From Alphaproteobacteria bacterium (GTDB lineage: Bacteria > Pseudomonadota > Alphaproteobacteria > Puniceispirillales > Puniceispirillaceae): a DNA stretch of 64,000 bases. Of this stretch, positions 1 to 64,000 are shown one piece after another (position 1 is the first letter of the stretch; each line of letters starts with the position of its first letter). Below the pieces are notes generated by a model, which saw only the letters and a program-made list of their open reading frames with translations, was not told the DNA's origin and did not search any database. The stretch is taken from positions 62,001 to 126,000 of the forward strand of contig JADHOL010000003.1 of NCBI GenBank assembly GCA_016779005.1, written 5' to 3'. The position numbers were made by a program, and so were the translations under genes.

Positions 1-444
1 TGCAGTTGCGGTGGCATCATTAAACCCGATTAATTCCGCCCCAGTTTGAAAAAGCTGGCGCTCTGAGTTTAAACTATCGGGGAGAACCCGCATCACATCG
101 CCTTCATAGGCCAGTCTCAAAGGACGGGGATTATGGGCAAGTCTAGTACCAGAAATTCTAGAAATCTGCGCTGTCATATCAGAGCGAAGCACCATCATAT
201 TTTGCGTTAGCGGATCCATTAACCGGAAAGACTTTGCTGCTGTTGTAGCCCCTGGACCTTTTGCAAGCAATGTTGCTTCAAATTCCACAAGCGGTGGTTT
301 TACCCGCTGATAGCCAAATTGCGCAAAACAATTCAGCATGGTTGTGATCGCCTGACTATTTTGGCTTGCAACGGGATCAAGCAGATCCATTAATCCAGCT
401 GGCAATAACCCTTGATTGTTATTATCATCTTCTGTCGGTGCCAT
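1..444 (-). CDS. hisZ: ATP phosphoribosyltransferase regulatory subunit HisZ (N-terminal part, runs off window)
   Basis: HisZ is a class II aminoacyl-tRNA-synthetase-like protein that partners with short-form HisG in the first step of histidine synthesis. About 148 residues are visible, from an ATG at 442-444 to the window edge with no stop. The reading contains short HisZ-like blocks: LLPAGLMDLL near the start, FGYQRVKPPLVEFE, FRLMDPLTQNMM, LRSDMTAQISRI, PRPLRLAYEGDV and QTGAELIGFND. The last block is the class II motif region common to HisZ and HisRS. HisRS is less likely because the fragment opens with the 'LPAGLMDLL' form and follows serA at about 100 bp, a place where hisZ (often with purA) sits in alphaproteobacteria. 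The C-terminal half is not visible. Confidence 0.88.
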   Translation of the reverse strand, partial: MAPTEDDNNNQGLLPAGLMDLLDPVASQNSQAITTMLNCFAQFGYQRVKPPLVEFEATLLAKGPGATTAAKSFRLMDPLTQNMMVLRSDMTAQISRISGTRLAHNPRPLRLAYEGDVMRVLPDSLNSERQLFQTGAELIGFNDATATA

Positions 445-548
445 CTGATTATTAACGTCCTAATTATATGATGCGATTAGCAAATCCCACAAATAGTGGC
501 AAGCAACTCAAATAATTAGCGCAGATGAATGCTAAGTGCAAGTCTGTA

Positions 549-2132
549 CTACGGCGTGAACTGCAAATAATCTGCTCTGACGACTTGAGGTAGCTCACGA
601 ACCTTGGTTAGAACAGATTGGTCGATTTTACCATCAACTTCAATTAACGCTACGGCTTCTTCTGTCCCTGACTTTCTGCCTAAATGAAATGTTGCCACAT
701 TTATATCAAGTTCCCCAAGAAGACTACCCATCGCCCCGATAAATCCTGGCCGATCATAATTTCTTATATATAGTAAATCGGCTGGAAAATCAGATTCAAC
801 TGAAATTCCCTGCACCTCAATAATGCGTGGCTTATTACCCCCCACCAAAGTGCCAACGATACTTCTCTCACCCCCTTTGTAACTAGCAGATACTTTGATC
901 ATTGTCTCATAATCGCATCTTCTGTCATGTTTAACAGTAGAAACAGCGATGCCTTTGGAAGAGGCTATGGCAGAAGCATTTACCAGATTGGCAGAATCCA
1001 TTTTAGGCCCCAATAATCCAGCTATGATCGACGCAACAACCGGCGCATCGTTTAAACTAGCTGATTTACCATCAAATTCGATTTGCACCGCGGCAAGGTC
1101 ATTCATATCTACCTGTCCCAGAAACCCGCCCAAAAGCTGCCCAAGAGACATATATGGCTTTAAAATGGGGGCTTCTTCTGCCGTAACAGAGGCCATATTC
1201 AATGCGTTTGTAATCGCGCCATTCTGTAGATAATCTGCCATTTGCTCAGCTACCTGCAATGCAACTTTCTCTTGCGCTTCTATTGTAGAGGCACCAAGGT
1301 GCGGCGTTGCAACAACATTCGGATGCTCGAATAAAATATTATCTTTTGCAGGCTCTTCTGAGAAAACATCAAGTGCGGCACCTGCTACATGCTCTGAATT
1401 AAGAGCGGCATAAAGCGCGAGTTCATCAACAAGGCCGCCTCTTGCACAATTAATAATGCGCACACCCTTTTTGGTTCTATTCAAGGCATCTGCAGAAATT
1501 ATATTTCGAGTTGAATCTGTAAGCGGTGTATGCAGTGTAATAAAATCTGCTTGTGCGAGTAATTCATCAAGCTCGACTTTTTCAATACCGATTTGCGTTG
1601 CGCGCTCGGTAGTAAGAAACGGGTCATATCCAATCACCTTCATTTTTAAACCAAGAGCTCTGTTGGCAACAATAGCACCAATATTACCACACCCGATAAT
1701 ACCAAGTTTCTTGCCCGTAATCTCTGTTCCCATAAATTTGGATTTCTCCCACTTGCTCGCAATTGTAGACATATGCGCTTGGGGAATTTGACGTGTAAGA
1801 GACAGCATCATGGCAATTGCATGTTCAGCTGTTGTAATGGCATTTCCAAAAGGAGTATTCATAACCAATATTCCAGCCGCCGTTGCAGCAGGTATATCTA
1901 CATTATCAACACCGATACCGGCCCTTCCAACGACTTGCAAGTTAGCGGCTAGTGCGATTATCTCTGAGGTCACCTTGGTGGCAGAGCGAACCGCCAGCCC
2001 ATCATAATTATGAATGATTTCTTTTAACTCATCCGCTGGTAGTCCAGGTTTAAAATCGACCTCTACTCCAGCAGCTTCAAAAATATTAACTGCTTCTTCT
2101 GATAGTTTATCGCTGATTAAAACGCGTGGCAT
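549..2132 (-). CDS. serA: D-3-phosphoglycerate dehydrogenase (long form)
   Basis: This cytoplasmic enzyme oxidises 3-phosphoglycerate to 3-phosphohydroxypyruvate with NAD, the first step of serine synthesis. The 527 residues match the long bacterial form. The NAD-binding motif GIIGCGNIG lies at about residues 144-152, the catalytic Arg region INCARGGLVDE near 229-239, and the catalytic His in PHLGAST near 282-288. After the intervening ASB domain a C-terminal ACT domain covers roughly residues 455-525 (IRNYDRPGFIGAMG), suggesting serine feedback control. An AAGGAA ribosome site precedes the ATG. It lies 14 bp downstream of serC, so the two are very likely co-transcribed from the serC promoter. 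The stop codon is TAG, which matters for the porin discussed elsewhere. Confidence 0.97.
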   Translation of the reverse strand: MPRVLISDKLSEEAVNIFEAAGVEVDFKPGLPADELKEIIHNYDGLAVRSATKVTSEIIALAANLQVVGRAGIGVDNVDIPAATAAGILVMNTPFGNAITTAEHAIAMMLSLTRQIPQAHMSTIASKWEKSKFMGTEITGKKLGIIGCGNIGAIVANRALGLKMKVIGYDPFLTTERATQIGIEKVELDELLAQADFITLHTPLTDSTRNIISADALNRTKKGVRIINCARGGLVDELALYAALNSEHVAGAALDVFSEEPAKDNILFEHPNVVATPHLGASTIEAQEKVALQVAEQMADYLQNGAITNALNMASVTAEEAPILKPYMSLGQLLGGFLGQVDMNDLAAVQIEFDGKSASLNDAPVVASIIAGLLGPKMDSANLVNASAIASSKGIAVSTVKHDRRCDYETMIKVSASYKGGERSIVGTLVGGNKPRIIEVQGISVESDFPADLLYIRNYDRPGFIGAMGSLLGELDINVATFHLGRKSGTEEAVALIEVDGKIDQSVLTKVRELPQVVRADYLQFTP

Positions 2133-2146
2133 AGTGCAGTTCCTTC

Positions 2147-3304
2147 TTATGAAATTTTAATCTGTTTTTGTTCTGCGAAGATAAAGTCAAGCCAATCCAA
2201 CAATATCACAATATCTGATGTATCAACCGTAGGCCCTCCCCAGATACGCAATCCAGCTGGTGCTGTTCGGTAGGCACCAATATCGAGCGCCACATTCTCT
2301 TCTTCTAGCCGTTTTGTAATGGCTATCGCAAAATCCTTCTGCTCTGCTTCTGAAAGCTGTGATATCTGAGGATCGGTAATGGTAAGACAAATAGATGTAT
2401 TTGACCTAGTGTCAGGCCTAACAGCTAAGAAATCTGCCCAAGCAGAGGCATCTACCCAATCTGATATCACCTTTAAATTATCATCACTTCGTCTTACAAG
2501 CGCATCTAATCCGCCGATTTTTTCTGCCCAATCAAGCGCGGCAAGTAAATCCTCTAAACATAAAAGAGACGGTGTGTTAATTGTCTCTCCTTTGAAGATC
2601 CCTTCAATGAGTTTACCATTCTTGGTGAGTTGAAATATTTTTGGCATTGGCCAAGCAGGCGTATAACTCTCCAAACGTTCAACGGCTTTAGGGGACAGGA
2701 CAATAACCCCGTGTGCAGCCTCACCGCCAAGGGATTTTTGCCAGCTAAAGGTCGCTATATCAATCTTGTCCCATTCTAGCGGCATTGCAAAACAGGCAGA
2801 AGTTGCATCCACAATGCTTAGGCCCTTGCGATCATGTGGAATCCAGTTTGCATTTGGAACACGCACGCCAGAGGTGGTACCATTCCAGCAAAAAACAACA
2901 TCATGATCAAAATTTACCTGTGAGAGGTCTGGGATCTCGCCCCAATCTGCTGAGTGGAGTGTAACATCTGGAAGTTTCAACTGTTTGGACACATCTGTTA
3001 CCCATGTCTGACCAAAGGATTCCCATGCCAAAATATCCAATGGTCTTTGGCCTAAAACAGACCACATCGCCATTTCAATAGCCCCTGTATCGGACGCAGG
3101 AACAATCCCCAAACGATAATCATCGGGAAGTTCAAGCAATGCGCTCATCCTATTAATAGCATCTAATAATTTTTGTTTGGGGATGGATGCGCGGTGACTT
3201 CGGCCGTGCGGTGTGTTTGATAGATGGGTTAATTTCCAGCCTGGAAATTTTTTTGTCGGTCCTGAGGAAAAAAGCGCGCTAGACGGCTTCTGTTCTGGTG
3301 ACAT
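2147..3304 (-). CDS. serC: Phosphoserine aminotransferase
   Basis: A PLP enzyme that transaminates 3-phosphohydroxypyruvate to phosphoserine with glutamate, the second step of serine synthesis. The reading frame is open upstream to an ATG at 3400, but I place the start at 3304 (385 aa). A GAGG ribosome site lies at 3311-3314, the family begins around SSGPTKKFPGW, and a good promoter sits inside the longer frame. The PLP lysine is K190 in WQKSLGGEAAHG. CWNGTTSGVRVP and the C-terminal RIWGGPTVDTSD are typical of the alphaproteobacterial and archaeal SerC subgroup rather than the E. coli type. It is followed closely by serA, giving a two-gene serine operon. Confidence 0.95.
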   Translation of the reverse strand: MSPEQKPSSALFSSGPTKKFPGWKLTHLSNTPHGRSHRASIPKQKLLDAINRMSALLELPDDYRLGIVPASDTGAIEMAMWSVLGQRPLDILAWESFGQTWVTDVSKQLKLPDVTLHSADWGEIPDLSQVNFDHDVVFCWNGTTSGVRVPNANWIPHDRKGLSIVDATSACFAMPLEWDKIDIATFSWQKSLGGEAAHGVIVLSPKAVERLESYTPAWPMPKIFQLTKNGKLIEGIFKGETINTPSLLCLEDLLAALDWAEKIGGLDALVRRSDDNLKVISDWVDASAWADFLAVRPDTRSNTSICLTITDPQISQLSEAEQKDFAIAITKRLEEENVALDIGAYRTAPAGLRIWGGPTVDTSDIVILLDWLDFIFAEQKQIKIS

Positions 3305-3388
3305 AGCAAACCTCGATTCAAAAATGTGGCCATCCGTTGGGAGATGACAACCCAATCTGGAAAGTAGGCCGTTCGCGTTAAATGTCAA
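3305..3388 (-). promoter_or_regulatory. serC promoter and structured 5' leader (candidate serC leader RNA, pseudoknot-like)
   Basis: On the minus strand there is a consensus -35 TTGACA (3388-3383), a 16-bp spacer and a -10 TACTTT (3366-3361). This predicts a transcript start near 3354. The first transcribed bases form a stem TTGGG (3355-3351) with CCCAA (3341-3337). The loop segment TCATCT (3347-3342) can pair with GGATGG (3335-3330) just downstream, giving an H-type pseudoknot. The ribosome site GAGG follows at 3314-3311. A regulatory RNA called the serC leader is known upstream of serC-serA in alphaproteobacteria. That this is the same element is inference; I could not run a covariance search. 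Confidence 0.5.
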
Positions 3389-3468
3389 GGATGAATACAA
3401 ATAATCAGAGAATAATTATATTTTGGCAATAATTTCAGATAGTTAAAAAATATATTTCCTATAGTTAT

Positions 3469-4815
3469 TTAGTTATTCTTTAAAATTTCGGAAAGTTCAT
3501 TTATCGTTTTATCGACCAAGACTGCGTCCTCAGCCTCAACCATAATTCTTATCACAGGTTCCGTTCCAGAGGGTCGCAATAAAATCCTGCCTTTGTCACC
3601 AAGCTTGTTTTTTATCTTTTCCACCTCATTTACTACCGTATCTTTTTGCAGAACAGCGTTATCAATATTTGACAGATTTACAAGTTTTTGTGGGATTGAG
3701 GTACATAAATGTAATAGCGCACTTGCAGATTTTTGGTTTTTTACCAAGAGTTCGAGAATTTTCAATGCTGCGATTAACCCATCACCACATCTCGTAATTT
3801 CAGGAAGAAGAATATGCCCTGACGGCTCCCCTCCCAAATTCCCACCATCGCGCTTTAATGATTCCAAAATATACCTGTCCCCAACATTTGATCTGTTAAA
3901 GGGGATATTATTTTCCTGAAAAAATCGCTCAAGACCTAGGTTCGTCATCAAAGTTCCTACTACAGGACCCCGTAATGTTCCGCTGTGATGCATCTCAAGC
4001 GCTAATGCTGCAAGAACAGAATCGCCATCATGTAATTCACCTCTCTCATCACACAAGATCAATCTATCTGCGTCTCCATCAAGGGCAATCCCGATATCAG
4101 CATTATGGTTTTTAACTTCGCGCACGAGATTTTGCGGGGAGGTTGCACCACATTTAGCATTTATATTCAGCCCATCTGGTTCGACCGAAATTGGGATAAC
4201 ATGTGCGCCTAATTCACGAAGTGTTTCCGGCGCGGTTTTATAGGCAGCCCCATTTGCACAATCTACGACAATTTTAAGAGAGTCTAAACTTAGTTGAGGC
4301 GAGAATTTTGCTTTGGCAAATTCCACATAACGAGCAACAGAATCAATCATGCGCCGCGCCCTGCCTAATGATTCTGGTTCCGCGAGCGAAATCGATCCCT
4401 GAAGCAGGTTAGAAATTTCTAATTCAATATCATCCTCTAATTTAAAACCATCAGGACCAAATAATTTAATTCCATTATCAAAGTGCGGGTTATGACTTGC
4501 TGATATCATAACACCTAATTCTGCTCTCAAAGAATGGGTTAGATAGGCAACTCCGGCTGATGGAATTGGGCCTGTGAGCCTGCAGTCCATTCCAATTGAT
4601 GTAAATCCAGAGACAAGCGCAGCTTCAAGCATATAACCTGATAATCTGGTGTCTTTTCCGATTACTACAATTGGTTTTGTGGATTTATGATAGCTATCAT
4701 TTTTTGCTATAAAATATTCACCCGCTGCTAATGCAAGTCTGACGATAAATTCAGCTCTCATTGGACCTGTATTTATCCGAGATCGCACCCCGTCTGTGCC
4801 AAATATGCCTGCCAT
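3469..4815 (-). CDS. glmM: Phosphoglucosamine mutase
   Basis: GlmM converts glucosamine-6-phosphate to glucosamine-1-phosphate for UDP-GlcNAc, the precursor of peptidoglycan and lipid A. At 448 residues it has the usual length. Visible motifs are the phosphoserine loop ISASHNP (the serine before HNP, about residue 107), the metal loop ALDGDADR, the sugar-binding GGEPSGH, and the C-terminal phosphate-binding RPSGTEPVIRI. It begins with the typical MAGIFGTDGVR. It is the last gene of the ftsH-folP-glmM string, 70 bp after folP, an arrangement also found in gammaproteobacteria. Confidence 0.97.
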   Translation of the reverse strand: MAGIFGTDGVRSRINTGPMRAEFIVRLALAAGEYFIAKNDSYHKSTKPIVVIGKDTRLSGYMLEAALVSGFTSIGMDCRLTGPIPSAGVAYLTHSLRAELGVMISASHNPHFDNGIKLFGPDGFKLEDDIELEISNLLQGSISLAEPESLGRARRMIDSVARYVEFAKAKFSPQLSLDSLKIVVDCANGAAYKTAPETLRELGAHVIPISVEPDGLNINAKCGATSPQNLVREVKNHNADIGIALDGDADRLILCDERGELHDGDSVLAALALEMHHSGTLRGPVVGTLMTNLGLERFFQENNIPFNRSNVGDRYILESLKRDGGNLGGEPSGHILLPEITRCGDGLIAALKILELLVKNQKSASALLHLCTSIPQKLVNLSNIDNAVLQKDTVVNEVEKIKNKLGDKGRILLRPSGTEPVIRIMVEAEDAVLVDKTINELSEILKNN

Positions 4816-4885
4816 ATTTTCCTACTTGCTTATTCTAACCTAATCAGACTATAGGCACCATACGAGTTCTGTGCAAGCTATCAGG

Positions 4886-5998
4886 TTAGCCTGCCTGCCA
4901 AAGCTTTATTGCCTGCGCGGTTTGTCTTACGTCATGCGTGCGGATCATCTGAACCCCTGCATCTGCCGACTTTAAGGTCAGGGCAATTGAGCCCCCTAAT
5001 CTCTCATCAACGGGGGCATTATTATCGAGCTTTGCAATGGCAGATTTGCGGGAAACACCTATTAGAATTGGCACACCCAGGCCATGAAATAACGGCATCC
5101 AATCAATTAATACAAGATTATCTTTAACTGATTTCCCAAATCCAAATCCTACATCCACTGCAATATTAGAACGTGGAAGCCCAGATGAGACCAGCAGCCC
5201 AATTTGTTCCTGCAGATACATATAAATATCAATAGGCGCAAAATTATAGCTAGGGGCTTCTTGCATGGTCGCTGGCTCACCTTGCATATGCACAATGATA
5301 ACATAAGGGGACATTCCAGCTTTGTAAGCATCAGTGATAACGCGCAAACATTCCTTATTTCTGAACCCAGAAACATCATTAATGATCGTTGCGCCTTCTA
5401 ATAGTGCTGTTCGCATTATTTCTGGATTACGTGTATCAACAGAAACTAAAATATTACGTTTGGATAATGCTTGAGTTACCGGTATTACCCTTTGGCGTTC
5501 TTCATCTATCGTTATCTTAGCTGCCCCTGGCCTTGTGGATTCTCCGCCGATATCGATTATTGACGCGCCTTGCGATAGTAATGCATTTGCATGGCTAATT
5601 GCTGCTTCGCGCTCTAAGTACTGACCGCCATCAGAGAAGCTATCTGGTGTTACGTTAACGACACCCATTAGATGGGTGGCTGACATATCAAGCCCTGCGA
5701 AATCTGGTCTAGCACTTACAATATTATCAAGTGTCTGGCTCGCAGCTTGCGCCATTTTTGTTTTTTGAAGCCAATCTGATACGCTACCACGCCAAATCTT
5801 CAAGCTATTAGAGCTATAATCATAGGAGCTTATATCAACCTGCGTGAACCCTGTTTGCCCGCCAGGCAACCTGAAATGTGGCATACCAGAAAGACAGGAC
5901 AGCCCCACCCTATCGAGTGGTACAGGTTTCACCCAGCTAATGTCGCTTTCAACATCCCTCAGTGACGAAAAATGATTAATCTGGAACCGCGCCGTCAT
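4886..5998 (-). CDS. folP: Dihydropteroate synthase with N-terminal extension
   Basis: DHPS condenses p-aminobenzoate with dihydropterin pyrophosphate in folate synthesis and is the sulfonamide target. The catalytic TIM barrel starts with MGVVNVTPDSFSDGG at about residues 111-125. It continues with IDIGGESTRPGA, SVDTRNPE, INDVSGFR, the loop around VGFGFGKS, and LIGVSRKSAI. The protein has 370 residues against roughly 270-280 for the minimal enzyme. The difference is an N-terminal extension of about 100 residues before the barrel, which I cannot assign to a catalytic role; similar extensions occur in alphaproteobacterial FolP. The start is 33 bp after the ftsH stop, consistent with one transcript. 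Confidence 0.95.
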   Translation of the reverse strand: MTARFQINHFSSLRDVESDISWVKPVPLDRVGLSCLSGMPHFRLPGGQTGFTQVDISSYDYSSNSLKIWRGSVSDWLQKTKMAQAASQTLDNIVSARPDFAGLDMSATHLMGVVNVTPDSFSDGGQYLEREAAISHANALLSQGASIIDIGGESTRPGAAKITIDEERQRVIPVTQALSKRNILVSVDTRNPEIMRTALLEGATIINDVSGFRNKECLRVITDAYKAGMSPYVIIVHMQGEPATMQEAPSYNFAPIDIYMYLQEQIGLLVSSGLPRSNIAVDVGFGFGKSVKDNLVLIDWMPLFHGLGVPILIGVSRKSAIAKLDNNAPVDERLGGSIALTLKSADAGVQMIRTHDVRQTAQAIKLWQAG

Positions 5999-6031
5999 AA
6001 CGCTACCATCATAGACTTTAGAATAGATGCT

Positions 6032-7963
6032 TTATACAGGCTCTGTTCCAGGATTATCATCATGTTTTCTAGTTCTACCACCTGTGGGAAGTCCTGTTCT
6101 AGGACGTTTTTGTCTTGGTGTAGGGGTAGTATCGTCATCTTGGTCAGTTCTGGACAAACTGCCACCCTCAACGATTATTTTGATTTCATCTCCGTTAAGT
6201 GTCTCATATTCAAGCAAACCAAGCGCAAGACGCTCAAGCTCCACACTATTCTTTTTTAGAATATCTTCGGCATCAAAATACGCTTCATCTACGATACGTC
6301 TGATTTCGGCATCAATAATATCCGCTGTTTTATCAGAAACATTCTTTGACTGAGTGACAGAGCGACCCAAAAATAATTCTTGCTCGTCGCCGCTATAGGC
6401 TAAAAACCCAAGTTTTTCTGACATTCCCCATTCTGTAACCATACGGCGTGCCATATCTGTTACCATTCTTATGTCCGATGAAGCACCTGTGGTTATTTTA
6501 TCGGCACCAAATATCAAATCTTCGGCTATCCTGCCACCGCACCCTACCCGAAGGTCAGCAACTAATTTATCAACTGCCATTGAAACACGATCGCCCTCAG
6601 GAAGTCTCATCACCATTCCAAGGGCGCGCCCTCTTGGTATAATCGTAGCTTTATGTATCGGGTCAGACGCCGCACAATGCAAAGCAACAACAGCATGGCC
6701 AGCTTCATGGTATGCTGTTAGCTTTTTTTCTTCTTCTGTCATCACCATAGACCGGCGCTCAGAGCCCATCATTACCTTATCTTTAGCCTCTTCAAACTCT
6801 GCCATCGATACGGTTCTGCGACCCTTTCGTGCAGCTAATAATGCAGCCTCATTAACAAGATTAGCCAAATCAGCACCTGAGAAACCAGGCGTACCTCTGG
6901 CAATAATGCGTGCCTCAACATCGCTGGCAAGCGGTGTTTTGCGCATATGTACTTTTAAAATCTTTTCTCGTCCGATAACGTCTGGATTTGGCACTACCAC
7001 CTGACGGTCAAATCTACCTGGTCTGAGAAGCGCAGGGTCTAACACATCTGGACGGTTTGTGGCTGCAATTAAGATAACACCTTCATTCGCCTCGAACCCG
7101 TCCATTTCAACAAGCATTTGGTTAAGTGTTTGCTCACGCTCGTCATTACCGCCGCCAAGGCCAGCACCGCGATGCCTGCCTACAGCGTCAATCTCATCAA
7201 TAAATATAATACAAGGCGCATTTTTCTTTCCCTGTTCAAACATATCACGAACACGGCTTGCCCCCACCCCTACGAACATTTCAACAAAATCAGACCCCGA
7301 TATGGTGAAAAATGGTACTTTTGCTTCCCCAGCAATAGCTCTTGCCAGTAGCGTTTTACCTGTACCAGGAGGGCCAACAAGCAATACGCCTTTTGGTATT
7401 TTACCTCCAAGACGCTGGAACTTTCCAGGGTCTTTCAAAAATTCAACAACTTCTTCTAATTCTGTCTTAGCCTCATCAATACCAGCAACATCATCAAAGG
7501 TAATCCGTCCTGTATGCTCTGTTAAGAGCTTGGCTCGTGACTTACCAAAGCCCATTGCCCCGCCACGACCGCCACCTTGCATCTGGCGCATGAAGAAAAT
7601 CCAAACTCCAATAAATAACAACATTGGGAACCAGCTAAGAAGGATTGATAAAAATCCTGGCATGTTACTCTCATCTGGCTGTGCGTTAATGCGAACATCA
7701 CTTCCAGTTAGCGCATCGACAATATCAGCGCCATCAGGCTTGTAGCTACTCACACGCCGACCATCAGAAGTTAACCCGGTTAAATTCTGGCCCTCGATTA
7801 GTACTTCTGAAATACCGCCTGTTTGTGCTTGGTCAATAAATTCCGAATAAGCAATCTTGGTCGATTGGGTGGTGGTACCACTGCCCTGAAACATATTAAA
7901 TAATGCCATTAATGCAGCACCAATAATCAACCAAATTAGGATATTTCTGACGAGATTATTCAT
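6032..7963 (-). CDS. ftsH: ATP-dependent zinc metalloprotease FtsH
   Basis: Inner-membrane AAA+ protease that extracts and degrades damaged membrane proteins and short-lived cytoplasmic regulators. Two membrane segments are visible (about residues 7-24 and 103-125) flanking a periplasmic domain. The AAA module follows: Walker A GPPGTGKT at 197-204, Walker [12 protein letters not shown], and second region of homology [19 protein letters not shown]. The zinc-protease motif HEAGH is near residue 419. The 643 residues are normal for the family. The C-terminal tail is disordered and charged ([16 protein letters not shown]). It sits between tilS and folP. Confidence 0.98.
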
Positions 7964-8000
7964 AAGATTTTAGCCCTTTATCACCAGTACTGTTTTATAT

Positions 8001-8025
8001 TCAAACAAAAGCCCTAACGGCTTGC
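8001..8025 (-). terminator. Weak hairpin between tilS and ftsH
   Basis: Read on the minus strand, AAGCC (8023-8019), a 5-nt loop and GGCTT (8013-8009) form a short hairpin followed by a T-rich stretch. It could attenuate transcription downstream of tilS before ftsH. The stem is only five pairs, so this is tentative. Confidence 0.3.
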
Positions 8026-8056
8026 TTACCTTTTTTTTCTAATCATACAATGATGA

Positions 8057-9409
8057 TTAAGATTCATTCCAAAATGGTTTTTTTCTTATTGGGATCAAAG
8101 TAGCCAGACTTGGAATTTTGTCTAACGGCTTCGTTTCAGAAAAATCATTTTCAATATTACAAACTTCAATGTGGGGTTGAACCAGTCGTCCGTCAAGGTC
8201 TTGTAATATCGGAATACATAATCTAGCTGGATAACGCCATTTTTTTATGAAATAGTATCCATTTTCAGCCTTATTTAAATGCCGATAAACCTCATCGCTC
8301 ATATGATGCAGATATACCACCTTATTTGTTTTAACAAGCCATCGATTATCAATCACAGCTGGCGTGCCAGGAACAATTTTTATAGCGCCCCTTGTTTTTC
8401 TTTTTCGCTCAGCATGTATTTCTATTTGTTCGTCTTTAGGATAAATAATGCATCCAGCTAGCGTGAATTTTTCTTGTATCCCTATTTTCTGAAGGCCTAA
8501 CTTTATTGAATTCACGCTAGCAGGATAGTTACCTGCGCCTATTTGCCATAGTAATTGCTGGAGAAGGTGTATTCTCATCAACTCTGGAAGGCCATTAAAC
8601 TCAGCACTCGTAAAAGACGCATAAACAGGCAGCTCGATTTTGACATTCTCTCTACACCAAGCAGCACAATGCTCTTTAAAGACACGAACTATTTTGCCAA
8701 AATAAACACTAGCTTGAAGCAATTGGCGGGAGAGAATAGTATCCGTGTTGAGGTGATTTCGCGCCTTTACTCTATCATATGTTAAGTCTGTATTGGTTGG
8801 GTCTTCAACAATGCTGATATTCTTGTATCGACAATAAGCACGAAGCTCTGCCTTTTTTCGATGTAATAAGGGCCTGATTATACGTACTGCTTGATAATAG
8901 CGTTGCATTTTCATGCCTGCCAGACCAACAAGACCACTATTATGCTCAAGGCGCATATAAAGTGTTTCAAGCTGATCATCTTGATGATGCGCAATCATTA
9001 AAATGCCATCAAGAGCTCGAGCCTCAGAAAGAAGAATTTGATAACGCTGGTTTCTAGCCCAATTTTGAATATTACCAGTAGGCTTGGTGTTATCGATTTT
9101 AATAATTTTTGATTTTAAATTTAATTTTTCTAGCTCGATTTGAGACAAGGTTGCTTGCGTTCCAGATTCTGCTCTTAAACCATGGTCAATTATGATAGCA
9201 ATAGAATTGTTTTTTGCATCATCTGACCAGTTTGCACATAGACCCGCCAGTGCCATGCTATCTGTGCCGCCTGATACTCCGATAACAATCCTACTAGTTG
9301 GTTTTAGTCCAAGGTCTTCAAGAGTGTGCTGAAAATCCTGCTCTAATGAGGCAAGGTCTATGCTTAGATTGGGCTGTTCGGCGGAGCTGTCTAACCCACT
9401 TTTTGACAT
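8057..9409 (-). CDS. tilS: tRNA(Ile)-lysidine synthase
   Basis: TilS ligates lysine to C34 of the AUA-reading tRNA-Ile, switching its identity from Met to Ile. The PP-loop ATP-binding motif SGGTDS is at residues 46-51 (GVSGGTDSMAL). It is followed by IIIDHGLR and by AHHQDDQLETLYMRLEHNSG, a signature stretch of the family. The C-terminal half is divergent, as is normal for TilS. The 450 residues fit. The frame overlaps the end of cpoB by 19 bp, and tilS-ftsH downstream of the Tol-Pal cluster is a standard alphaproteobacterial order. Confidence 0.95.
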   Translation of the reverse strand: MSKSGLDSSAEQPNLSIDLASLEQDFQHTLEDLGLKPTSRIVIGVSGGTDSMALAGLCANWSDDAKNNSIAIIIDHGLRAESGTQATLSQIELEKLNLKSKIIKIDNTKPTGNIQNWARNQRYQILLSEARALDGILMIAHHQDDQLETLYMRLEHNSGLVGLAGMKMQRYYQAVRIIRPLLHRKKAELRAYCRYKNISIVEDPTNTDLTYDRVKARNHLNTDTILSRQLLQASVYFGKIVRVFKEHCAAWCRENVKIELPVYASFTSAEFNGLPELMRIHLLQQLLWQIGAGNYPASVNSIKLGLQKIGIQEKFTLAGCIIYPKDEQIEIHAERKRKTRGAIKIVPGTPAVIDNRWLVKTNKVVYLHHMSDEVYRHLNKAENGYYFIKKWRYPARLCIPILQDLDGRLVQPHIEVCNIENDFSETKPLDKIPSLATLIPIRKKPFWNES

Positions 9410-10560
9410 TGTTTTTTATCTAAGAGAAGCTGCATTTCATTTAAGAAACTTTGTGGTTTTTCTTCTAGTAATTCTGGAAGCGACTTAAATATCGGACATG
9501 CCTGCTCAGGATCTGCAAATTCACCAACAGACTTTGCAAGAAACAAGGTTGAATCAACCAACCTTGAATCATTTGGATAATTGATGTTAAATTCGGAGAA
9601 ACTATATGCTGCTAGCTCAAACTGTTTTTGCATATATTGCACTCTGCCTAAAAAAAACAACGAATCTGCTGCTCTAGGCTCATCTGGATAGGTTGCGTTA
9701 ATGGCTTCAAAAGCTTTTGCAGCTTCATCAAGTTTTTTGGCAAGCGCAAGTTTTACAGCAAAATTATACTGCTCTTCAATTGTGCCCTCTGGCAAATTAT
9801 ACTGCCCTGCGCTCTTACCATCAGCCTGCGCCATATCTTGCTGGCTGGATAATACCTCAGAAGATAGGGTGGCTGTATTATTATCAGTTCCATCATCTGT
9901 TTCAATTTGAGAGGCAATATCAGAGTTTGCGTTTTGTGATACCAAAAGAGCGTCAACATCATCACTTACTGGAACCACATCACTCGCTGCTTGTGTTAGA
10001 TTTTCATCTAGTTTCTGCTGATCAATTAGCCAAGTTGAACCGTCAGAACTGACCAGATTAGAGATATTATCTGACTGCTGTTTTGGATCATCCAATGTCT
10101 GTTTCGACATATCTTGCAAATTTGCATTAGAAGATGAGCTGTTTTCAGTCGAAAGACTTAGCAAAGTCTGCAATTTATTTTCAAGACGGATAATTCTAAA
10201 ATCAAGATCTGACGACATCTCAATTGTTCGGCGCATTCTTTGCTCCAAAAGGCTTATTGTATCCTCAAGGGAGGCGAGAGAAGAAATTGATTTTTGTATC
10301 GCTTTTTTGTCTTCAATTGTTTGGTCGTCCATTCTTGCAACAATATCTGACAAGCGGGCTCTTATGTCTTGCATATCATCTGAAATACTGCCTCGCAAAT
10401 CACGAAGCTCATTTTCAATTTGCTGCGTTTTTATTTGCTGACGGGCAAGTAAATCAGTATCCCCGGAACTTACCTCCTGAGCATTTGAATAAGAAAAGCT
10501 AAAGACCGAAACAAGAATCAACACCTGTAATAACGCCAACCGCGGAAATCCTGCATTCAT
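9391..10560 (-). CDS. cpoB: Cell division coordinator CpoB (YbgF-like, TPR protein)
   Basis: A periplasmic protein that links Tol-Pal energy to outer-membrane constriction and septal peptidoglycan synthesis. An N-terminal signal peptide (hydrophobic LALLQVLILVSVFSFSY, cleavage likely after SNA-Q) is followed by a coiled-coil region of about residues 40-140 (heptad-like RLSDIVARMDD, LRRTIE). A serine/glutamine/aspartate-rich linker comes next, then tetratricopeptide repeats from about residue 255 (EEQYNFAVKLALAKKLDEA, then YPDEPRAADSLFFLG). The 389 residues exceed E. coli CpoB because of the low-complexity linker. It comes directly after pal, with a terminator in the gap, and its 3' end overlaps tilS. 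Confidence 0.93.
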   Translation of the reverse strand: MNAGFPRLALLQVLILVSVFSFSYSNAQEVSSGDTDLLARQQIKTQQIENELRDLRGSISDDMQDIRARLSDIVARMDDQTIEDKKAIQKSISSLASLEDTISLLEQRMRRTIEMSSDLDFRIIRLENKLQTLLSLSTENSSSSNANLQDMSKQTLDDPKQQSDNISNLVSSDGSTWLIDQQKLDENLTQAASDVVPVSDDVDALLVSQNANSDIASQIETDDGTDNNTATLSSEVLSSQQDMAQADGKSAGQYNLPEGTIEEQYNFAVKLALAKKLDEAAKAFEAINATYPDEPRAADSLFFLGRVQYMQKQFELAAYSFSEFNINYPNDSRLVDSTLFLAKSVGEFADPEQACPIFKSLPELLEEKPQSFLNEMQLLLDKKQCQKVG

Positions 10561-10642
10561 ATCTTACTCCTTACTTTTTATATAACAAACGAACAGTCCT
10601 AAAAGATGCTAAACTAATTTATCTTTAAGGCTAAAATGAGAC

Positions 10643-10676
10643 AAAAAAAAAAGGCTTTGTACGACAAAGCCTTTTT
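10643..10676 (-). terminator. Rho-independent terminator after pal
   Basis: A perfect 10-bp stem, AAAGGCTTTG (10650-10659) and CAAAGCCTTT (10665-10674), with a 5-nt loop. On the minus strand it is followed by a run of eight T. It lies just after the pal stop and should end or reduce transcription before cpoB. The opposite side also carries a short T run. Confidence 0.85.
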
Positions 10677-10694
10677 CAAAATTATATGCAAAAT

Positions 10695-11276
10695 TTAATT
10701 AATTTTTGACATCGAGCGACGGTTTAACGCGTATGAAGTATCGTTTGAACCCCCTACTGCAGGTCGCTCTTTACCATATGATATGGTTGTCAAACGCGAC
10801 GCGTTTACGCCTTTTGCAACTAGGTAATCGCGTGCTGCAGAGGCTCGTCTATCGCCAAGCGCAAGGTTATATTCGCGTGTTCCACGCTCGTCACAATGGC
10901 CCTCAATGACGATACGAATGGTTGGATTTGCTTTAAGAAAGGCTGCCTGCCTGTCTAGTGTAGCTTGAGCTTCAGCTGAGAGGGTAGATTCGTCATATCC
11001 GAAATAAACAGTTGACCCTACCTTTGCTAACATCTCATCAGGCGTTTGCATATCACTGTCAGCCGAATTGCTTCCAGATGAGCCAGATGCTTCAGATGCC
11101 TCAGAAGAAGCAGAAGTGCTACCGTCAGATGTATTAGAAGATGCAGATGCTGCAGCATCCGACCCTGATGATGCCGCGCTTGAAGAACCAACCACCTCGT
11201 TGGAATCAGTTGACGCTGTTTCGCAAGCGGCAAGCAACATTGTAGCAGCACAAATAGTTAGTAGGCGTTTTATCAT
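10695..11276 (-). CDS. pal: Peptidoglycan-associated lipoprotein Pal
   Basis: Outer-membrane lipoprotein that binds peptidoglycan and TolB and helps the envelope constrict at division. I prefer the ATG at 11276 (MIKRLL) over one 12 bp upstream because GGGGA precedes it at the right distance. A lipobox LLAAC gives the lipidated cysteine near residue 18 of that form. A linker of about 60 residues made almost only of Ser, Ala, Asp, Glu and Gly follows. The OmpA-like domain runs from VYFGYDESTLS through IEGHCDERGTREYNLALGDRRA to YALNRRS. The linker is longer and more repetitive than in E. coli Pal. It lies downstream of tolB and ends at a strong terminator. Confidence 0.96.
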   Translation of the reverse strand: MIKRLLTICAATMLLAACETASTDSNEVVGSSSAASSGSDAAASASSNTSDGSTSASSEASEASGSSGSNSADSDMQTPDEMLAKVGSTVYFGYDESTLSAEAQATLDRQAAFLKANPTIRIVIEGHCDERGTREYNLALGDRRASAARDYLVAKGVNASRLTTISYGKERPAVGGSNDTSYALNRRSMSKIN

Positions 11277-11371
11277 GGAAGTCCCCATTCAAATTAGATG
11301 AAATTTTGTTTTTTTTGTTTTATGTTCAAGTATGCTTCTTTATCCAAAAGTTCCATCAACATTCCTTGAAA

Positions 11372-11400
11372 CTATTCATTTCGCTTATAATTACTGTCAA
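11372..11400 (-). promoter_or_regulatory. Possible pal promoter
   Basis: In the 256-bp tolB-pal gap, a consensus TTGACA lies on the minus strand at 11400-11395, with a poor -10 (GAATAG, 11377-11372) at 17-bp spacing. It could give pal its own transcript. The -10 is weak, so this is tentative. I saw nothing else in the gap. Confidence 0.3.
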
Positions 11401-11532
11401 TATATCATTATTTAACGCGATTTTGCTTATGAGTAAAGCCTTTTAGTCGTTTTTAACCCTAACTTGCTCAAAAAACCTGACCTGTTCTTATAACAGTCTA
11501 TTTGCATTTTGCGTTACCAAATTGGATGAACA

Positions 11533-12876
11533 TTATGGGTTACTTCCGAGTAACGGCGACCATGCAGGATCACTAGCATCTGCTGGAGTGTTCATGATAC
11601 TCTCATTAAACCCTGTTATATCAACCTTATATAACCTGGTATTGCCGCCAGATCCATCTTGTTCAAACCTGTCTTGTTTATAATACATTAAGACACGCCC
11701 GTTGGGAGCCCATGTTGGTGCTTCTACAAGAAAGCCGCGAGCAAGCAGCCTCTCTGCCGTGCCATCTGTTCGCATAATACCGATGAAAAATTCGCCCGCT
11801 AGCATTTTAGTGAATGCAATGACATCCCCTCTAGGAGACCAAACAGGTGTTGCGTACCTGCCTTTATTATAACTTATTCTTTTAACATTTCTGCCATCAC
11901 TATCCATAATAAATAGCTGTTGCCTGCCGCCATCACGATCTGACTCAAAAACAATTTTTTTCCCATCAGGCGAATAAGAAGGCGCAGTATCAATGTGAAT
12001 AGTATTTGTTAATTGGCGAGTAGTTCTTGATAGCAAGTCCATCTCGAAAATATTGGTGGCCCCATCTTGAGCAAGTGACATTATTAGCTTATTGCCATCT
12101 GGATGAAAGTGGGGCGCGAACGTCATCCCAGGAAAAGATCCTAATTTTTCAGTCCTACCTGTTGCAACTTCAAATAGGTAGATATTCGGCTCATCATTAA
12201 AATAATTAAGATAGGCAATTTCATGCGCTGTCGGGGAGAATCTAGGCGTTAATACTAAGTCCCTTCCCGATGTTAAAAACCGATGATTATGACCATCCTG
12301 ATCCATGATAGCCAGTCTCTTAACACGTTTATCTTGCGGGCCTGATTCCGAAATATATACTATTTTGGTGTCAAAATATTTCTTATCACCCGTGAATTCC
12401 ACATAAACAAAATCTGCTACTTTATGCGCTATTCTGCGCAACCCTGCTGGATCTGCAGAGCCTCCTCCCTCGGTAAGAGCCTTCTGTGTGACCACATCCC
12501 AAAGCTTAAATTCAAGCTGAAGCGTATTTTCACTATCAAAAAACGCTGAGCCAACAAGAAGCCCCTCTACCCCTAATGGAGACCAATTTGCAAAATCTGG
12601 TGTTATGTCTGGTGATGATGGCGGGTTGATAAATGCCGCTGAATCAACAGGTTCAAACAAACCGGAATTTTGCAAATCATCCGAAATGATCTTGCTTATC
12701 TGGCGCCCTTCAGGAGTGGTAGTGCCGTCTGGCCCCGTGAAATCGGCAATAGCAATTGGTATGCGGGCAACCTGTCCATCTGTTATATCGATTCGAGTAG
12801 TTTGCGAAAATGCAATTCCCGAAACTAGGTTCGCAACTAACAAACAAATTAGGACATAAATTCTCAACATAGACAT
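11533..12876 (-). CDS. tolB: Tol-Pal system protein TolB
   Basis: Periplasmic component of Tol-Pal that cycles between Pal and TolA. A signal peptide (YVLICLLVANLVSGIAFS) is followed by an N-terminal domain of about residues 28-165 (IPIAIADFTG, ISKIISDDLQNSGLF). A six-bladed beta-propeller follows, with repeated WD40-like PD40 blocks: TPRFSPTAHEIAYLNY, APHFHPDGNKLIMS, APSYSPDGKKIVFESDRDG, TPVWSPRGDVIAFTK, APTWAPNGRVLMYY. The 447 residues are the usual size. Start could be at M1 or M3. It lies between tolA and pal. Confidence 0.97.
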   Translation of the reverse strand: MSMLRIYVLICLLVANLVSGIAFSQTTRIDITDGQVARIPIAIADFTGPDGTTTPEGRQISKIISDDLQNSGLFEPVDSAAFINPPSSPDITPDFANWSPLGVEGLLVGSAFFDSENTLQLEFKLWDVVTQKALTEGGGSADPAGLRRIAHKVADFVYVEFTGDKKYFDTKIVYISESGPQDKRVKRLAIMDQDGHNHRFLTSGRDLVLTPRFSPTAHEIAYLNYFNDEPNIYLFEVATGRTEKLGSFPGMTFAPHFHPDGNKLIMSLAQDGATNIFEMDLLSRTTRQLTNTIHIDTAPSYSPDGKKIVFESDRDGGRQQLFIMDSDGRNVKRISYNKGRYATPVWSPRGDVIAFTKMLAGEFFIGIMRTDGTAERLLARGFLVEAPTWAPNGRVLMYYKQDRFEQDGSGGNTRLYKVDITGFNESIMNTPADASDPAWSPLLGSNP

Positions 12877-13002
12877 ACCTTAATCAAATAGCCTGTGACA
12901 CAAAAACACTCATTATCGAAATATAGAAAATTCAAACACTATATTATTTTGAATATAAGTACCTCAAATTTATGTTCTGAATGAGGCAAACTTGACACAC
13001 AT

Positions 13003-14163
13003 TTAACCACTAATAAAATTTGGGTCAAAATGAAATATAAAATCCTTCCAAACCTCATGTTTTTCTGCAGGAAGCGGTAATGGGCTACATTCCTCAACAG
13101 CTCGAACAGCTGCCCTAGCTGCAGTTCTATAAAATCTGTCTGTTTTGAATCTTGTTGAATCCATGGATTCAACAAACGTAACCGTGCCATCACTATCAGC
13201 ACGCACGCGCACATCCACCTCTAATTTTTCGGCATCTGGCGCTGCTGCTGGCGGCGACCAGCATTGCGCAATATGATTTCTCAGCCTATCAATTTCACTA
13301 GCGCCCAGTTTCATTGACCTATTAGGTTTGACTTGCAAGGAGCCTTGCAAATTAGAATTAATTTCCTCAGCATCCAGTGTTTTTTTATCCTCAACAGGTG
13401 CTTTAGAGCGTGATTTTTGAGCTGTTGTTGCAGATGCTTGAGCAAGATTTTGTAGCACGCCACTCATCGTTGAATCTCTATTTTTAACAGGTGTTTCCTT
13501 TGCGAGTGCATTATCGCGCTGATTCTGCAGTTTTGGTTTTGGCACAGGTTTGCTATCTATGAGCGGTTTTAACAAATCTCGTGTCGTAGTTTTGGCTGGC
13601 TGTGCTGATTTTGGCGTTTCCGGTTTTGATACAGGTTCCTTGATCTCTGCCTTTTTGGCAGGTTTAACCTCTGGACGAGAAATTGGTTTTTTTTGTGGTT
13701 TTGGGATGTTGGGGCGTTTTGCAGGAGCAGCAATAGCTACCTTTTCAGGCGCTGATACAGGCTTTGCAATTGGTTTTTTCTGACTGTCTATTTTCGTTTC
13801 GGGAAGCACGATAGCGGATTGTTCAGGCTCTGGCTTATCGGCAAGCGGCAGCTCATCTGCTTGGATTTTTTTTGGAGTCTCTACTACCGCTTCATTTTTT
13901 ATTGATGACGAGGTAGTTGGAGGAGGCGGCGGCGCATTAGAGGGCGCAGGCGGTGTCCTGCTCGCAACTTCGATTTTTTCTGATTGCGTTGTTGCCGTTG
14001 CAGATGGCGCAGGCTGATTAGTTTCAGGAACCTCATCTACTATGGTAACAAACACCAGAGGGTCTGAATTGTCGATATCACGCTGAAAGAAAGGAATGCC
14101 TATTACAAATATAACAACAATAACAATATGCCACATTATTGAAAGTAGAGTTGAAATTAACAT
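13003..14163 (-). CDS. tolA: TolA-like cell envelope protein
   Basis: TolA is anchored in the inner membrane, is driven by TolQR and the proton gradient, and reaches across the periplasm to TolB and Pal. One N-terminal membrane helix (about residues 6-25, WHIVIVVIFVIGIPFF) is followed by a long Pro/Lys/Ala-rich spacer with repeated KP, AKP and PEP motifs to about residue 250. The C-terminal domain (from EIDRLRNHIAQCW to the end) has the TolA/TonB-like fold, including DVRVRADSDGTV and ARAAVRAVEECSPLPLP. As is usual for alphaproteobacteria, the protein is identified mostly by position and architecture. An alternative upstream ATG is out of frame. Confidence 0.92.
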   Translation of the reverse strand: MLISTLLSIMWHIVIVVIFVIGIPFFQRDIDNSDPLVFVTIVDEVPETNQPAPSATATTQSEKIEVASRTPPAPSNAPPPPPTTSSSIKNEAVVETPKKIQADELPLADKPEPEQSAIVLPETKIDSQKKPIAKPVSAPEKVAIAAPAKRPNIPKPQKKPISRPEVKPAKKAEIKEPVSKPETPKSAQPAKTTTRDLLKPLIDSKPVPKPKLQNQRDNALAKETPVKNRDSTMSGVLQNLAQASATTAQKSRSKAPVEDKKTLDAEEINSNLQGSLQVKPNRSMKLGASEIDRLRNHIAQCWSPPAAAPDAEKLEVDVRVRADSDGTVTFVESMDSTRFKTDRFYRTAARAAVRAVEECSPLPLPAEKHEVWKDFIFHFDPNFISG

Positions 14164-14233
14164 TTCCTGTCTCTCTTCACAGACGTCATAGTGTTCGCTA
14201 TTCTTGTCAATTTCAGCAACAAACCCACATTTT

Positions 14234-14656
14234 CTATTGCGGCAATTGCGCTACCAAAGCCACTCTCTCAAATCCAGCTGATTGAATTCGTCCCATCAAC
14301 TCGATCACCTCACCATAGGCGACCAGCCTGTCCCCTCTCACAAAAATACGAAGATTGGGATTAGCTTTTTGGATAGCTGACAGACGCGGTATAATCTGAT
14401 CCGGTTCTGTTTCCACTTCCTGCAAGTATAGTTTACCAGAATTTTGTAATGAAATAACAAGGGGCGGCTCTTCTGATGAAATTTGACCTGCCTTTGTCTT
14501 AGGCAAATCAACTGGCACGCCAACTGCTAATAAGGGTGCTGTTACCATGAAAATAATCAACAAAACCAGCATTACATCAACAAAGGGAGTCACATTAATT
14601 TCAGCAACTGGTCTGTATCTTTTGCCTCTTCCTCGAGACGATATCATCATTCCCAT
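14234..14656 (-). CDS. tolR: Biopolymer transport protein TolR
   Basis: Inner-membrane stator component of Tol-Pal. It has one membrane helix (about residues 23-43) carrying the proton-conducting Asp in INVTPFVDVMLVLLIIF, followed by VPVDLPKT and a periplasmic ExbD/TolR domain ending VALVAQLPQ. The 140 residues are typical. The ATG follows the tolQ stop directly, so translation is probably coupled. It partners with TolQ to energise TolA. Confidence 0.97.
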   Translation of the reverse strand: MGMMISSRGRGKRYRPVAEINVTPFVDVMLVLLIIFMVTAPLLAVGVPVDLPKTKAGQISSEEPPLVISLQNSGKLYLQEVETEPDQIIPRLSAIQKANPNLRIFVRGDRLVAYGEVIELMGRIQSAGFERVALVAQLPQ

Positions 14657-15379
14657 TTAACTGGCATCCTCATCAAGCTGTCTTGCAATTAGATTTGTGA
14701 ATTCAGCGGCAAATGATTCCAAACTATTTCCAATTTTTTCAAGATCACCCGAAAATTTATTATAAGCAACAACCGCAGGTATCGCAGCCGCAAGACCAAG
14801 CGCAGTTGCAAATAAAGCCTCCGCAATGCCAGGGGCCACTACTGCAAGACTGGTATTTTTTGATTCTGCAATAGCCGCAAAAGAATTCATAATTCCCCAA
14901 ACCGTGCCAAACAGACCTATAAAAGGGGCAACAGAACCGACCGAAGCCAGAAACGGAATGCCTTTTTCAAGCTCATCCATCTCTTTGGAAATCACAAGAG
15001 ACATTGATTTTTCTATTCTGCCAACAAGAGAGGTTCGAAGTTCCCTGCCAAGTGAGCGTGGCACTCCTTTGGTAGATGCCATCCGCCATTCCCTCATACC
15101 AACGCCAAACACCCGTGCCATTGCGCCATCTGGCTCGCTACCGAGGTGATCATAGAAATCATCTAAGGATTCTTGAGACCAAAAACGCTCTTCAAAGAAA
15201 TTAGTAAGATTACGCTGATTTCGAAAAGAACGCGATTTTTGTATCATGATTGACCAGCTCCAAATAGATGCGGCAACCAGTAAAATCATCACTGTTTTGA
15301 CAAGCAGATCTGCTGCCAAAAATAAACCGAATATAGATAACTCTGATGATGTTGATACAGCTAGTTCTGCAGTTTCCAT
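14657..15379 (-). CDS. tolQ: Tol-Pal system protein TolQ
   Basis: MotA/TolQ/ExbB-family channel subunit. Three membrane helices are visible: an N-terminal one (AADLLVKTVMILLVAASIWSW) and two in the C-terminal half (ASVGSVAPFIGLFGTVWGI and GIAEALFATALGLAAAIPAV). These last two carry the signature GLFGTVWGIM and the threonine/alanine-rich pore region. The 240 residues are the standard length. It is the first Tol gene after ybgC and is separated from it by 126 bp that holds short TCATTG-type repeats. Confidence 0.97.
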   Translation of the reverse strand: METAELAVSTSSELSIFGLFLAADLLVKTVMILLVAASIWSWSIMIQKSRSFRNQRNLTNFFEERFWSQESLDDFYDHLGSEPDGAMARVFGVGMREWRMASTKGVPRSLGRELRTSLVGRIEKSMSLVISKEMDELEKGIPFLASVGSVAPFIGLFGTVWGIMNSFAAIAESKNTSLAVVAPGIAEALFATALGLAAAIPAVVAYNKFSGDLEKIGNSLESFAAEFTNLIARQLDEDAS

Positions 15380-15404
15380 TTAAATTTTCCCAAACACTAA
15401 AAAT

Positions 15405-15439
15405 TCATTGTCATCATTGTCATCATTGCCGTCATTGTC
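15405..15439. repeat. Short TCATTG/TCA tandem repeat
   Basis: Between ybgC and tolQ the + strand reads four imperfect copies of a 9-bp TCATTGTCA-like unit. It is non-coding and upstream of the tolQ ATG. It is one of several short tandem duplications in this window. Confidence 0.6.
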
Positions 15440-15505
15440 TAATGCAAATGTAATTGATTATATTCACACGATATATTTTATTTCTTGAATCGAAATCAAA
15501 CCTAT

Positions 15506-16030
15506 CTATTTCTCAACTTCTGCAATTTTCAACTTCTCCCGCATAAAATCAGGTAATCTGCGCGCACCCTTATCAAGTTCAACCCAAACCGCCTGCACCT
15601 GAAATCTGGCAAAAATATGTCCATCTTCCTGATTTTTGATAATTTGTTCTAAATTAAGCCTTACTTTTCCAATATTAGTGACAGTTGTTTCAACTATCAG
15701 GCAGTGATTTAATCTAGCCGAAGTTAGATAATCAACTTCAATCTTAGAAATTAAAATAGTTTTCCGCTCTTCTTTTAAATAGTGATGCAAGTCTATTCCG
15801 ATGGTACGCAAAAACGCTGACCTGCCCCGCTCTGCATAATTTAAGTAATTTGAATGATATACAACGCCGCCAGCATCCGTATCCTCATATTGAACGATTA
15901 ACGGATAAACATGCATATTTCCTGACATAGTGCCATTCAAATTTATCTGTGTTGCGCTCATGGGGGTGCTCTTATATATCGCTATACTTACGGGGGTTTT
16001 TTCATCTTCCAAAAGATGTATTTTTATCAC
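15506..16030 (-). CDS. ybgC: Acyl-CoA thioesterase YbgC
   Basis: Hot-dog-fold thioesterase found at the head of Tol-Pal operons. The catalytic motif is [18 protein letters not shown], with the Asp of the 4HBT family, and [14 protein letters not shown] and [11 protein letters not shown] follow. The frame opens with a GTG at 16030 that overlaps the ruvB stop as GTGA, which favours coupled translation and a 174-residue product. Starts at the ATGs at 15961 (MSATQ) or 15928 (MSGNMHVYP) would be closer to the family's usual length, but neither has an evident ribosome site. Function in the Tol system is probably phospholipid related. That is inferred from family knowledge. Confidence 0.9.
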
Positions 16031-17106
16031 TCATCGGTATCTTGGGTTACATCTTGGCTTAATAGCTCAAGTTGCTTTGCGGCCTCTTTTGGAGGCTCGA
16101 GACCCAAATAACTCCAACCTGACTTAGATAAGCATCTACCGCGCGGTGTTCTCATTAATAAGCCTGTCTGCAATAAAAATGGCTCGATCACTTCTTCTAG
16201 CATGTCACGTTGCTCGGCAAGCACAGCTGCAAGCGTTTCAATTCCTACTGGACCACCGCCATAATTTTCTGCCAAAGAGTTCAGATAACGCCTATCCATT
16301 TGATCAAGGCCATTTTGATCTACTTCTAACCTTAACAGTGCTGAATCTGCTGCTTGTTTTGTGATCATATTATCACCATCTACCGCCACAATATCTCTTA
16401 CCCGGCGCAATAACCTTCCTGCAACGCGCGGTGTTCCTCTGGCTCGTCTTGCAATTTCAAGAGCGCCGTCCTCTGCTAATGCGACATTCATTTTTATGGC
16501 TTGTCGTGACAAAATATGCACTAATTCATCATTAGTATAGAATTGCATCCGCATTTGGATACCAAACCTATCTCTTAGCGGTGTCGTAAGCAAGCCTGAG
16601 CGAGTTGTCGCCCCCACAAGCGTAAATTGCGGCAAATCTATTCTCACAGAACGGGCAGATGGCCCTTCACCTATAATCAGATCTAGCTGAAAATCTTCCA
16701 TTGCAGGATATAATATTTCCTCAACAGCAGGGTTTAATCTATGAATTTCGTCGATAAACAAAACATCCCTTGGGGCTAAATTTGTGAGCAAAGCAGCTAA
16801 ATCACCTGCGCGCGCAATAACCGGCCCTGAGGTTGCCCGAAAACCAACACCCAGTTCAGCAGAAATTATCTGTGCCATGGTGGTTTTACCAAGCCCAGGA
16901 GGTCCATACAATAATGTGTGATCCAACGCATCGCCCCGCTGCACAGAAGCCGCAATAAAGGTCTCAAGATTTCGTCTGCCAAGACCCTGACCCACAAATT
17001 CATTTAGCCTTCTTGGACGCAAGGCTGGGTCAGCATTCTCTATGCTCTCTGAACTTTGTGGACTTTCTATGCTTTCCGGGCTTACTAAACGCTCATCACT
17101 CATCAT
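16027..17106 (-). CDS. ruvB: Holliday junction branch migration helicase RuvB
   Basis: AAA+ motor that drives branch migration with RuvA before RuvC resolves the junction. Walker A is [12 protein letters not shown] (about residues 69-80), Walker [11 protein letters not shown], sensor 1 [19 protein letters not shown], and arginine-finger/sensor 2 [16 protein letters not shown], with a C-terminal winged helix (LLMRTPRGR). The N-terminus has a Ser/Glu/Pro-rich lead ([15 protein letters not shown]) that looks like a small internal duplication. The ATG overlaps the ruvA stop as ATGA. The 359 residues are normal. Confidence 0.98.
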
Positions 17107-17720
17107 TTCTGTCCAACTTCTTTTAGTGCCAGATTCAATATTTGCCCAAGCTCATTGGTATCAGATTTAGCAGAGGCTCTCTGAACTGCAGCCCAAGCCT
17201 CACTTTGCGAATAACCCAGATTTACCAATGCAGATATGGCATCTTGGGATATCGCTGATTGACCCGCGCCAGCTGGCGATACACCCATATTTTCGGTATT
17301 ACCAAGGCTGGTTGGTAATTTTCCGACTTTTTCTGCTAACTCATTCACAATTCTTTGCGCCAATTTTGGTCCAACCCCATCAGCACGGCTGACCATTGCC
17401 TTATCAGATGACAGAATTGCCTGTTTTAGACTATCTGGGGTTAGAACTGATAATATCGAAATAGCAGCCTTAGCCCCCACACCCTGAACAGATTGAAGCA
17501 CTGTAAAAGCAGATTTCTCTTCACTGGTGTAAAAGCCATATAATGTCAGTGAATCCTCGCGTACAATCATCTCAATCAACAATGATATCGTTCCAGAAAG
17601 CGCTCGGATTTGACTCAAAGTTGATGAAGAAACAGTAACAAGATACCCAACACCATGAACATCTAAAATTAACTGATTAGTGTTTTGTTCAACTATTTGC
17701 CCTGATAATTGTGCTATCAT
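17103..17720 (-). CDS. ruvA: Holliday junction DNA-binding protein RuvA
   Basis: RuvA tetramers hold the Holliday junction open for RuvB. I choose the ATG at 17720 ([13 protein letters not shown]). It fits the family's N-terminus and has GGGAG about 10 bp upstream. The frame is open for 18 more codons but those overlap ruvC. Domain I is an OB-fold. Domain II has two helix-hairpin-helix motifs ([13 protein letters not shown] and [16 protein letters not shown]), and domain III is the C-terminal RuvB-contacting helix bundle ([16 protein letters not shown]). The length is 205 residues. It lies 16 bp from ruvC and overlaps ruvB by 4 bp. Confidence 0.97.
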
Positions 17721-17736
17721 ATTTAACGAACTCCCT

Positions 17737-18309
17737 TTATTCTTTTGCAAGAGCTGCTTCAATTGCACGTGCAAGACCCGTTTTCGCTTCTGAATTTAGG
17801 GTATCAGGATGGTAATCTGGCCCTTTGTTAATCCCAGCAATAGCAATGGCAAGTGCATCAGCGGCATCTGGTCCTTCTGGTTTCACTAATAGTAATTTTT
17901 CGACCATTGCGGCTACCTGAATCTTATCTGCAGCACCAGTGCCTGTTACTGATTTTTTGACCTGCCTTGCTGAAATCTCTCTCAAAGAAAGGCCTTTTCC
18001 AGCACAAGCCTGCATTGCAACGCCTCTCGCCATTCCCAGCTTTAAGGCAGATTCGGCCCCTTTTGCCACAAAAATCTGTTCAATAGAGGCGTCATTCGGG
18101 TGCCAGTTTGCAATTACTTCAATCAAACCAGAATGGATTTCATGTAGCCTGTCAGCTGCTGACCAGGATGTTTTGGTCTTAATAGTACCATGCGCGATAT
18201 GAGATAGCTTTATACCAGATTGAACAACAATACCCCATCCTGTGCGTTGCAGGCCGGGGTCAATACCAAGCATTCGTAACTCAAGCTTATTACTATTTGT
18301 AATTCCCAC
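17737..18309 (-). CDS. ruvC: Crossover junction endodeoxyribonuclease RuvC
   Basis: Resolves Holliday junctions by paired nicks using four acidic residues. Visible acidic motifs are LGIDPGLQRTGWG (first Asp), IEQIFVAKGAESALKLG (Glu), and DAADALAIAIA near residue 150 with the last two Asp. The frame starts with a GTG at 18309, 5 bp after yebC. An internal ATG at 18273 (MLGIDPG) matches the usual RuvC N-terminus and has a weak GAG site, so the true start may be 12 codons later. It is first in ruvC-ruvA-ruvB. Confidence 0.96.
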   Translation of the reverse strand: MGITNSNKLELRMLGIDPGLQRTGWGIVVQSGIKLSHIAHGTIKTKTSWSAADRLHEIHSGLIEVIANWHPNDASIEQIFVAKGAESALKLGMARGVAMQACAGKGLSLREISARQVKKSVTGTGAADKIQVAAMVEKLLLVKPEGPDAADALAIAIAGINKGPDYHPDTLNSEAKTGLARAIEAALAKE

Positions 18310-18314
18310 AAATG

Positions 18315-19058
18315 CTATCCATCTAGTTTTGTCATTATCTCATCAGAAATTTCAAAATTAGCAAACACATTTTGAACATCGTCATTTTCATCCAGCGCAT
18401 CAAATAATTTAAGTAGTGTTGAGGCGTTTGCCTCTTCAACTGAGATGCTATTTTGGGGTTGCCAGATTAAGCCAGCCTCCTCAGGAGCTGAAAATTGCTG
18501 TTCTATATTCTCTCTAACAGCGTTGAAATCCTCAGGAGACGTCGTAATTATGTGGCTATCTTCTTCTGACTCAACATTATCTGCGCCTGCCTCCAACGCG
18601 GCATCAAACATCGCTTCTGCATCTGCAGTTTCTATGGGGTAGATAATTTGACCCACCTTGTCGAACATAAAACTAACGGCACCTGTTTCCGCAAGTGACC
18701 CGCCGAATTTTGAAAAGGAGGAGCGCACTTCAGATGCGGTTCTATTTCGGTTATCTGTCATTGCTTCGACAATAAAGGCTACTCCGCCAGGCCCATAACC
18801 CTCATATCTGATTTCTTCATACTCATCACCTTCCCCGCCCTCAGCACGCTTTAAAACGCGTTCAATATTATCTTTTGGCATATTAGCGGCGCGGGCAGCA
18901 GCCAGCGCACTCCGCAATCTAGGGTTACTGGCAGGGTCGGTGCTGGAGCGCGCAGCAACAGATAATTCTTTTATGAGCCTAGTGAAAATTTTCGCTCGCT
19001 TTTTGTCTTGTGCCCCTTTGCGATGCTGAATATTTTTAAATTTGGAATGTCCTGCCAT
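18315..19058 (-). CDS. yebC: YebC/PmpR family transcriptional regulator (TACO1-like)
   Basis: YebC-family proteins act in gene regulation, and recent work on the family links some members to translation of proline-rich stretches; which applies here is unknown. The N-terminal signature MAGHSKFKNIQHRKGAQDKK is followed by IFTRLIKELSVAAR, NPRLRSALAAARAANMPKDNIER, and YEGYGPGGVAFIVEAMTDNRNRT. The 247 residues are standard. It precedes ruvC by 5 bp, the usual order in proteobacteria. Confidence 0.96.
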   Translation of the reverse strand: MAGHSKFKNIQHRKGAQDKKRAKIFTRLIKELSVAARSSTDPASNPRLRSALAAARAANMPKDNIERVLKRAEGGEGDEYEEIRYEGYGPGGVAFIVEAMTDNRNRTASEVRSSFSKFGGSLAETGAVSFMFDKVGQIIYPIETADAEAMFDAALEAGADNVESEEDSHIITTSPEDFNAVRENIEQQFSAPEEAGLIWQPQNSISVEEANASTLLKLFDALDENDDVQNVFANFEISDEIMTKLDG

Positions 19059-19144
19059 TATTTTTTCTCTTAATTCTTATCTTTTAGGTTATCGATGCTA
19101 TCGGTTTTTTTTACAGATTTGGGTGGAAGCGCCGTTTTTTCCAA

Positions 19145-19183
19145 TGTACCTTATTTGTGTACCTTATTTATGTACCTTATTTG
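19145..19183. repeat. Three direct 13-bp repeats (TGTACCTTATTT G/A)
   Basis: Three adjacent copies of TGTACCTTATTTG or its A variant at 19145-19157, 19158-19170 and 19171-19183, in the 225-bp gap between ymdB and yebC. The unit contains GTAC but no evident operator symmetry. Nothing else is recognisable in this gap apart from AT-rich sequence that should contain the yebC promoter. Confidence 0.8.
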
Positions 19184-19283
19184 AGAATAACCACATAGCA
19201 GATACCAACCAAGAAAACTATTAAAATGGGCAATCATACAGCATGTATGGTGTTTATAAAACAAAGCTATCTTATTCCATAAA

Positions 19284-20087
19284 TCAGGTTGCTTCTTGTA
19301 ATCTGCCTCCCTTGCGGAATGGTTTAATCGAAATCGCAAGTCCTGTCTTATCATCTATTTCAACTACAACGCCACATAAAGTTGGCTCGCCGGTTGCAAC
19401 GCTTAATCGACCAGAAGATTGCTTGCGAAACCTATCTGTTGCCACTTCCTTATTCATTCCAATCACAGAATTATAATCGCCACACATGCCAGCATCTGTT
19501 TGATATGCGGTGCCATTTTCAAGGATATGATGATCTGCGGTTGGCACATGGGTGTGTGTTCCAACGACACAAGAAACACGCCCATCCAGATAATGCCCTA
19601 TCGCCATTTTCTCAGAGGTTGCCTCTCCATGTACGTCGACAAAAATAGCATCTGCATCTTGGCCTAGCTTAATCTTACCAAGACAATCATCAAGGGCAGC
19701 AAATACATTTAAATAATCTGCCATAAAAAGATTAGTAATTACGTTTAGTACAGCAAGACGCCTGCCGTGTTTATCAGATACGATAACCAAACCAGCGCCG
19801 GGAAATCCCTCTTTCATATTTACTGGGCGAAGCAATCGCGGTTGATGCGTAATATAGCTGGAAATCTCTGACTTATCCCAAATATGATTACCGCTCGTTA
19901 GAACGTCACTTCCAGCATCAAATAACGCGTTACAAATATCAGGTGTTACCCCAAACCCACCTGCTGAATTCTCACAATTTGTAATGACAAAATCACATTC
20001 AAGATTTTCTTTAAGCGTTGCAGTTTCGGCGATGACATGTCCTCTTGCCTGACGTCCTACAATATCACCAAGAAATAAAATTCGCAT
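19284..20087 (-). CDS. YmdB-family metallophosphoesterase (TIGR00282)
   Basis: Family members are dimetal phosphodiesterases; the Bacillus YmdB acts on 2',3'-cyclic AMP. Metal-ligand motifs are the N-terminal LFLGDIVGRQARG, ITNCENSAGGFGVTP, LTSGNHIWDK, FVDVHGEATSEK, and GTHTHVPTADH. The 267 residues match the family. It lies between yebC and fthC on the same strand, 67 bp after fthC, an order common in alphaproteobacteria. The cellular substrate in this organism is unknown. Confidence 0.93.
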   Translation of the reverse strand: MRILFLGDIVGRQARGHVIAETATLKENLECDFVITNCENSAGGFGVTPDICNALFDAGSDVLTSGNHIWDKSEISSYITHQPRLLRPVNMKEGFPGAGLVIVSDKHGRRLAVLNVITNLFMADYLNVFAALDDCLGKIKLGQDADAIFVDVHGEATSEKMAIGHYLDGRVSCVVGTHTHVPTADHHILENGTAYQTDAGMCGDYNSVIGMNKEVATDRFRKQSSGRLSVATGEPTLCGVVVEIDDKTGLAISIKPFRKGGRLQEAT

Positions 20088-20154
20088 AATCAGGCTTTCT
20101 AATTTTGTTACTCACAGCGTGTCAACAAGGTCTACATTTAGGTTCAAGATGGGT

Positions 20155-20745
20155 TCAAGGTAGCATTAATCCTTCAGGGGTTAACACGCCATCCATGGGC
20201 TCATCTGTTGAAGTTACGGGAACTTTATCAACTTGTTGACCAGAATAAGCAACCCCCACAACTTTGACATCAACGCCAGATTCGCGAAATTTTTTAAGTG
20301 TTCTGTCATAATACCCACCGCCATATCCAAGCCTATTATATCTCATATCAAAGGCAAGTAACGGCAACAATACAAGGTCTGGGATAAGCTGGTGTGAGCT
20401 GGCATCAGGATGCTTGGTGTTTAGAGGGCCTGCCTCTAATTCTTGACCAGGAGCGTAGGCGCGGAAGCACAACGCACTGGGTTTTTCAGGTGTGACTGGA
20501 AGACATAATTGACAGTGTTTTTCAGCTAATGCCGTCATTAAGGGAATAATATCAATTTCAGTAAAAATAGGCAGAAAACCTGCAACTATAGAACTTGTAA
20601 ATTTATCAATAAGGTCAGGAGCAAACCGTAATAGATGCTGTGCTGCGATGTTACGCTGGTTTTCATGCAGATGTTTTCTTACCTGCTTTGCTTGTTTTCT
20701 GGCCTGCTGCTTTTGAAGAGAGATTTGTGAGTGATCCATCACCAT
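20155..20745 (-). CDS. fthC: 5-formyltetrahydrofolate cyclo-ligase
   Basis: Converts 5-formyl-THF to 5,10-methenyl-THF with ATP, recycling a dead-end folate. Motifs include the N-terminal [33 protein letters not shown], and the signature [25 protein letters not shown]. The 196 residues are typical. The frame starts MVMDHS; the second Met (20739) has GGAAA a few bases upstream and may be the real start. The gene (ygfA in E. coli) lies immediately downstream of the 6S RNA gene, and co-transcription with 6S RNA is known in several proteobacteria. Confidence 0.95.
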
Positions 20746-20949
20746 TTCCGATCATCGACATTCGTGTAAAGCCAATTCAAACCGATTTTGGCTTATAACC
20801 CTTTTTACTTATCCCCATTTGGGCTTATATAGGCCATCGGAAGTAATTTCAGGCATCTAACGCAAACCAAACATGATTATCAGACTTTGTGTGAGGGATG
20901 CCCAAATGATTACCCAAAAATAGTGTCCAAAAATAATACCCAGATATAT

Positions 20950-21120
20950 GTTTGGGTGATAGCCAGAAAAGCCGCTGGTTTGATTTCATCCTCTGTGACC
21001 TGGTTTACAGGTGGGCATCACATAAAAAAGCCTCGACTTTCCCAGCGGCAATTCCCGACAGAAGATTATGGTCCCAGGGATTGAAAAGCCTGGCGAACTA
21101 TCCAGCTATCCACTGGGGTT
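20950..21120 (-). ncRNA. ssrS: 6S RNA (SsrS), approximate ends
   Basis: 6S RNA mimics an open promoter and sequesters the housekeeping RNA polymerase holoenzyme. The 381-bp gap between zapA and fthC is the classic place for it. Reading the minus strand, a block GTTCGCC followed by ATCCCTGGGACCATAA resembles the conserved 5' strand of the central bubble in E. coli 6S. The closing stem pairs GTG(G)ATAGC (21113-21105) with GCTATCAC (20963-20956). An internal stem GCCGCTGG/CCAGCGGC closes the apical arm, which contains an ACCTG-TAAAC-CAGGT hairpin. Ends are estimated to within about 10 nt. The remaining gap (20746-20949) shows nothing else I can assign. Confidence 0.78.
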
Positions 21121-21126
21121 CTACTC

Positions 21127-21495
21127 CTACTCTTGCGATTGTGCAAGATGCTCTATTGTCTGAGCCATTATTGTTATTTGATTTACAAGATTATCCATCT
21201 GCTCTGTGGTTAGAGTTACCGTATTTTCTTCTTGAGCTGTTACTGGCTCATCACCAGAGCTCTGTCTTGAGGCTACACCAGCCTGCTGATTTGCTGATTG
21301 AACCTGATCAGATAAAATAAGCCCTGCCATTGCTAATAATCTTGCATCACCAATTTGTCCGACTGAACCCACAAGCTGTTGGACGATTGCATCTACATTA
21401 CGCCCCATTTCCTCAATATGAGACTCCTGCCCTACATCGCACCCCATCTGATATGGTTGACCATTGATTCGCACTGTTACCGTTGATTGGCTCAT
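21127..21495 (-). CDS. zapA: Cell division protein ZapA
   Basis: ZapA binds FtsZ and bundles the Z-ring. The N-terminal ZapA domain reads VTVRINGQPYQMGCDVGQE and then NVDAIVQQL, with GQIGDARLLAMAGLILSDQV typical of the family. The C-terminal third is a coiled coil (MDNLVNQITIMAQTIEHLAQ) linked by a Ser/Glu-rich spacer. Start at the ATG at 21495 (MSQSTVTV), because AGGAG lies 7 bp upstream; a GTG immediately before is possible. It is 14 bp downstream of a coiled-coil gene and just upstream of 6S RNA. Confidence 0.93.
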   Translation of the reverse strand: MSQSTVTVRINGQPYQMGCDVGQESHIEEMGRNVDAIVQQLVGSVGQIGDARLLAMAGLILSDQVQSANQQAGVASRQSSGDEPVTAQEENTVTLTTEQMDNLVNQITIMAQTIEHLAQSQE

Positions 21496-21509
21496 CACCT
21501 GTCTCCTGA

Positions 21510-21776
21510 CTAATGGTCTTTATTGGACTCTGCTAACATAGGGTTGGCGGCATCATCTATCTGTGAACTCATTTGCTCCATCAAAGATATGGCATTCGAA
21601 ATTTGACTTTTTATGGACTTCAATTCAGCAAGATCAATCGCTTGCGGGTTTACATCACCGCTTGTTGAATGTTCTGAATTATCTGAGAACGAAGCAGACA
21701 TATCTCTATCCAACTTGTCTTTCAAGTGATCCACGGCTTTTCTAAGCCTTCCTAATGCTTGTTCAATTTCATTCAT
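21510..21776 (-). CDS. Short coiled-coil protein, ZauP-like partner of ZapA
   Basis: An 88-residue acidic protein with an N-terminal helix suited to coiled-coil formation (EIEQALGRLRKAVDHLKDKLD), a polar Ser/Asp linker and a second helix (LAELKSIKSQISNAISLMEQM). There are no membrane segments or cysteine motifs. In Caulobacter a coiled-coil gene (zauP) directly upstream of zapA encodes a partner that focuses the Z-ring. Position, size and coiled-coil content suggest the same role here, but sequence is too short and divergent for certainty. DUF4164-type proteins occupy this slot in Rhizobiales. Confidence 0.6.
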   Translation of the reverse strand: MNEIEQALGRLRKAVDHLKDKLDRDMSASFSDNSEHSTSGDVNPQAIDLAELKSIKSQISNAISLMEQMSSQIDDAANPMLAESNKDH

Positions 21777-22051
21777 TTGGAATCCAAAAAAACCTTTTTC
21801 CGTTTTGTGAGATAAGCGTATCTGGTTTCAACAAAAAAATAAATACCTCAATTAGTTGCGTGATGACCTTATCATAGAGAAAAGCTTTTTTTAAGAATAA
21901 TCGCGCCGTGTTTTGTGTTATAATTCGTTTTTTCAGGACTGAAAGCAAACTAGCATTTGACGGCTACCTGCTAAATCGGGCATTTTCCATAGCGCCAATC
22001 AATTACTGACTTGATACACTTAAGATAATTATACATAAGGAAATTTCTGTG

Positions 22052-24040
22052 ATGAGTAATTCTGCTAAATCAAATGCGATGGCCAATGCCATCCGCGCTC
22101 TTGCCATGGATGCTGTAGAAGCAGCAAATTCAGGACATCCTGGAATGCCGATGGGAATGGCAGACATTGCGACTGTTTTATATTCGAATCATCTAAAATT
22201 TTCTGCTCAGAATCCAGACTGGCCTGATAGAGATAGATTTATCCTATCTGCGGGCCATGGCTCAATGCTGTTATATTCTCTGTTATTTCTGACAGGCTAT
22301 TCTGATATGAGTCTTGAAGAAATCAAGAATTTCCGCCAGCTTGGCTCAAAGACCGCAGGGCATCCTGAATTCGGTCATGCTAGCGGTATTGAGACGACGA
22401 CAGGCCCCCTTGGGCAAGGATTTGCGAATGCTGTGGGATTTGCAATGGCGGAACGACATCTAAACGCAGAATTCGGAGATGGTCTTGTTGATCATATGAG
22501 CTACGTGATTGCAGGAGATGGATGCTTGATGGAAGGTATTAGCCATGAAGCTGCCTCTTTTGCAGGACATTTAAAACTAGGCAAACTTGTTGTGCTTTTT
22601 GATGATAACGGGATTTCAATTGATGGAAGTACGGATATCACCACTTCAGATGATATCACACAGCGTTTTCTCTCTTATGGGTGGCAAGTGCTGGAATGTG
22701 ATGGGCATAATCATGAACATATTAATACAGCCCTTACAGAAGCAAAAGCTGACGCAACAAAACCCTCTCTTATAAGATGCAAGACACAGATAGGATATGG
22801 CTCTCCTAATCGCGGGGGCACGGCTGGCATTCACGGAGCGCCTCTTGGAAGTGCGGAAATTGCCCTTACCAGACAATCGTTAGACTGGCAGCATGAGCCG
22901 TTTTTTGTTCCAGATGAAACCCTTCAGGATTGGCGGGATATTGGCTCTAAGGGGGCAAGCCTCTGCGCAGAATGGGAACAACGCGCCCATTCAGATGCAA
23001 AAGGTGCCACCTTTAAAAAGCGCCTGTCTGATGATTATAAAGCAGATATTCAAGGTGCGATTTCTCACTTTAAAACTCAACTAATTGCTGAGCCTCAGAA
23101 AGTTGCGAGCAGAGTTGCAAGCCAGAAATCGATTGAGGCATTGGTTCCAGTATATCCATCCTTATTTGGGGGCTCTGCTGACCTTACCGGATCCAACAAT
23201 ACCAAAGTCGCCGAACATACGATTTTCTCAAGCTCAGATTATCTAGGGCGATATATTCATTACGGCGTAAGAGAACATGCAATGGCAGCTGCCATGAACG
23301 GACTTGCTTTGCATGGCGGTGTAACGCCATTTGGAGGTACCTTCCTAGTATTTACAGATTATTGTAGGCCAGCAATCCGTCTCTCTGCTTTAATGCAGCA
23401 AAAAGTAATTTATGTAATGACACATGATAGCATTGGACTTGGTGAAGATGGCCCAACTCATCAACCGGTGGAACATTTAGCCTCTTTGCGGGTGATACCT
23501 AATCTTAATGTATTCCGGCCATGCGATATTGTAGAAACAGCAGAAGCTTGGGAATTAGCCTGCCTGTCACAAAAATCGCCTTCTATATTAGCGCTTTCAC
23601 GGCAAGGGCTACCCCAGATCCGCCTTGAAGAAAACGCAAATAATCTATCTGCAACGGGCGGATATATTCTACGTGAAGCAAGTAAATCGCCACTAGTAAC
23701 ATTAATGGCAAGTGGCTCTGAGGTAATGTTAGCAGAGGAAGCGCGCATTCATCTGGAGGCCCATAATATCCCAACCAGACTAGTTTCTGTGCCGTGCCTT
23801 GATAGGCTGTTAGAACAAGAGGCTACCTTTATTGAAAATTTGCGAGGCGATGCTGACGTGGTAATTGCAATTGAAGCAGGTCTGGAGGCAGGCTGGGCAA
23901 AAGCAATTGGCTCACAAGGTCATTTTATTGGTATGAACAGCTTTGGCGCTTCTGCTCCTGCTGCTGCGCTATACGAGCATTTTGGCATAACAACTCAAGC
24001 AATCATTGACTTAGCCCAAAATCAGCTTAAACACCCATAG
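22052..24040 (+). CDS. tkt: Transketolase
   Basis: Thiamine-diphosphate enzyme of the non-oxidative pentose phosphate pathway, moving two-carbon units between sugar phosphates. Motifs are SGHPGMPMGMADIA at the N-terminus, LSAGHGSMLLYSLLFLTGY, the TPP-binding GDGCLMEGISHEA to DDNGISIDG, and the pyrimidine-domain VREHAMAAAMNGLALHGG. THDSIGLGEDGPTHQPVEHLASLR is a strong family signature. The 663-residue length (counting an upstream GTG) is normal. I choose the ATG at 22052 with AAGGAAA about 9 bp upstream. It diverges from the zapA operon, an arrangement conserved in alphaproteobacteria, where gap or fba genes often follow; here efp follows instead. Confidence 0.97.
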   Translation: MSNSAKSNAMANAIRALAMDAVEAANSGHPGMPMGMADIATVLYSNHLKFSAQNPDWPDRDRFILSAGHGSMLLYSLLFLTGYSDMSLEEIKNFRQLGSKTAGHPEFGHASGIETTTGPLGQGFANAVGFAMAERHLNAEFGDGLVDHMSYVIAGDGCLMEGISHEAASFAGHLKLGKLVVLFDDNGISIDGSTDITTSDDITQRFLSYGWQVLECDGHNHEHINTALTEAKADATKPSLIRCKTQIGYGSPNRGGTAGIHGAPLGSAEIALTRQSLDWQHEPFFVPDETLQDWRDIGSKGASLCAEWEQRAHSDAKGATFKKRLSDDYKADIQGAISHFKTQLIAEPQKVASRVASQKSIEALVPVYPSLFGGSADLTGSNNTKVAEHTIFSSSDYLGRYIHYGVREHAMAAAMNGLALHGGVTPFGGTFLVFTDYCRPAIRLSALMQQKVIYVMTHDSIGLGEDGPTHQPVEHLASLRVIPNLNVFRPCDIVETAEAWELACLSQKSPSILALSRQGLPQIRLEENANNLSATGGYILREASKSPLVTLMASGSEVMLAEEARIHLEAHNIPTRLVSVPCLDRLLEQEATFIENLRGDADVVIAIEAGLEAGWAKAIGSQGHFIGMNSFGASAPAAALYEHFGITTQAIIDLAQNQLKHP

Positions 24041-24117
24041 TTAGCATTGAATAGGTGGCATTGAATAATAGTGCCAGATAAATGAGCTGTTAAACGCTGA
24101 GCTAAGGAGGGGTATCT

Positions 24118-24684
24118 ATGAAAATAAATGGCAACGCGATAAAACCAGGCAATGTTATAAGCCATAATGGACGCTTATGGGTTGCATCAAAAACAAGCCA
24201 CGTAAAACCTGGAAAAGGGGGCGCATTTGCGCAAGTGGAATTGCGCGATATCCGCGATGGAACAAAGTTGAATGAGCGTTTTCGGGCAACAGAGGGTGTT
24301 GAGCGTGTAATACTTGATGAGGTTGAATGCACCTATCTATATGCAGAGGGCGATACGCATATATTTATGCACTCCGAGACATTTGAGCAAATATCCATCC
24401 TGCAGGACATGATAGGGGAGCCCGTAGCATTTCTTCAAGACGGCATGACGGTTTCGGTTTCCATGTATGAATCAGAGCCCATATCTGTCACCATGCCTGA
24501 CCAAACCACCGTTACTGTAATTGAGGCTGATGCTGTTGTAAAAGGCCAAACGGCTTCTTCTTCATACAAGCCTGCTGTTGCTGATAATGGTGTGAGAATT
24601 ATGGTACCGCCTTTTATCGAAACTGGAACCAGAATCGTTGTTAAAATTGAAGACGCAACCTACGTAGAACGAGCGAAAGACTAA
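24118..24684 (+). CDS. efp: Translation elongation factor P
   Basis: EF-P rescues ribosomes stalled at polyproline stretches. Three domains: the KOW-like N-terminus with the loop HVKPGKGGAF (modifiable lysine near residue 33, the beta-lysylation type), the OB domain with EGVERVILDEVECTYLYAEGD, and a C-terminal domain ending GTRIVVKIEDATYVERAKD. The 188 residues are typical. A GGAGGGG site precedes the ATG. suhB follows 5 bp later, a pairing common in alphaproteobacteria. No epmA/epmB modification genes are in this window. Confidence 0.97.
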   Translation: MKINGNAIKPGNVISHNGRLWVASKTSHVKPGKGGAFAQVELRDIRDGTKLNERFRATEGVERVILDEVECTYLYAEGDTHIFMHSETFEQISILQDMIGEPVAFLQDGMTVSVSMYESEPISVTMPDQTTVTVIEADAVVKGQTASSSYKPAVADNGVRIMVPPFIETGTRIVVKIEDATYVERAKD

Positions 24685-24689
24685 ACCAA

Positions 24690-25502
24690 ATGGCATTAAG
24701 ATCAGCGCTTATAAATGTAATTTTCAAAGCAGCAAGTAAAGCTGCAAGACGCATGATGCGCGATTTTGGAGAAGCCGAAAATTTGCAAGTTAGCCGAAAA
24801 GGTGCGGCAGATTTTGTAAGTCAGGCGGATTTATCTGCAGAACGCACCCTAAGAGATGAGCTGGAATATGCACGTCCTGGATGGAATATGATTCTAGAGG
24901 AATCTGGTCACATCAAAGGAGAATCATCTGATGCGCCAACTTGGATCATTGACCCGCTTGATGGAACTACGAATTTTCTTCATGGTATCCCACATTTTGC
25001 CATCTCGATTGCTGTTCTAGATAATAAAAAACTGACAGCAGCTGGTATTCTAGACCCTATAAGAGACGAGTTTTTCTTTGCTGAGCTGGGTAAAGGCGCC
25101 TATCTAAATGATCGTAGAATCCGCGTTTCAAGCCGCAAACAGGTTGAGTCTGCTTTATTTGCAACTGGTATTCCATTTCTTGGCAGGACAACATCTGAGC
25201 AAGAGAGAATTTTCATCAACCAGCTAAATCATGTGATGCCCAAATGTTCTGGGATCCGCCGATTTGGGTCTGCTGCATTGGACCTTGCATGGGTTGCTGC
25301 AGGCAGATATGACGGCTTCTGGGAGCATGGCTTGCAACAATGGGACATTGCCGCTGGTGCCCTAATCGTAAGAGAAGCAGGTGGTTTTGTATCTGACTTC
25401 TCATCACGAGATACTGTTTTACAAACTGGAAATATTGTTGCGGCAAATGGTGGGCTGCATGTGCCCTTGTTAAAAATGCTGCGAGAAGGCGAAAAAGCCT
25501 AG
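24690..25502 (+). CDS. suhB: Inositol monophosphatase family protein (SuhB-like)
   Basis: Mg-dependent phosphatase of the IMPase fold. The first metal motif is EESG near residue 69, the second WIIDPLDGTTNFLHGIPHF (two Asp ligands), and the third WDIAAGALIVREAGG near the C-terminus. The 270 residues are normal. E. coli SuhB is also a rRNA antitermination factor; whether this protein has that role cannot be told from sequence. It follows efp by 5 bp and precedes the MotA-like/OmpA pair by 234 bp. Confidence 0.94.
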   Translation: MALRSALINVIFKAASKAARRMMRDFGEAENLQVSRKGAADFVSQADLSAERTLRDELEYARPGWNMILEESGHIKGESSDAPTWIIDPLDGTTNFLHGIPHFAISIAVLDNKKLTAAGILDPIRDEFFFAELGKGAYLNDRRIRVSSRKQVESALFATGIPFLGRTTSEQERIFINQLNHVMPKCSGIRRFGSAALDLAWVAAGRYDGFWEHGLQQWDIAAGALIVREAGGFVSDFSSRDTVLQTGNIVAANGGLHVPLLKMLREGEKA

Positions 25503-25639
25503 ATTTTTGACCATCTCATATCAAACTTGCTTTTTTAAAAAAATGCATCTCAGACACTTCTATTAGCTTATCTTATTATTTCAGTCATATTCCTGCCATT
25601 GTTTTCAGCCATGAATTTGATGTAGAGTTATGCAAGTAG

Positions 25640-25671
25640 CGCCTATCATGCTCAGTGCCTATGATGCTCAG
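25640..25671. repeat. 16-bp tandem duplication upstream of the MotA-like gene
   Basis: GCCTATCATGCTCAGT is followed immediately by GCCTATGATGCTCAGG, two copies differing at two positions. A TATAAT hexamer follows at 25673-25678, but no acceptable -35 lies at the right distance. This is the only structure I see in the 234-bp gap after suhB. Confidence 0.55.
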
Positions 25672-25736
25672 GTATAATTCTAAGGGTCAAAACTGAATCT
25701 GCGCGCACTCTTTTTTAGGAAGGATACTTAAAACTT

Positions 25737-26792
25737 ATGACGGATCCACGTTCTTTTCTAATACGGATGATTTCCGTCCTTGGCATCTTTATTCTTATAT
25801 GTGGGTTCCTGTATGAGCAGATTTATATAAGCTTTATGGGAAACCCTATCCTGAACGGCACCATCATTGCTACTGCGCTTATCGGTGTTATTTATATTTT
25901 CAGGCAAGTATTACTTCTGGTTCCAGAGGTCAAATGGCTTAGTGATGTTCAGCGTACACGAACCCTATCTAAAAAAAATGCAAAGCCTGTTTTGTTAGCT
26001 ACCGTAAATGTTATGCTGGCCGACCAAACCAATGAGCGACAATTATCAGCACAATCCTTGCGCTCTGTTCTTGACGGGGTAGCCGCCCGGCTAGATGAAG
26101 GGCGTGAGATTTCTCGATATATGATAGGGCTTTTGATATTTCTAGGGTTGCTAGGAACTTTCTGGGGCCTATTACAGACCATAGGAGCTGTTGGAAATGT
26201 CGTAGATGGGCTGAGTAGCACCAACGCTAATTTAGATAGAATGATGGAACAATTGCGCTCTGGTCTGGATGCGCCGCTATCAGGCATGGCAACTGCATTT
26301 TCCTCTTCTCTTTTCGGCCTAACAGGCTCGCTCGTACTTGGTTTTCTGGATCTACAGCTAGGGCAGGCAATGGGACGGTTTTTTAATGAGGTTGAGGATT
26401 GGCTATCATCATTTGCTCGCTATAATGATGTAAGAGGACAAGAAACTCAGCCCCAAGCTAGCAGTGGTTTAATGTCAGAAGGGCTGAATGAAGAAGGGGC
26501 ACGCGCATTATTGCAATTAGCGCGGGCGATTGAGCGTTCTGAGAAATCTCGAGAAGCAACTGAATCTCAACTCGATAAGCTGAATATTCACCTAGGGCTA
26601 CTATCAGAGCAAATAACTGATGATAAGAGAATAAGGGACCAGCTGATTTTGCTGAATAGCCGGCTTGAATCCCTCGGAAGCCAAATCATGAATGCATCAA
26701 GAGAGCAACAGGATGCGCTTGGAACCGATTTGCGCTCTCTTGCAACCTCCATAGACCGTCTAATTTCGAACAACCTAAAAAGTGAGAAATAA
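25737..26792 (+). CDS. MotA/TolQ/ExbB-type proton channel subunit, non-flagellar
   Basis: A 351-residue membrane protein with an N-terminal pair of helices (MISVLGIFILICGFLY and GTIIATALIGVIYIF) and two later helices. The first of these carries LLIFLGLLGTFWGLLQTIGAVG, the family signature also seen in TolQ. The second is SGMATAFSSSLFGLTGSLVLGFLDL. The C-terminal 120 residues are a cytoplasmic coiled-coil tail (EKSREATESQLDKLNIHLG). An AGGAAGGA site precedes the ATG. The next gene, 3 bp on, is its OmpA-domain partner. It is not the flagellar stator, which is at 52.9-54.9 kb. Efp-suhB-linked pairs of this kind are widespread in alphaproteobacteria but their substrate is unclear. Confidence 0.85.
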   Translation: MTDPRSFLIRMISVLGIFILICGFLYEQIYISFMGNPILNGTIIATALIGVIYIFRQVLLLVPEVKWLSDVQRTRTLSKKNAKPVLLATVNVMLADQTNERQLSAQSLRSVLDGVAARLDEGREISRYMIGLLIFLGLLGTFWGLLQTIGAVGNVVDGLSSTNANLDRMMEQLRSGLDAPLSGMATAFSSSLFGLTGSLVLGFLDLQLGQAMGRFFNEVEDWLSSFARYNDVRGQETQPQASSGLMSEGLNEEGARALLQLARAIERSEKSREATESQLDKLNIHLGLLSEQITDDKRIRDQLILLNSRLESLGSQIMNASREQQDALGTDLRSLATSIDRLISNNLKSEK

Positions 26793-26795
26793 CAT

Positions 26796-28181
26796 ATGTC
26801 GCTTTCTCGACTAGGTAATCGCGGTCGCCCAAGTGATTTTACATGGCCTGGATTTGTGGATGCGCTTGCCAGTTTACTGATGGTCTTTGTATTTGTATTG
26901 ATGGTCTTTGTGATTATTCAGGCTAATCTTTCTTTTCGCATCTCTGGACAGGATAGTCGAATAACCGCCCTTCAAAATGAATTGCTAGAACTTGGCTCGC
27001 TTCTCAATATGGAACGCGAAACAAATTTACAATTATCTTCTGAGCTATCAAATGCACAGCTTAAAGTAACAAGCTTAGAGGGGGATAATGAACAATTATT
27101 ATCTCAACTAGCATCCTTGCAGACAGAATTATCTGATAGAGGTGATGAAATCATCGCACAACAGGCAGATATTAGCGCCCTAAGCTCTCAAATATTTGAG
27201 CTGGAGGATAATCTTGAGAGTGCGCGTTCTCTTGCTGATGAGAGATCTGACGAGATTGAGGCGTTGATTCTTCGCCTAACAGCTAGTGCAGAAGCGTTTG
27301 AAGAGCAATCAGATGCATTTAACAATCAGGCAATCGAACTGCAACAGAGTATTACGCTTGCCAAGGATCGCGAAGAGCGTATCTCAATATTAGATTCAAA
27401 GATTGAAAATTTAAATGCTAAGAACACGCTTACGCAAGAAGAATTAAGCGAGAAGCAACGATTACTACTCATCGCAGAACAGGCATTGCTTAAACAGGCT
27501 GAGGAATTGAAATCTGCCAATAATGCTAGTAATGAGGCCAAAGCAGAAATAGATAAATTATTGGCAAGCACAACAGCGCTCCGCCTTGAAATCCAGAAAT
27601 TAAGCAATCTTCTAGCTGACAAAGAGCGGCAATCCATAAATGATAAGATTGCGATAGCCGATTTGGGTAAGAAATTAAATTCTGCCTTGGCAACGCGGGT
27701 TCAAGATTTACAAAAATTCAGGTCTGAATTTTTTGGCCAGCTTCGCGAAGTTTTAAAAAACAGATCAGAGGTACGCGTCGTTGGTGACCGATTTATATTT
27801 CAATCAGAAGTTCTATTTGCAACTGGACAGGCTGATATTAGCGATGCTGGAAAAGAGCAGCTTGCTGAAATAGCTTCTGCATTGCGCGAAATAGAAGAGG
27901 TGATACCAAAAGACATACCATGGGTGCTTCAAATTGAAGGACATACAGATAGCGACCCAATCGCTGATAATCCCTTTTTCAAGGATAACTGGGATTTATC
28001 AACCGAACGAGCGCTTTCTGTTGTACGTTTTTTAAGGTCAGAAGGCATCCCTGCTAATCGACTTGCTGCGGCAGGTTATGGTGAGTTTCAACCTATTGAT
28101 ACTCAGAATTCTGAAGCTGCAAAACAGCGCAATAGACGCATCGAGTTAAAACTGACTCAGAGAATTGCTCCAAATACTTAA
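26796..28181 (+). CDS. MotB-like protein with long coiled coil and OmpA peptidoglycan-binding domain
   Basis: 461 residues. The N-terminal helix PGFVDALASLLMVFVFVLMVF carries an Asp in the position of the MotB/TolR proton-carrying residue. A coiled coil of about 250 residues follows (roughly 45-305, heptads rich in Leu, Glu and Gln). The OmpA-like domain has IEGHTDSDPI, NWDLSTERALSVVRFLRSEG and RNRRIELKL, and should hold peptidoglycan. It forms a stator pair with the preceding MotA-like gene. The long periplasmic coiled coil is much larger than in MotB and could span to the wall at a distance. It resembles ZorAB only in fold. Confidence 0.85.
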   Translation: MSLSRLGNRGRPSDFTWPGFVDALASLLMVFVFVLMVFVIIQANLSFRISGQDSRITALQNELLELGSLLNMERETNLQLSSELSNAQLKVTSLEGDNEQLLSQLASLQTELSDRGDEIIAQQADISALSSQIFELEDNLESARSLADERSDEIEALILRLTASAEAFEEQSDAFNNQAIELQQSITLAKDREERISILDSKIENLNAKNTLTQEELSEKQRLLLIAEQALLKQAEELKSANNASNEAKAEIDKLLASTTALRLEIQKLSNLLADKERQSINDKIAIADLGKKLNSALATRVQDLQKFRSEFFGQLREVLKNRSEVRVVGDRFIFQSEVLFATGQADISDAGKEQLAEIASALREIEEVIPKDIPWVLQIEGHTDSDPIADNPFFKDNWDLSTERALSVVRFLRSEGIPANRLAAAGYGEFQPIDTQNSEAAKQRNRRIELKLTQRIAPNT

Positions 28182-28272
28182 TGCCTCAATAGTTATGACA
28201 CATTTATTTGGATTGAGAATAATATGTGGTCAAAATGAAGCAAAAAACAAATCTTTACTGGCTCATTTCAGC

Positions 28273-29214
28273 ATGGCTATGAATATGCCCTATTCTGCGC
28301 GAGCTGTAATTATTGCTTTTTTTCTATATATTTTGCATCCATCAAATCCGTTACAAGCTGCTGAAATCTAGTGGCATAACCTAAAAAATTCGCTTGTTCC
28401 AATCAGTGTTTTTAAGCAGACAGATGATAGGGCGTTATATTAAGAATCTATAAGCTTGAGTAATCTTCTATCTATTAGCAAATTACAAAGCCAAGGATCT
28501 TTATTTGACGCTACAAATCTTGTCAGTAATTTACAATCAGATACCAGCATTCAGGCAAATGATACAGATGATATAGTAACCGGGGATTTTAGCGCCCTGG
28601 TTACTGGAAATACTATTTTGGCACATGTTATATCTGTCCAAGACCAAGCAAACTCAGAAATGAGAAATGGTGATACGATAAATAGTCAGAAATATTTTGT
28701 TTCTTCAGAGAGCCAAACCGAAATCGACCCCGAAACTGGCTATGCTCTTTCTGCAAGCAGCCTTGAACAAGAAGGGACAATATTCACATTTATCCAACGC
28801 CAAAATTATGTTGCATTCGACTATGTGGGTTCTCAGACAATGAGCTGGGATATAGACCTTAGTTTAGTGTGTAAATGTGGCTTCTCCGCACTTCAACCCT
28901 TTGATGGAAGGGGAGCATTTGAATTTAATTTCAAAACTGGCACAGCAGATCTTACAGGCTCTTTCTCCAATGATGCGGATGTAACAGGTGGATTGACGAT
29001 ACACACTACTTTCAAATCCCCTACTATTAATGCTGGATTACTAAGCGAGAGGGCACAGGCAACTATTGTAACAAATCAGTCTTCCAAACAAACCATTGAT
29101 GGTACGTTAGATATGTTGGTTTCTGGACCATCCGCAAATGAGACTACAGGCCAATTTATCGCAAGATCCAATAAGCTTAATGATTTCCTAGCAGTTCAAT
29201 TTATTGGAAAATAG
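28273..29214 (+). pseudogene. Secreted protein gene interrupted by two in-frame stop codons
   Basis: One reading frame carries an apparent signal peptide from ATG 28273 or 28285 (ARAVIIAFFLYILHPSNPLQAAE). A TAG follows at 28369-28371 and a TAA at 28441-28443, and then about 257 open codons to 29214. The downstream part is rich in Ser, Thr and Asp and looks like a beta-rich exported domain: FDGRGAFEFNFKTGTADLTGSF and GQFIARSN resemble transferrin-binding-protein-like barrels, but I do not recognise a family with confidence. The only start in the long segment near its beginning is a TTG at 28456 with no ribosome site and no signal sequence. Together this suggests a gene broken by nonsense mutations. 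Confidence 0.55.
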
Positions 29215-29221
29215 GTTTTAT

Positions 29222-31048
29222 TCACCCATCTGATAATAGTTGATGCTTGGCTAATTGGTAATATAAGTCTGACTGAGCAAGCAAATATTCATGACTTCCT
29301 TCTGCAATAATCCCTCCCCTATCCATCACGAAAATGCGATCAGCATCTATAACCGTTGAAAGCCGGTGCGCAATCACAATGCTGGTTTTATCACGGCACA
29401 GTTTGCGAATAGCTTTTTGAACAAGTGCTTCACTTTTGCTATCTAGGGCGCTTGTGGCCTCATCTAGCAACATTATCGACGGCTTACGCAATATTGAGCG
29501 AGCAATTGCAATTCGCTGTCTTTGTCCGCCTGAAAGACGCACGCCCTTCTCGCCAACCAATGTATCATAGCCCTCAGGCAATTCACTTATGAATTGATGG
29601 GCTTCTGCTTGAATGGCTGCGTGTTGAATTTCTGCGAAATCAGCATTTGGACTCCCAAACGAAATATTCTCCTTAATGGTTTGCGAGAATAAAGCGACAT
29701 CTTGCGGCACGAGCCCAAGCTGGCTTCGAAGGGTATTATTTGTCATCTGGTTTATAGGCATATTTCCGATTCGAATCTGCCCTTTAAGGGGCATATAAAA
29801 CCGTAGCAGAAGATGCAGAATTGTAGATTTTCCAGCCCCACTAGGGCCAACTAAAGCAACATGTTCTCCTTTCCTTATCGAAAAGTTTATATTTTCTAAT
29901 ACTGGCCAATCGGGCCGGGACTCATAATTAAAACTTACATTATCAAATATGATATCTGATGTGATATCCGATGTGATATCCGATATGATATCTGGGGAAG
30001 GCGTTGTAGAAGATTGCATTTCTTGTTTAGGTGGAACAAACTCTGGATGAATATTAAATATATCTGTTATTCGCTCTAGCGCGCCTAATGCACGTTGTAT
30101 TTCGCCACCAAGTTCAGATAAGGCGCCAACAGATGCTGCAACTAGAAATGCGTAAAATACAAATGAAGTCAGCTCTCCTGCTGTTATTGCTCCTTGTTGC
30201 AAATCTTTCCCGCCAATCCACAACAAGCATCCAATGCCAGCGATTACCAAGAAGATCACCAAACCACTTAGCAAACCTCTTAACCTTGCTCTAGTCTTGG
30301 CAGCGAAAACAGCTTCATCTGTAAGATTCTTAAACTTACTTTCAATAAAAAATTCTTGCGAAAACGCATGAACAGAGCGAATTCCAGAGACTGATTCCTC
30401 TGCCAACACCGCTAAATCTGCAATTTTTTCCTGTGCTGTTTTTGACGCTTGTCGCAGATTACGTGCCAGCAAAACCAACGGAAATACTATCAAAGGCACG
30501 AGCACTGCTAAAACAAAGGACATTTTTGGGCTCGATATTATGACGAGAACAAGTCCGCCAACCAATAAGATTATATTTCGAACCGCCATAGACAAGCTAG
30601 AGCCAAGGACGGTCTGTATTATGGATGTATCTGTTGTAAGCCTGCTTAGAATATCACCTGGTCTGGCACTTTCGAACCAGTTGCTTGATAGGGATAAAAT
30701 ATGGCGAAATAAGGCCACTCTGATATCCCCTATTACGCGCTCTCCAAGCTGATTAATCAAACTAGCTCTAAAATAACTACCTATCGCTAAAACGATTGCT
30801 ATTGCCAGAGTTACTATAATTGTTGTGCTTAAAAAAGCTGGATTATCCCCTGACAGCCCTTCATCCACTATAAATGCAAGACCTCTTCCAAGAGATAACA
30901 TAGCAATAGATATCATTAGTAAGGCACCACAAGCAGCTGCTAGTTGCCATCTATAGGGATAAATATACGGTGCTAATATTCTAAGAGCGGATAGCGGTTT
31001 GCGAGCTGATTTTTTATTAATTTCTGTTTCTGAGGCGGGTTTTGTCAT
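29222..31048 (-). CDS. MsbA-type ABC exporter, fused permease and ATPase
   Basis: 608 residues: an N-terminal six-helix exporter domain (first helix near residues 36-58) followed by a nucleotide-binding domain. The latter shows Walker A GPSGAGKST, Q-loop LVPQDVALFS, signature LSGGQRQRIAIARS, Walker B IMLLDEATSALD and H-loop IAHRLSTV. It resembles the alphaproteobacterial MsbA-related subfamily; the substrate (lipid A, a lipid or a drug) is not knowable here. Between the two domains is a tandem SDIT/SDII repeat encoded by three 12-bp units (29951-29986). It is convergent with the broken gene at its 3' side and diverges from rpmE. Confidence 0.92.
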   Translation of the reverse strand: MTKPASETEINKKSARKPLSALRILAPYIYPYRWQLAAACGALLMISIAMLSLGRGLAFIVDEGLSGDNPAFLSTTIIVTLAIAIVLAIGSYFRASLINQLGERVIGDIRVALFRHILSLSSNWFESARPGDILSRLTTDTSIIQTVLGSSLSMAVRNIILLVGGLVLVIISSPKMSFVLAVLVPLIVFPLVLLARNLRQASKTAQEKIADLAVLAEESVSGIRSVHAFSQEFFIESKFKNLTDEAVFAAKTRARLRGLLSGLVIFLVIAGIGCLLWIGGKDLQQGAITAGELTSFVFYAFLVAASVGALSELGGEIQRALGALERITDIFNIHPEFVPPKQEMQSSTTPSPDIISDITSDITSDIIFDNVSFNYESRPDWPVLENINFSIRKGEHVALVGPSGAGKSTILHLLLRFYMPLKGQIRIGNMPINQMTNNTLRSQLGLVPQDVALFSQTIKENISFGSPNADFAEIQHAAIQAEAHQFISELPEGYDTLVGEKGVRLSGGQRQRIAIARSILRKPSIMLLDEATSALDSKSEALVQKAIRKLCRDKTSIVIAHRLSTVIDADRIFVMDRGGIIAEGSHEYLLAQSDLYYQLAKHQLLSDG

Positions 31049-31166
31049 CTTTTATCCAAAGGAGGCTTGCATCCTAGCTTGAAGAGAGGTATTACACTTC
31101 GAGATTAATGAAAATTTTGCCGGCATGATTGCGCATCGCACTGTTTTTGGCAAGTGGAGCTGATAA

Positions 31167-31391
31167 ATGAAGAAAGATATTCACCCAGACTATCATGAAA
31201 TCAAGATAGTTATGACAGATGGAAGCGAGCGCAGTGTGCGCTCTACCTGGGGGAGCGAAGGCGAAGTAATGAAGCTTTCTGTGGACCCGCTGAACCATCC
31301 AGCATGGACAGGACAACAGCGCGTTCTTGGCAGTGAAGGACAGGTTGCACGCTTTAACAAACGTTTCTCTGGCTTGGGCGTTAAAAATTAA
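31167..31391 (+). CDS. rpmE: Ribosomal protein L31
   Basis: 74 residues, beginning [20 protein letters not shown] and ending [12 protein letters not shown], the alphaproteobacterial L31 type. It lacks the four cysteines of zinc-binding L31, so this is the zinc-independent (C-minus-like) form for that motif. A strong terminator follows. It diverges from the ABC exporter gene, a pairing seen across alphaproteobacteria. Confidence 0.96.
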
Positions 31392-31423
31392 ACATAGCTG
31401 AGACCACTACAAATATTTTGTTG

Positions 31424-31452
31424 AAACCAGCATTTTCGTGCTGGTTTTTTTT
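31424..31452 (+). terminator. Rho-independent terminator after rpmE
   Basis: Perfect 9-bp stem AAACCAGCA (31424-31432) and TGCTGGTTT (31439-31447), loop TTTTCG, followed by T residues. It lies 32 bp after the rpmE stop. Confidence 0.9.
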
Positions 31453-31539
31453 ATGCCTTACCTCTTGAACTCAGAATTCATGCTTCTTAAATGCGATTTA
31501 GAAGGGAATGACATACTTGTATTTCCGTCTGCTAAACGG

Positions 31540-31566
31540 CTTGCCTTTTACGGGAGCCATCCATTT
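31540..31566 (+). promoter_or_regulatory. Possible heat-shock (sigma-32-type) promoter of hsp20
   Basis: CTTG at 31540-31543 and CCATCCAT at 31557-31564, separated by 13 bp, resemble the -35 CTTG and -10 CCCCAT of sigma-32 promoters, about 30 bp before the hsp20 ATG. The -10 match is partial. The downstream gene being a heat-shock protein is the main support. Confidence 0.3.
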
Positions 31567-31593
31567 ATCTTGCTATTTAATAGGAGAAAAAAC

Positions 31594-32052
31594 ATGACAC
31601 GTATAGACTTAACCCCATTTTATCGCAGTGCCATTGGCTTTGACCGCATGGCCAATCTTGTTGATAATCTATTTCAAACTCCAGAGACAGGTAACACTAA
31701 TTTTCCGCCTTATAATATTGAAAAAATCGGAGAAACGGATTACCGGATTACCATGGCTGTTGCTGGATTTGCTGAAGCAGATTTAGATGTTACCATCCAT
31801 GAAGGCACTTTGATTGTCACCGGACACGCAAATCAAGAAACACTTGATGAAGACAAGACATTCTTATATCGAGGAATCGCAGGAAGACAATTTGAGCGTC
31901 GTTTTCAGCTTGCTGATTTTATAGAAATTAAAAGCGCAAGCTTAAAGAACGGTTTGCTTCACATTGATTTAAAGCGCGAAGTTCCAGAAAAACTGAAACC
32001 ACGCAAAATCAATATTGGCAATCATCAAACGCTTGAAGAAAACATCCACTAA
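31594..32052 (+). CDS. Small heat shock protein, Hsp20 family (IbpA-like)
   Basis: ATP-independent holdase chaperone that binds unfolding proteins. 152 residues from the ATG at 31594, chosen because AGGAG lies 7 bp upstream. The frame is open further upstream, but that part overlaps the rpmE terminator. The N-terminus MTRIDLTPFYRSAIGFDRM is typical of alphaproteobacterial Hsp20/IbpA. The alpha-crystallin domain includes YNIEKIGETDYRITMAVAGF, LIVTGHA and GIAGRQFERRFQLADF, and the C-terminal IxI-type motif is RKINIGN. Confidence 0.95.
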   Translation: MTRIDLTPFYRSAIGFDRMANLVDNLFQTPETGNTNFPPYNIEKIGETDYRITMAVAGFAEADLDVTIHEGTLIVTGHANQETLDEDKTFLYRGIAGRQFERRFQLADFIEIKSASLKNGLLHIDLKREVPEKLKPRKINIGNHQTLEENIH

Positions 32053-32061
32053 AACGCCGCT

Positions 32062-32103
32062 AGGAAAAATCGCTTAAGGACGGTTATTTATACCGTCCTT
32101 AAG
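32062..32103. terminator. Hairpin terminator between hsp20 and ppdK
   Basis: A perfect 12-bp stem CTTAAGGACGGT (32073-32084) with ACCGTCCTTAAG (32092-32103) and a 7-nt loop. Reading minus, it is followed two bases later by five T (32066-32070), so it should terminate ppdK. On the + strand there is no T run, but the stem could still protect the hsp20 mRNA. Confidence 0.75.
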
Positions 32104-32136
32104 GAACTTGCTAGCCCTTTCCCGAATTTTTACTAA

Positions 32137-34797
32137 TTAGGTCTTTGATTTTATGGTGGCTTGTGCTGCCGCTAGTCTGGCGATAGGAACCCTAAATGGC
32201 GAGCATGAGACGTAATCTAGCCCTATAGTCTCGCAGAAGGTAATTGAATTGGGATCGCCGCCATGCTCGCCACATATGCCGAGTTTTATGCCTTCGCGAA
32301 CACTTCTTCCCTTTTGCGCTGCCATTTCAACGAGTATACCAACACCATCAACATCAATCGATACAAACGGATCCACAGGGTATATATCTGCCTCTGAATA
32401 ATCACCTAGAAAACTGCCCGCATCATCTCTGCTGATACCCAAAGTAGTCTGCGTTAAATCGTTGGTTCCAAAACTGAAAAATTCTGCTGGGCCTGCCAGC
32501 TCGTCTGCTTTAAGAGCAGCACGCGGTAATTCAATCATAGTGCCAACCAAATAGTCAATTTTCTGACCACTATCTTGCATGACTTGTTGTGCGACGCGGT
32601 CAATAATTTCTTTACAGATTTCAATTTCCTTTGCTGTTGCAGCAAGAGGAATCATAATCTCTGGAATCGGAGGTGCAGAATTTCTAGAAACCTCTATAGC
32701 GGCTTCAATAATAGCCCTTGCCTGCATCTCACATATTTCTGGATAGGTAATAGCAAGACGACAGCCACGATGCCCTAACATTGGATTTGATTCAGAAAGG
32801 CGCAATGCACGCGCTCTTGCAATCTCAATATCAACACCAGCCGCACTTGCTACATCTGCCAATTCTGCATCCGTATGAGGCAAAAATTCGTGCAATGGAG
32901 GATCAAGAAGGCGGATGGTTACTGGCAATCCAGACATAATCTCAAACAAAGCTACAAAATCGCTTCTTTGCATTGGCAATAGCTTTGACAATGCAGCTGA
33001 CCTTCCTTCTTTACTATCCGCTATAATCATTTCTCGCATCGAGACAATGCGGTCGGCATCGAAAAACATATGTTCTGTGCGACATAAACCAATCCCTTCT
33101 GCGCCAAATTCCCGTGCAACCCGGGAATCCTCAATGGTCTCCGCATTTGTTCGCACAATCATTCTGCGTTCAGCATCCGCCCATTCCATTAACGTTGCAA
33201 AGGCATCTGATAATTGTGGTTTTATGGTCGCAACCTGCCCTTTATAGACCTGTCCAGTAATCCCATCGATGGTGATAATATCCCCTTTTGCAAGCTCTTC
33301 CCCGCCCATAAATACACGGCCAGCCTCTGTATCAATGCGTAACTCGCCAGCACCGGAAACACATGGTCTGCCCATTCCGCGTGCGACAACGGCTGCATGA
33401 CTTGTCATCCCGCCTCTTGCGGTAAGGATCCCCGCTGCTGCATGCATGCCATGAATGTCTTCTGGGCTTGTTTCAACCCGTAATAAAATCACTCTGCGGC
33501 CTTGATTTGCGATTGCTTCTGCAGAATCCGCATCAAGGACAATTTCGCCTGATGCAGCCCCTGGGCTTGCTGGTAACCCTCTTAGCAATAGCTGCTTTGG
33601 TGCGTCTGGGTCTAAGGTGGGGTGAAGCAGTTGGTCTAACGTTTCAGGCTCTATTCGGCACACCGCCTCCTGTTTGGTGATATGGCCTTCATTTGCCAAA
33701 TCAACCGCGATACCAACGGCAGCCTCTGCTGTGCGTTTACCAGACCTTGTTTGCAGCATATAAAGCGTGTTTTGCTGTACCGTGAATTCAAGGTCTTGCA
33801 TGTCCTTATAATGTTTTTCGAGCCTCTGGCGAACTTCATTTAGCTGCCCGTAAACATCTGGCATCTTCTCTTCCATCGACTGGCCATTTCCGCCGCTTGA
33901 TTCTTTCGTAAGCGGGAATGGTGTTCTAATACCAGCAACCACGTCCTCGCCTTGGGCGTTTATCAGGTATTCCCCATAAAATTCTTTCGCTCCATTAGAG
34001 GGGTTGCGCGTAAAGGCAACACCAGTTGCACAATCATCACCAAGATTTCCAAACACCATAGCTTGCACATTTACAGCCGTTCCCCAACCAACTGGAATTT
34101 GATTCAAACGGCGATAGGTGATAGCGCGCTGGTTCATCCAACTTTTAAAGACAGCCCCAATAGCACCCCATATCTGCTCATAGGGATCTTGCGGAAAAGA
34201 GGTGCCTGTATTGTCCTCAACCAATTTTTTATAATCAACAACAAGCTGTTTTAAATCATCTGCTGAAAGCTCAGTATCTTCATCAACATCTGCTTTATAT
34301 TTTGCATCTTCCAGGATATCTTCAAATAAATCGTGATCTACTTCAAGAACGACGTCGCTAAACATCTGTATAAACCGGCGATAGCTATCATATGCAAATC
34401 GTGGGTCGCCGCTTGAATGCGCAAGACCCTCAACCACCTCATCATTAAGCCCAAGGTTTAAAACCGTATCCATCATACCTGGCATTGATGCCCGAGCACC
34501 AGAACGGATAGATAGAAGTAAGGGTTTTGATGCATCCGCAAAATCAAGCTTTGTTTGTAATTCCACTTGTTTTAACGCGGATAATACTTGGTTCCTTAGC
34601 TCATCTGGGTAGGTTTCCTCATTATCGTAATAATAGGTACAAACCTCTGTTGTAATGGTAAAGCCAGGAGGCACGGGAAGACCGATAGATGCCATTTCAG
34701 CTAGGTTAGCGCCCTTGCCACCAAGAAGATTGCGCATGCTTGCATCCCCATCACAGCCGTTCGCACCAAATGCATAAACCCATTTATTTTCTGACAT
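32137..34797 (-). CDS. ppdK: Pyruvate, phosphate dikinase
   Basis: Interconverts pyruvate, ATP and phosphate with PEP, AMP and pyrophosphate, a reversible step between glycolysis and gluconeogenesis. The N-terminal nucleotide domain starts WVYAFGANGCDG and GGKGANLAEMASIGLPVPPGF. The swivelling phosphohistidine domain has GGMTSHAAVVARGMGRPCVSG with the catalytic His. The C-terminal PEP/pyruvate barrel has FGTNDLTQTT and the catalytic Cys in GICGEHGGDP. The 886 residues are the normal size. It follows glyQ-glyS, the standard alphaproteobacterial order, with a 54-bp gap after glyS. Confidence 0.98.
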   Translation of the reverse strand: MSENKWVYAFGANGCDGDASMRNLLGGKGANLAEMASIGLPVPPGFTITTEVCTYYYDNEETYPDELRNQVLSALKQVELQTKLDFADASKPLLLSIRSGARASMPGMMDTVLNLGLNDEVVEGLAHSSGDPRFAYDSYRRFIQMFSDVVLEVDHDLFEDILEDAKYKADVDEDTELSADDLKQLVVDYKKLVEDNTGTSFPQDPYEQIWGAIGAVFKSWMNQRAITYRRLNQIPVGWGTAVNVQAMVFGNLGDDCATGVAFTRNPSNGAKEFYGEYLINAQGEDVVAGIRTPFPLTKESSGGNGQSMEEKMPDVYGQLNEVRQRLEKHYKDMQDLEFTVQQNTLYMLQTRSGKRTAEAAVGIAVDLANEGHITKQEAVCRIEPETLDQLLHPTLDPDAPKQLLLRGLPASPGAASGEIVLDADSAEAIANQGRRVILLRVETSPEDIHGMHAAAGILTARGGMTSHAAVVARGMGRPCVSGAGELRIDTEAGRVFMGGEELAKGDIITIDGITGQVYKGQVATIKPQLSDAFATLMEWADAERRMIVRTNAETIEDSRVAREFGAEGIGLCRTEHMFFDADRIVSMREMIIADSKEGRSAALSKLLPMQRSDFVALFEIMSGLPVTIRLLDPPLHEFLPHTDAELADVASAAGVDIEIARARALRLSESNPMLGHRGCRLAITYPEICEMQARAIIEAAIEVSRNSAPPIPEIMIPLAATAKEIEICKEIIDRVAQQVMQDSGQKIDYLVGTMIELPRAALKADELAGPAEFFSFGTNDLTQTTLGISRDDAGSFLGDYSEADIYPVDPFVSIDVDGVGILVEMAAQKGRSVREGIKLGICGEHGGDPNSITFCETIGLDYVSCSPFRVPIARLAAAQATIKSKT

Positions 34798-34851
34798 TCT
34801 TAACTCCCATATTCCTATTGCCCTCGTAACTTGTCCAAAAAAATAGACAGA

Positions 34852-36954
34852 CTATTTTTCGATTTTTCCTAAATCAGCGATAGTGTGTATTTTCGTGCAG
34901 ACAAGCGATAATAAATTTAATCTATTTTTGCGTATCTCTGGTTTATCGTCATTTACAATAACTGTTTCAAAAAATTTTGTGATAGGCTCATATAGTGCAC
35001 TAAAGCTTTGGATGGTTCCATAAATTTCATTCTCTCCAACATCATCTGGTAGCAACAAAGCCGCTTCATATAATTGTGTTTCAGCTGGAAGTTGGAATAA
35101 AGAGACATCAGGTGAGGCAGTATCTATCACCTCTATCGAGGTTTGGGTTAAATCTGCGTTATTATTACCCTTTTTTGCCTCTGCCGCTAGGATGTTTGAT
35201 GCTCTTCTCCATCCCTCTAATAGCTTTATGCCAGCAGGCGTATCCAGCATCTTGTCAATTGCTTTTACTTTTTCAATTTGGATTTGAAGATTATGAATAT
35301 CTGCATCAATAATTGCAGCAGATACAACATCATGAGAGATACCTTGATCTCTTAATCTGACTTTTAATCTTTCTGTTATAAACAAGGCAAGATCATCCTC
35401 AAATGAATCAAAATCATATAAATGAGCAGCCTTACTTAAAACCTCATCTAATGGCAGGGAAATCGAACGCTCATCTATCATTCTTAAAATACCAAGAGCT
35501 GCTCTGCGAAGTGCAAACGGATCCTTAGACCCGGTTGGTTTAACATTTATCCCAAAAAAGCCAACAAGTGTATCAATTTTATCAGCCATCGACACTGCAA
35601 TTCCTTCTGCAGTTTCTGGCAGTTTATCATCGGCACCTTGAGGACAATAATGGTCACGTATCGCAACCACCTGCGGTGTTGCTACATCATATGCAGATGC
35701 ATAATAGCTTCCCATTACCCCTTGTAATTCCGGGAATTCGCCAACCATGCCAGTAACCAAATCAGATTTAGATAAGCCTGCTGCTTGAAATGCATCAACC
35801 TCGCTACATTCTGGAATATAGCGGGCTATTAAGGCTGCCAGCGCTTCCATTCGATCAACTTTTTGGCTTACTTGGCCAAGGCCTTTATAAAAGGTAATAT
35901 CTCCAAGCTTTTTGCGATATTCTCTTAAATGTGTTGCTTTATCTGCATTCCAGAAAAACAACGCATCAGATAGACGTGCGCGCAAAACACGCTCATTTCC
36001 TTTGAGTATCAGCGCATCATGTTGCGTATCTGGCTTGCGGTCAGCAACAAGCAGGAAATAAGGTGCAATTTTGCCATTTTCATCTTCTAGCGCGAAATAT
36101 TTTTGGTGCACTCTCATTGATGTAACAAGCACCTCATCTGGCAAAATCATAAATGTATCGTCAATTCTACCACATAACACATTCGGGGATTCAACCAGTC
36201 CGCAGACCTCTGCCAAAAGAGTATCGTCTTGGCGCAACTGCAGGCCTTTTTGCTCTGCTATCTTCAATGCATTTTTAAGAATAAAATTTTGGCGCTCTTG
36301 TAAATCAACCAGAACGTCCAATTCGCGCATTTTATTCACATACTGTTCAAATCCTGTAATTTCAAACGGCGTGTTGTGATAAGCAGAATGACCATATCCA
36401 GCATTAGTGAATTCAATGCTCATACCCCCACCTAAATCCAAAATGCCTGGCAACAACGCGCCATCAAGAACAACATTAATGTAATGTAACGGGCGAACCC
36501 AGCTTAATCTAGACGTACCCCAGCGCTGACTTTTAGGCCATGGAAATTCTGCTACAAAATTATATATAAGCTCTGGAATAAGCGTTTCACTATGTCTTCC
36601 TTTTTCCAGAATCTCTGCAAAATAAAACGCGCCCTTATTGGTTTGTCTTGTTACAAGCTGTGATTCTAAAATACCTGCTGATTTGCAAAATCCATCTATT
36701 GCCTGCTGAGGAGCGCCTATTTTAGGTCCTCGTTTTTCAACCACCCTGTCATCTTGTTGCTTTATGACACCTGATACGCTAACGGCCATATGCTTTGGCC
36801 CAATGGCCGATTTTATTTCAGCAGCTGAACGTGTATCTAGCAATCCATGTTCCGATAATCTAGAGGACAGAAATTCAGCCATATGGCGTATTGCATTTTT
36901 TTGCATTCGTGCTGGAATTTCTTCACAGATCACTTCAATGAATAACTCACTCAT
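34852..36954 (-). CDS. glyS: Glycyl-tRNA synthetase beta subunit
   Basis: Beta subunit of the bacterial alpha2beta2 GlyRS, contributing tRNA recognition and an HD-type domain. It begins [17 protein letters not shown] and contains [51 protein letters not shown] and [14 protein letters not shown], plus the C-terminal anticodon-binding DALR-type helix bundle. The 700 residues are typical. Its ATG overlaps the glyQ stop as ATGA, indicating coupled translation with the alpha subunit. Confidence 0.97.
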
Positions 36955-37841
36955 GATGAATTGCTTTCAGCTGTTTTGGCAACCCAAGCCTCGCAGCAGC
37001 CTTTTGCAAGCTGTCTTACTCTGCCGATATAACTCTGACGCTCCGTAACAGAAATAACACCTCGCGCATCAAGCAGGTTAAACAGATGGCTTGCTTTCAT
37101 GCATTGATCATATGCAGGCAAAGGCAATGCGGGTTCAACTGAAAGTAAGTGTGCACATTCTGCCTCTGCATCATTAAAATGAGATAGCAGAATGGCTGTA
37201 TCTGCTAATTCGAAATTCCACCTTGAGAATTCCTTCTCAGCAAGATTAAAAATATCACCATATAGTTTGCCGCCTTCAGAGGCAGGCACGCCGTCCCAAT
37301 CCAGCTCATACACATTCTCAATTCCTTGTATAAACATGGCTAGTCGCTCTAACCCGTAGGTTAATTCAAGAGGCACTGGATCACATTCAATTCCGCCAAC
37401 TTGCTGGAAGTAGGTAAATTGCGATACTTCCATCCCATCGCACCATACCTCCCAGCCAAGACCCCATGCACCAAGAGTAGGCGATTCCCAGTCATCTTCA
37501 ACAAATCGAATATCATGTTTATGAATGTCTAAGCCAATTGCTTGCAATGAGCCTAGATATAATTCTTGTGAATTGGCAGGAGATGGTTTGATGATAGTCT
37601 GAAATTGATAATAATGTTGAAGCCTGTTTGGGTTTTCACCATAACGCCCGTCTGTTGGGCGCCGTGAAGGCTGCACATATGCTGCCTTCCAGTGGAAATC
37701 AGGGCCAAGAGAACGCAAGGTGGTTGCTGGATGAAACGTGCCAGCGCCTACCTCCATATCATAGGGCTGGAGAATGACACATCCCTGTTTTGCCCAATAT
37801 GTTTGCAGATTTAAAAAAATGGATTGGAAATCTATTTGCAT
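36951..37841 (-). CDS. glyQ: Glycyl-tRNA synthetase alpha subunit
   Basis: Catalytic subunit of heterotetrameric GlyRS, a class II synthetase. Signature stretches are [58 protein letters not shown] and [20 protein letters not shown]. The 296 residues are normal. First gene of glyQ-glyS-ppdK. Confidence 0.98.
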
Positions 37842-37910
37842 CGACCAGTAGCATCTTTATAAGTGTGTCGCAAAGCTACATCAAATCACATAGCTAAATC
37901 AACCATTTGA

Positions 37911-38147
37911 TTAATCAGTAATACCACAATCAGCACGATCACACCCAGCGCCAGCGGTGAAGGTTGCACAAGTAGAGCAATAAACAGCTGCAATAGGTTC
38001 AGAATCTCTGTCAGCTTTTTTGTCTGCAGTATCAGAATTACTGTCATTTCTGTCTTTTAGCGCTTGTCTTTTCTCTATAATGCGAAAAAGATTCCAAACA
38101 GCTATAAGAATTATACCTAGCCAAATTAATTTTGAAACTGTGAACAT
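37911..38147 (-). CDS. Small membrane-anchored protein with four C-terminal cysteines
   Basis: 78 residues. An N-terminal hydrophobic helix (about 6-22, LIWLGIILIAVWNLF) is followed by a charged stretch and a C-terminal cysteine cluster CSTCATFTAGAGCDRADC, spaced C-x2-C-x8-C-x4-C, which could bind zinc. I do not recognise a named family, though short proteins of this design lie between glyQ and sppA in related alphaproteobacteria. Because the cysteines are cytoplasmic or periplasmic depending on topology, I make no functional claim. Confidence 0.7.
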   Translation of the reverse strand: MFTVSKLIWLGIILIAVWNLFRIIEKRQALKDRNDSNSDTADKKADRDSEPIAAVYCSTCATFTAGAGCDRADCGITD

Positions 38148-38214
38148 TACTCGTGATCTATCCTAAAAAAAATACACTATATTCGCAGACGATTTAAAGA
38201 ACATCTTGTGCAAG

Positions 38215-39048
38215 CTATAATCCGAAACGTGCCCAATGATGCCTTTGATCTATTTCACCCACAAGCTCTTGCGAAATAGCAGCACTCATACTGGCAGAAC
38301 TGCCTGCTAGTGAAAATAATCCTTTTTTTGCGGTTATCTGCTTCAGCTTTACATTCTCACCAAATCTCTGTGCTAATACAGAATGCATTGCACCAATTTC
38401 GTCAATAAGGCCTAGCTGCTTAGCTCTAGCGCCTGTCCAAAAACTGCCTGTGAATAGCGGTTCCTCCTCGTTTAATCGCTCGCCTCTTCTTGATTTAACA
38501 TGGGCAATAAAATGTTCATGAATTTCAGTCTGAAGCGCTTTTAGACGTTTTACGTCTTTTGGATTTTCATTCTTAAACGGATCTAACATGCTTTTGGATT
38601 CGCCGCTCGTATAAACACGTCTCTCCACGCCAAGCTTTGCGATAGCCTGCGTAAAGCCAAATCCTGCAGATATAACCCCAATTGAGCCAATTATCGAGGC
38701 TTCATCAGCATATATCTCATCTGCACAAGAGGCGAGCCAATATCCCCCTGAAGCGGCAACATCCTCACAAAAAGCAATCACTGGCGTATTATTTTTATCT
38801 GCTAACTGGCGTATCCGCTTGCCGATAAGAGCTGATTGTACAGGAGAGCCCCCTGGAGAGTTTATACATAAAATCACCGCATCCTGCTTTTGGTCAGCAA
38901 ACGCTTTTTTAATAACAGGCTCCAAGGTTTCATAATTTAGGTTCTTGCGCAGTGCCCCTCCTCCAGATGCAATGACGCCTGAAAGCCTTAATACGCTAAC
39001 CTTTGGGTGATCTGATTTCCAAAACATCAGTTTTGATAGAAAAGACAT
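38215..39048 (-). CDS. sppA: Signal peptide peptidase, S49 family (SppA/SohB-like)
   Basis: Serine protease of the S49 family that cleaves remnant signal peptides in the membrane. The nucleophile Ser lies in VAASGGYWLASCADEIYAD, following LCINSPGGSPVQSA. The catalytic Lys is probably the one in YTSGESKSMLDPF. The 277-residue length fits the short, single-domain alphaproteobacterial type without a clear N-terminal helix. It is downstream of trmN6 and upstream of the cysteine-rich small protein. Confidence 0.93.
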   Translation of the reverse strand: MSFLSKLMFWKSDHPKVSVLRLSGVIASGGGALRKNLNYETLEPVIKKAFADQKQDAVILCINSPGGSPVQSALIGKRIRQLADKNNTPVIAFCEDVAASGGYWLASCADEIYADEASIIGSIGVISAGFGFTQAIAKLGVERRVYTSGESKSMLDPFKNENPKDVKRLKALQTEIHEHFIAHVKSRRGERLNEEEPLFTGSFWTGARAKQLGLIDEIGAMHSVLAQRFGENVKLKQITAKKGLFSLAGSSASMSAAISQELVGEIDQRHHWARFGL

Positions 39049-39110
39049 TTAAACTCCGTTGTTTTGTAGCCCGTTTTTATGATTGATAACATACGATAGA
39101 TAAGAGCAAA

Positions 39111-39866
39111 TTACCGCTCAATACCAAGACCTTTCATAGCAAGAGAAGCATTTGAAGTCAAAGAGCCATCTGTGTTATGCAGTGTTATTCCAGACAACAG
39201 AATAGAGCCTGTTTTGCTGTTCTTGCGCGCGGAAATAATAATGCGATTTGCTGGGTTTCCATGAACTGGCCAGATGGGATATAAGGTTACCTCTCCCATC
39301 TTGTGAGCATTCAAGAACGAGATGACCTCATCTGTTCTATCTGCGCGTATCATAAAGCTTACATATCCTTTTGACTTGCATGCCCATACTGCCTTTTTGA
39401 GCCAATCTGTTAAGGATAACCCATCGCCTATATGTGCAAGGTTTCGATGTCTGTTTGTTGAACGTGTCCCTGTATTCTTATGAAAGGGTGGATTGGCTAT
39501 GACATGGTCGAAACGAGATTCAAAATCCGCAGGTAAATGTTCAATTGAAATATGTTCTGTAGTTACCTGCTTTGACATTTGATTTGCGGCAATATTTTCT
39601 GATAATAGAGCCCCTATTTCAGGGTCTTTTTCTACTGCTACAATCTGGCATTCTGGATTTCTCCAAGCAATTCCAAGTGATACTGCACCAACGCCAGCGC
39701 CAAGATCCAATAAAAGACCTTTATTAGCGGTGATATAGGATGCAAGCAAAACAGCATCACTGCCAAAACGATAACCTTTTTTAAGTTGTTTTAATCGTAC
39801 CTGTTTGCCAAATATAAAATCTTCGGTATAGAGTTCCTGATTATCATTTGAACTACTAACACTCAT
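39111..39866 (-). CDS. tRNA1(Val) adenine-N6 methyltransferase-like (TrmN6)
   Basis: Class I SAM methyltransferase of 251 residues. SAM motif I is LLDLGAGVGAVSLGIAWRNP, the acidic loop IVAVEKDPEIG follows, and the N6-adenine catalytic motif is IANPPFHKN. The N-terminal DFIFGKQVRLKQLKKGYRFGSDAVLLA is typical of the TrmN6 family. The gene pair trmN6-DUF2007 divergent from polyprenyl synthase is conserved. Target A37 of tRNA-Val is inferred from E. coli YfiC. Confidence 0.88.
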   Translation of the reverse strand: MSVSSSNDNQELYTEDFIFGKQVRLKQLKKGYRFGSDAVLLASYITANKGLLLDLGAGVGAVSLGIAWRNPECQIVAVEKDPEIGALLSENIAANQMSKQVTTEHISIEHLPADFESRFDHVIANPPFHKNTGTRSTNRHRNLAHIGDGLSLTDWLKKAVWACKSKGYVSFMIRADRTDEVISFLNAHKMGEVTLYPIWPVHGNPANRIIISARKNSKTGSILLSGITLHNTDGSLTSNASLAMKGLGIER

Positions 39867-39950
39867 ATTCTGACCATTCCTTGCGTATTTTTCATTATGT
39901 TTTTTTAGTGCGTTTTTTTAAACGTTTTTATGGGCGGATTGCATAATACT

Positions 39951-40166
39951 CTAATCATTATAATACTGATGGGCTTCACTCAGAATAGTTTTAGCCGCCA
40001 GAAAATAAGCTTCCTCAACCATAACCCGCCTTGGGAATGCGCCTATTCCAGCTTCCAGCATAGAGATATGCTGATCGAAAACAAAAAATGGAATATCTGC
40101 ATCATCTAGCAATGCTTGCAGATAGGTCAGCCTAATCGCGTTTGTTGTTTTTACCAATTCTACCAT
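39951..40166 (-). CDS. DUF2007 small protein
   Basis: 71 residues, MVELVKTTNAIRLTYLQALL, then IPFFVFDQHISMLEAGIGAFPRRVMVEE. It matches the DUF2007 'putative signal transducing protein' family, found as a short free-standing protein next to trmN6. No biochemical function is established. It diverges from the polyprenyl synthase gene. Confidence 0.9.
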   Translation of the reverse strand: MVELVKTTNAIRLTYLQALLDDADIPFFVFDQHISMLEAGIGAFPRRVMVEEAYFLAAKTILSEAHQYYND

Positions 40167-40300
40167 TTTTATAGTTTAACGAAGATAGTGAAAGGGTAAA
40201 CAGCTATTTCGCTTTTACAAAATCCAAACTATTCGCTTGCCGAATTATAGACAACACTCTAAATCTGCACTTAGAGTACATTCTAAAGATCAGCGGAATA

Positions 40301-41299
40301 ATGACAGATAAGCCATCCTTAAATCCACTTGTTGCGCTTACGCAACAAACCATGTCTGAAGTAAATAAAGTAATATTGGACAGATTACAGTCTGATGTAT
40401 CGCTTATACCGCAACTGGCAGGGCATCTAATCGCTGCAGGTGGCAAAAGATTAAGACCCATGCTGTGCATCGCTGCATCAATGGCAAGTTCTAAAAATAC
40501 CAACACATCGCCCGAAAGCGCCTTATATCTAGCGGCCTCAGTCGAATTTATCCATAACGCAACACTGCTTCATGATGATGTGATAGATTCGTCCGATCAA
40601 AGGCGCGGAAAGCAAACCGCAAACGCAGTTTGGGGAAATGAGGCTAGTGTATTGGTTGGGGATTTTTTATTTGCGCGCGCATTCCAGCTTATGGTGGAGA
40701 CAAATGATATTTGGGTACTCGAAAAACTTTCTGTGGCAGCGGCGCAAATAACCGAAGGTGAAGTTAAACAAATGTCCATGCTGGGCCAACCCGGCAGTCC
40801 TGTATCAGATTATTTTTCAGTGATAAAGGGGAAGACAGGTGTTCTGTTCGCTGCTGCTGCCCAAACAGGGGCAAAAGTCGGTGGCGGGGATACAATGATG
40901 TGCGAGGCGTTTTATCAATACGGATTAGCGCTTGGAAACGCATTTCAGATTATGGATGATGCGCTAGATTATGGCGCCTCTGACAGTCAAATTGGCAAGA
41001 ATCTCGGCGATGATTTTTCAGAGATGAAAATTACACTACCTATAATTCTAGCTTGGCAGGATAGCTCTGATAAAGAGCGGGAATTCTGGAACCGGACTCT
41101 TAACATAGGTGAGCAGAGTGAGGGTGATTTTGAGCAGGCACAACTCATTATTAATAAATATAGCTGTATTGAGAGATCTCTTGATTTTGCAACTGCAGAG
41201 GTAGTAAAGGCCGCAAATGCTATCTCTGTTATTCAAGATTCGGTGCTGAAGGATGCCTTGATTGAAGCTGCTGAATTTTCAGCATTTCGAGATAGCTAA
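40301..41299 (+). CDS. ispB: Polyprenyl diphosphate synthase (octaprenyl/decaprenyl)
   Basis: Trans-prenyltransferase making the ubiquinone side chain. First Asp-rich motif DDVIDSSDQRRG near residue 91, with LHDD before it; second DDALDYGASDSQIGKNLGDD. GGKRLRPMLC near residue 48 binds IPP. The 332 residues are normal. The chain length cannot be read from sequence alone; alphaproteobacteria usually make Q10, so decaprenyl is likely. Promoter would lie in the 134-bp divergent gap with DUF2007. Confidence 0.95.
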   Translation: MTDKPSLNPLVALTQQTMSEVNKVILDRLQSDVSLIPQLAGHLIAAGGKRLRPMLCIAASMASSKNTNTSPESALYLAASVEFIHNATLLHDDVIDSSDQRRGKQTANAVWGNEASVLVGDFLFARAFQLMVETNDIWVLEKLSVAAAQITEGEVKQMSMLGQPGSPVSDYFSVIKGKTGVLFAAAAQTGAKVGGGDTMMCEAFYQYGLALGNAFQIMDDALDYGASDSQIGKNLGDDFSEMKITLPIILAWQDSSDKEREFWNRTLNIGEQSEGDFEQAQLIINKYSCIERSLDFATAEVVKAANAISVIQDSVLKDALIEAAEFSAFRDS

Positions 41300-41338
41300 T
41301 AATGCTAACAGCCTTATGGGGTGACTAACAGCGCCGAT

Positions 41339-41396
41339 GATTAAAAGGCTGGTGATTAAAACGCCGGTGATTAAAAAGCCGGTGATTAAAAGGTGG
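41339..41396. repeat. 15-bp tandem repeat, about four copies
   Basis: Units GATTAAAAGGCTGGT (41339-41353), GATTAAAACGCCGGT (41354-41368), GATTAAAAAGCCGGT (41369-41383), then a partial GATTAAAAGGTGG. A degenerate unit precedes it at about 41322-41338. The last unit reads into the 3' end of the lysozyme remnant. The units are contiguous with no spacers, so this is not CRISPR. Confidence 0.85.
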
Positions 41397-41739
41397 AATT
41401 GTTGAATAACAAATCTTCCTTTATTAAATCGGAAATCTCGTTAGCGCTATCGCCGGCACGCCTTGCCCATTTGCTGTCTAACACTTGAATTGGGGCTTCT
41501 TGATAATCTAAACAGAGCAATGCCTGTTGTAATTTTGCATATTCTGATAGGCCGTTACTGCCAAGATTAAAGGCCAGCGATACAAGAGCTGTCTGACAGC
41601 TAGATTGCAAATCTGAGAAGTTTGATACAAAGCTTTTTATGGCAGCTATCGCAATCTTTAGGTCATGCTCGAACAGAAAATCAATCTCAGATGGGTCAAG
41701 ACCTCTATGCGAGAGATTTCGTCCAACACCTATTTTTTT
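41386..41739 (-). pseudogene. Phage-type lysozyme (GH24) remnant lacking the catalytic N-terminus
   Basis: The open frame reads KKIGVGRNLSHRGLDPSEID, then ALVSLAFNLGSNGLSEYAKL and VLDSKWARRAGDSANEI. This aligns by eye with T4-lysozyme-type GH24 proteins from the 'TIGIGH' strand to the C-terminus. It has no ATG or GTG; the first start-like codon is a TTG at 41610, which would begin in mid-domain. The N-terminal part carrying the catalytic Glu and Asp is absent. The 5' edge abuts the 3' end of the DUF6362 gene at a run of seven A (41733-41739). Most simply this is a phage lysozyme truncated by deletion; a fused product by -1 frameshifting is discussed as a finding. Confidence 0.65.
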
Positions 41740-42113
41740 GCCATTATTTTAAATAAGCTTTTTTTATAAATTGAAGTTAGGTGAGATCTGCTTCTATTAA
41801 ATTTTTGTTGCAGGAACGACCAAGGCAGCCTATTGGCTCTTGCCCACACAACAATTCGTTCGATTTCTGCCAAGGTAATTATATAGGTTAGAAATATTTC
41901 TAGCTGATCTATTTCTTCGGATGATGGATGAATGACGGTCTGCCTTCCTTTTGCCATTCTTATCTGATTTTGTGCAAAATCCGACCAATTTGATCTTATG
42001 CCTGTTGGTTTATCAAGATAGTTTCTCGGCAATCTTTTTAGCGTAATTGCAGCTCTCTCTAAATCCATTTTTAATTGGTTAATGTCGATTGAATTAAATT
42101 CTTGTGATGGCAT
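41730..42113 (-). CDS. DUF6362-family phage-type protein
   Basis: 127 residues from the ATG at 42113, which has GGAGG 6 bp upstream; the frame is open 18 codons further. The sequence has LERAAITLKRLPRNYL, an aromatic SNWSDF, and a C-terminal helix-turn-helix-like region VVWARANRLPWSFLQQKFNRS ending in a basic tail. This pattern matches DUF6362 proteins, common in alphaproteobacterial prophages and gene transfer agents near packaging genes. It is likely DNA binding, but not proven. It ends in an A-rich run at the junction with the lysozyme remnant and is isolated from any other phage gene here. Confidence 0.68.
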   Translation of the reverse strand: MPSQEFNSIDINQLKMDLERAAITLKRLPRNYLDKPTGIRSNWSDFAQNQIRMAKGRQTVIHPSSEEIDQLEIFLTYIITLAEIERIVVWARANRLPWSFLQQKFNRSRSHLTSIYKKSLFKIMAKK

Positions 42114-42274
42114 TTTTACCTCCGCCTCTTCGATAAGATTAAATACAACCGTAGCTAAATTAAACATGCCTTTGGAAAAATAGAGGCTGGCAATCGAACA
42201 AGGATTAAGTGTACATAAATTAAACCACGTCTATTTGCGTTACCATATGCGCGCCGATTGCAAGGAGACCTTCT

Positions 42275-43666
42275 TTGGGTACATCAAGATATACTAGAAC
42301 CGGCAAATTGCGGTCAGGGAAGCAAAAATCAAGGTCCAACAGACAGAAACTTCCAAAAAACACTCCAGATATTGAAGTAAAAATAAAGCGTATTTCTAGT
42401 AAAGGGGATGGCGTAGGATTAGCAAATTGGGGAGAATACGAACCAGAAAATAAACCAGAAAATAAAGTTGAAATTTACATTCCAAATACGCTTCCAGGCG
42501 AGGTAGTGCGCGCACAGCCACTAACTAAAATAGGCAATAGATTAGAAGCTGATTTATTGGAATTAATGACGCCTTCACTTGAGCGACACCCACCAGAATG
42601 CAATTCATTTTCGAGTTGTGGCGGGTGTCAATTACAGCATATGTCGCACAGCGCATATAGGAGCTGGAAGCAACAAAGCATTCTTGATCTCCTCCATAAT
42701 TCAAACATAAATATTCTGGATTTTGGCGGTCTTTTTACATCACAAGACCAGAAAAGACGCCGCGCAAATTTTAAGTTTAAACGCACTAAAGAAAAAAGTT
42801 TTATTGGCTTTTATGCCAGCAAGTCATATCAAATTATCGAACTTGATAACTGCGCTGTCTTAAGCGAAGCATTACTGGCAACTAAAGAATTAATACGTGA
42901 CGGGCTTGATAGAATTATGCCTATGGGCATAACAGCTGCGATTAATGTGAACCACTATGAGAATGGAAGCGATGTATTAATTATACCAGAACAAAAATTA
43001 CCAGATAACACGGAAATAGAATTGGCTAGCTGGGCATCTGGAACCAATATTAACAGAGTTTCTCTTGTGTATGCAGACCAAGATAAATCGCGTTTGCTGT
43101 ATCAAAATAGTGCTCCTTTCATCAAGTGGGGTGGTATCTCAATCTCTCCGCCCCCAGGCAGCTTTCTACAGCCAACCCTATTCGGAGAGAATGAGCTGCA
43201 ATATCAGGTGTTTCATGCTCATAAGGATGCAACAAATTGTTTGGATTTATTTGCGGGGTGCGGAACATTAAGCGCAAAATTGCTATCACAAAAAGTTAGG
43301 ATAACCGCGATTGATAGTCACAAAGAATGCCTTGAGGCTTATCAAAGTGGCTACAGGAATGTTGCGCAGGATAATTTATTAAAAACGGAAACCCGTAACT
43401 TGATAGAAGCACCTGTCAGATCTGAGTTCATGAAAGATTTCGATGGCATAATTCTAGACCCGCCACGCGGTGGCGCTTACTCGCAAATAAAACAAATTGC
43501 ACAAACCAATTGCCCATCTGTAACCTATGTTTCGTGCAATCCCTATAGCTTTATCAAGGATGCTAGAATATTGCTGGACGCTGGTTATCAGCTAATACAT
43601 TTGAGCATATTAGATCAGTTTAGCTGGACCACTCATAGTGAGTTAATTGGCAACTTCCAGAGATAA
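42275..43666 (+). CDS. TrmA/RlmD-type RNA uracil-C5 methyltransferase
   Basis: 463 residues with a TTG start preceded by AAGGAG 9 bp upstream. An N-terminal TRAM domain (IKRISSKGDGVGLANWG to NTLPGEVVRAQP) is followed by an iron-sulfur motif C-x5-C-x2-C (CNSFSSCGGC, residues 109-118). The SAM domain has LDLFAGCGTLSAKL, then DPPRGGA, and the catalytic Cys is in VSCNPYSF. It is most like RlmD (U1939 of 23S rRNA). A 12-bp in-frame duplication encodes PENKPENK at 42443-42466. It is separate from the phage-like genes and runs divergently from them. Confidence 0.9.
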   Translation: MGTSRYTRTGKLRSGKQKSRSNRQKLPKNTPDIEVKIKRISSKGDGVGLANWGEYEPENKPENKVEIYIPNTLPGEVVRAQPLTKIGNRLEADLLELMTPSLERHPPECNSFSSCGGCQLQHMSHSAYRSWKQQSILDLLHNSNINILDFGGLFTSQDQKRRRANFKFKRTKEKSFIGFYASKSYQIIELDNCAVLSEALLATKELIRDGLDRIMPMGITAAINVNHYENGSDVLIIPEQKLPDNTEIELASWASGTNINRVSLVYADQDKSRLLYQNSAPFIKWGGISISPPPGSFLQPTLFGENELQYQVFHAHKDATNCLDLFAGCGTLSAKLLSQKVRITAIDSHKECLEAYQSGYRNVAQDNLLKTETRNLIEAPVRSEFMKDFDGIILDPPRGGAYSQIKQIAQTNCPSVTYVSCNPYSFIKDARILLDAGYQLIHLSILDQFSWTTHSELIGNFQR

Positions 43667-43716
43667 TAAGTTCTTCCTCAATTTGTTTATCAACATCTAA
43701 ACAGGAATAAATTGAC

Positions 43717-43929
43717 ATGATAATAAAACGTTCAATCACGATAAAGAAGCATTCAACCTCGATTTCGCTTGAGACCCCTTTCTGGGTTAGTCTAAATGAA
43801 ATCGCATCTAGTCGCAAAATATCTCTTGCATCCCTTGTCAGTGAAATAGATGAAAGAAGAAGCACACACCCTAAATTGGGGCTCTCTAGCGCTGTTCGAA
43901 TTTTTATTCTTGAATATTATAAAAATTAA
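43717..43929 (+). CDS. Ribbon-helix-helix domain protein
   Basis: 70 residues. The N-terminal strand KRSITIKKHSTSISLETPFW precedes two helices (VSLNEIASSRKISLASLVSEIDERR and SSAVRIFILEYY). This is the RHH_4 type found mainly in alphaproteobacteria. It is likely a DNA-binding regulator; no target is evident and no toxin gene adjoins. Confidence 0.82.
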   Translation: MIIKRSITIKKHSTSISLETPFWVSLNEIASSRKISLASLVSEIDERRSTHPKLGLSSAVRIFILEYYKN

Positions 43930-44012
43930 TTAATTCTTCCTTGCCCGTAAAACTGTGTCAATTTACGCTGATTTAGACAGAGTTAAACATTTTTGCGATG
44001 GTGAGGATAATA

Positions 44013-44726
44013 ATGAAGCGCGTGGCTATTCTTCAAACAGGGGTAAATAATCCCAAAATGTCTGCAAGCTACCCAGATTATCCTGGTATGTTTAGAAGTC
44101 TTATTGGACAGGCGCAATCTACCCCCATGATTGAACTTATAAGCTTCCCAATATTGGAAGGCTCTTCCCTGCCAGAAATAGATACATTCGATGGTTTTCT
44201 TATTACTGGTTCTGCTTCAGGTGTCTATGAGAATACAAGCTGGATGAAGTCCCTGTTTGCCTTTATCAGAGAAGCTCACAAGAAAAAGAAAAAAATAGCG
44301 GGGTTTTGCTTTGGTCATCAAGCAATCGCTGTTGCACTTGGAGGGGCCGTAGTAAAATCAGAAAAAGGCTGGGGTGTAGGCATTAGAAAACATTCTATAT
44401 CTGACACAAAAAATTGGATGAGACCTGAAAAAAAAGACCTTGAGCTAATCTATATGCACCAAGACCAAGTCATAAAACTACCCGATTCTGCTGAGGTGTT
44501 GAGCGGGGATGAATTTTGTCCATTTTCTGCATTTTCTATTGGAGAGCATATATTATCCATGCAAGGCCATCCTGAATTTTCTGCTGAATTTACGCAAGAT
44601 TTAATCGCATTACGCACCCGCAATATTGGGCAAGAAAAAGCAACTATTGCTTTAGAATCGCTATCAAAATCGCATGATGGGCCTATTGTCGCTCAATGGA
44701 TAGTTAACTTCTTTTGCGATACATAA
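44013..44726 (+). CDS. Class I glutamine amidotransferase (GMP-synthase-like domain)
   Basis: Residues MKRVAILQTG start the domain; I choose the ATG at 44013 with GAGG 6 bp upstream over the ATG at 43998. The catalytic Cys is in GFCFGHQAIA, and the His-Glu pair is in MQGHPEFS. The 237-residue protein has no synthetase domain. It could be a free amidase subunit, or a gamma-glutamyl hydrolase acting on a polyamine or peptide. A hydantoinase/oxoprolinase gene follows 64 bp downstream, which may hint at gamma-glutamyl or amide metabolism. That link is inference. Confidence 0.85.
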   Translation: MKRVAILQTGVNNPKMSASYPDYPGMFRSLIGQAQSTPMIELISFPILEGSSLPEIDTFDGFLITGSASGVYENTSWMKSLFAFIREAHKKKKKIAGFCFGHQAIAVALGGAVVKSEKGWGVGIRKHSISDTKNWMRPEKKDLELIYMHQDQVIKLPDSAEVLSGDEFCPFSAFSIGEHILSMQGHPEFSAEFTQDLIALRTRNIGQEKATIALESLSKSHDGPIVAQWIVNFFCDT

Positions 44727-44790
44727 TGAAAGCCTAATTGCGACGAGACAATATATATCATTCTGTGTCACTCTCCTGAGAGAAACAAAT

Positions 44791-46848
44791 ATGAGAACTA
44801 TACTTGGCTTAGATACAGGAGGTACTTTTACGGACGCGGCCATTATAAATGCCGAGGATTCGTCTGTAATTAGAACTTCAAAATCACTTACAACGAGACA
44901 AGATTTATCTATTGGTGTTGGCAATGCGATGCGCCTTGCGCTGGGCATAGAAGCTCCCAGTGACCTGTTAAATTATATTTCAGGCACACATCAAAAATTG
45001 GCAATAAAAGACATAGAGCTTGTATGTCTGTCCACTACTCTTGCCACTAATTCCATAGTTGAAAATGCGGGCTCCCATGTCGCTTTAGTGCTCATTGGGT
45101 TTGCAGAAGACGCCTTGGAGCTGGGCAAGCTTGGAGAGGCAATTGGGCAAAATCCAGTAATTTTTATCGATGGCGGACATAAATCAGATGGAACCGTCCG
45201 GTCGCCGCTGGATACCAAATCACTGTTGCAAGCCATAAAATCAACAGCGCCGCAAGTATCCGCATTTGCAGTTGCAAGTTATTTTGCCACACGCAATCCA
45301 GAGCATGAAATAATAGCACGGGATTATATCAGAGGGCATACCCAAATGCCTGTAAGTTGCAGCCATGAGCTATCTGCATCTCTTGGGGGGCCGAAGCGGG
45401 CATTAACGGCTTTTTTCAACGCAAAGCTCATAAGCTTGCTTGAAAAGCTGATAGATGCAACTCAGCAGCAGATGCACCAGATTGGCCTAAACTGCAAGCT
45501 GATGGTCGTTAAAGGGGATGGGTCTCTTGTTTCTGCAGATTTTGCAAGAGAGCGTCCAGTAGAAACTATTTTGTCTGGTCCAGCGGCAAGTGTCACAGGC
45601 GCCGCATTTCTGGCAAACCAGAGAACAGCAATTATTTGTGATATTGGTGGCACAACAACCGATATTTCAATACTCAAAAATGGCGATGTTGATTTAAGCG
45701 AGGATGGCGCTAAAATTGGCGGCTGGAGCACGATGATTGAGGCTGTAAAAATCTGGACAAGCGGAATCGGAGGCGATTCTGAATTACATATTGGCTATGA
45801 TTATCCTCCATCTGCTATAAAATTAGGCCCTAGAAGAGCGCTACCATTATCGCTTCTTGGTGCGCAATTTCCAGCTTGCATCTCTATTATGGAACAGCAA
45901 TTATTAGCGCCAATTGCTCTTGCCACTGATGCGCGATTTATAATGCCACTAATGTCAGAAAAAGCACCTAGCTGGCTCGCAAGGTCAGAGGCTAAAATGG
46001 CAGAGCGCCTAATAAAAAATGGTATTTCTGCAATTGCAGATATAGCAGATACACAAGTTGCATTAGGAGCCCTTGATAGACTTATCAGCAAGGGTCTTGC
46101 TCAACTAAGTTGCTTTACGCCGACAGATGCGGTGCATATTCTTGGAAGCTTCGATATCTATAATAAAAAGGCAGCTATTTTAGGGGCACAGCTATTGGCG
46201 CGGCAAAAAGACAATAAAGGGCAAATAATTGCCAAATCTGCCGAAGCATTATCACAAATTTGCTTAGATAAATTAAGCTTTGAGTCAGCTTTGAAAATTT
46301 CAGATGCAGCAATATCAGAAGATGATGGAGCAGAAAATACAGCCTCAAACACACCTGCTCTTAAAGCAGCACTGTCTAACAGAACTCAGCAATCACGTTT
46401 GCTACAACATGATATTCGTTTATTATCGCCAATTATAGCACTTGGCGCATCTGCAAAAACACATTATCCACATATAGCAGAGCGTTTAAATACTTCTTTG
46501 GTTATTCCTGAATATGCGGAGGTTGCAGGCGCTATCGGCGCTGCAATCGGCTCAATTCATCAACATAGTTCGATTACAATTACGCAGCCACAAGAAGGAG
46601 TGTTTAGGGTACATTTAACAACGGGTATCGAAGATTTTCAGATGTTGGATGAGGCCATTGAAAGAGCAAAGCAAGCGGCAACAATAGTATCAGAGCAAAA
46701 AGCTGCAAAAGCAGGTGCAACCAAAACCTACACCACCTTATTTGAACACATTCAAAGAGCTGATCTTGGCGCTGGCAAAAGCTTGTTTATTGAAGCGGTA
46801 ATAACCGCCAAAACCGCTGGGAGCACCACCTCAAATCCTAATGTTTAA
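44791..46848 (+). CDS. Hydantoinase/oxoprolinase family protein, A-type subunit (HyuA-like)
   Basis: 685 residues with the ASKHA-like start LGLDTGGTFTDAAII and later VKGDGSLVSADFA, ICDIGGTTTDISIL and SGPAASVTGAAF. These are signatures of N-methylhydantoinase A/5-oxoprolinase. A typical HyuA has a partner HyuB gene; none is in this window. ATP-dependent ring opening of a cyclic amide is likely, but the substrate is unknown. Confidence 0.85.
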   Translation: MRTILGLDTGGTFTDAAIINAEDSSVIRTSKSLTTRQDLSIGVGNAMRLALGIEAPSDLLNYISGTHQKLAIKDIELVCLSTTLATNSIVENAGSHVALVLIGFAEDALELGKLGEAIGQNPVIFIDGGHKSDGTVRSPLDTKSLLQAIKSTAPQVSAFAVASYFATRNPEHEIIARDYIRGHTQMPVSCSHELSASLGGPKRALTAFFNAKLISLLEKLIDATQQQMHQIGLNCKLMVVKGDGSLVSADFARERPVETILSGPAASVTGAAFLANQRTAIICDIGGTTTDISILKNGDVDLSEDGAKIGGWSTMIEAVKIWTSGIGGDSELHIGYDYPPSAIKLGPRRALPLSLLGAQFPACISIMEQQLLAPIALATDARFIMPLMSEKAPSWLARSEAKMAERLIKNGISAIADIADTQVALGALDRLISKGLAQLSCFTPTDAVHILGSFDIYNKKAAILGAQLLARQKDNKGQIIAKSAEALSQICLDKLSFESALKISDAAISEDDGAENTASNTPALKAALSNRTQQSRLLQHDIRLLSPIIALGASAKTHYPHIAERLNTSLVIPEYAEVAGAIGAAIGSIHQHSSITITQPQEGVFRVHLTTGIEDFQMLDEAIERAKQAATIVSEQKAAKAGATKTYTTLFEHIQRADLGAGKSLFIEAVITAKTAGSTTSNPNV

Positions 46849-46897
46849 CCTCGGCCTTACTTCTAGATTTGACCTTAATAGTATAGATGTTTGAAAT

Positions 46898-49033
46898 TCA
46901 CTTTCGTCTAGCAGGGCGTCTTCCAGAAGGAGGCTGAATGGGCGCATTAATTTCAGCTTTTAAGTTTGTATTTTGTGCTGATTTTGCCATCCCAGGCGCA
47001 TCTAGTCCAAGCTGTTTATTTTCAATACGTTTTAATTCATCCCGCAATCTTGCCGCTTCCTCGAATTCAAGATTTGCAGCAGCATCACGCATTTTTGTCT
47101 CAAGCTCTGCAATTATGGTTGGAATATCTTTTCCGTGCAAGCTTGCATCCTTGCTTCCAGCTTTTACAGTTACCCTATCTGCTTTTTCATAAACGGAATC
47201 TAGAATATCGGTAATATCCTTTTTGATTGTCTCAGGTGTGATGCCATTGGCCTTATTCCAAGCGGTTTGCTTATCGCGGCGTCTTTTAGTCTCATCAATG
47301 GCATATTGCATTGAATCTGTAATTCTATCTGCATATAAAATCACTCTGCCTTCTGCATTTCTTGCGGCTCTGCCAATGGTTTGTATCAGCGACGTTCTAG
47401 AGCGCAAATATCCCTCCTTGTCAGCATCTAATATACCAACCAAAGCGCATTCAGGTATATCAAGCCCCTCTCTCAACAAATTAATACCTATCAGCACATC
47501 AAACAGACCAAGCCTTAAGTCACGAATAATTTCAATTCGCTCTAATGTGTCCACATCTGAATGCACATATCGCACTTTAATACCTGCCTCATGCATATAT
47601 TCTGTCAGCGCCTCTGCCATTTTTTTAGTAAGGGTCGTTACCAAAACACGGGTTCCGTTAGCAGCCGCTTCTCTTGATTCAGCTATTATATCATCAACCT
47701 GCGTTTCAATTGGCCTTACAATACATTCAGGATCAATCAGCCCTGTTGGCCGAACTACTTGCTCAACAAAAACCCCTCCTGTTTGTTCTAACTCCCATTT
47801 TCCAGGGGTTGCAGAAACATGAATAGTCTGTGGCCTGAAATGCTCCCATTCTTCGAATTTTAAGGGCCTGTTATCAAGACAAGAGGGAAGCCTAAAACCA
47901 TATTCTGACAAGGTTGATTTACGGGCAAAATCCCCTTTATACATGGCTCCGATTTGAGGAACAGTAACATGACTTTCATCAACAATAAGAAGGGCATTTT
48001 CAGGCAAATATTCAAATAAGGTTGGGGGCGGCTCTCCTTGTTTTCTGCCTGACAGATATCTGGAATAATTTTCAATACCGTTACAACTGCCAGTTGCTTC
48101 AATCATTTCGAGATCAAATTGTGTTCTCTGCTCAATCCGTTGTGCCTCTAGTAATTTACTAGTTTCATTAAATTCCAATAATCTATCTTGCAACTCAGAG
48201 CCTATTAATTTTACAGCCTGTTGCAAGGTTGGTCTTGGGGTAACATAATGCGAATTTGCAAACACAATGATTTTATCCAAACTGGTTATTTTTTCACCGG
48301 TAAGAGGGTCAAACTCCCATATTTGTTCGATTTCGTCCCCAAACAGGGATATCCGCCATGCCCTATCCTCAAGGTGTGCTGGAAAAACCTCGATATTATC
48401 TCCCCTTACTCTAAATGTTCCCCTGACAAAGTTAAGATCGTTTCTTTTATATTGAAGCTCGGTTAATCGGCGAAGTAATTTTTGCCGCTCTATTTCGCCG
48501 CCAGTCTGAAGCGATAAGGTCATTTCAGAATAAGTCTCAACAGAGCCAATGCCATATATACATGATACGGACGCAACGATAATTACGTCATCACGTTCCA
48601 GCAAGGAGCGTGTCGCTGAGTGGCGAAGCCTGTCTATCTGCTCATTTATTGAAGATTCCTTTTCAATAAATAAATCTGAACGAGGAACATAAGCTTCTGG
48701 CTGATAATAATCATAATAAGAAACGAAATATTCTACAGCATTCTCTGGGAATAGCCCTTTCATCTCACCATATAATTGTGCAGCTAATGTTTTGTTCGGT
48801 GCCAAGATTAGAGCTGGTCTTTTGGATTGCTCAATAACATGTGCTATCGTAAAAGTCTTACCAGAGCCGGTAACCCCAAGCAAAACTTGATCCTTCTCAT
48901 TATCGGCAATTCCCTCCAGCAATGATGTTATCGCTTTGGGCTGATCGCCATTTGGTGCGAAATCAGACACAAGTTTAAAATCAGCAGGTTCGCGAGGTCT
49001 GTTTGGAGGCAATATATCCATCTGAGTATCCAT
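46898..49033 (-). CDS. uvrB: Excinuclease ABC subunit B
   Basis: DNA damage recognition helicase of nucleotide excision repair. Walker A GVTGSGKT near residue 53, then [13 protein letters not shown], the beta-hairpin region [15 protein letters not shown], helicase motifs including [10 protein letters not shown] and [25 protein letters not shown], and QTIGRAARN. The C-terminal UVR domain ([23 protein letters not shown]) binds UvrC or UvrA. The 711 residues are normal. It is convergent with the hydantoinase gene. Confidence 0.98.
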
Positions 49034-49167
49034 GCCTATAACCTATGTCTTATAGTGAATTTTTGCTAGTGGGCTTGGGTAGAATTTTTGGTTTATATTA
49101 GAAGATGCGTTAATCATTCATTCCCAATTCAAATTGGTTAAAAATCTATGGACATCTAGCAGAATGA

Positions 49168-50412
<1,245 letters not shown>

Positions 50413-50490
50413 CCTTAACACTAATTCACACTGCTTTATTCTGGCTTATTTCGGTTTCAAGCCTGAAATAAATAAATAAAAGGAAACAGG

Positions 50491-51447
50491 ATGTACATTA
50501 AGCAAAAAAAATCATGGGAAATTTCCGAAAATGAGGCTACCTGCGAATCTCTTTATTTAAACAGGCGCAAATTACTTCAAGCAGCAGGTCTTGCAGGGGC
50601 TGGATTAATGATTGGCGGCACCCCCTCTTTTGCAACTCCTATTAGCGGCTTTCCGCCAATACGAAATTCTGAATATACCTTAGACAGAGCCCTTACCTCT
50701 GAGCAAGATGCAACCACCTATACAAATTTTTATGAATTTGGTTCCTCAAAAAACATCTGGCGGAAAGCTAAAAAACTTAGCACAGACCCATGGCTTGTTA
50801 CAATTGATGGGCTTGTTGACTACCCCATTCAAATTGATGCAAGCGAGCTTGTTAAAAAGCTTGGCGGCATGGAAGAGCGATTATATCGACATCGTTGTGT
50901 AGAGGCATGGTCAATGGCTGTACCTTGGTCTGGCTTCTCCCTCTCAAACCTCGTTAAATTTGCCAGCCCAAAATCAGACGCAAAATATATTCGCATGGAA
51001 ACTTTTTTTGACCCTGATGTTGCACCAGGTCAAAAACAAAGCTGGTACCCATGGCCATATGTCGAAGGATTGACCCTTAATGAAGCTAAAAACGAGCTTG
51101 CCTTCCTTGCGGTAGGGCTATACGGAAAAGCTATGCAAAATCAGAATGGAGCCCCCATTAGATTAGTGGTTCCTTGGAAATACGGTTTTAAATCCATTAA
51201 ATCCATTACGCGCTTTACCTTTACAAATGAGCGTCCTGTTAGTTTCTGGGAAGAGTTGAGCCCAAAAGAATATGGTTTCTGGGCCAATGTAAGCCCGTGG
51301 GTTCCACATCCTAGATGGCCTCAAGATAGAGAGCGTGTATTAGGGGGCGGTTATGTTAAAACACAGCTTTATAATGGATATGAAGAAGAGGTCAGCTACC
51401 TTTATAAAGATAAATATACAGACGATAAAAGAGAGCTTTTTTACTAA
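50491..51447 (+). CDS. msrP: Protein-methionine-sulfoxide reductase catalytic subunit MsrP
   Basis: Periplasmic molybdopterin protein that repairs oxidised methionine in envelope proteins. A Tat signal begins NRRKLLQAAGLAGAGLMI (twin-arginine NRRK), with cleavage before TPISGFP-like sequence. The molybdopterin domain has the cofactor Cys in RHRCVEAWSMAVPWSGF and KYGFKSIKSI. The 318 residues match YedY. The membrane partner MsrQ (YedZ) is not adjacent, so it must lie elsewhere or be absent. A hairpin terminator follows shared with the convergent porin. Confidence 0.93.
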   Translation: MYIKQKKSWEISENEATCESLYLNRRKLLQAAGLAGAGLMIGGTPSFATPISGFPPIRNSEYTLDRALTSEQDATTYTNFYEFGSSKNIWRKAKKLSTDPWLVTIDGLVDYPIQIDASELVKKLGGMEERLYRHRCVEAWSMAVPWSGFSLSNLVKFASPKSDAKYIRMETFFDPDVAPGQKQSWYPWPYVEGLTLNEAKNELAFLAVGLYGKAMQNQNGAPIRLVVPWKYGFKSIKSITRFTFTNERPVSFWEELSPKEYGFWANVSPWVPHPRWPQDRERVLGGGYVKTQLYNGYEEEVSYLYKDKYTDDKRELFY

Positions 51448-51455
51448 GTAAAAAC

Positions 51456-51485
51456 AAAGGCCACCTGATAGTTCAGATGGCCTTT
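51456..51485. terminator. Bidirectional terminator between msrP and porin
   Basis: A stem AAAGGCCA-x-CTGA (51456-51468) with TCAG-x-TGGCCTTT (51473-51485), 12 pairs with one mismatch and a 4-nt loop. On the minus strand GTTTTTAC follows, giving a T run for the porin; it begins 9 bp after the msrP stop, so it also serves that gene. Confidence 0.82.
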
Positions 51486-51518
51486 ATATTAAGATTATCT
51501 CAAAGTAGCAAAATCAAA

Positions 51519-52559
51519 TTAGAATGATGCCTTCAAGAAGAATGTTGTATAAGTACCATCATTATCAGCATTTGGAGTGTCAGCAACCGTTACATCCATT
51601 GACTGCTATGTAATGCCTGTTTGTAAACCAGTAGCAATTGTATATGTAAGTGATGCACCCATTTCACTATATTCGTCATCATTCTGATTGTCATCTGCTG
51701 TTAGGTAAGATGCTGCAAGCTTTACAGAATCAGATGCAGAATAAGAAATACCAACAGATGTGTTGCTTACATCTACGTCAGATGTATCCAATGTTGCATC
51801 CTGCTCAAGATCGTTTGCTGCAACAGTAAAGCTAATCTTGTCTGTTGATAATGTAAAACCGAATGAAGTAGCACTTGCATCAGCACTTGTGTTATCGTCA
51901 TCATTCGCTTTACCAGCAGTTCTCAAACCAGCACCAAGTTCAATATCAAGGCCACCAGCTGTTGTTGAATAGCTAAAACAAGCCTCAGTAGTGTCTGAGC
52001 TAGATGCGCTACCACCATCATCATAAGAAATACCTAGAACAAAACCGCTATAATTAGGTGAGGTATAGGTAAGGGTGTTATGATCTGATTTATTTAACCA
52101 ATGATCATCCATCAAAGTTGATGATACGCCTGCCGCTGCTGCTGATAGAGTAAATCTATCATAAAGCACATCTGTTCCATCTACAGCATAGTTATCACCT
52201 GCTGTTGAATCACCAGTGCGGATACTACCCCAGTCACCACCTAGAGAGAATTCATAACCATCATTATCAAGACCATTATCAACACCATCATGGTTCAATG
52301 CGATAGCACTTTCAACACCAATTGACAGTCCACTATCTGTCACACCATTGTAAGCAACACTTAGATTGGTTTGAGTTTCAGTCTTGGAATTATTTGCACC
52401 ACCCATATCATCTGCACCATTAGACCATGTATGATATACAAATTTACCACTGCCAGGGATAGTAATACCCTTCTCAACGTGGGACATAGTTTCGGCTACT
52501 GCTGCATTTGTTAAACCAAATGCGACAAGAGCAGTTGTTGTTAATAAAATTTTACGCAT
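51519..52559 (-). pseudogene. Outer-membrane porin (Porin_4 type) with in-frame amber codon near the C-terminus
   Basis: From the ATG at 52559 (GGAGG 6 bp upstream) a signal peptide (ILLTTTALVAFGLTNAAVA) leads into an Asp/Asn-rich beta-barrel. It has motifs such as YEFSLGGDWGSIRTGDS and YTSPNYSGFVLGISYDD, alphaproteobacterial Porin_4 style. The frame stops at TAG (51606-51608) after about 317 codons. Continuing past it in the same frame gives 28 more codons ending TYTTFFLKASF and TAA (51519-51521). FFLKASF with a terminal Phe is the outer-membrane assembly signal of porins, so the amber interrupts a gene that otherwise reads to the proper end. It may be a pseudogene, a sequencing error or a read-through gene. 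Confidence 0.75.
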
Positions 52560-52869
52560 AATACGCCTCCGAAAAAAGTTGATTTTCGGCAGCACCGTCT
52601 TTTGCCATTCATTCTTAGTAAGTGAAGTCAAGCTAGAGGCGTTAATATTTTGGATATATGCGGTTTTTGTGTTTTTTAATAGCTTTAGGTATTTAGCTGT
52701 TGCAAAAATACAACAGTTTGGTTTTTGCTAAATTGCTATATTCTGGCAAGTTCTGGATTCTGACCCTATCGAGTAAGCACTATCGAGCGAGTAAGCACTA
52801 TCGAGCTGTAGATATAAAGCTGGCACTATCTGATAACAGATGGGCTGGCAACAGACTCGCTATATTAAC
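52560..52869. other. Intergenic region upstream of porin, with short repeats
   Basis: 310 bp without a gene. It holds the porin 5' untranslated region and, at 52766-52805, a repeated CTATCGAG(CG)AGTAAGCA unit: a 14-bp copy, an 18-bp copy and a partial third. A 6-bp inverted repeat CTGTTG/CAACAG with an A/T loop lies at 52697-52716 and is followed on + by T-rich sequence. I see no transporter-regulator operator I can name. Confidence 0.5.
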
Positions 52870-54054
52870 CTAATAATTAATAACGATTTCGATTCTTCTA
52901 TTTTTAGCACGACCTGCCGCTGTATCATTAGGCTCAATTGGTTGCGACTCACCAAAGCTAACGGCCTGCATCCTATCGGCAGTAACAAGGGCGGTTGCTT
53001 CTATCGACTGAACAACACTTGAGGCACGAGCAGCAGCCAAATCCCAATTATCCCGAAATCTGGAGCCAAATATTAACGGCACATTATCAGTATGTCCTGA
53101 CACATCTATCATGCTTGTGCCATCTGCACTAACCGTTGCGATTTGAGACATTATCTGCTTTGCTTCATCGGTAAGCTCTGCCGACCCTGATGGAAACGCT
53201 CCGCCAGACCCAACGGTTACAATTACCTTATCATCAATTCGCTCAACAGCGACAAGCCCCTGATCTATTTCCTGTTTTAAAGCGACCTGCAAAGCTTGTT
53301 CTGCTAGCTCTGCTTTTTGTTCTTTTTCTTGCTGTTGCGCGCCATCAATATCGCTATCAGATGTTTGTGTATTCTCTGCTGAGCGCTGGGCTGCTAATGC
53401 TAATTTCTCGAGTTTTTCCTCTAGACCACCAAACAGAATTTCTTGATCTGCTTTGCCTGTAGCCTGTTTTACCTCTTCAATCGCATCCAACGTTTCCTGT
53501 AGCATCTGTGGCAAGTTTTCATCTGTATCTGATTTAAAATTAACAACTACATTCTCGCCAAGGGATTGAATTTCAACATCCCCCCGGTCTATTGCCGATT
53601 GTAATTGGGCGGCTAGTTCTGCTGTTTCTAGCATTTTGCCAGCACCATCACCCTCGCCGCCAGCCTCACCGCCTTCAGCGCCTTCGCCCTGTTCCACTTT
53701 TGTCTCAACTTCTGGCTTTAGTGTTTCCGTGGTTTGCTGGGTTATTTCCTTAATAAGTGCAGGGTCAGGAGATGGGCTGAAATTCAATGAAAGTACGGTC
53801 GTACCCTTGGGTGGTTCCATAACAGGAACAACACGCTGTACCCCAAACGCATTTTTAAGAGAACCTGAAATTTGCTTAAATTTAGGGACGTTAAATTCCG
53901 CAAACGACAAAATCAGAACAAAGAAAGCCATTAGAAGTGTCGCCATATCCGCAAATGTAGCCATCCATGCAGGCGCTCCTACAGGGGGGCATTTGGGACA
54001 TTCCTCTTCTTCTTCTTCTTCAATCTCTTCCTCTTTTTCAGCGGCTTCTGCCAT
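52870..54054 (-). CDS. pomB: Flagellar stator protein PomB/MotB (sodium-type)
   Basis: Peptidoglycan-anchored stator subunit that, with PomA, converts ion flow to flagellar torque. The N-terminus is an acidic lead followed by CPKCPPVGAPAWMATFADM and LLMAFFVLILSFAEFNVPKF, closely matching PomB (its CPPPG...FADLMSLLMCFF and KFKQIAGSMKFAFGVQ). The essential Asp is in TFADM. A long Glu/Gln linker of about 190 residues leads to an OmpA domain (DVSGHTDNVPLIFGSRFRDN, then AKNRRIEIVINY). The 394 residues exceed the Vibrio protein because of the linker. It pairs with PomA 57 bp upstream. Confidence 0.93.
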   Translation of the reverse strand: MAEAAEKEEEIEEEEEEECPKCPPVGAPAWMATFADMATLLMAFFVLILSFAEFNVPKFKQISGSLKNAFGVQRVVPVMEPPKGTTVLSLNFSPSPDPALIKEITQQTTETLKPEVETKVEQGEGAEGGEAGGEGDGAGKMLETAELAAQLQSAIDRGDVEIQSLGENVVVNFKSDTDENLPQMLQETLDAIEEVKQATGKADQEILFGGLEEKLEKLALAAQRSAENTQTSDSDIDGAQQQEKEQKAELAEQALQVALKQEIDQGLVAVERIDDKVIVTVGSGGAFPSGSAELTDEAKQIMSQIATVSADGTSMIDVSGHTDNVPLIFGSRFRDNWDLAAARASSVVQSIEATALVTADRMQAVSFGESQPIEPNDTAAGRAKNRRIEIVINY

Positions 54055-54110
54055 GCTATCCTCGCGTAATCAGACTTATCATCACCCTGTTATATAGTAT
54101 CCAACGGCTG

Positions 54111-54872
54111 TTAAGCTGCTTCCAGCGCCTCTTGTACTTTCGGCGATAGATTTGCTGCCATAATATCTTGGATGTTTCTTGGCGACTCACCACGGGAGAT
54201 ATTCCGTAAGCCAAGAACCACCATTTCACGATAAACCACTTCGTAAGCGGTATAATTCTCCAATTTTGTTACCATCGGCCCAAAAATCACGTTTGCGATA
54301 AACGCACCATATAACGTGGTCAAAAGTGCAACCGCCATCGCAGGTCCAATCGCTTTTGGATCTGCCATATTTCCAAGCATCAACACCAATCCAATAAGCG
54401 TTCCAATCATGCCCATTGCTGGCGCTGTATCCACCCATGCTTTCACAACACCTTGGCTAGATTCATGCCGGATTTTCATGGCTTTTATTTCTTGGTTTAA
54501 TTGCGTGGTCAGCTTGCCTTCATCGGCGCCATCAACAAGCATTTGCAACCCTTTGGCAAAAAACTTATCTGGCACGTCCTGTCCCTCAAGTGCCATCATA
54601 CCGTCCTTACGCGCAATACCAGCTAATTCTACCATGCGTGTAATTAAGTCTTCCTGCTTTCCAAGCCCTGGCATAAATGTTTTTGCCATCGCCCCGAAAC
54701 TTCCAAGGAAAACCCCCATAGGAGCCATATACATAACGGCAAAAAATGTGCCGCCAAACACAATAAGTACAGATGGCGCATTCCAAAACGGACCCACACC
54801 TCCACCACTAATCATGGCGTAGATGATCATTCCTATAGCGCCTAGAAGTCCAATAAGCGAAGCTAAATCCAT
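54111..54872 (-). CDS. pomA: Flagellar stator protein PomA/MotA (sodium-type)
   Basis: Four-helix stator channel subunit. It starts MDLASLIGLLGAIGMIIYAM, the PomA-type N-terminus, then VLIVFGGTFFAVMYMAP. The cytoplasmic loop holds the charged residues that contact FliG, followed by SSQGVVKAWVDTAPAMGMIGTLIGLVLML and PAMAVALLTTLYGAFIAN. The 253 residues are typical. Likely sodium coupling rests on similarity to PomA. No other flagellar genes are in the window, so the stator is encoded apart from the flagellar cluster. Confidence 0.94.
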   Translation of the reverse strand: MDLASLIGLLGAIGMIIYAMISGGGVGPFWNAPSVLIVFGGTFFAVMYMAPMGVFLGSFGAMAKTFMPGLGKQEDLITRMVELAGIARKDGMMALEGQDVPDKFFAKGLQMLVDGADEGKLTTQLNQEIKAMKIRHESSQGVVKAWVDTAPAMGMIGTLIGLVLMLGNMADPKAIGPAMAVALLTTLYGAFIANVIFGPMVTKLENYTAYEVVYREMVVLGLRNISRGESPRNIQDIMAANLSPKVQEALEAA

Positions 54873-55026
54873 AATAAAAAAACCAACCTAATTTGAATAA
54901 TTTGGTACTAAAGTTGCAAGTTTGATACCAAGTTTCGACATACACACCAATTTTTGATATCGTGTATAATTACGACTTAGAATATAATTTATTAGATTAT
55001 GGTAATTTTTTGGAAAGGATGCAAGT

Positions 55027-55524
55027 ATGCCCGTTTTCTGCACAATAAAATTAATCTTCAGGTTAATAGGCATTTTGTGCTCGATTTTAGCAATAACGCC
55101 TGCACTTGCCAATAATGCTCAATTTATAGCCAAGGATCATATTGTCATTGACCTGAAATCTGGAGTGGAATGGCTTAGATGCAGCGTTGGCCAGCGATGG
55201 AATGGTACGCAATGTGTGGGTGACATAATCAAACTCAATCAGGAAATGTCTGTTCAGGCTATTAATCTTGCAGATGAACAATTGGGCGGAAACTGGCGCC
55301 TTCCAACACGTGAAGAGTTAGAAAACATCGTCTGCCATCAATGTAGCCAGCCCAAAATAGATGCATCGATTTTTCCCAACACACCTGCAGAGCCATTTTG
55401 GACAGGAGAGCAGAATAAATATTCCCCGCGTCATGTATGGTCTGTCAATTTTTTCACAGGTCATACATATGGCAGGTTTATGCCATTCCAAGATTTGGTG
55501 ATTAGGCTTGTTCGGGACCGTTAG
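55027..55524 (+). CDS. DUF1566 (Lcl C-terminal-like) secreted protein
   Basis: 165 residues. A signal peptide (LIFRLIGILCSILAITPALA) precedes a DUF1566 domain with VEWLRCSVGQRWNGTQCVG, NWRLPTREELENIVCHQC and WSVNFFTGHTYGRFM. The paired cysteines suggest an exported disulfide-bonded fold. DUF1566 domains occur in surface and flagellar-associated proteins, but no role is shown here. A GGAAAGGA ribosome site precedes the ATG. The 3' end overlaps a minus-strand gene by 23 bp. Confidence 0.82.
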   Translation: MPVFCTIKLIFRLIGILCSILAITPALANNAQFIAKDHIVIDLKSGVEWLRCSVGQRWNGTQCVGDIIKLNQEMSVQAINLADEQLGGNWRLPTREELENIVCHQCSQPKIDASIFPNTPAEPFWTGEQNKYSPRHVWSVNFFTGHTYGRFMPFQDLVIRLVRDR

Positions 55525-55765
55525 CGTTATCTTTCGATTTATCCAACAACCAAAAAGAAAATTTTATTAAGAATAGCAACCCACCAGCTATCCAGATTGC
55601 AGCGGCGATTCCCTCAGCAGTCACCATGCTCAAAAAACGCAAATTATCCCCGCCTACCAAGCCCAATATTACAATAAACATCGTAGCTATGATAAACATT
55701 CTAATTATTCTGCAACGTTTACAGCCTACTCCTCTTTGCGCCGTATTTCTAGCTGAGGTAATCAT
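55502..55765 (-). CDS. Small protein with two predicted membrane helices
   Basis: 87 residues. Two hydrophobic segments (about residues 22-40, IIRMFIIATMFIVILGLVGG, and 53-72, IAAAIWIAGGLLFLIKFSFW) flank a short loop; the N-terminus is basic with two Cys (CKRC). No family is recognised. It overlaps the DUF1566 gene tail-to-tail by 23 bp. Support is limited to length and hydrophobic pattern. Confidence 0.55.
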   Translation of the reverse strand: MITSARNTAQRGVGCKRCRIIRMFIIATMFIVILGLVGGDNLRFLSMVTAEGIAAAIWIAGGLLFLIKFSFWLLDKSKDNANGPEQA

Positions 55766-56051
55766 ATAACAACCCTAATTATCCCTGTTCTTCAATTATA
55801 GACGCTTAAAGTAGACTAAATTTTCTAACCTATCAGTATCACAAATCAAATTCCGTGCCAAATCGCATTATTATAGCAAAATAGAATGTCTATTATTTGA
55901 CATGCATAAATTCATGCTGGAAGTAAATAATATAACAAACTGTTTTATTTGTATTTTTTTGTCAAAAAACCAACTATAGGCAACGTCAAATTAAGATTTT
56001 GCTATTTAATATATTACTTATTTAAAGTGGTTGCATCAACAGGAGGTTCCT

Positions 56052-57578
56052 ATGCAACTTATGCCATCATTAGGTCAAAGACAAAAACAATCACTGGTCA
56101 TGACACCTCAATTGCAGCAAGCGATAAAGCTGTTGCAGATGACGAATCTGGATATAAAAAACTATCTGGAAAATCAGGTTCTTGAAAATCCTTTTCTGGA
56201 GGTGCACTCGCAGGAAACACTCCTCCAATCGCTTCCATCTTCGCAAAATTCTCCAACCTCTGACACCCCACCCGAAAATCAGCCAAAAAATCAGCCCGAA
56301 ATTCAACCAGAAATTCAACCAGTAGATTCTACCTCCGCCGCTGTGAGTAATGATCCAACAGAACATGCAGATTTTGATAATCGCTACAGCTCATCCTCCT
56401 TAGATTTAGGAAATAGCCAACCCAAAAACCATGTTGCTGATTCTAATTGGGATGACATTATGTCAAATGTGGCAGGGCAACCCGATAATTTAAACACACA
56501 TATACTACGCCAAATTGATCTCAATATTAAGGATACACGTGAAAAATTCATCGCCTGTATGCTTGCTAATGCAATAGAGGCATCAGGCTGGCTTGGTCAA
56601 TCTTGCTCTGAAATTGCCTCTCACTGTAATTGCGAGGTGGAACAGATAGAAATAGTTTTAACTAAGCTACAAACTTTTGAGCCCGCAGGTATATTTGCAA
56701 GAACCTTATCAGAGTGCCTGACATTGCAGGCAAAAGAACAGGGAAGTTATGATACCATAATGGCAACTATTCTTGAAAATCTTGAATTGCTTGGTAAGGG
56801 AGAGCTCGCAATCTTGGCAAGAAAGGCACATGCAGAAATAGCAGATATCGCCAAAAGATTACAGATAATCAGGAGCTTTAATCCAAAACCAACGGCCTCG
56901 TTTGAGGCTGAATATCTAGCGGTAAATGCGCCAGACATTATTGTGCGTGAAAGCTCTGATGGATTGGTTGTAGATCTTAATCGCTCCACCTTGCCTTCTC
57001 TTGTTATTAATGAAGCATATGTAAACGAAATAAATAAAGGTGCGAGGAACAGGCAAGATGAGGAGATAAAATCGTTTACGTCTGATTCAGTTGGCTCGGC
57101 ACGCTGGCTAAAGCGCTCGCTTGAGCAACGTAATAATACCACATTAAAAATCGCAGGCGAAATCGTTAATCAGCAATCAGACTTTTTTAAAGAAGGTTTG
57201 TCTGGCTTAAAGCCCCTTTCTCTAAAAGATGTTGCAACAGCTGTAAATATGCATGAAAGTACGGTTAGCCGAGTTACAAGTGGGCTCCTTATGGCAACTC
57301 CAAAGGGATGTTTTACACTAAAATCTTTCTTTAGTGTATCCATTGCTGCAACAGAATCTGGCGATGGAACGGCGGCGGCGGCGGTTCGCGATTTAATCAA
57401 GACAATTATTTCAAATGAATTACCAAAAAAGCCATTAAGCGATGATGCAATAGCAGCCTTAGTCAGTGAAAAAGGCATTAAGCTTGCACGTCGAACAGTT
57501 GCAAAATACAGAGAAATGATGCGCATACCATCTTCATCAGAGCGCAGGCGCCAAGCAAAATTAAATATGGCTATCTGA
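56052..57578 (+). CDS. rpoN: RNA polymerase sigma-54 factor
   Basis: Sigma-54 directs activator-dependent transcription, such as flagellar and nitrogen genes. The start ATG at 56052 has AGGAGG 5 bp upstream (the frame opens 21 bp earlier). Region I is MQLMPSLGQRQKQSLVMTPQ, LQQAIKLLQMTNLDI and then NPFLEV. The core-binding region follows a low-complexity Pro/Gln linker that contains a 12-bp duplication (56295-56318). The helix-turn-helix is SLKDVATAVNMHESTVSRVT, and the RpoN box is ARRTVAKYREMMRIPSS. The 508 residues are normal. The usual downstream hpf/raiA and ptsN genes are absent. An intergenic stretch with repeats follows instead. Confidence 0.97.
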   Translation: MQLMPSLGQRQKQSLVMTPQLQQAIKLLQMTNLDIKNYLENQVLENPFLEVHSQETLLQSLPSSQNSPTSDTPPENQPKNQPEIQPEIQPVDSTSAAVSNDPTEHADFDNRYSSSSLDLGNSQPKNHVADSNWDDIMSNVAGQPDNLNTHILRQIDLNIKDTREKFIACMLANAIEASGWLGQSCSEIASHCNCEVEQIEIVLTKLQTFEPAGIFARTLSECLTLQAKEQGSYDTIMATILENLELLGKGELAILARKAHAEIADIAKRLQIIRSFNPKPTASFEAEYLAVNAPDIIVRESSDGLVVDLNRSTLPSLVINEAYVNEINKGARNRQDEEIKSFTSDSVGSARWLKRSLEQRNNTTLKIAGEIVNQQSDFFKEGLSGLKPLSLKDVATAVNMHESTVSRVTSGLLMATPKGCFTLKSFFSVSIAATESGDGTAAAAVRDLIKTIISNELPKKPLSDDAIAALVSEKGIKLARRTVAKYREMMRIPSSSERRRQAKLNMAI

Positions 57579-57848
57579 ATTTAAATTATCATAATAAGGT
57601 TGAATTTGAGTTTTCACTTGTAAAAGCGTAAATAGAATTAGGGCTTAACATACCCGAAATTAATGCCCAAAATTAATGCCAGGGAACTTAGGCCAGGGAA
57701 TTAATGCCAAGGGGTGAATGCCTAGAGATTTTTTCGCAAAATAAATTCTAAAACCCCAACTCTACAAATTAGATTTGTAAATATAAAAAAACCGAGCGAA
57801 GCAATTTTAGCTTGTACGAAACTGGGCTTTTTGAATAACCCTTATTTC
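57579..57848. repeat. Intergenic region with AATTAATGCC-type repeats
   Basis: 270 bp without a gene. At about 57655-57725 a 10-bp unit AATTAATGCC appears three times with intervening CCAGGGAA and TTAGGCCAGGG variants, so the region looks like decayed tandem duplication. An A-rich and then GC-containing stretch follows at 57787-57835, resembling a weak terminator, but I cannot draw a clean stem. Confidence 0.5.
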
Positions 57849-58070
57849 TTATCCAAAAATCGGTTCTGATTGCGTCCAAGGTGCCAAGAAGGGCGCGATA
57901 GAAACTTGCGTTGATGATTCTTCATTATCCTCATCATCGAACCGTACTAACTCAATCCCCATAAGCGCAGGCTCTGTATTCAAAATAGTACGATCTGTTT
58001 TAGAATTTTTTTTATGGTTTTCTGGTTTATGGTTTGCTGAAATTATAATTCCCTGTAATTGGCTTTGCAT
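57849..58070 (-). CDS. Small protein of unknown function
   Basis: 73 residues starting MQSQLQGIIISANHKPENHKK, with a central hydrophobic-acidic stretch (LMGIELVRFDDEDNEESS) and a C-terminal aromatic end. A weak AGGGAAA site precedes the ATG. No family is recognised; I found no domain, membrane segment or signal peptide. It could be real or a chance frame in AT-rich DNA. Confidence 0.4.
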   Translation of the reverse strand: MQSQLQGIIISANHKPENHKKNSKTDRTILNTEPALMGIELVRFDDEDNEESSTQVSIAPFLAPWTQSEPIFG

Positions 58071-58234
58071 AATCTGGTTTCCCTATATTCATGTCAGTAC
58101 AGGAAACAGTGCATTTTTCATGCCACCACCCGAAAAAAAACACACATTTCTTGCACATTTTTTAGAGCTGGTATTTGAGGATAGGTATTTTAGATCAGGA
58201 AAATTCGCATATGAAAATGTGAAATATGTAGGGA

Positions 58235-58537
58235 TTAGGGTGTATCTTTTAACACATCCTCTGCCATCTCCACGGTATCGATACACCTAGCCACAAACGC
58301 CATTGTTTCTGCCCGACCATAAAGCTGGCACATGCGCATAATTCCAAATCTAGCTGATGATAGCGCTACTGCTTCTGGATCTTTGCGAATGCCTGAAATC
58401 AGAGTGAGCATGGACTCCACTCCGTCCCTAATAGATTCAAGACGCTCTTGCTCAGTTGAGTTATCCGATAATGCCAAAGCTTCCATTTCATCTGGAAGCT
58501 CTTTTTTTCGTTTATTTAAATAAATAACAGAACCCAT
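58235..58537 (-). CDS. Conserved-looking hypothetical helical protein
   Basis: 100 residues: a basic start MGSVIYLNKRKKELPDEME and then acidic helices (EQERLESIRDGVESMLTLIS, SSARFGIMRMCQLYGRAETM, CIDTVEMAEDVL). No family is recognised. Composition and codon pattern look like a real gene rather than an antisense shadow, and it lies on the same strand as the M23 gene, 170 bp away. A cell-cycle or motility link is only a guess from neighbours. Confidence 0.5.
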   Translation of the reverse strand: MGSVIYLNKRKKELPDEMEALALSDNSTEQERLESIRDGVESMLTLISGIRKDPEAVALSSARFGIMRMCQLYGRAETMAFVARCIDTVEMAEDVLKDTP

Positions 58538-58707
58538 TATCTAAACCTGCTTAATTCGTTTATTTGATAACAATTAACATCACACCAAACCAAAAATTCA
58601 TGATCATAAAGGATGTCTTATAACAACGTCCGGTTTGGTATTTTTTTTAGCTGAGAAAGCACAGATTCTCATTAAATAAATATCTCTTTGTAATAACGGG
58701 ATACCGA

Positions 58708-60408
58708 TTATTGATAGGAAGTAAGCCTCAAGCTATTTGGGCTTAATAAAGATTGTCCTACATCGAAAAACTGTTTTGGGTTTTTGGATTCCTTATTCAC
58801 CCGAATTTCATAATGAAGATGTGCCCCATCTGATCTACCGCTTGATCCCATAGAGCCAACCACATCTCCTGAGGTTACATAATCCCCTTTTTCGACATTT
58901 AACCGGGCAAGGTGGGCATAAACAGTCTGTATTCCAAATCGGTGCTGCACTCTTACCACGCGGCCAAAAGAGCCTTCCCAGCCAGAAAATACAACTGTCC
59001 CATCTGCGGTCGCTCTTACTTTTTCCTGCCAAGTACCAGCTAGGTCTATGCCATGATGCATAGCCCAGTTTTTAGTCACAGGGTGCTTTCTTTTACCGTA
59101 TTTGCTAGAAATATAATAATATTTCATAGGCGAATGAAGCGGCAGAGATGCTAAAGCGTCTCTATAAATATCCAGCTCGACAAATTGTTGTCTCATATAT
59201 TCTAGGTAATCTGCTGAGCCCGGCTCCATTGGCCAATTCAGATTAACTCTCGATAGCTCTGAAGATTTTGGCTTTTGTAATTCGATACCCAACTGATCAA
59301 ACACATGTTCTATTACCCTTAATTCGCGGTCAATTGACTTTAAAAACCGTACGCCACGCACTGTTTCATTCATCCTTAAAGGCATATCGTTTGGCAGGCT
59401 CAGATTAGCAGCAATTCTGCTAATTGTATCACTCTCCGGCGCGTCACTCTCTGGTGTGTCACTCTCTGATGTGTCACTCTCTGATGTGTCACTCTCTGAT
59501 GTGTCACTCTCTGGCAAGATAATAGTCTCATCTATCCCCATCACCGTATCTGTTAATGCCCCTGCAAGTTGTCTTTCTGCTTCATTTATTACGTTACGAT
59601 CATCTCGATTCTGTGCCAAATGCGAGGGATCTGCCATGTGTTCATCGCCTATTTGCAAGGGATTAACCTGTGACGATTGCGGCGCGATACCAGCCTGCAT
59701 CTGCTCTGATGGTTGAACCTTAATATTCTTATTTTGATCTGGAACTAGGGAAAAGTTTCTCTCGAATTTGGGCAAATCAAATATAATTTGGATTTCTTCT
59801 TCCTCCAAATTTGAATTTTTTATATCAAATGAAGACAGCATCTGCTCTCGCAATTTCATTATCTCATTTAATTTTTTGCTTAAATCTATGTCATCACTTG
59901 CAGCTTCTAACGGTTGTTCGTGCCAATCATCATCATGTTCGGCAAGATTATTGATACGAGCGGCATTGCGAATATCTCTTACTTTCATTGCAAATAGATG
60001 GTTTGAGATAGATTGTTCTGTTCTACGAGGGCCTAAATTTGGAACAATTTGAATATCTAATATTTTTTCTTCGATTCTATCCAACTCCGCCGACAACTTA
60101 TGGCTTGTTATCAAGCTTGCATCAGCTGGGCTAATTAATTCCTGATTTGCAACCGTAAAAGCTGTGTTTAATGTTTGCACCGAAAAATAGCCCAATGCAA
60201 AAATGCTTCCGGTAAAAAACATCGCACAAGCACCAACATGAGATGGCTTAATAACCAGTTCCCAAGGCCCGCGTTTACCAAAAACAAGAAACCTTCTCTC
60301 TGAGAAATACCACGGCTTATCCTGTCCAACTACGGCGTGATTTACCTGTGTGCTATCCACAATACGCGGCAAGCGTTTTTTAATTTTTGACCAAAGCCAA
60401 CTTCTCAT
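58708..60408 (-). CDS. M23-family metallopeptidase with membrane anchor and coiled coil (LmdC-like)
   Basis: 566 residues. An N-terminal cytoplasmic stretch leads to a membrane helix near residues 57-77 (ACAMFFTGSIFALGYFSVQT). A long periplasmic region with coiled-coil character and a low-complexity Ser/Asp/Thr/Glu repeat follows to about residue 330. The C-terminal M23 domain has MHHGIDLAGT (His451-Asp455) and HLHYEIRV (near residue 530) as zinc ligands, with VHARL-type AHLARLNVEKGDYV. It probably cleaves peptidoglycan cross-links. Divergent pairing with bactofilin genes resembles the BacA-LmdC pair known in Hyphomonas and Caulobacter. Its start overlaps the stop of the preceding gene (TAATG). 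Confidence 0.88.
   Translation of the reverse strand: MRSWLWSKIKKRLPRIVDSTQVNHAVVGQDKPWYFSERRFLVFGKRGPWELVIKPSHVGACAMFFTGSIFALGYFSVQTLNTAFTVANQELISPADASLITSHKLSAELDRIEEKILDIQIVPNLGPRRTEQSISNHLFAMKVRDIRNAARINNLAEHDDDWHEQPLEAASDDIDLSKKLNEIMKLREQMLSSFDIKNSNLEEEEIQIIFDLPKFERNFSLVPDQNKNIKVQPSEQMQAGIAPQSSQVNPLQIGDEHMADPSHLAQNRDDRNVINEAERQLAGALTDTVMGIDETIILPESDTSESDTSESDTSESDTPESDAPESDTISRIAANLSLPNDMPLRMNETVRGVRFLKSIDRELRVIEHVFDQLGIELQKPKSSELSRVNLNWPMEPGSADYLEYMRQQFVELDIYRDALASLPLHSPMKYYYISSKYGKRKHPVTKNWAMHHGIDLAGTWQEKVRATADGTVVFSGWEGSFGRVVRVQHRFGIQTVYAHLARLNVEKGDYVTSGDVVGSMGSSGRSDGAHLHYEIRVNKESKNPKQFFDVGQSLLSPNSLRLTSYQ
59426..59515. repeat. Six 15-bp coding tandem repeats in the M23 gene
   Basis: Six contiguous 15-bp units (59426-59515, unit GTGTCACTCTCTGAT on + strand) encode a Ser-Asp-Thr-x-Glu pentapeptide repeat in the periplasmic linker. 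The central three are identical; outer copies carry one or more changes. The unit length is a multiple of three, so copy-number change leaves the frame intact. Confidence 0.9.
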
Positions 60409-60845
60409 TACAAAGCCATTCTATACATCAAAAAAATCAGTGCGATATTGGTCAATATTTGAATTGCAAGCATTGCATATAATCCCAGATTGCGAGACTG
60501 ATTGCTTATATCAAGTTTAATCGACGGAAAGGATGATGGCTGCTTTTCCAAGCTTGATGATTGTATTTGTGCCGGCATTTCGATTTTAGGTGATTGCAGC
60601 ATTTCTGTATTGATGTCTGCTTTTAATTGCCGTTGATTTTCAGCGACAATGGTATCTAGCTCAATCGTGCTAGAAACGGGCACTATTGTGTCCGTACCTG
60701 TTTGACCTACTGGATTATTTTCAACTGCTTCACGTATCTTCTCAATCCGTTCACGAATATCAATCACATCATTAACCACGACTACCACCTTGTGTCTTTC
60801 AGAAGATTGTTTCCAACCAAATATACCGTCCTGTGTGTTTGGCAT
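60408..60845 (-). CDS. Small membrane protein preceding the M23 peptidase gene
   Basis: 145 residues with a C-terminal hydrophobic helix (about 123-143, YAMLAIQILTNIALIFLMYRM) and an otherwise soluble, polar N-terminus (VVVVNDVIDIRERIEKIREAVENN). Its stop overlaps the M23 start as TAATG, so the two are very likely translated together. I recognise no family. It is a candidate partner or anchor for the peptidase, or for the bactofilins on the other side of the 149-bp divergent gap, as bactofilin partners are often such membrane proteins. Confidence 0.65.
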   Translation of the reverse strand: MPNTQDGIFGWKQSSERHKVVVVVNDVIDIRERIEKIREAVENNPVGQTGTDTIVPVSSTIELDTIVAENQRQLKADINTEMLQSPKIEMPAQIQSSSLEKQPSSFPSIKLDISNQSRNLGLYAMLAIQILTNIALIFLMYRMAL

Positions 60846-60994
60846 AATCGTTGCAACGCTTGCTGAAGTTTTCGGCGTACACGTATTATGTTAGAAACAA
60901 CTTAATATTATAGTATTTAAGTTCTATGTTAAATAACGACCAGTATAATTATTTATTTATAATAAAGGTTTCACTTTTATAGGTTAAAAATGTA

Positions 60995-61435
60995 ATGGCT
61001 AAATTAGAAAAAAATACACCTAATGGCATGAGCTCTGAATCAGTTATCGGTTCGGAAATGGAAATTGTGGGTGATATAAAATGCAATGGAATCATGCGGG
61101 TGGTCGGAAAACTTGAGGGCACTATTAACTGCAGCGAACTTATCGTGGAAGAAAATGCCAAAATTATTGGCGCGATTTCTGCTGATTCGGTTAGCATTGA
61201 TGGAGATGTCACAGGAACAATTAAAACAGAAGCAATAGAGATTAGCAGCAACGCTTCTTTCAGTGGCGAGGTGTATTATGCGCGAATCGCGATTGATTCT
61301 GGTGCGAATTTAGAAGCAAAACTTAACCATGACCCCTCTGGCGAGAAAGCCCGTAAATCTGTAAAACCAGCTGCTAGCGAAACTGACTCCAAACCAGCAA
61401 AAACAGGTAACCCGCCCAGTGATAGCACAGGTTAA
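60995..61435 (+). CDS. Bactofilin (first of three)
   Basis: Bactofilins are cytoskeletal beta-helix filament proteins that scaffold wall enzymes at sites of curvature or stalk growth. 146 residues: a short lead, then the bactofilin core with repeating beta strands (ESVIGSEMEIVGDIKCNGIM, RVVGKLEGTINCSELIV, AKIIGAISADSVSIDGDVTG, AIEISSNASFSGEVYYARIAI). A Ser/Lys/Pro-rich C-terminal tail follows. It is first in a tandem of three divergent from the M23/membrane protein pair. Confidence 0.92.
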   Translation: MAKLEKNTPNGMSSESVIGSEMEIVGDIKCNGIMRVVGKLEGTINCSELIVEENAKIIGAISADSVSIDGDVTGTIKTEAIEISSNASFSGEVYYARIAIDSGANLEAKLNHDPSGEKARKSVKPAASETDSKPAKTGNPPSDSTG

Positions 61436-61501
61436 CATCTCTCATGCTTCGCTGTGAGGCTATGTCAATTTAAGTTAATTAGAACGAAAGAAGAGTAAAA
61501 A

Positions 61502-61909
61502 ATGGCAGAAAAAATGACCACGATTGGCGCAGGCGCGCATTTTAAGGGTAAAATATCAAATGCCTCTACCATAGAGGTTAGTGGCATTGTTGAAGCAGAT
61601 GTTGCTACCGAAAAACTAACCATTAATGAATCTGGTAAATTTGGTGGCTCAATCCATTCCAAGCTAGTGGTTGTGTCTGGAAGCTATGATGGCAATATGG
61701 TTGCTGATAGTGTTTGGCTGATGCCTTCTTCACGTGTCAGTGGAGAGATAAAATATAAATCATTACAGCTAGATAGAGGAGCTGCTCTCAATTGTAGAGT
61801 GATTCAGAATTGGGATGAAAAAACCCCTTCTGATACAGAAGTCAGCGCCTCCGAAGAGGCAAAAATAGCTGCAACTAGTAACAAAGATAACTCAGAAGTG
61901 AAGGCGTAA
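61502..61909 (+). CDS. Bactofilin (second of three)
   Basis: 135 residues with MTTIGAGAHFKGKISNASTIEVSG, LTINESGKFGGSIHSKLVVVSGSYDGNMVA and VSGEIKYKSLQLDRGA. The beta-helix core is the same as in its neighbours but sequence differs substantially, so it is an old duplicate rather than a recent copy. The tail is acidic and disordered. Located 66 bp after the first. Confidence 0.9.
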   Translation: MAEKMTTIGAGAHFKGKISNASTIEVSGIVEADVATEKLTINESGKFGGSIHSKLVVVSGSYDGNMVADSVWLMPSSRVSGEIKYKSLQLDRGAALNCRVIQNWDEKTPSDTEVSASEEAKIAATSNKDNSEVKA

Positions 61910-61912
61910 ATC

Positions 61913-62242
61913 ATGGCAGACGTAACCTATATTTCACCTGAAATCATGATGGAGGGCACATTAGATGTAACCTCTGCAAAGGGCTCAACAGTTGTTCTGG
62001 CTGGTCATTTTAAAGGCGAGATGCGTGCCGTTGATGTTAAACTCGAAACAGGTAGCACCTTTAATGGCAAGATTTTCGCACACTCCACCGAAGTTGGCGG
62101 AAAAATTAATGGTGATATTGAAACCAAAAGTCTCAAGCTTACTAGTTCTGCTAGATTTGAGGGTTCGATTTTAACAGATGAGCTTGCGATTGATGTTGGC
62201 GCCGAAGTCAGCGGAAGCATCTCAAAACTGCAAAAAAGTTAA
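61913..62242 (+). CDS. Bactofilin (third of three)
   Basis: 109 residues, the shortest of the three, with little N- or C-terminal tail: VVLAGHFKGEMRAVDVKLETGSTFNGKIFAHSTEVGGKINGDIET, shortened here to its key strands. Lies 3 bp after the second, so the two are translationally coupled. The lack of tails suggests a filament core component without its own membrane-binding extension. Confidence 0.88.
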   Translation: MADVTYISPEIMMEGTLDVTSAKGSTVVLAGHFKGEMRAVDVKLETGSTFNGKIFAHSTEVGGKINGDIETKSLKLTSSARFEGSILTDELAIDVGAEVSGSISKLQKS

Positions 62243-62274
62243 CTTAGTTAACAACACTATTCTAGGAAACATAG

Positions 62275-62658
62275 ATGAAAAAAGCTGGTATTCTTGTCCT
62301 CATTATTATGTTGGTCAGCGTATCAGCTTTTTTATTATGGGAATTTGCATTAAAGCCCACACCGCCTGAAATGATTTTCGTAACAGCGAAGCTGGATAAT
62401 GGGTGTGAGTTTGATGAAAGCACTTTTGCTGTGGAAGTATATGAAACAGGGTTTGTATCTACCTTTAAAAAAGGGGTTGCCTATCTCTCTGCGCGTTCTG
62501 ATCATCGACTTCGCCTAATCGCAAACCCCGCATTCCCAGACGTGCAATATGACGGGGATCTTGAACCTGTTACAAGTTCAATAACACTCAAATCATATTG
62601 TGATTTATCAGAGCGTATGATGAATATATTCAAATCAATGAATAATACATTCAAATAG
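62275..62658 (+). CDS. Small membrane-anchored or secreted protein of the bactofilin operon
   Basis: 127 residues: an N-terminal hydrophobic helix (GILVLIIMLVSVSAFLLW, about 5-22) followed by a soluble domain with two Cys (DNGCEFDE and KSYCDLSE), possibly a disulfide in the periplasm. It follows the third bactofilin by 32 bp. No family is recognised. A role with wall enzymes is suggested only by location. Confidence 0.6.
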   Translation: MKKAGILVLIIMLVSVSAFLLWEFALKPTPPEMIFVTAKLDNGCEFDESTFAVEVYETGFVSTFKKGVAYLSARSDHRLRLIANPAFPDVQYDGDLEPVTSSITLKSYCDLSERMMNIFKSMNNTFK

Positions 62659-62745
62659 CACCTGCCACTTGAATAGGCATGCCCACAAATCGGAATGAAG
62701 AATATTAGAGCCGAATCTTGGCATGTTGTTTGCTAGTAAGGATGT

Positions 62746-63675
62746 ATGATAAATCAAATATATAACTCAAACATAATCCTGCCAGTCATACGCTGGCAAA
62801 ATCAAGCTAAATGGCTTGCGTCATTTATGTTACTTTCTATCGTTATTAGCGCTATCTGTTCAAAATCAAACGCAAGCACTGATGCTACCGCTGAGAATTC
62901 TTGCGAGGCCGTTGCATCAGAAGCCGAGGAAGCCTTTAGCCTGCCTGAGGGGATACTTAGCGCTATCGCACGTGTTGAGTCTGGTCGTAAAATGCAAGAT
63001 GGCGGCTACAAAGCTTGGCCTTGGACGATAAATGATAATGGTAAGGGGCTATTCTTTGACACACGTCAATCTGCTATTGACTATATTAACAAACAAGAAG
63101 AGCTGAATAATACAGGGATTGATATTGGGTGTATGCAAATTAGTGTGAAATGGCATGCCGATGCATTTAGCTCACACGCATCCATGTTAGACCCTTATAC
63201 TAACATTGCCTATGCCGCTATTTTCTTAGAAGAATTATATCAAAATCACGGTGAATGGGATTTAGCAATAAAGCATTATCATTCAGCCGATACGCAAAAA
63301 AACGTGCCTTATCTGCAAAAAGTAAATGCTGTCTGGAAAAACCAAGCAGAGCCGGCAACACAGCCGTCAACTGCCTCTGCCAGCTATGAAACAGCTGACC
63401 AGCTACGCAATAATTCCAACCCAGAAAACGATTATAGCGATGCCTCAACCCCGTCCTTTAAGATTGCGCGCACAGACGACACGCCTGAAACCGTGATGCC
63501 TTCAGTTGAAATAGGTTCTAAAATCGTAGAAGAAACTATCTTTGCGGCTTCAGAAGAAATTGCTCAAAGGCATAGTGATAAACAGCCCACTGAAAAATTT
63601 GCCCAAACACAGCCCTACCTTGCCAGAGAATGGGAAAAAGTGATTCATTTCAGAAAGCTATTTTCAGCAGAATAA
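62746..63675 (+). CDS. Lytic transglycosylase, SLT-domain protein
   Basis: Cleaves the MurNAc-GlcNAc bond of peptidoglycan. 309 residues: an N-terminal membrane segment or signal anchor (FMLLSIVISAICSKSNAS), then a transglycosylase domain. The catalytic Glu is in LPEGILSAIARVESG, followed by WPWTINDNGKG and DIGCMQISVKWH, family 1-like. The C-terminal 100 residues are a low-complexity tail. It lies 87 bp after the small membrane-anchored gene, completing a cell-wall hydrolase group around the bactofilins. Confidence 0.88.
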   Translation: MINQIYNSNIILPVIRWQNQAKWLASFMLLSIVISAICSKSNASTDATAENSCEAVASEAEEAFSLPEGILSAIARVESGRKMQDGGYKAWPWTINDNGKGLFFDTRQSAIDYINKQEELNNTGIDIGCMQISVKWHADAFSSHASMLDPYTNIAYAAIFLEELYQNHGEWDLAIKHYHSADTQKNVPYLQKVNAVWKNQAEPATQPSTASASYETADQLRNNSNPENDYSDASTPSFKIARTDDTPETVMPSVEIGSKIVEETIFAASEEIAQRHSDKQPTEKFAQTQPYLAREWEKVIHFRKLFSAE

Positions 63676-63678
63676 GCG

Positions 63679-64000
63679 TTAGCTTGAGCTTGCTTCCTTA
63701 GGGGCATCAAATTCCTCATAATGCGGATAGGTATTTACCATGTACCAGTTATAAAAATCCCAATAGGATTGAGACGGATATTTTGACGGGTTTTCGTCTG
63801 AAACACAGCTTTCAATCGGATGGCAAACAGGCTCAAACGAGGGATTAATAAAGGCTGCTATAGAAAACCTATGCCTATTTTTAGGGGGGATAACTCTATG
63901 CGGACTTGCTCTGAACTTCTCATTAGTCCAGCGCTCAAGAAATTGCCCTGTATTAACAAGAATTGCATCATCCATTTTAGGAGGTCTAATCCAACTACCA
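63679..64000 (-). CDS. 2-oxoglutarate/Fe(II)-dependent oxygenase, C-terminal part (runs off window)
   Basis: The visible C-terminal 107 codons include KMDDAILVNTGQFLERWTN, the His ligand context SPHRVIPP, RFSIAAFINP, and PVCHPIESC. This is the isopenicillin-N-synthase-like family. The frame is open to the window edge with no start, so an ATG at 63973-63975 is not the real one. It is convergent with the transglycosylase, 3 bp apart. Substrate unknown. Confidence 0.85.
   Translation of the reverse strand, partial: GSWIRPPKMDDAILVNTGQFLERWTNEKFRASPHRVIPPKNRHRFSIAAFINPSFEPVCHPIESCVSDENPSKYPSQSYWDFYNWYMVNTYPHYEEFDAPKEASSS

Follow-up and report, generated by a model that had tools for sequence, protein, structure and literature searches.

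Why does a bacterium keep three bactofilins side by side, and which of the genes around them belong to the same system? The question arises from a 64,000-nucleotide stretch of DNA (the window) from a SAR116 bacterium (Puniceispirillales) with a source genome of 1.97 Mb; the placement follows from its nearest named relatives, which are SAR116 genomes obtained from single cells and metagenomes. Its positions 57849-63675 hold three bactofilin genes, an M23 peptidase, a lytic transglycosylase and several small proteins, which the original prediction regarded as a candidate undescribed system. Bactofilin-M23 pairs are already known from 226 species (PMC10945521), so the pairing as such is not new. 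That prediction also overlooked the flagellar and RpoN context of the locus, which is its most informative feature.

Organization of the locus

From left to right, the genes are motB and motA (both minus), o165 (plus), o87 (minus), rpoN (plus), then o73, o100, M23 and o145 (all minus), and, divergent from these, bac1, bac2, bac3, o127 and SLT (all plus). Open reading frames and Pfam matches bear out all gene calls and positions given earlier. The features are as follows.

52870..54054, minus: motB (context; PF13677, PF00691)
54111..54872, minus: motA (context; PF01618)
54915-54930, minus: sigma-54-type element at motA (motif scan)
55027..55524, plus: o165, Lcl_C-domain protein with a signal-like N-terminus (context; PF07603)
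55502..55765, minus: o87, small membrane protein (context; gene maps)
56031..57578, plus: rpoN, sigma-54 (context; PF04552/PF04963/PF00309)
57849..58070, minus: o73, small protein without family (open reading frame, gene maps)
58235..58537, minus: o100, unnamed protein, predicted to be cytoplasmic with three helices (AlphaFold2 model, pLDDT 80)
58708..60408, minus: M23 peptidase, 566 aa, LmdC-like by predicted architecture (PF01551, E 7e-31; alignment; AlphaFold2 model)
60408..60845, minus: o145, small tail-anchored membrane protein, unnamed family (occurrence profile, alignment, hydropathy)
60840..60855, plus: sigma-54-type -24/-12 element TGGCATAATCGTTGCA (exact match to TGGCAYN5TTGCW, 139 bp upstream of the bac1 start)
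60846..60994, no strand: divergent intergenic region between o145 and bac1, 149 bp (sequence)
60995..61435, plus: bac1, bactofilin 1 (PF04519, E 2e-22; N-termini; tree)
61502..61909, plus: bac2, bactofilin 2 (PF04519, E 3e-20; alignment; tree)
61913..62242, plus: bac3, bactofilin 3 (PF04519, E 3e-15; tree)
62275..62658, plus: o127, small N-terminally anchored protein (gene maps, alignment, hydropathy)
62719..62734, plus: sigma-54-type element TGGCATGTTGTTTGCT upstream of SLT (type found in 24/24 SLT upstream regions)
62746..63675, plus: SLT-domain lytic transglycosylase (PF01464, E 6e-6)

The predicted divergent arrangement is confirmed by the gap at 60846-60994. The genes for M23 and the small membrane protein o145 share 1 base (minus-strand TAATG), so that translational coupling of the two, as predicted, is likely. 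On the other side, bac3 starts 3 bp past the end of bac2. Gene maps place o87 constantly between rpoN and o165, and o165 is kept next to motA.

Conservation and extent of the cassette

Bactofilins occur in 35 of the 61 genomes compared across the genus, family and order, nearly always as a tandem of three; G022 and G033 each have a pair, and in G026, where the contig ends, one is seen. Genes were mapped around 33 loci in the 35 cassette genomes and around 80 in named records. The conserved order motB-motA-o165-o87-rpoN ... M23-o145, divergent from bac1-bac2-bac3, appears in three families (f1, f3, f4) as well as in the HIMB59 group. The label 'HIMB59' here covers one record so named (MED-G10) together with alphaproteobacterial records that carry broader titles and measure about 1.2-1.4 Mb, apart from one of 2.0 Mb. 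The same order in about 100 SAR116 and HIMB59 loci places the arrangement far beyond chance, and the conservation among relatives on which the original prediction depended is therefore found.

Family f2 is the only case in which absence of the cassette is secure. Its locus (complete genome G037; G040, G049, G060) runs motB-motA-o165-o87-rpoN-o73, then ion-channel and cyclic-nucleotide-binding-like genes (named from a reading of the sequences, not from a database result), then o100-SLT, with bactofilin, M23 and o145 all absent. Other apparent absences were rejected as losses: the contig of G005 begins inside bac3 (ARFEGSILTDELAIDVGAEVSGSISKLQKG), that of G014 ends inside M23, and in G003, G004 and G005 the rpoN region is missing altogether, reflecting assembly gaps.

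Because o100 and SLT are found at the f2 locus without the cassette, they are genes of the flagellar neighbourhood and not of the cassette. Every f2 genome with flagellar markers has o100, and the flagella-less f2 genomes listed all lack it; among 289 genomes sampled evenly across the class, it is restricted to SAR116 and one HIMB59-like genome, G068. Its model has no fold match in the PDB (best E 6.8), and in SAR116/HIMB59 the gene marks the flagellar locus independently of bactofilins. SLT adjoins the cassette in just two groups, the window's genus and HIMB59, and in the latter it directly follows M23; in f4 and the other f1 genera its best homologue lies elsewhere in the genome or was not found. 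SLT probably belongs to the flagellar/RpoN set rather than to the bactofilin cassette. The o127 protein has an N-terminal hydrophobic helix (about residues 1-28) and two conserved cysteines, is without a family match in Pfam or NCBIfam, and is probably periplasmic. It is an accessory, lineage-restricted component, occurring only in the window's genus and in g13, where it lies farther from the bactofilins. o73 occurs in the window's genus; weak matches to it adjoin rpoN in f2, in some genera of f1 and at two loci of HIMB59.

The core of the cassette is five genes: M23, o145, bac1, bac2 and bac3. Thus, the idea of a conserved module holds for these five and is not supported for SLT and for the 100-aa and 127-aa proteins, as seen from the f2 locus and from the displaced or missing SLT in most cassette genera.

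Three distinct bactofilins

The three bactofilins are the only ones above the PF04519 curated cut-off in the source genome; one extra bactofilin-like match (G000:C20, 23.2 bits, in a 1196-aa frame) fell below it and was set aside. As predicted, they are different proteins, with pairwise identities of 26-32%, and they match the solved structures of BacA (2n3d) and the Thermus bactofilin (6ria). In a tree of 77 bactofilins, bac2 and bac3 each form one clade across both SAR116 and HIMB59 (support 95/94 and 99/95), and bac1 nearly does so, interrupted solely by one very long extra branch. On this phylogenetic evidence, bac1, bac2 and bac3 are three distinct orthologous sets, old paralogues that have been kept separately. 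The concern that they might be unrelated paralogues without shared expression is not borne out, as the orthologous sets lie in one co-oriented run behind a shared, predicted sigma-54-type promoter in the window's genus.

The sets also differ at their N-termini. The bactofilin membrane-targeting consensus, MFSKKKK, is common but not universal in the family (PMC12448750). The bac1 orthologues begin with MFSR or MFSK in HIMB59 and with MF (MFE, MFG) or ML in many SAR116, resembling that consensus; the window's own bac1 begins MAKLEKN, not MF. An N-terminal membrane-targeting sequence is absent from bac2 and bac3 throughout their orthologues. In the alignment, the bac2 core ends in a conserved DRGAALNC...NW. 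The three paralogues are kept distinct even in streamlined genomes of 1.2-1.4 Mb.

Predicted structure of the M23 peptidase and its proposed link to bac1

In the AlphaFold2 model (local pLDDT about 69-91), the M23 protein has, towards its N-terminus, a cytoplasmic β-hairpin (38-53; strands 38-44/47-53) and a membrane helix (55-91). Beyond these lie a long low-complexity region, helices at 348-372 and 399-420, and the M23 domain (450-544). The zinc and catalytic positions H451, D455, H499, H530 and H532 are invariant in the alignment, and with its active site intact the domain is predicted to be catalytically competent. Hairpin residues E37, R39, L41, G47, P48 and E50 are likewise invariant or nearly so. 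The nearest solved folds are NMB0315, ShyA and Csd1/Csd2, and the comparison with Csd1/Csd2 covered the M23 domain. With its hairpin, membrane helix and M23 domain, the modeled protein appears LmdC-like in architecture.

The LmdC hairpin of Rhodospirillum rubrum is needed for BacA binding and recruitment (PMC10945521). In the sister genomes G022 (isolate LSUCC0396) and G033, bac1 has been lost, with no bac1 match in six frames, and it is only in these two that the hairpin is degenerate (HENRPLVSTCDRPVGVKSKPSFV versus E(T/N/K/S)R(F/Y)L..(T/S)..GP(V/I)E). In G375, the bac1 reading frame is disrupted and the hairpin intact. The co-loss of bac1 and hairpin, which counts as one event in two sisters, is what co-dependence of the hairpin and bac1 would predict.

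In the published survey, a bactofilin-associated M23 peptidase was counted only if its gene was 'immediately upstream or downstream' of the bactofilin (PMC10945521). Here, the two are not immediately adjacent, as o145 intervenes between M23 and bac1; the distance from M23 to a bactofilin is at most 0.6 kb in every locus with both. We therefore file the locus as a variant of the LmdC module and not as a plain LmdC member.

The o145 family

Alignment and hydropathy divide o145 into an N-terminal (D/E)VIDIRxRIExIR motif, a variable middle, a juxtamembrane PxFxLxVxN motif and a C-terminal membrane helix (about 119-145). The protein has no family match in Pfam or NCBIfam, and against PDB sequences it gave a single chance-level match, kinesin-like, at E 0.23, which was discarded. 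A profile search of the 61 genomes recovers o145 in the 35 bactofilin-bearing ones and in no others; in the even sample of 289 genomes, it is restricted to SAR116 and G068. The latter genome is 1.4 Mb and resembles the HIMB59-type G357 both in size and in where its flgI lies. By this pattern of occurrence, o145 is an obligate partner of the cassette and represents an unnamed family.

Flagellar genes and sigma-54-type promoters

FlgI or FliF is present in 32/35 cassette genomes versus 13/26 genomes without the cassette (Fisher p 4e-4, or 1e-4 without f2, with kinship and missing contigs ignored). Fifteen non-SAR116-type genomes carry the locus, 12 of them with FlgI and one more with FliF. In the gene maps, the cassette is linked to motA-motB-rpoN in every long contig. 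Flagella do not need the cassette, because flagellated f2 genomes, including that of isolate LSUCC0684, are without it.

A scan with TGGCAC-N5-TTGCW gave matches before several genes of the locus. For scoring, TGGCAYN5TTGCW with at most one mismatch was sought in the 250 bp upstream and compared with dinucleotide shuffles. Of 89 distinct loci, 67% have the element ahead of bac1, against 1% (at most 2%) for the shuffles; it also stands before motA in 50% of upstream regions and before SLT in 24/24 (shuffles 0-4%). At bac1, it is exact in 7/7 loci of the window's genus, where it overlaps the o145 start and reads towards bac1, and it occurs in 43/43 loci of f4 with one mismatch and in 10/20 of HIMB59. 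The 43 f4 loci are close relatives and not independent, so that a better count is four lineages, among which the spacing of the element varies and g4 has it on the opposite strand; in that genus it is found on the o145 side, exact in 5/5. No element was found at bac1 or o145 in genera g2, g7, g8, g10, g5 and g13. RpoN control of the cassette is thus predicted for some lineages, including the window's genus, and is not universal. Control by CtrA was set aside, as no full site (TTAA-N7-TTAA) was found in 23 of the intergenic regions inspected.

Cell shape and alternative explanations

Four isolates allow the cassette to be compared with cell shape. LSUCC0684 (G037; complete genome of 2,704,644 bp; family f2) is a spirillum with flagellar genes and without the cassette, whereas LSUCC0719 (G010) is a straight bacillus that has it. 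HIMB100 (G025, 10 contigs), with spiral cells (PMC3368413), has the cassette, and LSUCC0396, of the vibrioid subclade Ia.IV (its subclade-mate LSUCC0744 is a vibrio), has it without bac1. Cassette presence therefore does not track curved shape in these four, of which only LSUCC0684 is without it, and the rod and the spirillum together indicate that the cassette is neither required for a spiral cell nor forces curvature. A cassette that generates curvature, making SAR116 cells vibrioid or spiral, would agree with the part that bactofilin-M23 pairs play in the form of other curved bacteria (PMC10945521; H. pylori, PMC9507126) and with its presence in HIMB100 and LSUCC0396. As a requirement, such a role is contradicted by LSUCC0684 and LSUCC0719, and R. 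rubrum cells that lose bacA or lmdC gain curvature instead of straightening; we regard it as very unlikely. By analogy, the absence of forced curvature would fit the R. rubrum hypercurvature, a match that four strains cannot decide, and a curvature-limiting role for the cassette is possible.

The genomic setting invites two other explanations. Contiguity of all genes in 57849-63675 in the window's genus, with o127 and SLT close behind bac3, would suit a single morphogenesis operon system that includes SLT and the small proteins. This is highly improbable, however, given the presence of o100 and SLT at the f2 locus without the cassette, the separate sigma-54-type promoter of SLT, and the lack of SLT or o127 beside the cassette in most SAR116 genera. 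Alternatively, the cassette could serve the flagellum rather than cell shape, with a bactofilin patch marking the pole or motor site and M23, together with the nearby SLT, opening the wall so that the rod can be inserted or the stators placed. The fixed linkage to motA-motB-rpoN, the co-occurrence with FlgI/FliF, the sigma-54-type promoters common to the cassette, motA and SLT, and the position of SLT directly after M23 in HIMB59 would all agree with this, and bactofilins are reported to affect motility in some bacteria (PMC12448750). Nevertheless, f2 keeps flagellar genes, o100 and SLT but not bactofilin, M23 or o145, the sigma-54-type promoters are missing in half the genera, and the M23 hairpin points to the LmdC type of morphogenesis. 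Service to the flagellum thus seems unlikely to us, though it is to be taken seriously.

Proposed mechanism and relation to known systems

The cassette probably reshapes the cell wall locally in SAR116 and HIMB59. On balance, we favor the view that the five genes constitute a three-bactofilin variant of BacA-LmdC at the mot/rpoN locus, sigma-54-linked in several lineages, which remodels the wall locally in flagellated cells. The observations behind it are gene content, orthology, co-occurrence, promoter-like motifs, the predicted hairpin, the intact active site and the paired loss of bac1 and hairpin. In the proposed mechanism, bac1, whose orthologues have probable membrane-targeting N-termini, would co-polymerize with bac2 and bac3, which are free of such a sequence, to form a patch beneath the inner membrane. 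The N-terminal cytoplasmic hairpin would fasten the M23 endopeptidase to this patch, with bac1 or a bac1-containing polymer as the partner. In Caulobacter, PbpC can stand in for the tether of BacA. Because the membrane-free bactofilins would need tethering, and o145 is constant, tail-anchored and coupled to M23, o145 is a natural candidate for a second membrane adaptor. Through its conserved cytoplasmic helix motif, it may tether bac2 and bac3 or stabilize M23, a role that would be analogous to that of Csd5 and Csd7 acting on CcmA and Csd1 in Helicobacter. M23 would then cut peptide cross-links locally and change how the wall of flagellated cells grows there, the likely outcome being a modulated cell curvature or flagellated pole. 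In several lineages, including the window's, the cassette would have been put under RpoN together with motility genes.

Similar to BacA-LmdC of Hyphomonas neptunium and R. rubrum (PMC10945521), the locus links a bactofilin to a membrane-anchored M23 protein with a cytoplasmic N-terminal hairpin, a membrane helix and a C-terminal M23 domain. The original prediction placed this pair in Caulobacter and Hyphomonas, which is right for Hyphomonas only; in Caulobacter the BacA client is PbpC, and LmdC comes from Hyphomonas and Rhodospirillum (PMC10945521, PMC12448750). The published pair has one bactofilin and co-directional genes, whereas here there are three and the arrangement is divergent, and the SAR116/HIMB59 locus adds the obligate o145 before M23, the mot/rpoN setting and, in several lineages, sigma-54-type promoters. 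CcmA-Csd1-Csd2-Csd5-Csd7 of Helicobacter pylori (PMC9507126) also combines a bactofilin, M23 endopeptidase and small transmembrane proteins, of which Csd5 brings the bactofilin to the envelope and Csd7 stabilizes Csd1. That system has one bactofilin, however, and o145 has no detected homology to a known family or solved structure. Rhodomicrobium vannielii (PMC10259793) and Myxococcus xanthus (BacNOP, PMC5703909) are likewise described as having more than one bactofilin; those descriptions, as far as consulted, do not present them as three consecutive genes accompanied by M23 and o145 beside flagellar genes. What distinguishes the cassette from the known bactofilin-M23 module is its trio of fixed paralogues, the o145 family as obligate partner, and its place in a flagellar/RpoN neighbourhood. 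In a literature search, SAR116 and bactofilin were not found mentioned together.

A bolder version of the same proposal is that the bactofilin cytoskeleton is dedicated to the flagellated state, with a specialised trio, expressed from sigma-54 promoters alongside the motor genes and tethered by o145, bringing the LmdC-like endopeptidase to the flagellated site and thereby coupling the onset of swimming to that of local wall remodelling. We put this forward tentatively, as rather less probable than not.

SAR116 and HIMB59 are common surface-ocean bacteria with an almost unstudied cell biology. The locus ties a shape cytoskeleton to motility control and yields a new obligate bactofilin partner family, o145. 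Cultured strains provide natural tests: LSUCC0684 has flagellar genes without the cassette, LSUCC0719 and HIMB100 have the cassette and opposite shapes, and LSUCC0396 is without both bac1 and the hairpin. The locus thereby makes the question of why bacteria keep several bactofilins a testable one.

Variation within the bactofilin cassette and additional bactofilins

The linker of the M23 peptidase, an LmdC-like protein, carries an in-frame SESDT repeat (about 59440-59515 of the window, minus strand) that is missing from the linkers of close relatives; thus, linker length varies within the genus. In genome G375, a stop divides the first bactofilin gene, bac1 (L183:2009-2449), into two reading frames, and the predicted N-terminal cytoplasmic hairpin of M23 is intact despite this split. 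Either the split is a sequencing error, or it represents an early step of bac1 loss as in the sister genomes G022 and G033.

Bactofilins also occur outside the cassette. Genomes of the SAR116 family f4 encode one or two more at other sites (L171:5596-5949, L172:4859-5269 and L173:5134-5562), one of which lies close to an ion-channel-like gene similar to that of the flagellar locus in family f2. Two very divergent extra copies in G016 (L170:1103-1534 and 1598-2002) adjoin a ParA/MinD-like gene.

Flagellar neighbors of the cassette

The 100-residue protein o100 (window 58235-58537) represents an unnamed cytoplasmic three-helix family, confined within the genome sample to SAR116 and HIMB59; its presence follows flagellar markers, not bactofilins. 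Between rpoN and o100, f2 loci (L158, L159, L161 and L162) contain one ion-channel-like and two cyclic-nucleotide-binding-like genes. In genera g2, g7 and g8, a ~2 kb gap at this position may contain the same genes.

A perfect sigma-54-type element precedes the lytic transglycosylase gene SLT in 24 of 24 regions from HIMB59 and the window's SAR116 genus, g1 (window copy, 62719-62734). SLT looks like a flagellar-regulon transglycosylase.

The interval between motA and rpoN contains a further pair:

55027-55765: o165, with an Lcl_C domain, and o87, a small membrane protein

Every SAR116 and HIMB59 locus keeps this pair, with bactofilins present or absent, and a near match to the sigma-54-type element lies at o87 in g1, g2, g7 and g8. 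Both are probably uncharacterized motility-associated genes.
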